A stretch of 34,291 nt of DNA from Actinomyces sp. Its GTDB lineage: Bacteria; Actinomycetota; Actinomycetes; Actinomycetales; Actinomycetaceae. The position numbers and the translations under genes are program-made. The DNA is taken from NCBI RefSeq assembly GCF_030524025.1, contig NZ_JAUNHI010000006.1, positions 69,730-104,020 of the forward strand, in the 5' to 3' direction. Under the pieces are notes generated by a model. That model made no database searches. It was not told the origin of the DNA and saw nothing but the letters and a program-made list of their open reading frames with translations. Each line of letters opens with the position of its first letter. The stretch's first letter is position 1. Shown here one piece after another: positions 1-34,291 of this stretch.

Positions 1-419
1 GCTGGCCCAGCGCCGCTAGGACCCCGCGCTTTGATTTTTTCGGGGGCTGGGTGGGTGTGTCGGGGGCCCGGTATTTGAGTCCGGGGCGTTGCGGTGATCC
101 CGGGGGTGTCGGCCCCGGAATCACCGCAGATCCACGCTTTGACCGACTCAGCCCCGGACTCATGTCGCCGGCCCCGGACTCATGCGGCCGGGATCAGCGG
201 GGGGCGTGCGACCTCGCCGACCAACCGCACCCGCGATGGGAACCACGCGAGGGACGTCACTCACGGGCGTTGGCCCGCCTGCCGCAGAACGATGCGGTTT
301 CCTTCGGTGGCCTGAGGCCGCCTGCCTCGGTTGGTGTCCGACGCGGACACGTGAAGTCTCCGCGGGCGGCGACTGGGCGGGGCGAGCGGGTCGCCACCTT
401 GTGGCGCCTCCTCCCAGTC
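1..419. other. noncoding stretch with no supported gene
   Basis: I see no convincing gene here. Short open frames exist on both strands but overlap one another, lack good ribosome binding sites and give low-complexity Arg/Pro/Gly translations typical of high-GC shadow frames. There is a short direct repeat, GCCCCGGACTCATG, at about 152-165 and 172-185. A small hairpin (CGCCAC-CTT-GTGGCG) lies near 391-405. The stretch probably holds decayed sequence upstream of the gene remnant at 455-592, but no homology to the matching lipoprotein is visible upstream of the repeat element. Confidence 0.5.
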
Positions 420-454
420 CCGATCTCGAGGTGTCGTATGTCCCGATCTCGGCG
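420..454 (+). repeat. 35-bp dispersed repeat, copy 1
   Basis: This 35-bp element begins CCGATCTCGAGGTGTC and ends GTCCCGATCTCGGCG. It matches the reverse complement of 30248-30282 at 33 of 35 positions, the differences being in the central GTAT/ATAA. It carries two direct copies of CGATCTCG 23 bp apart. In this copy an extra GTC before the first half extends the direct repeat to GTCCCGATCTCG (417-428 and 440-451). It sits exactly where homology of the following gene remnant begins, so it may mark a recombination or insertion breakpoint. The family is not one I can name. Confidence 0.75.
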
Positions 455-592
455 GGGCAGGGCACGCGGGTGTGCCTCGTGTGGCCCGACACCGGGCAGG
501 ACGCCGTCGTCGTGGACCGCATGATCCCGGAGGACTCGATCTTCCGGTACCCGTCCTGGCGCCTGACCGACGTTCCGGTCGAGTCGGCCTGA
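455..592 (+). pseudogene. 3' remnant of an OmpA-type lipoprotein gene
   Basis: The frame ending at the TGA at 590-592 encodes a stretch matching the C-terminus of the intact OmpA-domain lipoprotein at 15194-16795. The remnant has CLVWPDTGQDAV then WRLTDVPVESA; the intact protein has CAVWPDTDQDTV then WRLTDIPVTEA at its end. The DNA is also closely similar, for example GTGTGGCCCGACACCG in both. Only about the last 45 codons remain. There is no start codon or ribosome binding site in a sensible place, and the homology stops at the 35-bp repeat immediately upstream. I read it as the tail of a deleted or recombined paralogue, probably not expressed. Confidence 0.75.
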
Positions 593-689
593 GTGCTTCG
601 CCGCCCCGGTGCGCAGGCCGGCGAAGAAGTCTGCGCGGCCGAGGGCTCACCGGTAGATTGGCGGCCATGATTCAGCGGAGCACGACACG

Positions 690-3122
690 ATGACGACGAC
701 GCACCCTCCGGCCGATCCTCCTCGACGGATGGGCAGCTCCTACGTCCTGGATGAGCGGATCGGCGTGGGCGCCCAGGGCGAGGTCTGGCTCGCCCACGCC
801 GTGGCGGCCCCGGAGAGGGCCCTGGCGGTCAAGGTCCTGCGCGCCGAGCTCATCGAGGACCCCGGCGTCGTCGAGCGCTTCATCCGCGAGCGCTCCACCC
901 TCATGCGCGTGTCCTCCCCCCACGTCGTGGGCGTGACGGACATGGTCGTCGAGGGCTCCAGCTTCGCCATCGTCATGGAGCATGTCGGGGGCGGGGACCT
1001 GCGCCGTCTCCTGGAGGTCTCCGGGCCCCTGACACCGGCCGAGATCGCGCGGGTGGGTGCGGCTCTGGCCCAGGGGCTGGCGGCGGTCCACGCCGCCGGC
1101 ATCGTGCACCGGGACGTCAAGCCGGCCAACGTGCTCATCGACCGGGGGACCGGCGGGCGGCATGCCGCGGGGCCCGACCAGGCGGCACAGGCTGTGCAGG
1201 CAATGGCCTCCTCGACGATGACCCTGACCGCCTGGTCGCCGCGGTTGGCCGACTTCGGGGTGGCGCGCATCTGCGACACCGTCTCCTCCTCGCGTGCCAC
1301 CGGCGCCATCGGCACCCCGCTGTACATGGCCCCCGAGGTCCTCGACCCGGCTGCGCCCGGTCCGGCCGTCGACGTCTACTCCCTGGGGGTCGTCCTCTAC
1401 GAGGCGGCCTGCGGGACGCCCCCCTTCCAGGGCGCGCCCGCCCAGGTCCTGGCCCAGCACGCGCGCCGCGACCCCGGTCGTCCCGAAGGGCTGCCCGACG
1501 CCCTGTGGGAGCTGATCGTCCGGATGCTGTCCAAGCAGCCCGCCGAGCGTCCCAGCGCCCAGGAGGTGGCGGCCCGGCTCCATGAGCTCTCGCCGTGGTT
1601 CGTCGGCCTGCCCGCCGCCCCCCGCCTGGCCGACCCGCCCGCCTCCCTCCCCTCGGCGGTCCCCTACGAGTGGACCGACACCGGCACGACGCCGCTGACC
1701 GCGGCCGAGGGCGCCGACCCCACCGAGAACTACGGCATCACCCCGATGCTCATGGTCCCCACGGGGACGCAAGGGTCCCCCGTGGGCCCGGCCTCCCCGG
1801 CCGCCCCCACCCCGGCCGTGCCGGGGGCCTCGCCGGCGGTCGGCCCGGTGGCGCCCGGACCTCGGGCCCGCAGGCGCCGCCGCGGCCTGCTCATCGGCGC
1901 CGCCGTGCTCGTCGTCGTCCTGGTGGTCAGCGCCGTCGGCGTGTTCCTGTGGCGCTCGCGCATCGGCCAGGATGCTCTGGCCGGCAGCGTCGCCGCCCTG
2001 CCCGCCGCGGCCACCGCCACCGAGGTCATGCGCCTGGCGGGGACCTACGACTACCGCGTGGCACCCGACGGGGCGATGCTGCTGGCCAACGGCGCCGACG
2101 GCTGGGGCCTGTACGACCTGGACTCGGGTGCCACCGAACCGGTGTGGCAGGGGGAGTGCATCTACGCCGAGTTCTGGACCAACGAGCAGGTGCTGTGTGA
2201 GCACCTCGACAGTGCCCTCCTCGTGAGCGGCGACGGCGCGACCACCTCGGACATCCCCGGCCCTGCTGAGCGGGAGCTCCTGGGCACCACCGGCACCGCC
2301 GCGATCCTTATCGACGGCTGCTACAACGGCTCGATCGTGGCGGTCGGGGCCGACGGCGCCGAGCTGTGGCGGGTCGACGGGGGCTACTCCGCGGCACGAG
2401 TGAGCGATGATCTCGTCGTCACCTACGAGTCGGGGTCCAAACGCGTCCAGGTACTGGATGCGGCCACCGGTGACATCGTGCTCAGCCAGGCGGCCTCCGA
2501 GCTGCCCGACTTCGACACCGCCGCGCCGGCCGGGGTGGGGGTGGGGCGCTACCTCGAGGGCTTCTACACCGAGGGGACCGACCTTAAGGTCTTCGACCCC
2601 TCGGGGACGCAGGTGGGAGCCGTCGAGGGCTTGGGGACTCAGGCCGAGGCCGGCTGGGTGCTGTCGACCGAGCGTTCGGCCGAGGACTTCTACAACGCCT
2701 TGTCGCAGTCCGGCGCCGACCCGGCGGCGGTCAACGTCATCGGTGCGCGCAAGCACGCGGTCGTCGAGATCGACACCTCCGCCTGCACCGCCTCCCTCCA
2801 AGGGGAGGATGTCTCCTTCGAGGTGCCCGCCCCCACATCGGAGGAGACCTGTGTCATCACCCCGGTCGGTCTGATCGGCGGGGACCGGGCCGTGCTGCTG
2901 GGGACCGGTGAGTACTCAGTGGACTCCCAGGCCACCGGAGACCGGGTGGTCGCCTACGACCTGGGGGATGGCTCGGTGCAGTGGCAGGTGCGCGGCACCT
3001 TCGTGTCGGCGCTGCCGGCCTCGGAGCAGGTGGCGGGCACGGCCAAGGGCAGCCCGCGCCTGCTCGTCCAGGAGGGCGGCAGCTCGGGTGACCTTGTCAT
3101 CTACGCGATCGTCCCGCGCTGA
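690..3122 (+). CDS. membrane Ser/Thr protein kinase with extracellular propeller-like domain
   Basis: This is an 810-residue eukaryotic-type (Hanks) kinase. The kinase domain occupies about residues 17-305. It has the glycine loop GVGAQGEVW (25-33), the ATP lysine K48 in AVKVL, the catalytic loop HRDVKPAN (140-147), DFG (188-190) and MAPE (213-216). About 30 extra residues, rich in Ala/Gln/Ser/Thr, lie between the catalytic loop and DFG. A Pro/Ala-rich linker leads to an RRRRRG stop-transfer motif and one membrane helix (about 399-421). The outer part of about 390 residues has repeated short blade-like units such as GWGLYDLDSG and VQVLDAATGD, resembling PQQ/WD-type propellers. No PASTA repeats are present. 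It probably senses an external ligand and phosphorylates cytoplasmic targets; both are unknown. The start at 690 has only a weak SD (GGAG); Met14 is an alternative. It appears monocistronic. Confidence 0.9.
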   Translation: MTTTHPPADPPRRMGSSYVLDERIGVGAQGEVWLAHAVAAPERALAVKVLRAELIEDPGVVERFIRERSTLMRVSSPHVVGVTDMVVEGSSFAIVMEHVGGGDLRRLLEVSGPLTPAEIARVGAALAQGLAAVHAAGIVHRDVKPANVLIDRGTGGRHAAGPDQAAQAVQAMASSTMTLTAWSPRLADFGVARICDTVSSSRATGAIGTPLYMAPEVLDPAAPGPAVDVYSLGVVLYEAACGTPPFQGAPAQVLAQHARRDPGRPEGLPDALWELIVRMLSKQPAERPSAQEVAARLHELSPWFVGLPAAPRLADPPASLPSAVPYEWTDTGTTPLTAAEGADPTENYGITPMLMVPTGTQGSPVGPASPAAPTPAVPGASPAVGPVAPGPRARRRRRGLLIGAAVLVVVLVVSAVGVFLWRSRIGQDALAGSVAALPAAATATEVMRLAGTYDYRVAPDGAMLLANGADGWGLYDLDSGATEPVWQGECIYAEFWTNEQVLCEHLDSALLVSGDGATTSDIPGPAERELLGTTGTAAILIDGCYNGSIVAVGADGAELWRVDGGYSAARVSDDLVVTYESGSKRVQVLDAATGDIVLSQAASELPDFDTAAPAGVGVGRYLEGFYTEGTDLKVFDPSGTQVGAVEGLGTQAEAGWVLSTERSAEDFYNALSQSGADPAAVNVIGARKHAVVEIDTSACTASLQGEDVSFEVPAPTSEETCVITPVGLIGGDRAVLLGTGEYSVDSQATGDRVVAYDLGDGSVQWQVRGTFVSALPASEQVAGTAKGSPRLLVQEGGSSGDLVIYAIVPR

Positions 3123-3203
3123 GCGGGCAGGCCTGCCCATGGAGCCGCGGGCTGCTAACCGATACGGTCGTTCTGGACCGAGACGCCGATCGGCCCCGCC
3201 GGC

Positions 3204-3231
3204 CGCGGAGCGCCTCTTGAGGTGCTCCGCG
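3204..3231 (+). terminator. hairpin after the kinase gene
   Basis: The stem CGCGGAGC/GCTCCGCG continues through a G-T wobble and CCT/AGG to a CTTG loop, about 12 pairs in all. It lies 80 bp past the kinase stop and before the next ribosome binding site. A perfect palindrome, GGGCAGGCCTGCCC, also lies at 3125-3138. There is no T-run, as is common for actinobacterial terminators. Confidence 0.5.
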
Positions 3232-3295
3232 AGCCACCGGCACCCGGACCGATCGGCTACCCTCTGACCCTCGCACCTAACCCCTGGGAGGCACC

Positions 3296-3719
3296 ATGCG
3301 CCCGTCCTGCGCATCGCGGACCGGCTCCCCGTGCAGCGGGGTGTCCCGGCGTGTCGTTCTGGGCCTGCCGGTGCTCGGCGTGGCGGGGGCTCTGGCGGCC
3401 TGCTCGGATGAGGAGAAGCCAGTGGTGCGCACGACCGCCACGCCCACCGTCCGCGCCGGTCGACGTCGAGCAGGTGACCGTCTTCGTGTCGCGTTGCGGC
3501 TTCGTCACCGTTGCCGTGCTCGACGCCGATGCCGACGGCGCCCCCGCCATGGACGTCGATGCCGTCCTGACCCAGGCCATGCCCCTGGACGACCCCACTG
3601 CACCCGCAGGCCTGGAGCGCTACGCCGAGGCCATCGACGGATCGAGCGCCGGGCTGACCACCGAGGAGGAGACCACGGTCGATAGGGGCGAGTGCGCCTC
3701 TCGGGCAGGGGCGGCCTGA
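3296..3719 (+). pseudogene. frameshifted small lipoprotein gene
   Basis: A strong SD (GGGAGG) lies 5 nt before the ATG at 3296. The first frame gives a twin-Arg-containing lipoprotein signal peptide with lipobox ALAAC (Cys36), followed by SDEEKPVVRTTATPTV. After about position 3455 this frame degenerates into Arg-rich sequence. The +1 frame continues plausibly from APVDVEQVTVFVSRCGF to the stop at 3717-3719, with acidic, Ala-rich, normal codon usage. The reading frame therefore shifts once, near 3450-3465, within a run of Pro/Ala codons. A repaired product would be about 140 residues. It could be a true inactivated gene or a one-base sequencing error. The function is unknown; the neighbouring lipoproteins belong to the pilus region. 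Confidence 0.65.
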
Positions 3720-3733
3720 GGGGCGATGGCCCC

Positions 3734-3762
3734 TGTCGAAGGACGCCGGTAGCAGATATTTT
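3734..3762 (+). promoter_or_regulatory. likely promoter of the large pilin gene
   Basis: A TGTCGA -35 box (3734-3739) is separated by 17 bp from a TATTTT -10 box (3757-3762). The expected transcript start lies about 30 nt before the gene's ATG. TATTTTG recurs at 3776-3782. The local AT-richness stands out against the flanking DNA. Confidence 0.4.
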
Positions 3763-3796
3763 GAGAACAAGTAAGTATTTTGCGGAGGAGGAAACC

Positions 3797-5275
3797 ATGA
3801 TACAGCGACGTATCGACAGTCGTGAGCAGGGTGCAGCGACTGTGGAGTACGTCGGAATCGCATTCGTCGTTCTTGCGCTCATTCTGGTCATCGGAGCGAT
3901 GACCATGTCCGGCTCCGGAATCGCCTCAGCGATCGCCTGCAAAGTTGGGGAGGTGCTTGGGGCGGCAAGTTGCACGGCCGAGGAGGAGCATTCGGTCGTG
4001 CCACAGCCCGGAGATGTCGTCGTCAGCAGGGACGATGAGCGTCACTCGGCGAAAGGGACCGGTGCGGGGAACATTGGTGTTGTCGAGGCAGGTCTTTCCG
4101 TCACTGATGGTGGGACGCAGTCCTACCAAAGGAACGCTGATGGTTCCGGCTCGATCACCATCGGAGAGTCCTGGGCGGGGAGCGCGCACGGAAGCGTTGG
4201 AAAAGATATTGATAGTGGGTCCGCCGAGGTTGCTCTGCAGGCTAAGCTCGAGGGTGAGGTCCAGTACAATACTGACCAGGTCTACAACTGCCGCTACGGG
4301 GCGGCTGAAGGGGAGCGGGACTGCGAAGAGTTTCGGCAGCAATGGTCTAGGCAGCTGGCGGCAAAGGCGGACCAGGGTGTCGCGGACATGCTCAACGAGG
4401 ACGACACGATCGACGAAAACCCCGACGAAATTCGCGAATCTTGGCAGGGTAGGATAGCGATTACGGGAGAGGCGGGCGTCGAGGTCGAGGAGACCAAGGC
4501 GGGGGAGGTGAACCTCTCGGCCTCTGGGAAGATCGAGGGAGGCACTCGTTGGGATAGTACCTACGGAGTTGACGAGAATGGTGAAAAAGGACAGAAAAAG
4601 GGGTACTCGCAGACATACTTCTACTCCCTCGGAGGGGGTGCCAATGCCAGCGTCAAGCTCATGGAGGAGGAGTTCAACAGCTCCGGTATCGAGATAGCGG
4701 GATCCGCTGGCGTAAAAGTGAGCGGTGATGTCGGCGTCGAAACTAAGTACGAGTGGGATGAAAATGGAAATCTCTCCAAAGTGACGTTCACGACAACGAG
4801 CAACGTGCAAGGTGGGGCTCAGGCTGACGTCGGTGCCGAGGGAGAAGACAAGACGGGTGCAGACACCTCGCCGGCCGGTGGTCATCTCGATGTGCAGGGC
4901 GGACAGGCCGTGGAGACAACGGTGGCCATCGACATGGCATCTCTTACTGACGCCGAGAGGGCGACGGTTGAGCAGTATGTGGGATCGTTCCAGGGCTACA
5001 GTCCGATACTTCCCGCCGCGGCGTACAATCCGTCCAGCCCCGCGGCCCCGGATGATGCGCTGGGGACGGTCATCCACGAGAATGCGACTGTGACCAGGTC
5101 CGTTTACTCGACGCGCACCGCGTCGGAGGAGAACACCCTCGATGCGTGGTTCCTATCGTACACGACCTCTTCCGAGTACCAGAACAGGACCCTTGTCTCA
5201 CAGCAGTACCTGGCCGAGCCCGGGGCGGACGGCCGCCGACAGTACGTAGACACCCCTGGAGTGAATGTACCATGA
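3797..5275 (+). CDS. large Flp-type prepilin with long C-terminal domain
   Basis: The product is 492 residues, chosen from the ATG at 3797, which follows a strong SD (GGAGGAGG). A 12-residue basic leader ends in Gly12. The sequence after it is AATVEYVGIAFVVLAL, the type IVb/Flp prepilin signature with Glu at +5 and Tyr at +6. It closely matches the small Flp at 14841, sharing VEYVGIAF, the VIGAM motif and the IAS-IA-KV-E tail. Where Flp ends, this protein continues for about 430 residues. That extension is rich in Gly, Glu, Asp, Ser and Thr, contains two cysteine pairs (C48/C59 and C165/C176) and looks like beta-rich secreted sequence. No LPXTG motif or second membrane helix is seen. It probably is cleaved by the prepilin peptidase and sits in or on the Flp fibre, perhaps at its tip; that role is inference. 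The lipoprotein gene 34 bp downstream is probably co-transcribed. Confidence 0.85.
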   Translation: MIQRRIDSREQGAATVEYVGIAFVVLALILVIGAMTMSGSGIASAIACKVGEVLGAASCTAEEEHSVVPQPGDVVVSRDDERHSAKGTGAGNIGVVEAGLSVTDGGTQSYQRNADGSGSITIGESWAGSAHGSVGKDIDSGSAEVALQAKLEGEVQYNTDQVYNCRYGAAEGERDCEEFRQQWSRQLAAKADQGVADMLNEDDTIDENPDEIRESWQGRIAITGEAGVEVEETKAGEVNLSASGKIEGGTRWDSTYGVDENGEKGQKKGYSQTYFYSLGGGANASVKLMEEEFNSSGIEIAGSAGVKVSGDVGVETKYEWDENGNLSKVTFTTTSNVQGGAQADVGAEGEDKTGADTSPAGGHLDVQGGQAVETTVAIDMASLTDAERATVEQYVGSFQGYSPILPAAAYNPSSPAAPDDALGTVIHENATVTRSVYSTRTASEENTLDAWFLSYTTSSEYQNRTLVSQQYLAEPGADGRRQYVDTPGVNVP

Positions 5276-5309
5276 TGTCGACCAGTTGTGCACACCCCGG
5301 GAGTAAGAC

Positions 5310-5966
5310 ATGCACACGATGAGTAGGCGTTCGATCGTTGGTTTGACTGCGGCGCTGGGGCTCAGTGGGCTCGCGGCATGCGCAGGGAACGACGATGGTG
5401 GGGATAGCGCCGGAACACCGACATCGGTGGCAAGCACGCCCGCCGGAACGGTTGAAAGCGGCCCTCCGCTGATTGTCGAGGTGACGCAGCAGTCCACCGA
5501 CGGTACGAGCATTGAGGTGGTGACGGGGGTGAGCGTCACCCTTCCGTCGACACTCGGATCATTCTCTGACAGTAGTTCGGCGAAGCGTCGGGCCCGCTAC
5601 TATGCCGCCACCGATGATTTCGGTCTGATCGCCGTCGATACGGCGTCATTCAAGGTCGACGCGCCAGGCATGGCCGCCCGTGGTGAGTGGGAGGCGTCTC
5701 GTGAACAGGTCACCGAGCTCTCGGCGCTTATGGAAACGACATGGCCGGGCGCCGAATACGCATGGACATGGACCTGGACGCAGTCCGCTGATGCGTCGGT
5801 CTTCGATCCCGAAGGCGGCGCTGCCGGAGTGGTGGCGGTCGACGGCGCTGCTCTTCTCATGAGAACGACTGCCGGACAGGACCTCTACCTAGCCGCCTTT
5901 GCGCCACAGGGCGAGCTCGAGGGGAGCGCACCTCTCGCAGCGCTCGAGTCGCTTAGTATCAGGTGA
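5310..5966 (+). CDS. lipoprotein of unknown function
   Basis: This 218-residue protein has a basic N-terminus (SRRS), a hydrophobic core and lipobox GLAAC with Cys24. A flexible Gly/Asp/Ser/Thr linker follows, then a globular domain of about 150 residues. The SD GGGAG (5298-5302) favours the ATG at 5310; an in-frame ATG at 5319 is an alternative. The domain begins with a VSVTLPSTLGSF-like stretch. This resembles the TIRVPADLTPW opening of the lipoprotein at 18543, so the two may share a fold, but similarity is weak by eye. It lies 34 bp after the large pilin gene and is probably expressed with it. It may act on the cell surface next to the pilus. I cannot assign a function. Confidence 0.8.
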   Translation: MHTMSRRSIVGLTAALGLSGLAACAGNDDGGDSAGTPTSVASTPAGTVESGPPLIVEVTQQSTDGTSIEVVTGVSVTLPSTLGSFSDSSSAKRRARYYAATDDFGLIAVDTASFKVDAPGMAARGEWEASREQVTELSALMETTWPGAEYAWTWTWTQSADASVFDPEGGAAGVVAVDGAALLMRTTAGQDLYLAAFAPQGELEGSAPLAALESLSIR

Positions 5967-6326
5967 GCCGAACCACAACGACTGTGGGCAGGTGGTGCCT
6001 TCGTCTGGGTCGGCCGAGCCGCGGCCGGGGGCAGGGGGTAGGTCTCGTCGCCACGGCAGACCTGCGCCGGTGGCGTGTGGAGTCGCCTGAAAACGTGCCT
6101 GACCCGCACGGAGGTCGCGTTCCATTCATACGGGCATCAGGGGCGATCGCCGCGGGGCATGACTCGCCGTAGTAACGGTGTTACCTTCGTCTCAAGGCGG
6201 TTGCACCGATGGTCGGTAGCCAATCGGCTACCTATGATGGGGGACGTTCCAGTCGACCAAGATCGTTGCGTCTGTTAGTCACAACAATCTTGCTCGTCCC
6301 CTTGCGATGGGAAGGCTGCTGCCCAG
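5967..6326 (+). other. intergenic region upstream of the tad operon
   Basis: There is no gene in these 360 bp. A CGGCCG-AGCCG-CGGCCG hairpin at 6011-6027 may end the preceding two-gene transcript. The second half holds the tad promoter and an inverted repeat, annotated separately. Confidence 0.5.
6215..6238 (+). promoter_or_regulatory. tad operon promoter with overlapping operator-like inverted repeat
   Basis: The perfect inverted repeat GGTAGCC-AATC-GGCTACC (6215-6232) directly abuts a TATGAT -10 box (6233-6238). A good -35 box at the normal distance is not visible, which suggests a promoter needing an activator. The repeat covers the -35/spacer region, where a regulator would block or recruit polymerase. 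The response regulator encoded at 14095 is the obvious candidate, by inference only. The resulting leader would be about 80 nt. Confidence 0.45.
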
Positions 6327-7127
6327 ATGCTCCTCCTTCGAGGCCGAGATATTCTCGGTCCTGGCCTGCCTCCGGAACTCGATATCGACGAGGCTGCTCG
6401 CCGGCTCGCCGTTGGCGGCTCAGACTCTGTTCTGCTGGTGTCGAAATCAGGTCGGGATGCGCATGCGGCTGGAATGCTGAGGCAGGCGTTCGGTCCAAAC
6501 GATATTGCGGTAGTGACGCATACAACCAGCTCGCCGACGCGGCAGCTGCTCATCTCTCTGTGTCTCGCGCAGCTGATTGGTTCCAACCTCGGGCTGGCCG
6601 GCATCCTGCTCCGCGCACTGGAAGGGCAGGTCGCCACTCAAGCTCTTGTGACATCTGTGACCCGGCTGTCGTCTCCCGCGCCGTCATTGTCGCAGCACCT
6701 GCGCAGTCTCATTCCGGGAAGTATTTTCGCCATCGATGTCCAAGCGGGTAGTGTCTCATCAGTGTCCTCGCCCGAATGGCGATCAGTTGACGCGACGACC
6801 GTTGGCGCGTGGTGCACCGGAGGCAAGGCCGACAAACTCGCCGAAGGACTACACAGTAGTGGTCTGCCGCAGGTGACTGCTCCTGAGAGTGCGAGGCCGT
6901 GGGGTGCACGCGCATGGGCCGAGATGAGCACTCTGGCCGACGATCCCGACGTTCTGGTCAACCGCTTGTCCAGGGTCATTGGCTCTTCGTGTTGTCCGCA
7001 CTGCGGTCGCAGAGCCGGAGGGCGAGGTTGTCTGTTTTGCGGTACATCGGCGTCTGAGGCACCGGCGCCCGAAGTCTCTTTGCCCCGGTTGTCGGAGCCG
7101 AGGCAAGTTAGGAAGATGCGTTCATGA
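6327..7127 (+). CDS. unknown protein with C-terminal zinc ribbon, first gene of tad operon
   Basis: This 266-residue soluble protein matches no family I recognise. Residues 1-215 are a mixed alpha/beta-looking domain with no P-loop and no membrane helix. The end carries C223-x2-C226-x8-C235-x2-C238, a compact zinc-ribbon knuckle, in a Gly/Arg-rich setting. The ATG at 6327 has a GGAAGG SD about 11 nt upstream, which is rather far. The gene ends in an ATGA overlap with the CpaB-like gene, so it is translationally coupled to the pilus genes. Its position at the head of the operon suggests a pilus assembly or regulatory accessory. Confidence 0.75.
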   Translation: MLLLRGRDILGPGLPPELDIDEAARRLAVGGSDSVLLVSKSGRDAHAAGMLRQAFGPNDIAVVTHTTSSPTRQLLISLCLAQLIGSNLGLAGILLRALEGQVATQALVTSVTRLSSPAPSLSQHLRSLIPGSIFAIDVQAGSVSSVSSPEWRSVDATTVGAWCTGGKADKLAEGLHSSGLPQVTAPESARPWGARAWAEMSTLADDPDVLVNRLSRVIGSSCCPHCGRRAGGRGCLFCGTSASEAPAPEVSLPRLSEPRQVRKMRS

Positions 7128-7849
7128 ACCCTAGGCAGCGTCGAGGAGTTCTGCTCATTCTCGTGACCATCGTGGGAGCATTGGCGACTTTCGCAGCGGT
7201 ATTCTCCTATGTCAACACTGTGTCATCCCAAGTCGGGCCTATGACGACCGTCCTTCAGTTGACGACGGACGTGGCCGAACTTCAGACGATCACGAGCGAG
7301 CATGTCGCCGAGGTCGAGATCCCCGAGCGCTGGGCGCCGGAAACCGCGGTGCGTTCAACGGAGGAACTCGAAGGCATGGTCGCCTCGGGCACCTACACCG
7401 CCGGCTCGATCGTTCAGACGGGCATGTTGGAGAGCCCTCCCGGGCTGGCGCAAGGCTACCGTGAGGTGGCAATCGTCGTTGACGCTGAAACGGGCGTCGC
7501 GGGCAAGGTCCGTTCAGGTGACCATGTCGACATCTTGGCAACTATTCAAAACGAGCAGACAGGTGAGCAGACCTCGCAGGTTGTCATTCAGAACGCCTTG
7601 GTCATCGAGGTCGGGGTCGTGACTACTACAAAGGACGAGGACTCCTCTGGCAATTTCCAGGAGGGTGAGACCGTGCCGGTGACATTTGCTCTTTCGGCTG
7701 AAGACGCACTCAAGCTCACTTACGCCGAGAGTTTTGCTGTCAAGGTGCGCCTGGCACTACGCGGTGAAGGCGATGATGCCGCATCCGTGACGCAAGAATA
7801 CCCTATTCCAGGCGCACAGGAGATGCCCGATGCTGCTGTTAGTGAGTGA
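7124..7849 (+). CDS. CpaB/RcpC-like pilus assembly protein
   Basis: The protein has 241 residues with one N-terminal membrane helix (about 8-29) after a short basic start (NPRQRRG). A SAF-like region follows at about 45-115, with VAEVEIPERWAP and the GTYTAGSIVQTGML segment. The C-terminal part has the CpaB/RcpC pattern VAIVVDAETGVAGKVRSGDHVDIL. In diderms RcpC works with the secretin. Here no secretin gene is present, so in this Gram-positive setting it presumably acts in the wall zone around the fibre. It overlaps the preceding gene by 4 nt and the following gene by 20 nt. Confidence 0.8.
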   Translation: MNPRQRRGVLLILVTIVGALATFAAVFSYVNTVSSQVGPMTTVLQLTTDVAELQTITSEHVAEVEIPERWAPETAVRSTEELEGMVASGTYTAGSIVQTGMLESPPGLAQGYREVAIVVDAETGVAGKVRSGDHVDILATIQNEQTGEQTSQVVIQNALVIEVGVVTTTKDEDSSGNFQEGETVPVTFALSAEDALKLTYAESFAVKVRLALRGEGDDAASVTQEYPIPGAQEMPDAAVSE

Positions 7850-9380
7850 CGACGAATCGATTCGAATTCAGGTCGGTGCGGTTGTCGCAGAGGTCGACGG
7901 CCTTGGTGAGCTGGTGACTGCGACGACTGCTGCTCAGGCCAGGAGCTTCTTGGCCCAAGAGGGGTCGACAGTCTCATGTATGCTCGTGGACCACAACCTT
8001 GCCGATAACGTCGCCATCTCCCTCATTCAGGAGGTGGGACTGTCGCACCCATTGGTCCCCGCCGTCCTGCTGGCCCCGCAGCGAACCATCGATGTCGTTG
8101 ACCTTGCGGTTAGCGCGGGCGCGCGAGCGGTGCTCGCGGTACCGGTGTCTCTGGAGGACCTGACGAGCCGGCTGGCTCCGGTCATCGCCTGGTCGCATGC
8201 GGCACGCAGCGGGTTGGACGCCGTTGAAGCGGTCGACATGTCCCGGCGCATGGGAACGGTGACAGCAGTCGTGGGCGCCAAGGGCGGAGTCGGATCCTCC
8301 ACACTCACGCTCCTGCTCGCGTCACGGCTGGCCCGGCAGGGCCGGACCTGCGTCGTCGACCTCGATCTGCGCGGTGGTGACCTGGCTGCGATGACCGGAA
8401 TCGGGGTACGACGCTCGATCATCGATCTTGTCGACATCGCGGCGGAGATCAGTGCACGGGAGATCGCCGAGGTCATTTACCCGCTGCCAGGCGGCCTGTC
8501 ACTGCTTCCCGCCCCGGTGCAGGGTGAACGTGGTGAGGAAATGACAGAGGCCGCAACTAGGCAGATCATCACTGCCTTGCGTTATCAGTTCGATCACGTG
8601 GTACTTGACTGCGGCAGCCGTCTTGATGCCGTGCTTGCCATGGGACTGGACTGCGCGGACCGAGTCCTCGTCGTCGCCTCACAGGACGTCCAGTCTCTCC
8701 GGCGCACACGGCAGTTGACGGCAGCGATGGAGCGGCTGAGCATAGCGCGTGGGGCGTCGATCGGCCTGGTCATGAACAAGATCAACAGGAATCGGGAGAT
8801 CCAGCCCGCAGCCGCAGAAAAGATCGTCTCCGTGCAACTACTCGGCTCCATTCCTGACACGACCAACCATATAGAACTCATTGTGAACACCTCGAGCATC
8901 TTGTCGCTCCAGACGCCAGTCATGCTCAAGGCTGTGGACAGAGTTCTCGCTCGGGCGCTCTCCCTGACGGGCGCCGTTGCTTCGGCTTCGTTGCCGCCGA
9001 TGCAGGGCACCCGTGCCAAACGCAGCACACGGCGAGCCCGACGCAAGCGAGCAGGTGCGGATGAGGGGCAGCTCCTTGTTGAGTTTCCCGCCGTATTCGC
9101 CTTGGCTACACTGGTGCTGCTCGCATGTGTGCAGATTCTTAGCTACGGGGTGTCGTGGATCTATGCGACGCATGCGGCCGAGGAGGCGGCACGCGCCTAT
9201 GCAGTGGGAATGTCGACCAGCCAGGTGCACGAGGAGGTTGAAGACCGCCTTCCAGCCATCTGGGCGCAAGGCGTCAGCGTGAGTCAATCCGGGGCGTCGC
9301 AGGTCTCGGTGACTGTCGAGGTACCATCGGTGGTAGATCTCCATGCGACTGCGACCACCGGGATCGTGTGGGAGGAATGA
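7830..9380 (+). CDS. TadZ ATPase fused to a TadE-type pseudopilin
   Basis: The product is a single 516-residue frame. Residues 1-125 form a degenerate receiver domain: it starts LLLVSDDES and has LVDHNL, but the conserved Lys loop is replaced by AVPVS. Residues about 140-385 are a ParA/MinD-like ATPase of the CpaE/TadZ type, with AKGGVGSSTLT (the second P-loop Lys is Ser) and DLDLRGGDL. A very basic linker (394-410) leads to DEG413, then QLLVEFPAVF with Glu418 at +5, and a membrane helix (about 419-441) followed by HAAEEAARAYAVG. This last part is a complete TadE-type pseudopilin with a prepilin peptidase site at its start. The ATG at 7830 has an AGGAG SD and overlaps the previous gene. Met391 (position 9000) could start a free TadE with a 23-residue leader, but no SD precedes it. 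TadZ normally localises the pilus machine. Confidence 0.85.
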   Translation: MLLLVSDDESIRIQVGAVVAEVDGLGELVTATTAAQARSFLAQEGSTVSCMLVDHNLADNVAISLIQEVGLSHPLVPAVLLAPQRTIDVVDLAVSAGARAVLAVPVSLEDLTSRLAPVIAWSHAARSGLDAVEAVDMSRRMGTVTAVVGAKGGVGSSTLTLLLASRLARQGRTCVVDLDLRGGDLAAMTGIGVRRSIIDLVDIAAEISAREIAEVIYPLPGGLSLLPAPVQGERGEEMTEAATRQIITALRYQFDHVVLDCGSRLDAVLAMGLDCADRVLVVASQDVQSLRRTRQLTAAMERLSIARGASIGLVMNKINRNREIQPAAAEKIVSVQLLGSIPDTTNHIELIVNTSSILSLQTPVMLKAVDRVLARALSLTGAVASASLPPMQGTRAKRSTRRARRKRAGADEGQLLVEFPAVFALATLVLLACVQILSYGVSWIYATHAAEEAARAYAVGMSTSQVHEEVEDRLPAIWAQGVSVSQSGASQVSVTVEVPSVVDLHATATTGIVWEE

Positions 9381-9754
9381 TGCGACAGAGGCTGATAAGC
9401 GCGCTACACCGCGGCTCTGAGGAACGAGGAGCAGTGCAGACCATCGAGCTCGCCGTGTTCGTCCCGCTTCTCGTCATGATCACCATACTCATGGTGCAGG
9501 CATTTATGGCGGTGGCAACTGTGACGTCTGTCGAGGCAGCCGCCCGGGACGGAGCGCGGGCCGGTATGAACGGCCAGTCGGTGAACGCTGCGGTCGCCGC
9601 GGCATTGCCCGACTGGGTAGTTGTCCAGTCGGTGACTCGGCCGTGTGCGTCCTCCACATGCGTCCGAGTGACCGCCAGGATCCCAATCGGTATGCCTTTG
9701 CTGACCAATGAGTCAGTCACCGTCAGTCGTACCGCCTATTTTCCGGAGGGCTGA
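9380..9754 (+). CDS. TadE/TadF-like pseudopilin
   Basis: The product is about 124 residues with a short basic leader (RQRLISALHRGSEERG). It continues AVQTIELAVFVPLL and a single membrane helix, then TSVEAAARDGARAGMNG, the conserved post-helix pattern of TadE/TadF proteins. Glu lies at +6 relative to the Gly, one residue off the usual +5, so the exact cleavage position is unclear. The C-terminal domain has one cysteine pair (PCASSTCVRV). The start is either ATG 9377 or ATG 9380. GGAGG at 9371-9375 spaces better to 9380, and either start overlaps the TGA of the preceding gene. It is probably a minor subunit that helps start or anchor the fibre. Confidence 0.8.
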   Translation: MRQRLISALHRGSEERGAVQTIELAVFVPLLVMITILMVQAFMAVATVTSVEAAARDGARAGMNGQSVNAAVAAALPDWVVVQSVTRPCASSTCVRVTARIPIGMPLLTNESVTVSRTAYFPEG

Positions 9755-9756
9755 CA

Positions 9757-11055
9757 ATGGCGTTACGAGACAGGCTCGGCGGCGGTGGCGGCGTTGAGCG
9801 TCAGCGGTCGGATGATCGGGATGACCTTGTGCGGGTGTACCGTGCACGTCTGCTTGAGGAGGTCGATCTCGACGAGGTAGCGTCCCTTGACCTACCGCAG
9901 CGCAGGGCCCGGTTGGAGCGCATGCTGTCTCGCCTGCTCTCCGTTGAGGGGCCGGTGATGTCATCGCGTGAGCGTTCGTGGCTCATCCGTCGAGTGGTCG
10001 ACGACGCTGTTGGCCTGGGTGTGCTGGAGCCATTGGTCGCCGACCCATCGGTGACGGAGATCATGGTCAATGGACCGAATGACATTTTCGTTGAAAGAGC
10101 GGGACGTCTTGAGCGAGTTCCGACTCGCTTCGCATCAGAGGCCGATCTGTACCAGATGATCGACAGGATCGTGTCGACTGTGAACCGACGCGTCGACGAG
10201 TCAAGTCCGATGGCGGACGCCCGGCTTCCTGGGGGCGAGCGAGTCAACGTGATCATTCCTCCGTTGGCGCTCGATGGTCCCACCGTCACGATTAGGAGAT
10301 TTCCACAGCCTTTCCGGCTCGATGACCTGGTCGCACGGCGCAGCCTTCCGCGATCGGCTGCAAATCTGCTCGCCCTGCTCGTGCGCGCGCGGATGAATGT
10401 GCTTGTGTCTGGTGGAACCGGGAGCGGGAAAACGACCTTTCTCAACGCGCTGTCCGGCCTCATCCCTGATCGGGAGCGCATCATCACCATTGAGGACGCT
10501 GCCGAGTTGTCCTTGCAGCAGCCCCATGTCGTTCGCATGGAGGCGCGTCCGGCGAACACGGAGGGCGAGGGTGAGGTGACGATCCGTGATCTGGTTCGTA
10601 ACTCCTTGCGTATGCGCCCGGACCGCATTGTCGTCGGCGAGGTCCGCGGCGGGGAGACGCTGGACATGCTCCAAGCGATGAACACCGGTCACGAGGGATC
10701 ACTGACGACCGTCCATGCCAATTCGCCTATTGACGCACTTGCCCGGCTCGAGACTCTTGCGTCGATGTCCGACATCAGTCTTCCAGTCGAGACCCTCCGG
10801 GACCAGATCAATGGCGCGATCGACGTCATTGTTCAATTGGAGCGTGACTCTCATGGCGTGCGTCGGGCGAGCGCGATCGACGCCGTGGTCTCTCAACGAC
10901 GAGAGACCTACCAGACTCTTCCGATTATGCGCTACACCCGAAGTCCGGCCGACGAAGAAGGGCGGTTCGACATCCATCCGATCCCCTCGCAGCTTGCCGA
11001 GCGTATCGCTGCGCGGGGCTACGAGATAGGAACCCTGTTCGAGGAGGTGCCGTGA
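9757..11055 (+). CDS. TadA/CpaF secretion ATPase
   Basis: This 432-residue member of the GspE/VirB11 hexameric ATPase superfamily powers Flp pilus assembly. The N-terminal domain includes the typical LEPLVADPSVTEIMVNGPNDIFVERAG-type region near 90-115. The Walker A motif GGTGSGKTT lies at 219-227 (K225). The Asp box IITIEDAAEL, Walker B DRIVVGEVRGGE and His box GHEGSLTTVHANSP are all intact. It acts at the cytoplasmic membrane with TadB and TadC. The start at 9757 follows a GGAGGG SD 2 bp after the previous stop. Its GTGA overlap with tadB indicates coupled translation. Confidence 0.95.
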   Translation: MALRDRLGGGGGVERQRSDDRDDLVRVYRARLLEEVDLDEVASLDLPQRRARLERMLSRLLSVEGPVMSSRERSWLIRRVVDDAVGLGVLEPLVADPSVTEIMVNGPNDIFVERAGRLERVPTRFASEADLYQMIDRIVSTVNRRVDESSPMADARLPGGERVNVIIPPLALDGPTVTIRRFPQPFRLDDLVARRSLPRSAANLLALLVRARMNVLVSGGTGSGKTTFLNALSGLIPDRERIITIEDAAELSLQQPHVVRMEARPANTEGEGEVTIRDLVRNSLRMRPDRIVVGEVRGGETLDMLQAMNTGHEGSLTTVHANSPIDALARLETLASMSDISLPVETLRDQINGAIDVIVQLERDSHGVRRASAIDAVVSQRRETYQTLPIMRYTRSPADEEGRFDIHPIPSQLAERIAARGYEIGTLFEEVP

Positions 11056-11978
11056 TCACGTCCGGCGCGGTTCTTCTCGTTGCCGCTGCAACGACGATTG
11101 TGGCCAGCCTAGCAATCGTGACACTCGGTGCTGCGTCGTGGCGCAGCACCGCGATCGCGGACAGCGTGGGAGCGACAAGCGGAGGCGGGGCAGGAAGAGT
11201 CCTTGCGAGACTCGATCGTGTGCTCGGCACGCTGGGTGTTACTCGCGCCGTGGCGAAGCGGTTGTCGGGGGCGGGCCTAAGTTGGTCACCGGTCAAGGTG
11301 ATAGTGATCGTCGTCGCTATCGATGTCGTTCTGTTCGTCGTCATCCGCACTCTCGTCGGCAATATCGGAGCGCTGGTAATAGCCGCCTCGTTTCCTGTCA
11401 TCTTTTTCCGGTGGGTTCACACGAAAGTGGTGCAGCGAACAGAGAGGTTCATCGCCCAGCTTCCCGAGCTGGCAAGGCTGCTGGCAAACGCGACGAGCGC
11501 CGGGCTGTCTCTGGAGCGCGCGCTTCTGCTCGCAGCCAGAGAGATGCCCGAGCCCGCCGCCAGTGAGCTCGCCCGCGTTACTGCGCAGATTGGTGTCGGC
11601 TGGACCTTCGATGCCGCCCTGAACGACTTAAGCGAGCGGATGCCGTCCCGAGAGCTTAACGTGCTGGTCAGGACCTTGCTCATCCAGTCACGGACGGGCG
11701 GAGGTCTTGTGGGGGCGTTGCAGGATATTGCTCTGTCACTCGATGAGCGCAAGGAGCTGAGGCGTGAGGTGCGGACTGTGATTCTTGGCTCAGCGATCAG
11801 TGGCTACATTGTTCCGGTGTTGGGAATCGGATCAGTGCTGTTCTTGAACCTGATGGAGCCCGGTATTCTCGACGAGATGATGAGGTCGTTCATCGGTCAG
11901 ATGATAATTTTTCCCTCCGTTCTGCTGTTTGGGCTCGGCGCGCTGTTGATGCGCGCTGTCTCCAGGGTCGAGGTGTGA
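11052..11978 (+). CDS. TadB platform protein (type II secretion F domain)
   Basis: This 308-residue polytopic membrane protein starts with GTG overlapping the tadA stop. It has an N-terminal helix, a helix pair around residues 80-120, a cytoplasmic GspF/T2SF domain and two C-terminal helices. The GspF domain contains LARLLANATSAGLSLERALLLAAREMPEP-type and TGGGLVGALQDIALSLDERKELRREVRT-type segments. With TadC it forms the inner-membrane platform that the TadA ATPase drives. Its position between tadA and tadC is the standard order. Confidence 0.9.
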   Translation: MITSGAVLLVAAATTIVASLAIVTLGAASWRSTAIADSVGATSGGGAGRVLARLDRVLGTLGVTRAVAKRLSGAGLSWSPVKVIVIVVAIDVVLFVVIRTLVGNIGALVIAASFPVIFFRWVHTKVVQRTERFIAQLPELARLLANATSAGLSLERALLLAAREMPEPAASELARVTAQIGVGWTFDAALNDLSERMPSRELNVLVRTLLIQSRTGGGLVGALQDIALSLDERKELRREVRTVILGSAISGYIVPVLGIGSVLFLNLMEPGILDEMMRSFIGQMIIFPSVLLFGLGALLMRAVSRVEV

Positions 11979-11981
11979 TCG

Positions 11982-12872
11982 ATGGCTGTCATATTTGCGG
12001 CCCTGGCAATGGTGATGGTCTTGGTTGCCGCGTACGGCATTCGGTTGATCAGGGCGGATGTCGCTACGGATCTGCTTCCGGTCGAGGAGGGTCATGCGAC
12101 TGAGGATCGGGTTCCGGGTCCATTCGTACGGCTCATTGATTTTCTGGGAATGCGTTTTCAGCGCACGCTCAGGCGGATCTACGGCCCCATGCGGATCAAG
12201 GCCCTTGATGCGCGGCTCAAGAACGCAGGCAATCCTGAGGGGCTCTTTCTTGACCTGTTTATGCAGCGGGAGGCGGGCTTTGTCGTCTTGGCTGGTTGTA
12301 TCGGCTTCTTTTTCGCGCTCACCGGTCGTTGGCTCCTCGGGTTGCTCCTCGCCGTTGTGTTCGGCGGCTGGATGCACTTGTGGCTCATCGCGGCAGCACG
12401 TAAACGTCGGGCGGAGATCGATCGGGACCTGCCGGACTTTCTCGACGTACTGGCAGTGACCGTGAGGTCGGGCCTTCCTTTCCGTTCTGCTCTGGAGCGC
12501 GTAAGCGTCAACTTCGAGGGTGCGATCGCTGAGGAAATGATGCGCGCGCTCCATGAGATGCGGTTGGGCGCTTCGCGGAGAGACGCTTTTGTCGCCCTCC
12601 GTGAGCGCTGTGGCTCCCAGAACATCTCCACTTTTGTGGGTGCGCTCCTGCAATCCGAGGAGTTGGGGACGCCCATCGCAGATGCTCTCGTCTCGATCAC
12701 GTCCGAGATTCGAAAGGAGCGTGCGCAGGAGGTCAGGAGGGCTGCCGCTAGGGCGCAACCGAAAGTCACCCTTGTGGCGACCGTGACGATGTTGCCCGGC
12801 GCCATGATCCTTATGGCGGGTGGAATCATTTTCTCCAACCGCGAGGTATTGGCTGGAATGTTCGGGGGCTGA
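11982..12872 (+). CDS. TadC platform protein (type II secretion F domain)
   Basis: The protein has 296 residues. An N-terminal membrane helix is followed by a paired helix region around 90-130 and a GspF domain with DLPDFLDVLAVTVRSGLPFR and the ALLQSEELGTPIADAL motif. A C-terminal helix (about 268-290) ends the protein. It is the partner of TadB in the assembly platform. It starts 3 bp after tadB and ends in an ATGA overlap with the sensor kinase gene, which ties the two-component system to the pilus operon. Confidence 0.9.
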   Translation: MAVIFAALAMVMVLVAAYGIRLIRADVATDLLPVEEGHATEDRVPGPFVRLIDFLGMRFQRTLRRIYGPMRIKALDARLKNAGNPEGLFLDLFMQREAGFVVLAGCIGFFFALTGRWLLGLLLAVVFGGWMHLWLIAAARKRRAEIDRDLPDFLDVLAVTVRSGLPFRSALERVSVNFEGAIAEEMMRALHEMRLGASRRDAFVALRERCGSQNISTFVGALLQSEELGTPIADALVSITSEIRKERAQEVRRAAARAQPKVTLVATVTMLPGAMILMAGGIIFSNREVLAGMFGG

Positions 12873-14092
12873 TGATGGGTGTGAGGGACGTTGTGGCGGT
12901 CGAGTGGCGGGTGGAGCGCGATGCGGTCGCGGGTGCGGCCGCCTTCATCTGCGATATCCGCCTTGGGCTGCTTGTGCTCATCGAGTGGGGCCTGTTGCTC
13001 ACAGATGCCTCATTGGCGTCCATCGTCGTCATCGTCATTGCGATGGGCATGAGTTGGATCCCGCTCAAACTATTCAAAAGCACGCCAGCCGATCGCCTCC
13101 TCGGGTGGAGCTTCGTGGCTGCCGATGCTGTCTTGTGCTGTGTCGTGACCGTGGTCGCCATTCCGGTGTTTGCTGGCGCATTCTACCTTGTACCTGGTTA
13201 TGTCATCGCGTCGGGCTTGCTCGTCGGGCTGCTGCTCGCAGGGTTGAAGTCGGCGGTGTGGACCACCTGCGTCATCTGGGCTCTGGTCCTCGGGGCTTTC
13301 TTTGAGAGGCGGATGGCGCCGGAGTTCTTCGGACTGGCGGTCGTGGGAGTCACCGTGGTCGCCGTGTACTTCGGCCACCGACTTCGTGATCGGATGCGAC
13401 ATGTGGCCCGGATATCCGCGGAGCTGGCGCAGGCGCGTGCCAGCGAACGGGGGGTATCTGAACGGTTGATGATAGCGCGTGATCTTCATGATTCCCTGGC
13501 AAAGAGCGTTCACGGAATTCGGATGCTCGCTGAGACGCTTCACGCCTCTCTGGAGTCCAGTGCTCACCCGGATACTGCGCTCAGTCGAGCGCTATTCGAT
13601 TCGGCAGATGAGGCCAGTCGCGAGGCGCGGCTTGTGCTCGACGGACTCCGCATCCCCTGTCAGGGGGATCTCGTGTCGGTGCTCGTGGAGGAGGTCCGTC
13701 GCTGGGGCGCGCGTACAGGGGTCGGAGTCGTCGTCGAGCCGGTTGGCGGGCATGCTCGCGCATGGCAGTGCGACAGTGACACGTTGTGGCAGTTGCAGCG
13801 GATCATCGGCGAGATCCTGTCGAACGTTGAGAAGCACGCGCAAGCGGAGACCGTTCGCTTCAAGGCGCAGATGGCTGACGGTGTCAGTATCGAGATCACC
13901 GATGATGGTGTCGGCCTGAACGCTTCCGACAGGGATCTGGTGGGTTCCGGGCACTATGGGTTGTCAGGCATCCGAGAACGGGTCAGAGAGCTCGGGGCGG
14001 AGTTCTCTCTGGACTCGCGCCCGGAACCGGACGTGGGCGTGCGGGCACGTCTTTTGGTGCCGGCCAGGATTCTGACTGAGCGGAGGGCGTAG
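12872..14092 (+). CDS. membrane sensor histidine kinase (NarL/DegS-type)
   Basis: The protein has 406 residues. The first half holds about six membrane helices (roughly 30-175) and no recognisable ligand-binding domain, so it probably senses something in or near the membrane. A HisKA_3 dimerisation region carries the phospho-acceptor His206 in ARDLHDSLAKSVHG. The ATP-binding domain shows the N box with Asn318 (EILSNVEKHA), the G box DDGVGL (344-349) and GHYGLSGIRERV. All catalytic motifs look intact. The ATG overlaps the tadC stop, and the partner response regulator follows after 2 bp. It likely adjusts pilus expression, by context. Confidence 0.9.
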   Translation: MMGVRDVVAVEWRVERDAVAGAAAFICDIRLGLLVLIEWGLLLTDASLASIVVIVIAMGMSWIPLKLFKSTPADRLLGWSFVAADAVLCCVVTVVAIPVFAGAFYLVPGYVIASGLLVGLLLAGLKSAVWTTCVIWALVLGAFFERRMAPEFFGLAVVGVTVVAVYFGHRLRDRMRHVARISAELAQARASERGVSERLMIARDLHDSLAKSVHGIRMLAETLHASLESSAHPDTALSRALFDSADEASREARLVLDGLRIPCQGDLVSVLVEEVRRWGARTGVGVVVEPVGGHARAWQCDSDTLWQLQRIIGEILSNVEKHAQAETVRFKAQMADGVSIEITDDGVGLNASDRDLVGSGHYGLSGIRERVRELGAEFSLDSRPEPDVGVRARLLVPARILTERRA

Positions 14093-14094
14093 TT

Positions 14095-14721
14095 ATGAAG
14101 GTGTTGATTGTCGATGACAATGCGATCGTCTTGGCCGGTTTGAGGGCGGTTCTCGGGAGGGTCGGCAGTGTGACGAGTGTGATCGAGGCGTCGAATGCCT
14201 TCGAGGCGCTTGAGCGTGTCGCGGCAGATTGCCCGGACATCGTTTTGCTCGATGTCGCGATGCCGCCTGGGCGCTCCGGCGTCGACATTCTCCCCGAGAT
14301 CGTTGAGCGGGCAGCGGTCATTATGCTGACCTCCAACCAGGACCCGGTGACGATCCGGCGGGCTCTGGACTGCGGGGCGCGCGGCTACCTCATCCACGGG
14401 CAACTGGGCATCCATGAGGTTTCCGGTGCGATTGAGACCTGCGTCAATGGCGGGTTGGTTCTCGGCAGGGAGGCCGCCGAGGTCATGCTGTCCGGTGGGT
14501 CGGAGACCCGAAGCAACCCGCTCAGACAACTGCTCTCCGAGAGGGAGGCGGAGGTCGTCGAGCTTGCCGCGCAGGGTCTGAGCAATGCGGAGATCGCCAG
14601 GAAGCTCTTCCTGTCCGAACGGACCGTCAAGAACAACCTCAACGCCGCATACCCCAAGATCGACGTCCACACGCGCGCCGAGGCGGTGGCAGCCTGGCTC
14701 AGGGCGTCAGGGGGGCGGTAG
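14095..14721 (+). CDS. LuxR-type response regulator
   Basis: The protein has 208 residues. The receiver domain (1-120) has acidic residues D7/D8, phospho-acceptor D53 (VLLDVAMP) and T79. The invariant switch Lys is replaced: GYLIHGQLG has His101 where GYLLK would be expected. A LuxR/GerE helix-turn-helix domain (about 142-205) contains LSEREAEVVELAAQGLSNAE and SERTVKNNLN. It lies directly behind the kinase gene. The likely targets are the tad promoter near 6215 and perhaps the flp promoter, by inference. The missing Lys could alter phosphorylation-dependent switching. Confidence 0.9.
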   Translation: MKVLIVDDNAIVLAGLRAVLGRVGSVTSVIEASNAFEALERVAADCPDIVLLDVAMPPGRSGVDILPEIVERAAVIMLTSNQDPVTIRRALDCGARGYLIHGQLGIHEVSGAIETCVNGGLVLGREAAEVMLSGGSETRSNPLRQLLSEREAEVVELAAQGLSNAEIARKLFLSERTVKNNLNAAYPKIDVHTRAEAVAAWLRASGGR

Positions 14722-14723
14722 AG

Positions 14724-14759
14724 GGGGCGTTGGCCCCTTCGCGAGGGGCGCTCAGCCCC
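14724..14759 (+). terminator. nested hairpin between regulator and flp
   Basis: The inner stem GCCCC/GGGGC (14733-14737 with 14745-14749) nests within the outer stem GGGGC/GCCCC (14724-14728 with 14755-14759). It immediately follows the regulator stop. It may partially terminate the long tad transcript or protect the 5' end of an flp message. A TAGTAT at 14761-14766 could be an flp -10 box, although its -35 (TTCGCG) is poor. Confidence 0.35.
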
Positions 14760-14840
14760 GTAGTATCGGCTTCAGCGAGGAGGTCGAACGACGATCCTCG
14801 GGTTGCCGCCATATGGCACTTTTCTTTGGAGGAGGATCTC

Positions 14841-15059
14841 ATGAGCAACTCTCTGCTTCGTGTCCAGGTTCGCATGCAGCAGGCATGGTACTCGTTCCGC
14901 GAGAACGAGCGCGGTCAGGCAATGGTCGAGTATGTTGGCATCGCCTTTATCGTTCTCGCCCTCGTCGGCGTCGTGATCGGGGCGATGTCTTCGCAGGGCA
15001 AGGACATCGCCAGTACGATCGCGGATAAGGTCAAGGAGGCCATCGACGGTGTCGGCTAG
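14841..15059 (+). CDS. major Flp pilin
   Basis: The product is a 72-residue prepilin. The ATG at 14841 follows an excellent SD (GGAGGAGG, 5 nt spacing), as expected for an abundant structural protein. The 25-residue leader ends in NERG, then QAMVEYVGIAFIVLAL, with Glu at +5 and Tyr at +6. The mature subunit is only 47 residues, mostly one hydrophobic helix with a charged tail. It is exported by the TadABC machine after cleavage by the prepilin peptidase (probably the gene at 17561-18313) and polymerises into the adhesive fibre. Its position last in the operon, with a separate leader and a strong terminator, suggests independent high expression. Confidence 0.93.
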   Translation: MSNSLLRVQVRMQQAWYSFRENERGQAMVEYVGIAFIVLALVGVVIGAMSSQGKDIASTIADKVKEAIDGVG

Positions 15060-15099
15060 GATTAGTTAACACTTGCCCTACCCGCGACTGAGCCGCGTG

Positions 15100-15138
15100 C
15101 TGGGTGCGCCCGCTCCATGTTGGTGCGGGCGCACCCAG
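15100..15138 (+). terminator. strong terminator after flp
   Basis: A perfect 14-bp stem (CTGGGTGCGCCCGC with its complement) closes an 11-nt loop and is followed by TTGCTCTGTCTGTT. It lies 40 bp past the flp stop and separates the tad operon from the OmpA-type lipoprotein unit. Confidence 0.85.
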
Positions 15139-15193
15139 TTGCTCTGTCTGTTATACACTAATCCCATATTCATCCTGACCCTGAGGAGTTGTG

Positions 15194-16795
15194 ATGCGTC
15201 GTCGTTCGTTGCTTGCTCTGTCGTGTGCTGGTGTGCTGGGTGTGCCGGTGGTGGTGGCTTGTTCCGGTGATAGCGGGTCGGGGGAGGCGGGCTCGACGGG
15301 GTCGGCGGATGGGTCGGCCGGGGCTTCTGCGGGGGTCTCGGGGTCGGCTGCTGGTGGTGGTCAGGGCTGGCAGTCGCGGCAGGTCATGGTGCTGGGGCAC
15401 TCGTTGACGGTTGATGTCGGGCCCGTGGTGGTGATGGATGAGTCGACCAGCTTGCTGCCGGTGCGGATCACGCGCGCGGCCGATGACCCGGTCGCCGGGG
15501 AGTTCAGTCTTTTCTCTGTGTGGAATGGTGTGAGTATGCAGCCGTCTCCTGGGGGTGTGCGTCTGGTGGATCCCGTGGGCGGGCAGGTGTGGGTCTCGAC
15601 GGCGCAGTCCTTGGTGGACTGGGAGCTGGCGCCGGGGGCCTCGGAGCTTGGTGGTGTGCCCTTCGGTGCGGTGGGGGTCGAGGCGGTCACGGTCATGCTG
15701 CCGCAGGCGGGTTTCGTTGAGGTCCAGGTCCAGGCGCGCCAGGAGGCGGAGGGCTCCCTGGGCGAGGGTGTGGACCTTGACGCCCTGCTCGAGGCGGTGG
15801 GTCATGACCCCGAGCTGGCCGAGCCGGTGGCGCTGGAGCGTTTCACCACGGCTTTGGACCAGTCCTCCGACACCTTGCGGACCGAGGAGTCGGTGACGGT
15901 CAATGTCGCCGGGGACGTGACCTTCGACTCCGACTCGGCGGCCCTGAGCGCGCAGGCCGACGCGGTCCTGGAGTCGGTGGCCGTCCAGGTCGAGTCCTTT
16001 CCCGACGGGGGCAGCCTGACGATCACCGGTCACACCGATGATGTGGCCGAGGATGCCTACAACCAGACCCTGTCCGAGCAGCGGGCCCAGGCGGTGGCCG
16101 ACAGGCTGGGGTCCTTGACGGACCTGTCGGCCTGGCAGGTCAGCGTGTCGGGCAAGGGCGAGACCCAGCCGCGGGTGGCCGACACCAGTGAGGAGGCGCG
16201 GGCCGCCAACCGGCGGGTCGAGGTGGTGGTCACCCCCACCGGCGGGGCGGGCGCCCAGGGCTCGTCCAGCGGCTCGGGCGAGCTGCCCGAGCCCCAGGGC
16301 CCGGTGGCCACCGGGGCCCAGGGGGTCACCGTGGACTGGCCAGACGGTGATGGCGGCCAGGTCATCATTCGCCTGCCACAGGTGGTGCGCCGCGGCGGGT
16401 ACCTGTTCGGCGAGGTCGAGGTCACCGGCGGGACCGGCGGCAGCGTCCAGCTCCTGGGGGTGTGGTTCTCCCCGCCCGACGGTGCTGCCGGCAACCCCCG
16501 CCAGGAGGATGACACCTGGACCGAGTCCCTGCGGGTCACGGACGGGCTGACCCTGGCCGCCGACGGACAGCGCCTGTACGTGGCCGACTACATGTCGGCC
16601 GCCAAGGACGTCCACCTCAGCCTCACCGAGCTCGACAACAACGAGGAGCTCGCCGAGGGGATGACCACGACCCTGTGCGCCGTGTGGCCCGACACCGACC
16701 AGGACACCGTCACCCTCGACTTCGGCACCAGCGACGAGCCCGGCGCCACCAACCGCCCCTGGCGCCTGACCGACATCCCCGTCACCGAGGCCTAA
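15194..16795 (+). CDS. OmpA-domain lipoprotein
   Basis: The protein has 533 residues. The ATG at 15194 has a GAGGAG SD 5 nt away, which favours it over the GTG at 15191. The signal peptide has lipobox VVVAC (Cys23) followed by a long Gly/Ser linker. The domain at about 60-200 is unassigned. Residues about 233-348 are an OmpA/MotB-like peptidoglycan-binding domain with TGHTDD (Asp282) and, 15 residues on, Arg297. This matches the Asp/Arg pair that binds diaminopimelate or an equivalent. A C-terminal domain of about 150 residues ends in WRLTDIPVTEA. A remnant of a second copy of this end lies at 455-592. It probably anchors the pilus machine to the wall; OmpA-type proteins are frequent at Tad loci. 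The tadG-like gene follows 13 bp later. Confidence 0.88.
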   Translation: MRRRSLLALSCAGVLGVPVVVACSGDSGSGEAGSTGSADGSAGASAGVSGSAAGGGQGWQSRQVMVLGHSLTVDVGPVVVMDESTSLLPVRITRAADDPVAGEFSLFSVWNGVSMQPSPGGVRLVDPVGGQVWVSTAQSLVDWELAPGASELGGVPFGAVGVEAVTVMLPQAGFVEVQVQARQEAEGSLGEGVDLDALLEAVGHDPELAEPVALERFTTALDQSSDTLRTEESVTVNVAGDVTFDSDSAALSAQADAVLESVAVQVESFPDGGSLTITGHTDDVAEDAYNQTLSEQRAQAVADRLGSLTDLSAWQVSVSGKGETQPRVADTSEEARAANRRVEVVVTPTGGAGAQGSSSGSGELPEPQGPVATGAQGVTVDWPDGDGGQVIIRLPQVVRRGGYLFGEVEVTGGTGGSVQLLGVWFSPPDGAAGNPRQEDDTWTESLRVTDGLTLAADGQRLYVADYMSAAKDVHLSLTELDNNEELAEGMTTTLCAVWPDTDQDTVTLDFGTSDEPGATNRPWRLTDIPVTEA

Positions 16796-16808
16796 GGAGA
16801 TTGGTCTC

Positions 16809-17546
16809 ATGCTGACAAGGAGGGGATGCGTGCGGCGACACGGAAACGCTGTCGCGTGGTGTCGGCGGCTCATGCGCAGGCGATTGGGCGCACGACGGGC
16901 GCTGAACGAGGCCGCGGACGAACAGGGCAGCATCCTGCCGTACACGGTGGCAGCAGCATTCGTCATCGTGCTCGTGGCCGTCGGCCTCATGACTGGTTTG
17001 GGCAGCGTCATCTTGGAGCGTCGGAACGCTAGCACGGCAGCCGACGCAGCCGCATTGGCCGCTGCGGAGGCGTGGGCGGAGTCGCTGGAGAGTGTTTACG
17101 ACAGTGCCACGGGTGCTGGATCCGCCGCTGAGTTGTGGGATGGATTCGGCTCACCCATCGGACCCTTTGCCGGCCATATCGCGCGCCAGGAGGCAGTCAA
17201 GTATGCTGCGCTCAACGAAGCGACTGTCACGTCCTACAGGGTCAATGCAACCGCCGGCACAGTGACGGTCTCCGTACGATCTAATTCGCCCGTCACCGGC
17301 ACCGATGAGTACATGACAGCTTCTGCCACGGCCGAGTTGGTTTTTGAAGAGGGTCTCTGTCTCAGGACAGGCCGCATCGGCCTGCGCATCAACGGCGCAT
17401 GTCGTTTGTCGCCCCCCTCGTCCGGGCCATCCGACTCCGGGCCATCCGACACAGACCTCACAGATCCGGCCCCCGGTCCAACGCCCTTCCGACTCCCATC
17501 GGGTATGGAAGACATGGCCAGCATCGACACGCGTCTTCGCAGATAG
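16809..17546 (+). CDS. TadG-like pilus-associated membrane protein
   Basis: The product has 245 residues. The SD AAGGAGA overlaps the preceding stop. A long basic N-terminus leads to DEQGSILPYTVAAAF and one membrane helix (about 43-65), then ERRNASTAADAAALAAAEAW, the hallmark of the TadG/Rv3654c-type family. No Glu at +5 is present, so prepilin cleavage is doubtful. The extracellular part (about 75-245) has a single cysteine pair and ends in a Pro/Ser/Asp-rich tail, PSDSGPSDTDLTDPAPGP. It is predicted to be a pilus-associated envelope protein. Confidence 0.82.
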   Translation: MLTRRGCVRRHGNAVAWCRRLMRRRLGARRALNEAADEQGSILPYTVAAAFVIVLVAVGLMTGLGSVILERRNASTAADAAALAAAEAWAESLESVYDSATGAGSAAELWDGFGSPIGPFAGHIARQEAVKYAALNEATVTSYRVNATAGTVTVSVRSNSPVTGTDEYMTASATAELVFEEGLCLRTGRIGLRINGACRLSPPSSGPSDSGPSDTDLTDPAPGPTPFRLPSGMEDMASIDTRLRR

Positions 17547-17560
17547 TTGCGACCTTCGCG

Positions 17561-18313
17561 TCATACGATGGCAAGGGCCCAGGAGAGCCATGCACCGGCG
17601 ACCAGATACGGGCCGAAAGCCATGCGGTCCTTTCGCCCAACACGACGCAATGCGATGAAAACAATTGCCGCAAGCCCACCGGCGAAGAAGCCCAGGAGAA
17701 GACCGGCAACCGGAACCCACAGCGCAAAACGCCCCAGCCATAGTCCGAGCACTGCCCACAACTTGACGTCACCGATGCCTAAACCTGATGGCAGCATCGC
17801 CGTGACAGTCAGCGCGGCCACCATGCTGATCGTGCACAGGATGGCGCGTAAGCCGGGCCATACGGCGGCCTCCAGTGACGCCCCAGTAGCCAGGTCAACA
17901 ATGAGCAGCATCAGAGTCGCGCCGACGATCCAGGCACCCGCGCAGAGCAGAAGGATGTTCGGCAGGCGGTGGCACACGGCGTCAACGGTGCAGGCGACGC
18001 ACAGCACGGCCATGAGAGGGACGGCGACCACAGTGGCGGCGGTTGCCTGGTTGATGACGCCCCATGTTGTGGTCAGACCGATAACAACGAGTGCCAGGCA
18101 TGCTTGAGGCAACCGCTCGAGGAGCGCGGGGAAGCGGATCGAGGTTTCGTCCCCGTCTGTCATGTCCGGCAACATCCCAGCACTCGGCGCGTGGTCGATC
18201 CCGGCCTCGAGCCGCAACTCATTGACATAACGCCTGGCGACTGTGCTCAACGGCCCAACCACGAGCAACATGGAGGCGGCGGCGATCGCGATGAGGAGCA
18301 GGGTGGCGGCCAT
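17561..18313 (-). CDS. A24-family prepilin peptidase (TadV/CpaA-like)
   Basis: This 250-residue polytopic aspartyl protease has two conserved catalytic aspartates: Asp111 in TVDAVCHRLPN and Asp182 in GLGIGDVKLW. About six to seven helices are visible. The N-terminal methylase domain of PilD is absent, and a charged loop of about 35 residues (33-66) follows the first helix. It should cleave the G|XXXXE sites of Flp (14841), the large Flp-like protein (3797) and the pseudopilins. The start uses an ATG (complement of 18311-18313) with a GAGAGG SD. It is convergent with the tadG-like gene (14 bp between stops) and divergent from the lipoprotein unit at 18543. Confidence 0.9.
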   Translation of the reverse strand: MAATLLLIAIAAASMLLVVGPLSTVARRYVNELRLEAGIDHAPSAGMLPDMTDGDETSIRFPALLERLPQACLALVVIGLTTTWGVINQATAATVVAVPLMAVLCVACTVDAVCHRLPNILLLCAGAWIVGATLMLLIVDLATGASLEAAVWPGLRAILCTISMVAALTVTAMLPSGLGIGDVKLWAVLGLWLGRFALWVPVAGLLLGFFAGGLAAIVFIALRRVGRKDRMAFGPYLVAGAWLSWALAIV

Positions 18314-18340
18314 GGAGCATAGCCTCTCACATCGATCGAC

Positions 18341-18356
18341 AACAGGCACGCCTGTT
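18341..18356. promoter_or_regulatory. operator-like inverted repeat in a divergent intergenic region
   Basis: The perfect inverted repeat AACAGGC-AC-GCCTGTT lies 28 bp upstream of the prepilin peptidase start and upstream of the rightward lipoprotein unit. Its size and symmetry suit a dimeric regulator controlling one or both divergent transcripts. Confidence 0.4.
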
Positions 18357-18424
18357 ATTCGAGTTCTCTCAAGGAGACGTCCTTGCCTGCGAGGTGTCAC
18401 TGGCGTGCTGACACAGGAGCCACG

Positions 18425-18505
18425 ATGGGCTGCGTGCCCGTGTGGCTCGGGCCGATGTGGACCGTGGCGCTCCTGCTGCTGACAGGGTGTTCGTCGAAGC
18501 GTTAG
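18425..18505 (+). CDS. possible 26-residue mini-lipoprotein
   Basis: This short frame has an AGGAG SD 5 nt before ATG 18425. It encodes a hydrophobic segment, VALLLLTG, then the lipobox LLTGC with Cys22, and stops after CSSKR. Processing would leave a five-residue lipopeptide. The N-terminus lacks the usual positive charge. A plausible promoter for the next gene overlaps its 3' end, so the frame could be a chance product or a lipoprotein remnant. Nothing else supports it as a gene. Confidence 0.3.
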   Translation: MGCVPVWLGPMWTVALLLLTGCSSKR

Positions 18506-18508
18506 AGT
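18479..18508 (+). promoter_or_regulatory. likely promoter of the lipoprotein gene at 18543
   Basis: CTGACA (18479-18484) lies 18 bp before TAGAGT (18503-18508). The predicted transcript starts about 28 nt upstream of the ATG, enough for the GGAGG ribosome binding site. Confidence 0.45.
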
Positions 18509-18542
18509 GCTGGCATCTCGTCTGACACTCCGGAGGTCCTCT

Positions 18543-19559
18543 ATGAAACTCAGCCGCAGGCTCGTTATCGCCGGGAGTGCTGTGATGTCCGCGTTTCTCC
18601 TGCCGGGATGCAGCGCGGATGGCGCCGGCGACCCGGCCACAGGATCCCCGACCGTGCCCTCGGACTGGGCAACCGACGTCATGGAGCCCCTGACGATCAG
18701 GGTCCCTGCCGATCTCACCCCCTGGTCTCAAGCCAGCGGGTCCGCTTCGTTCTACTGGGACCGCGCGTGGTCGACGGCCCCGGAGGAGCTTGGCACGTCG
18801 ACGGTTCTGCTGGCGCGCCTGTGGGGACCTGGGGCCGCCCAAGATGTCAGTGCCGCCCAGGCCGTACAGTCGTTGGCCAAGATCACCGGCGTCAGCCCTG
18901 CGACGGGCAAGGTCAATGAACTCGGCGACGGATCTCTGTGGCAGGAGTTGAGCGGATCGTCAGCCAAGGGGGCGGTGTGGGACCTGACGAACGGGATGAG
19001 CCGAGCGATCGCGGTGCTCTTCGGCCCCGAGGTGGATGATGCGCTGATCGCCTCGGTCGGTGCCGGGCTAGCCCTGGACGAGGAGGCGGAGATGCCGGCA
19101 CTGGCTGCTGGCTGGCAGCGCCGACAGGCGAACGGCGTGTCTGTTGCGGTCGGTGCGTCATGGAACGATGTCGGGCAGCCCGAGATGGGCGGCGACGTCG
19201 GTGTCTGGCAGCGGGGGTGGACCCGCCGGGTCGACGAGGCAGGTCTGCCGGTCGGTGCAGTCATGGTCGGCGCTAACCTCGCCGGCGCCTCGGTGACGGA
19301 GGCGGCCTCCGCGGTCCTCGTGGCGCCTGGTGTCACCGCCTTGCGGGACACCGTCACGACGGCATTCGCGACCGAGAACATCGAGGAGGGGCAACGGGTC
19401 GATTTCACCTGGGGCAACGGTGCCTCACACGCAGGCTCACTGTGGGTGGCTCGCGGCGAAGAGACGATCGACGGGGTGATGTACCTCTACTGGTCGGGAC
19501 CCGATGAGACCTTCGTCGCTGCTCGCGGGGTGATCGAGGCGTCCATCGCTGCCGTGTGA
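18543..19559 (+). CDS. lipoprotein with two related domains, function unknown
   Basis: The protein has 338 residues. The ATG at 18543 has a GGAGG SD 6 nt away. The signal peptide has lipobox LLPGC (Cys23), followed by an Ala/Gly/Asp linker. The mature part appears to be two copies of one domain, about 45-190 and 195-338. Each has a W-x-R-x-W segment (FYWDRAWS and GVWQRGWTR), then a beta-rich stretch and an Ala-rich helix (VSAAQAVQSL and VTEAASAVLV). The family is unknown; it loosely recalls LpqN/PsbP-like folds. It sits between the pilus genes and the ribosomal-protein operon and is transcribed divergently from the prepilin peptidase. A surface role is likely. Confidence 0.8.
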   Translation: MKLSRRLVIAGSAVMSAFLLPGCSADGAGDPATGSPTVPSDWATDVMEPLTIRVPADLTPWSQASGSASFYWDRAWSTAPEELGTSTVLLARLWGPGAAQDVSAAQAVQSLAKITGVSPATGKVNELGDGSLWQELSGSSAKGAVWDLTNGMSRAIAVLFGPEVDDALIASVGAGLALDEEAEMPALAAGWQRRQANGVSVAVGASWNDVGQPEMGGDVGVWQRGWTRRVDEAGLPVGAVMVGANLAGASVTEAASAVLVAPGVTALRDTVTTAFATENIEEGQRVDFTWGNGASHAGSLWVARGEETIDGVMYLYWSGPDETFVAARGVIEASIAAV

Positions 19560-19661
19560 CCCATGGCGGATGGATACCGCGGTAGGTGGGTCGGCGAACC
19601 GCAGGGCGGTGGAACCGCTGCTCGCGTGACCGATCGCACGACTCCGGCGGGCCCGAGCCGC

Positions 19662-19692
19662 TTGCCGTGACGCGGGGACCCCCGTGTATGGT
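19662..19692 (+). promoter_or_regulatory. rplJ-rplL promoter
   Basis: A TTGCCG -35 box (19662-19667) and a TATGGT -10 box (19687-19692) are separated by 19 bp. The predicted start falls at the beginning of the L10 leader fold, which supports the assignment. The 100 bp between the preceding lipoprotein stop and this promoter hold nothing I recognise. Confidence 0.5.
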
Positions 19693-19829
19693 GGCGCCTG
19701 CCAAAGACCGCAGGTCTCCCGCGCGAGCGGGACGAAGTCCGAGTCCTCTCGGAGGCCCGCGCAGGTGAGAGACGAGACCCCTCCGGGCTGCCCGGAGCGC
19801 GAGCCCCGTGCCCACCGGCGCGGGGCTCT
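19693..19829 (+). promoter_or_regulatory. ribosomal protein L10 leader RNA
   Basis: The leader begins with the stem CCTGC/GCAGG closing around CAAAGACC (about 19697-19715), the kink-turn-bearing L10-binding motif of L10 leaders. The GCGCAGGTGAGA block follows (about 19759-19770), then the hairpin CTCCGGG-CTG-CCCGGAG (19781-19797) and the terminator-like hairpin at 19801-19828. In known cases L10 (or the L10-L12 complex) binds this leader and lowers rplJ-rplL expression. It is recognised from motif order and context; a covariance search would settle it. Confidence 0.8.
19801..19828 (+). terminator. attenuator hairpin of the L10 leader
   Basis: The stem GAGCCCCG/CGGGGCTC spans a 12-nt loop and is followed by TTGTG, 42 nt before rplJ. 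It is the likely terminator or sequestering element switched by L10 binding. Confidence 0.6.
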
Positions 19830-19870
19830 TGTGATGCCGGGCCCTGTGGCAGACCACGGAAGGAGGGCCC

Positions 19871-20392
19871 ATGGCACGGCCTGACAAGGAGGCAGCGGTT
19901 GCCGAGCTGGCGGACAAGCTCCGTCAGTCCGAGGCCGTCCTGCTCACCGAGTACCGCGGGATGAGCGTCGCCCAGCTCCAGGAGCTGCGGCGGGCGCTCG
20001 GCGGTCACGCCGAGTACACCGTGGTGAAGAACACGCTGGCGGCCATCGCCGCCCGGCAGGCGGGCCTGGAGGCCTTCGCCGACGAGCTGAAGGGCCCCTC
20101 GGCCCTGGCCTTCGTCTCGGGGGAGCCGGTCGAGGCCGCCAAAACGCTGCGTGACTTCGCCAAGGGCAACAAGCAGCTCGTCCTCAAGGGCGGTGTCATG
20201 GACGGCAACGTCATGGACGCCACCGAGGTCGACACGCTCGCCTCGCTCGAGTCCCGCGAGGTGCTGCTGGCCAAGGCTGCGGGCGCCATGAAGGCGTCCC
20301 TGTCCAAGGCGGCGTACCTCTTCGCCGCGCCCGCCTCCAAGGCGGTCCGCACTGTCGACGCCCTGCGTGACAAGCAGGAGACCGCGGCCTGA
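19871..20392 (+). CDS. 50S ribosomal protein L10
   Basis: This is a normal-length L10 (173 residues). It starts MARPDKEAAVAELADKL and contains the LLTEYRGMSVAQLQELR, VVKNTLA and GPSALAF motifs. The GGAAGGAGG SD precedes ATG 19871. L10 anchors L7/L12 dimers in the ribosomal stalk and is the autoregulator acting through the leader just upstream. Its codons end almost always in C or G, marking high expression. rplK-rplA, usual upstream neighbours, are not adjacent here; the pilus region takes that place. Confidence 0.97.
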   Translation: MARPDKEAAVAELADKLRQSEAVLLTEYRGMSVAQLQELRRALGGHAEYTVVKNTLAAIAARQAGLEAFADELKGPSALAFVSGEPVEAAKTLRDFAKGNKQLVLKGGVMDGNVMDATEVDTLASLESREVLLAKAAGAMKASLSKAAYLFAAPASKAVRTVDALRDKQETAA

Positions 20393-20482
20393 GAGCCGCG
20401 CGCGTCACTCACATCCACCACAGACCCTGTGCTGAGAAGCTGAGCAGTGCAGGACCCGTTTTCCCAGGAAGGAACGCCCATC

Positions 20483-20875
20483 ATGGCGAAGCTGACCACC
20501 GACGAGCTCATTGAGGCCTTCAAGGAGCTCACCCTCATCGAGCTGTCCGAGTTCGTCAAGGCCTTCGAGGAGACCTTCGACGTCACCGCCGCCGCCCCGG
20601 CCGCCGTGGCCGTCGCCGCCGCCCCCGGCGCCGGCGCCGAGGCCGCTGACGCCGCCGAGGAGAAGGACGAGTTCGACGTCGTCCTCGAGGCCGCCGGCGA
20701 CAAGAAGATCCAGGTCATCAAGGAGGTGCGCGCCCTGACCTCCCTCGGCCTCAAGGAGGCCAAGGAGGTCGTCGACTCCGCCCCCAAGGCCGTGCTCGAG
20801 GGCGTCAACAAGGAGACCGCCGAGAAGGCCAAGGCCCAGCTCGAGGGCGCCGGCGCCACCGTCACCCTCAAGTGA
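20483..20875 (+). CDS. 50S ribosomal protein L7/L12
   Basis: The product has 130 residues from ATG 20483, with a GGAAGGA SD; an in-frame GTG upstream is less suitable. The N-terminal dimerisation domain ([20 protein letters not shown]) is followed by a long Ala/Pro hinge (about 38-60). The conserved C-terminal domain ([35 protein letters not shown]) recruits translation GTPases. It is co-transcribed with rplJ across a 90-bp gap. Confidence 0.97.
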
Positions 20876-20925
20876 GGCACGCCCGGCGGCGGGCCCACGC
20901 GCCCTGAGCCGGCCGGATGTCGCCG

Positions 20926-20964
20926 GCGGGACCCCGTTCACCTTCAAGGTGGGCGGGGTCCCGC
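20926..20964 (+). terminator. long hairpin terminator after rplL
   Basis: GCGGGACCCCG pairs with CGGGGTCCCGC. The pairing continues through two G-T wobbles and CACCTT/AAGGTG, giving about 19 pairs with a minimal loop. It lies about 50 bp past rplL. rpoB therefore probably relies mainly on its own promoter or on readthrough. Confidence 0.8.
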
Positions 20965-21459
20965 TGCGTCTGGGCCCGGGCGGCGAGGCGAGTCCGGGGC
21001 AGATGACGTGAGTCCCGGGCTGACGCACCGAGGACGAGCGTCGGGTGTTGCGTGGTACACCGGCCCTCCCACCTGCCGGCCTCGAGCCGGGGCGGTCCGA
21101 CCGGTGCGCCGGCGCGAGCCGCTCCCTGGCCGCCCGCGACCGCCGACCCCGCCCCGTGGGCCTACTCACCCAGGCCAGATCGAGGACCGCCCCTCCGCCT
21201 CTCCGGCAGGAGGCCCCGGTCGCCCCGCGGGGCAGTATGCGTGACTGTGGCGAGAATCGCAAGGACTGCGACCCGCTCCCCGTAGATGGTCCAGGGGGGT
21301 GCGTGTACGCTAGCGCTTTGCGTCCATTGTGCGCACTGGCATCCGCAGCTGGCCCGCGGCGCCCGGTCGAGTAGGCCGGGCGATCGTTGGAATGGTAACC
21401 AAGGATCCGCACGCACCGTGAACGCAGAGTGGTCCCCGAGATGAGGGAAGGATCCCCCT
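20965..21459 (+). other. rpoB leader/promoter region
   Basis: These roughly 500 bp contain no convincing gene; the open frames present are Arg/Pro-rich and lack ribosome binding sites. The best promoter candidate is TACGCT at 21306-21311, with a weak TAGATG -35 box 17 bp upstream. This would give a transcript leader of about 140 nt before rpoB. Confidence 0.4.
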
Positions 21460-24981
<3,522 letters not shown>

Positions 24982-25000
24982 CGCCACACGGGCCCCGGTC

Positions 25001-25069
25001 GAGGGGCGGCCCCGCCGCCCCTCCCGGGACGCCCACCGGGCCCCGTGCCGTCGTGGAACCACGGCACGG
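25001..25069 (+). other. two hairpins between rpoB and rpoC
   Basis: The first stem is GAGGGGCGG/CCGCCCCTC (25001-25023, 5-nt loop). The second is CCGTGCCGT/ACGGCACGG (25043-25069, 9-nt loop). Both are perfect 9-bp stems. They may adjust mRNA processing or the beta/beta-prime ratio; no T-run follows, so full termination is unlikely. Confidence 0.55.
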
Positions 25070-25118
25070 ACGCCCCCCGCAACACACCTGATGACAGTGA
25101 CCATCGGAAGTAGGAACT

Positions 25119-29078
<3,960 letters not shown>

Positions 29079-29146
29079 GCGGTTTGTGCGCCGGTTGTGA
29101 GCCGGTTCTGAGCCCGGGGTGCGCCCCGGGGCGGACAGCGCGCGAT

Positions 29147-29183
29147 GGGCCTGGGCAGTCACCACCGGTGACTGCCCAGGCCC
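29147..29183 (+). terminator. rpoBC terminator
   Basis: A perfect 17-bp stem (GGGCCTGGGCAGTCACC with its complement) closes a 3-nt ACC loop. A second perfect stem, CCCGGGG-TGCG-CCCCGGG, lies at 29113-29130. Together they close the rpoBC transcript. Confidence 0.88.
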
Positions 29184-29260
29184 GTTGAGTACGATCGAGC
29201 TGCGCCGGGCCGGCCGCTCCGGCCGTGCGCACCGCGTCACCGTTCAAGGAGAGCCGAGCA

Positions 29261-30229
29261 GTGTCCTCACCCGCAGACTACGAACACCGGGGCTTCTCCA
29301 GCGCCCCACCCGAGCCGCCCACGCAGCGCGTGTCCATCATGGGCGGGGCGAGGCAGGCATCGACGCCCCAGGAGGCGTCCACTCAGGCCCTGCCTCAGGG
29401 GTGGGCGGAGGGCCCGCAGGCCGAGCAGTGGGCCACCCAGGCCCTGCCTCAGGGCTGGGCCGAGGACCCGCAGGCCGAGCAGTGGAGCCAGCCGGCCACC
29501 GACGTTCTGCCAACCTCCGTGCCGCCTCCCGCCGCCGTGCCGCGAACCTCCGTGCTGCCCACCACCCGCACGCCCCACGCCGCCGGGCCGCAGACCTCAG
29601 TCCTGCCCGCCGGCGGGGCGGGGGACTGGGCCACGAGCGGTCCCGGTCCGGCGGTCCCCGGTCGCGATGTCCCGGTGCCTCCGGTGTCCCCGGCGCCGCA
29701 GGCGCGTCCCGAGCCCGCCCCCCGCCCGCGCCGCCCACGGGCACCCAAGCGGCGCTCGGCGGCCCTGCCGATCGGCACACTGCTGCTCATCGCCGCCGTC
29801 GTCCTGCTCGCCTGGGGGGTGTACACCCTGCTCGTGTCCATCGACGTCCTCGACATCGTGCTCAACGGGGCGCAAACGGTCGACCTCGTGGCGGCCGGGG
29901 CGATGGCCGCCGGAGCGGTGCTCGCCTTCCTGGCCTTCATCGCCGCCATCGCCGCCGTCGTGCGCTCCCGGCCCAGGTTCGCCGCCGGCCTGCTGCTCCT
30001 GGGCACCATCATCCTGCCGACGGCGGCCGTCCTGGGCGCGGGCTACTACGGTGGAACCATCCTCAAGGACCGGACCCTGGCCGAGGCCGACCAGTACACC
30101 GGCCAGATCGACGCCGCCCAGGTCCAGCAGGTCGAGGACGTCCTCGACCAGGTCGAGGCCACCGGCGTCCAGGTGCCCTGGCGCGACGAGCTCCTCGAAA
30201 TCCTCGGCACCGTCAGCTCGGGCCAGTAG
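29261..30229 (+). CDS. proline-rich membrane protein of unknown function
   Basis: The product has 322 residues from GTG 29261 (SD AAGGAGAG about 9 nt upstream). The first half, about 170 residues, is Pro/Ala/Gln-rich and disordered. It contains two consecutive 18-residue repeats (TQALPQGWAEGPQAEQWA and a near copy) and several TSVLP motifs. A basic RPRRPRAPKRR patch precedes three membrane helices (about 172-193, 207-235 and 240-266). A short helical tail rich in Gln/Val (AQVQQVEDVLDQVE) ends the protein. Thr-rich disordered tails like this are often substrates of Ser/Thr kinases or partners of FHA proteins, which is inference. It stands alone between the rpoBC terminator and the rpsL unit. 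Confidence 0.75.
   Translation: MSSPADYEHRGFSSAPPEPPTQRVSIMGGARQASTPQEASTQALPQGWAEGPQAEQWATQALPQGWAEDPQAEQWSQPATDVLPTSVPPPAAVPRTSVLPTTRTPHAAGPQTSVLPAGGAGDWATSGPGPAVPGRDVPVPPVSPAPQARPEPAPRPRRPRAPKRRSAALPIGTLLLIAAVVLLAWGVYTLLVSIDVLDIVLNGAQTVDLVAAGAMAAGAVLAFLAFIAAIAAVVRSRPRFAAGLLLLGTIILPTAAVLGAGYYGGTILKDRTLAEADQYTGQIDAAQVQQVEDVLDQVEATGVQVPWRDELLEILGTVSSGQ
29381..29488 (+). repeat. 54-bp in-frame tandem repeat, two copies
   Basis: Copies at 29381-29434 and 29435-29488 differ at only a few bases and encode the 18-residue units of the proline-rich membrane protein. The copy number could vary by slippage without breaking the frame. Confidence 0.85.
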
Positions 30230-30247
30230 GGCCCGGGCCCACCTTCT

Positions 30248-30282
30248 CGCCGAGATCGGGACTTATGACACCTCGAGATCGG
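30248..30282 (-). repeat. 35-bp dispersed repeat, copy 2 (inverted)
   Basis: This is the reverse-complement partner of 420-454 (33 of 35 positions). It starts 18 bp after the proline-rich membrane protein gene. The two copies are in opposite orientation about 29.8 kb apart, so recombination between them would invert the whole interval. Confidence 0.75.
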
Positions 30283-30338
30283 TAGATTCGGTATATATGG
30301 CACGGCGGGGCGGTCTCCCTCCGACACGGTGGAGGGCC

Positions 30339-30374
30339 GCGGCACATTCGGCGGCACACTCGGTGGCGCACTCG
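30339..30374 (+). repeat. 12-bp tandem repeat, three copies
   Basis: The units are GCGGCACATTCG, GCGGCACACTCG and GTGGCGCACTCG, followed by a partial GCG. It lies in the noncoding gap (30230-30699) before rpsL, about 60 bp upstream of the proposed rpsL promoter. Confidence 0.7.
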
Positions 30375-30435
30375 GCGTGGTGAGTGCCACCCCCAGGGGT
30401 GGGCTCCGTCCCTGGCGGTGCCGCGTGCCCGGATG

Positions 30436-30699
30436 TAGTCTGGTCTGCGGTGCCCGTAGACGGGTCGCCGTTCTCCATCTCCGTTCCCAGCGAGCCGGAC
30501 GCAGGTCCGGGCGTGACGCGGGTCTGCCGCGGCGGGAACCGACGGGCCCCTCCACGGGGCTCCGGGCGCAGCGCCCCGGCTCGGCCGGCGGCGGGCGGGC
30601 CGGCCCTCATCCGTGGCGGAGCGCGCCGTCGCGACGGAGGGACGGCACCGGCCCGCGGGCAGCGAACCACTAGACGCACGTCACAATGGAGAACCAGTA
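30436..30699 (+). promoter_or_regulatory. rpsL promoter and structured leader
   Basis: TAGTCT (30436-30441) is a plausible -10 box with no clear -35. The following roughly 250-nt leader has a series of GC hairpins. These are CCGGAC-GCAG-GTCCGG (30495-30510), GCCCC-TCCAC-GGGGC (about 30545-30560), CCGGGCG-CAG-CGCCCCGG just after, and GGCCGGC with GCCGGCC (about 30580-30605). A long structured leader before rpsL suggests autoregulation by a ribosomal protein, but I cannot match a known fold. Confidence 0.4.
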
Positions 30700-31074
30700 G
30701 TGCCCACGATTCAGCAGCTCGTCCGCAAGGGCCGCTCCTCGAAGCGCACGTCGTCCAAGACGCCGGCGCTTCGGACCAGCCCACAGCGTCGTGGTGTGTG
30801 CACCCGCGTGTACACCACGACCCCCAAGAAGCCGAACTCCGCCCTGCGCAAGGTCGCCCGTGTGCGCCTGTCCACCGGCATCGAGGTCACGGCCTACATC
30901 CCCGGTGAGGGCCACAACCTCCAGGAGCACTCCATCGTGCTCGTTCGCGGCGGCCGCGTGCGGGACCTTCCCGGTGTCCGCTACCACATCGTCCGCGGCG
31001 CCCTCGACACCCAGGGTGTCAAGGGCCGCCAGCAGGCGCGTTCGAAGTACGGCGCCAAGAAGGAGAAGAAGTAA
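30700..31074 (+). CDS. 30S ribosomal protein S12
   Basis: This is a standard 124-residue S12 from GTG 30700, beginning [11 protein letters not shown]. The decoding loops are [11 protein letters not shown] (Lys43 present) and [13 protein letters not shown]. The second loop has Arg88 where Lys88 is usual, in the position altered in some streptomycin-resistant mutants. The TAA stop overlaps the rpsG ATG (TAATG). Confidence 0.97.
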
Positions 31075-31544
31075 TGCCCCGTAAGGGTCCCGCTCCCAAG
31101 CGCCCCCTCGTCGTCGACCCCGTCTACGGGTCCCCGGTGGTCACCCAGCTCGTCAACCGCGTCCTGCTCGACGGCAAGAAGTCGACTGCCGAGCGCATCG
31201 TCTACGGCGCCCTCGAGGGCGTGCGGGCCAAGACCGACCAGGACCCGGTGGCCGTCCTCAAGCGTGCCCTGGACAACATCCGCCCGGCCCTGGAGGTCCG
31301 CTCCCGCCGTGTCGGTGGTGCCACCTACCAGGTTCCCGTCGAGGTCCGCCCCAACCGCGCCACGACGCTGGCCCTGCGCTGGCTCGTCGACTTCTCCCGC
31401 CAGCGCCGGGAGAACACGATGACCGAGCGCCTCATGAACGAGATCCTCGACGCCTCCAACGGTCTGGGCGCCGCCGTCAAGCGTCGCGAGGACATGCACC
31501 GGATGGCCGAGTCGAACAAGGCCTTCGCCCACTACCGCTGGTGA
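31074..31544 (+). CDS. 30S ribosomal protein S7
   Basis: This is a 156-residue S7 with the [20 protein letters not shown] start typical of actinobacteria. It has the [19 protein letters not shown] loop and the C-terminal [20 protein letters not shown] motif. It nucleates assembly of the 30S head and is translationally coupled to rpsL by overlap. It is often the autoregulator of the str operon. Confidence 0.97.
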
Positions 31545-31640
31545 TCGGCGGCACGTCGGCCGGGACCGCCCCGGCGGCCCCGGCCGACGTCCCCGCGCCC
31601 GCCTGACCTCCCCCACCACACGACACGAAGGACTTCACTA

Positions 31641-33776
31641 GTGGCACTCGACGTGCTGACCGACCTGACCAAGGTCCGCAACATCGGCATCATGGCCCAC
31701 ATCGACGCCGGCAAGACCACCGTGACCGAGCGCATCCTGTTCTACACGGGCATCAACTACAAGCTCGGCGAGACCCACGACGGCGCCTCGACGATGGACT
31801 GGATGGTCCAGGAGCAGGAGCGCGGGATCACCATCACCTCCGCCGCGACGACGTGCTTCTGGAAGAACAACCAGATCAACATCATCGACACCCCCGGCCA
31901 CGTCGACTTCACCGTCGAGGTCGAGCGCTCCCTGCGCGTCCTCGACGGCGCGGTCGCCGTCTTCGACGGCAAGGAGGGCGTCGAGCCCCAGTCCGAGACG
32001 GTGTGGCGCCAGGCCGACAAGTACAACGTTCCGCGCGTGTGCTACATCAACAAGATGGACAAGCTCGGAGCCAACTTCGACTTCTCGGTCCAGACGATCC
32101 GCGACCGCCTTCACGCCACGCCCCTGGTCATCAACTTCCCGATCGGCGCCGAGAACGAGTTCTCGGGCCTGGTCGACGTCATCGAGATGCGCGCCATCCG
32201 CTTCCCCGAGAAGGACGCCGACGGCAACGACACCCGTGGCTCGATCGTGGAGTACGAGGAGATCCCCGCCGAGCTCGTGGCCCGTGCCGAGGAGCTGCGC
32301 GCCGAGCTCGTCGAGGCCGTCGCCGAGACCGACGACGCCCTCATGGAGAAGTACCTCGAGGGCGAGGAGCTGAGCGTTGCCGAGATCAAGGCCGGCATCC
32401 GCAAGCTGACCGTGGCCGGCGAGGCCTTCCCGGTCCTGGCGGGATCGGCCTTCAAGAACAAGGGCATCCAGCCCGTCCTGGACGCCGTGCTCGACTACCT
32501 GCCCTCGCCCCTGGACGTCACCGACGTCGAGGGACACGTCCCGGGCAACGAGGACGAGGTCCTCACCCGCAAGGCCGACGAGAACGAGCCCTTCTCGGCC
32601 CTGGCCTTCAAGGTCGCCACCCACCCCTTCTACGGCAAGCTCGTCTACGTGCGGGTCTACTCCGGCAAGGTCGCTCAGGGCGAGGTCGTCGCCAATGCGA
32701 CGAAGGGCAAGAAGGAGCGCATCGGCAAGCTCTTCCAGATGCACTCCAACAAGGAGAACCCGGTGGACGTGGCCCACGCCGGCCACATCTACGCCTTCAT
32801 CGGCCTCAAGGACGTCACCACCGGTGACACCCTGTGCGCCCAGGGCGCCCCGATCATCCTGGAGTCGATGACCTTCCCCGACCCGGTCATCCACGTGGCC
32901 ATCGAGCCCAAGACGAAGGGCGACCAGGAGAAGCTGGGCACCGCGATCCAGAAGCTCTCCGAGGAGGATCCGACCTTCACGGTGCGCCTGGACGAGGAGA
33001 CCGGCCAGACGGTCATCGGCGGGATGGGCGAGCTGCACCTCGACGTCTTCGTCGACCGCATGCGCCGGGAGTTCAAGGTTGAGGCCAATGTCGGCAACCC
33101 GATGGTTGCCTACCGGGAGACCATCCGCAAGAAGGTCGACAAGGTCGAGTACACCCACAAGAAGCAGACCGGTGGATCGGGCCAGTTCGCCAAGGTCCTC
33201 ATGTCCTTCGAGCCCCTCGACGAGACCGAGGCAGCCGAGGGCGAGGCGAAGTCGCACTACGAGTTCGTCAACTCCGTGACCGGTGGCCGCGTGCCGCGCG
33301 AGTACATCCCCAGCGTGGACGCCGGTGTCCAGGACGCCATGCTCACCGGTGTTCTGGCCGGCTACCCGGTGGTCGATGTCAAGGCCACACTCATCGACGG
33401 CGGCTACCACGAGGTCGACTCCTCCGAGATGGCCTTCAAGATCGCCGGCTCGATGGCCTTCAAGGAGGGTGCCAAGAAGGCCTCCCCGGTTCTCCTCGAG
33501 CCGGTCATGGCCGTCGAGGTGCGCACCCCCGAGGAGTACATGGGCGACGTCATCGGCGACATCAACTCCCGCCGGGGGATGATCCAGTCGATGGAGGACG
33601 CCGTGGGCGTCAAGGTCATCAAGGCCGCCGTCCCGCTGTCCGAGATGTTCGGCTATGTCGGCGACCTGCGCTCCAAGACCCAGGGCCGCGCGGTGTACTC
33701 GATGACCTTCGACTCTTACGCCGAGGTGCCCAAGAACGTGGCCGACGAGATCATCGCCAAGGCCAAGGGCGAGTGA
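31641..33776 (+). CDS. elongation factor G
   Basis: This full-length EF-G has 711 residues from GTG 31641, with the SD AAGGA about 9 nt upstream. The G domain motifs are AHIDAGKT (19-26), RGITI, DTPGH and NKMD. Domain IV contains GGSGQFAKV and [20 protein letters not shown], and domain V ends with RGMIQSMED and [16 protein letters not shown]. It drives ribosomal translocation. It lies 96 bp after rpsG in the conserved str operon order. Confidence 0.98.
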
Positions 33777-33800
33777 CCCCGTCGGGCGAACCCGCCGGTG

Positions 33801-33835
33801 CCCGGGGAGTGGAACGATCTGTTCCGCTCCCCGGG
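33801..33835 (+). terminator. hairpin between fusA and tuf
   Basis: CCCGGGGAG/CTCCCCGGG continues through a T-G wobble to GGAAC/GTTCC around a GATCT loop, a stem of about 15 pairs. It starts 25 bp past fusA and probably attenuates readthrough into tuf, which has its own leader. Confidence 0.75.
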
Positions 33836-33919
33836 ACGCCCGGGGGCCACTGGTCCCCGGGCCCCGTTCCAGTTAGATTTCCAACAACCCATCAGTAGAG
33901 ACTCTCTGCGCCGGGACGG

Positions 33920-33933
33920 CTAGCATGTGCTAG
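33920..33933. promoter_or_regulatory. palindrome at the probable tuf promoter
   Basis: The perfect inverted repeat CTAGCA-TG-TGCTAG contains TAGCAT (33921-33926), a likely tuf -10 box, about 50 nt before the GTG start. The palindrome could be a regulator site or chance overlap. Confidence 0.4.
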
Positions 33934-33978
33934 TCGATTCACGACGAAGAGCACTACCCGAGTCCCAGGAGGGCACAA

Positions 33979-34291
33979 GTGGCCAAGGCCAAGTTCGAGC
34001 GGACCAAGCCGCACGTCAACATCGGAACGATCGGTCACGTCGACCACGGCAAGACGACGCTGACCGCCGCGATCTCCAAGGTCCTGCACGACGAGTACCC
34101 GGACCTCAACCCCTTCACCCCCTTCGACGAGATCGACAAGGCTCCCGAGGAGCGCCAGCGCGGCATCACGATCAACATCGCGCACGTCGAGTACCAGACC
34201 GACAAGCGCCACTACGCCCACGTCGACGCCCCCGGTCACGCCGACTACATCAAGAACATGATCACCGGTGCCGCCCAGATGGACGGCGCGA
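33979..34291 (+). CDS. elongation factor Tu, 5' part (cut by window end)
   Basis: The GTG at 33979 follows an AGGAGGG SD 5 nt away. The 104 codons present encode [20 protein letters not shown], the P-loop GHVDHGKT (19-26), the switch I segment [14 protein letters not shown] and [16 protein letters not shown]. This is unambiguously EF-Tu. The rest of the gene lies beyond the window. Confidence 0.97.

Follow-up and report, generated by a model that had tools for sequence, protein, structure and literature searches.

A conserved TadZ-TadE fusion of Actinomycetota, a predicted pilus-machine precursor with a prepilin peptidase-type site at its junction

Background

A model of the Caulobacter Tad machine arranges six dimers of CpaE (TadZ) round the motor CpaF, beneath the membrane, and puts the minor pilin-like proteins CpaJ, CpaK and CpaL onto the platform prior to extension (PMC13170226). 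In Myxococcus, Tad pilus polymerisation requires minor pilin tips, said to require the prepilin peptidase (PMC12075869). Pilin leaders are described as variable in length and their processing as taking place at the cytoplasmic side (PMC10191384), the site of Flp pilins being given as G/XXXXEY (PMC4322843). The criteria given in a legend of the PilFind paper include a maximum length of 350 aa and a first membrane helix within the first 50 residues (PMC3244431).

Several described systems resemble parts of the locus studied here. The tad loci of Micrococcus luteus likewise encode the Tad system of an actinobacterium, TadE/F minor pilins included; they differ in that the species is reported to lack TadZ, the fusion there being that of TadB with TadC (PMC4322843). 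In M. tuberculosis, tadZ and tadE are separate (PMC9531140), whereas they are fused here. The modular pilins PilB and PilC of S. sanguinis are likewise type 4 pilins to which a further domain has been added, but that domain is displayed on the filament, whereas in the fusion it precedes the cleavage site, on the cytoplasmic side (PMC10191384). A large fraction of actinobacterial Tad systems is reported to have no identifiable minor pilins and TadC (PMC6668835). No published description of a TadZ-TadE fusion was found in the open-licence literature, which is not proof of absence.

In this work, we focused on such a fusion in Actinomyces sp., located in a window of 34,291 nucleotides (i.e. the whole stretch of DNA analysed). 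What is new is a conserved precursor arrangement of known parts, the processing of which is predicted.

Methods

Relatives were sought in Actinomyces genomes, in family, order, class and phylum samples (the last three searched with single-protein queries) and in genome_contigs, where a single-protein search found no relative and an alignment-based search succeeded. The class sample comprised 394 genomes, in which 114 places were found and 111 covered, L185 from the order sample being included. Loci were sorted with two HMMs built from 27 fusions, so that a weak TadE may be missed.

A fresh unbiased MAFFT alignment was made of 52 non-redundant fusions (at most 80% identity over TadZ). This alignment, the start-codon counts and the counts of separate TadE cover the loci other than L002, L003, L023-L032, L041-L055, L190 and those fetched later (the phylum sample among them). 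The counts of 85 distinct junctions and of gene boundaries cover the loci other than L041-L055 (larger regions round genes already counted) and L190 (a peptidase). The TadZ tree was built from the loci other than L093-L135, L181, L183-L189 and those fetched later, after removal of rows more than 85% identical and of short matches.

Results and discussion

Structure of the fusion gene

A preliminary description had read the gene as one uninterrupted frame, in which a degenerate receiver and a ParA-like TadZ ATPase run into a basic linker, then the junction DEG|QLLVEF and a TadE-type helix. All these elements were recovered, as follows:

7830..9380, plus strand: tadZ-tadE fusion gene, 516 aa in one open frame
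7830..8186, plus strand: atypical receiver (REC-like) domain, about residues 1-119 (Pfam Response_reg, AlphaFold2 model)
8253..8969, plus strand: ParA/MinD-type TadZ ATPase, about residues 142-380, with the Walker motif GAKGGVGSST
8976..9068, plus strand: basic linker, residues 383-413, predicted to be disordered and ending in Gly413
9066..9083, plus strand: prepilin peptidase-type site G413|QLLVE418 (fusion-junction alignments)
9069..9377, plus strand: TadE minor pilin part, residues 414-516 (AlphaFold2, NF041390, HMM of fused C-terminal parts)

By inspection, the ORF has no internal stop and begins with an ATG preceded by AGGAG 7 nt 5' of it. Pfam Response_reg matched residues 3-115 at 23.6 bits, under the cut-off of 30.2, and was found at E<=0.01 in all 27 fusion members. 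Pfam AAA_31 matched residues 144-303, and the deviant Walker A (KGGVG), i.e. K151, G152, G153, V154 and G155, was invariant in the alignment of the 27 fusions. TIGR03815, an equivalog model for the actinobacterial CpaE homologue Ssd that does not cover all TadZ, gave 2.6e-16 and 59.7 bits, under its cut-off of 154.45. The AlphaFold2 model (input of 27 sequences), in which a REC-like and an ATPase domain precede the linker, had a mean pLDDT of 87.3 and a pTM of 0.51, and its top Foldseek matches were ParA/MinD ATPases, including 3ea0 and MinD. The fifth match was 3fkq, a two-domain Eubacterium rectale protein, which we take to be the published E. rectale TadZ structure.

The linker (pLDDT below 50 at residues 383-416) is hypervariable and hardly alignable among the 27 fusions, its length ranging from 28 to 256 residues over the 85 distinct junctions. 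In the predicted TadE part, a long helix (418-458) is followed by a small alpha/beta domain. NF041390 (TadE_Rv3655c) matched residues 423-508 at 8.1e-5, under its cut-off. Family models see the fusion poorly: Pfam TadE (PF07811) had no match to the window fusion at E<=0.1 and matched 11 of the 27 fusions at E<=0.01. The HMM built on the fused C-terminal parts recovered separate TadE genes.

The N-terminal part thus resembles TadZ/CpaE in the order of its domains, the Walker motif, the Foldseek similarity to ParA/MinD-type ATPases and to 3fkq, and the synteny with cpaB and tadABC. It differs in that known TadZ end after the ATPase, followed in CpaE by an amphipathic helix (PMC13170226), whereas the fusion adds a linker and a whole TadE. 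The C-terminal part shares with TadE/TadF pseudopilins the (E/D)xG|xxxxE site, the N-terminal helix, the small alpha/beta domain and the position before a second TadE; however, their leader is a short peptide, against 413 residues with two folded domains here.

Genomic context

The gene sits within a tad locus, in synteny with cpaB and tadABC, of which the main members are:

7124..7849, plus strand: CpaB/RcpC (TIGR03177, above cut-off), overlapping the start of the fusion by 20 nt
9377..9754, plus strand: second TadE-type minor pilin, encoded separately and TadF-like (Pfam TadE match at 5.4e-6, over its cut-off)
9757..12872, plus strand: tadA, tadB and tadC (Pfam T2SSE, T2SSF)
14730..15059, plus strand: Flp-type major pilin with G|QAMVEY (sequence inspection)
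17561..18718, minus strand: A24 prepilin peptidase, the single A24 match in the whole genome

The second TadE gene starts at an ATG at 9377 or 9380, overlapping the stop of the fusion, and GGAGG stands at 9371-9375. Pfam Flp had no match to the pilin at 14730-15059; the product of a gene 3' of it matched Pfam Tad (TadE/G-like). The peptidase scored 30.2 bits in the six-frame genome search, above the cut-off, and 23.2 bits as a whole ORF, under the cut-off of 26.5.

Other genes of the window were read from the sequence. Between tadC and flp, at 12872-14721 (plus strand), lie histidine kinase-like and response regulator-like genes, which suggests two-component control of the tad locus. The product of 3692-5275 (plus strand) has a Flp-like start, REQG|AATVEYVGIAFVVLALILVIGAM, resembling the motif of the Flp-type pilin, and a C-terminal part of more than 400 residues; no NCBIfam model matched it, and it is possibly a modular Flp pilin. 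Adjoining the pilin genes, 15191-16795 (plus strand) encodes a lipoprotein-like protein with the segment ITGHTDDVAEDAYNQTLSEQRAQAVADRL, presumably OmpA-like.

Conservation of the junction

The codons of Gly413 and Glu418 lie at 9066-9068 and 9081-9083, and the prepilin-type site first proposed there was supported by the alignments. Both residues were invariant in 27/27 aligned fusions, at identities down to 24%. In the 52-fusion alignment, position -1 was Gly in 52/52, position +5 was Glu in 51 and Asp in one, and position -3 was Glu in 28, Asp in 22 and Gln in two. The 85 distinct junctions, for which site placement required a +5 acid and a helix after it and on which we rely for -1 only, had Gly at -1 in 85/85, Glu at +5 in 83 and Asp in two, and at -3 Glu in 40, Asp in 37 and Gln in eight, i.e. 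an acid at -3 in 77/85, as in separate TadE. TadE-type genes near unfused TadZ (taken at -50 to +600 nt, and possibly including second TadE genes) had Gly at -1 in 49/50 and Glu at +5 in 50/50, and second TadE genes beside fused ones had 69/70 at each of these positions, site placement in both sets having favoured Gly/Ala and Glu/Asp. The fused site is thus conserved to much the same degree as the site of ordinary TadE.

The fusions with Asp in place of Glu at +5 are L080 (Actinotalea) and L274. In L070 and L090 (Solirubrobacterales MAGs), the fused ORFs extend about 160 and 240 residues past the TadE match, and their TadE may carry an extra outer domain.

We consider it likely that the fusion is a pilus-machine precursor, in which TadZ would be a removable leader of about 400 residues, with a predicted cut after Gly413 by the A24 peptidase. 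Judging from the site, the usual prepilin peptidase probably splits the TadZ-TadE chain at the junction. A TadE prepilin would be made with TadZ (the REC-like domain and the ParA/MinD-type ATPase) as its first 413 residues. The helix of TadE would insert N-in/C-out, so that TadZ would stay on the cytoplasmic side, at the place of machine assembly. The A24 peptidase of the tad locus would then cleave after Gly413. On one side, the cut would free TadZ, whose tail, being strongly basic, could hold it close to the membrane; on the other, it would free the mature TadE N-terminus for polymerisation, Glu5 priming or joining the pilus tip. The precursor would in this way bring the ATPase and the priming pilin to one place, cleavage being a putative assembly step. 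That the only A24 match of the genome falls within the tad locus of the fusion argues for cleavage. No precedent for a leader of such size was found in the open-licence literature.

Internal initiation and possible artefacts

TadE could also be made by internal initiation, or the join could be an error of sequencing or assembly, both of which we regard as very improbable. The window fusion does contain an ATG (Met391) 22 codons and a TTG 25 codons before Gly413, and a start codon (ATG, GTG or TTG) was present 5-40 codons before the Gly in 36/52 fusions. Yet, as already remarked for Met391 in the preliminary description, no SD-like 4-mer was found upstream of either candidate. A start codon was absent in 16/52 fusions, against 0/50 separate TadE near unfused TadZ and 2/70 second TadE, and a start with an SD-like 4-mer occurred in 10/52 fusions (an ATG with such a 4-mer in 4/52), against 30/50 and 52/70, respectively. 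Put the other way, 42/52 fusions have no SD-like start, compared with 20/50 separate TadE. As 16 of the 52 fusions have no start codon near the Gly, separate initiation cannot be general, and internal initiation was rejected as a rule; single species may use an internal TadE start. A frameshift or a stop between the two parts was likewise rejected, as was a sequencing error, given the open frame, the aligned relatives and the 85 distinct fused junctions, the last of which rule out a local error.

Distribution of the fusion

The fusion was found again in relatives, as a search suggested in the preliminary description might show, and the opposite of separate tadZ and tadE genes in all close relatives was observed. 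A close match (E <= 5.2e-81) was present in 20/49 Actinomyces genomes and was fused in 20/20; the other 29 had distant ParA-like matches only. Named matches were A. oris, A. johnsonii, A. gerencseriae, A. bowdenii and A. succiniciruminis. Other named fusions belong to Cellulomonas, Isoptericola, Actinomadura, Aeromicrobium, Kineosporia, Phycicoccus, Actinotalea, Janibacter and Nocardioides, and fusions were also seen in MAGs of Egibacteraceae, Dermatophilaceae, Actinomycetales and Solirubrobacterales.

In the family sample, 13/151 genomes matched at 1e-25, and the eight newly fetched loci comprised seven fused and one split (L036, with TadE just downstream). The 25 newly fetched loci of the order sample were 15 fused, two split and eight without TadE nearby. 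Among the 111 loci of the class sample, 26 were fused, 44 were split (TadE within 700 nt) and 41 had no TadE found nearby; as unfused forms are here the commoner (44 vs 26), the fusion is dispensable for a Tad system. The phylum sample (396 genomes) gave 30 loci, 13 of them fused, i.e. nine new ones (L271-L279) and four re-fetches (L280, L281, L290 and the window itself as L291). In genome_contigs, the best 80 of 448 candidates comprised 23 fused loci and 13 split ones; the remaining 44, among them those of Chloroflexi and other phyla, had no TadE nearby. Every fusion found was from Actinomycetota, other phyla having been sampled only via these best 80 of 448 candidates. A plasmid search for an annotated copy of the fusion gave no match at 1e-15. 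The TadZ-TadE fusion is thus conserved and widespread in Actinomycetota, a phylum in which the unfused state, too, is common.

Fused and unfused forms

On a tree built by a quick method from 72 TadZ (56 fused and 16 unfused, the label 'split' meaning unfused and being given also to L084, with no TadE in view), at least six changes between fused and unfused labels were counted, five of them forced by starred branches. Because no root was inferred and some branches are long, gain and loss of the fusion are indistinguishable on this tree, and counts of fusions are not counts of independent events, since fused states cluster. The f27/g72 group, which clusters with named Streptomyces, contains both forms, and unfused genes stand in sister lineages. 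Such recurrent switching fits interchangeable forms doing the same work, as removal of the leader would give, both forms then yielding two proteins.

The next gene boundary served as a control. TadE and TadE2 were fused in 0/142 distinct cases, compared with 84/141 for TadZ and TadE, in a comparison of related, non-independent genes the sampling of which started from a fused query. Where the genes are separate, the median spacing from stop to TadE domain is 38 nt for TadE|TadE2 and 40 nt for TadZ|TadE. The absence of TadE-TadE2 fusions is what a need for the site to be turned towards a cytoplasmic peptidase would predict: such a fusion would place the second site outside the membrane and therefore beyond its reach, whereas TadZ-TadE keeps the site inside. 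The argument from an inner N-terminus and an outer C-terminus, already made from the window, survived this comparison.

The tails of unfused TadZ of Streptomyces and of the f27/g72 group often resemble a TadE cleavage site cut off short. The pattern [DE]R[GAV][SA] followed by 2-4 residues and R[RKV] fitted 23/174 unfused tails (all phyla, some re-fetched copies). Unfused loci with site-like tails include L076, L077, L085, L156, L157, L161, L164, L192, L194, L195, L198, L199, L203, L205, L206, L209 and L212, among others. In the fused L144, L145, L148 and L149, a site-like motif and the real site stand in tandem.

These data also bear on two readings in which the chain would stay whole, always or in part. 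In the first, the uncut fusion would be permanent, the TadE helix anchoring TadZ in the membrane at the pilus base in place of the C-terminal amphipathic helix by which CpaE is said to reach the membrane (PMC13170226); the long hydrophobic helix of the AlphaFold2 model indeed comes after the corresponding region. However, an anchor has no need of an invariant -1 Gly and a +5 acid beside a hypervariable linker, the TadE domain remains complete, and sister lineages have unfused genes, so that we hold this reading to be unlikely. Cleavage is favoured over it because of the invariant -1 Gly with the +5 acid, the recurrent switching and the fact that TadE and TadE2 are never fused.

The second concerns stoichiometry, which is a difficulty for the precursor model, since a machine contains many copies of TadZ but presumably few of TadE. 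Six CpaE dimers per machine (PMC13170226) are hard to square with TadE supplied 1:1, unless the excess TadE is discarded. With partial processing, a full-length fraction would be anchored TadZ and a cut fraction would supply TadE, the peptidase setting the ratio. This would reconcile the two numbers, and the features of the site are intact, but it requires regulated or inefficient cleavage, and we give it as small a chance as the permanent anchor.

Conclusions

Beyond a removable TadZ leader, which we favour, a broader reading is put forward tentatively, with somewhat less than an even chance: the prepilin peptidase would act as a polyprotein processor on a TadZ-TadE precursor of Actinomycetota, perhaps ancestral in the phylum, a single cut licensing both positioning and priming. 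The ATPase would reach the membrane still joined to its minor pilin and then be cut, and the DRG(S/A)xxFRRR-like tails of unfused Streptomyces TadZ could be a fossil of the old site.

If the precursor model is true, the prepilin peptidase would remove whole folded cytoplasmic domains, which would extend the meaning of 'leader', and there would be a 1:1 genetic link between a positioning ATPase and a minor pilin. The fusion may also partly explain the seemingly missing minor pilins of actinobacterial Tad systems.
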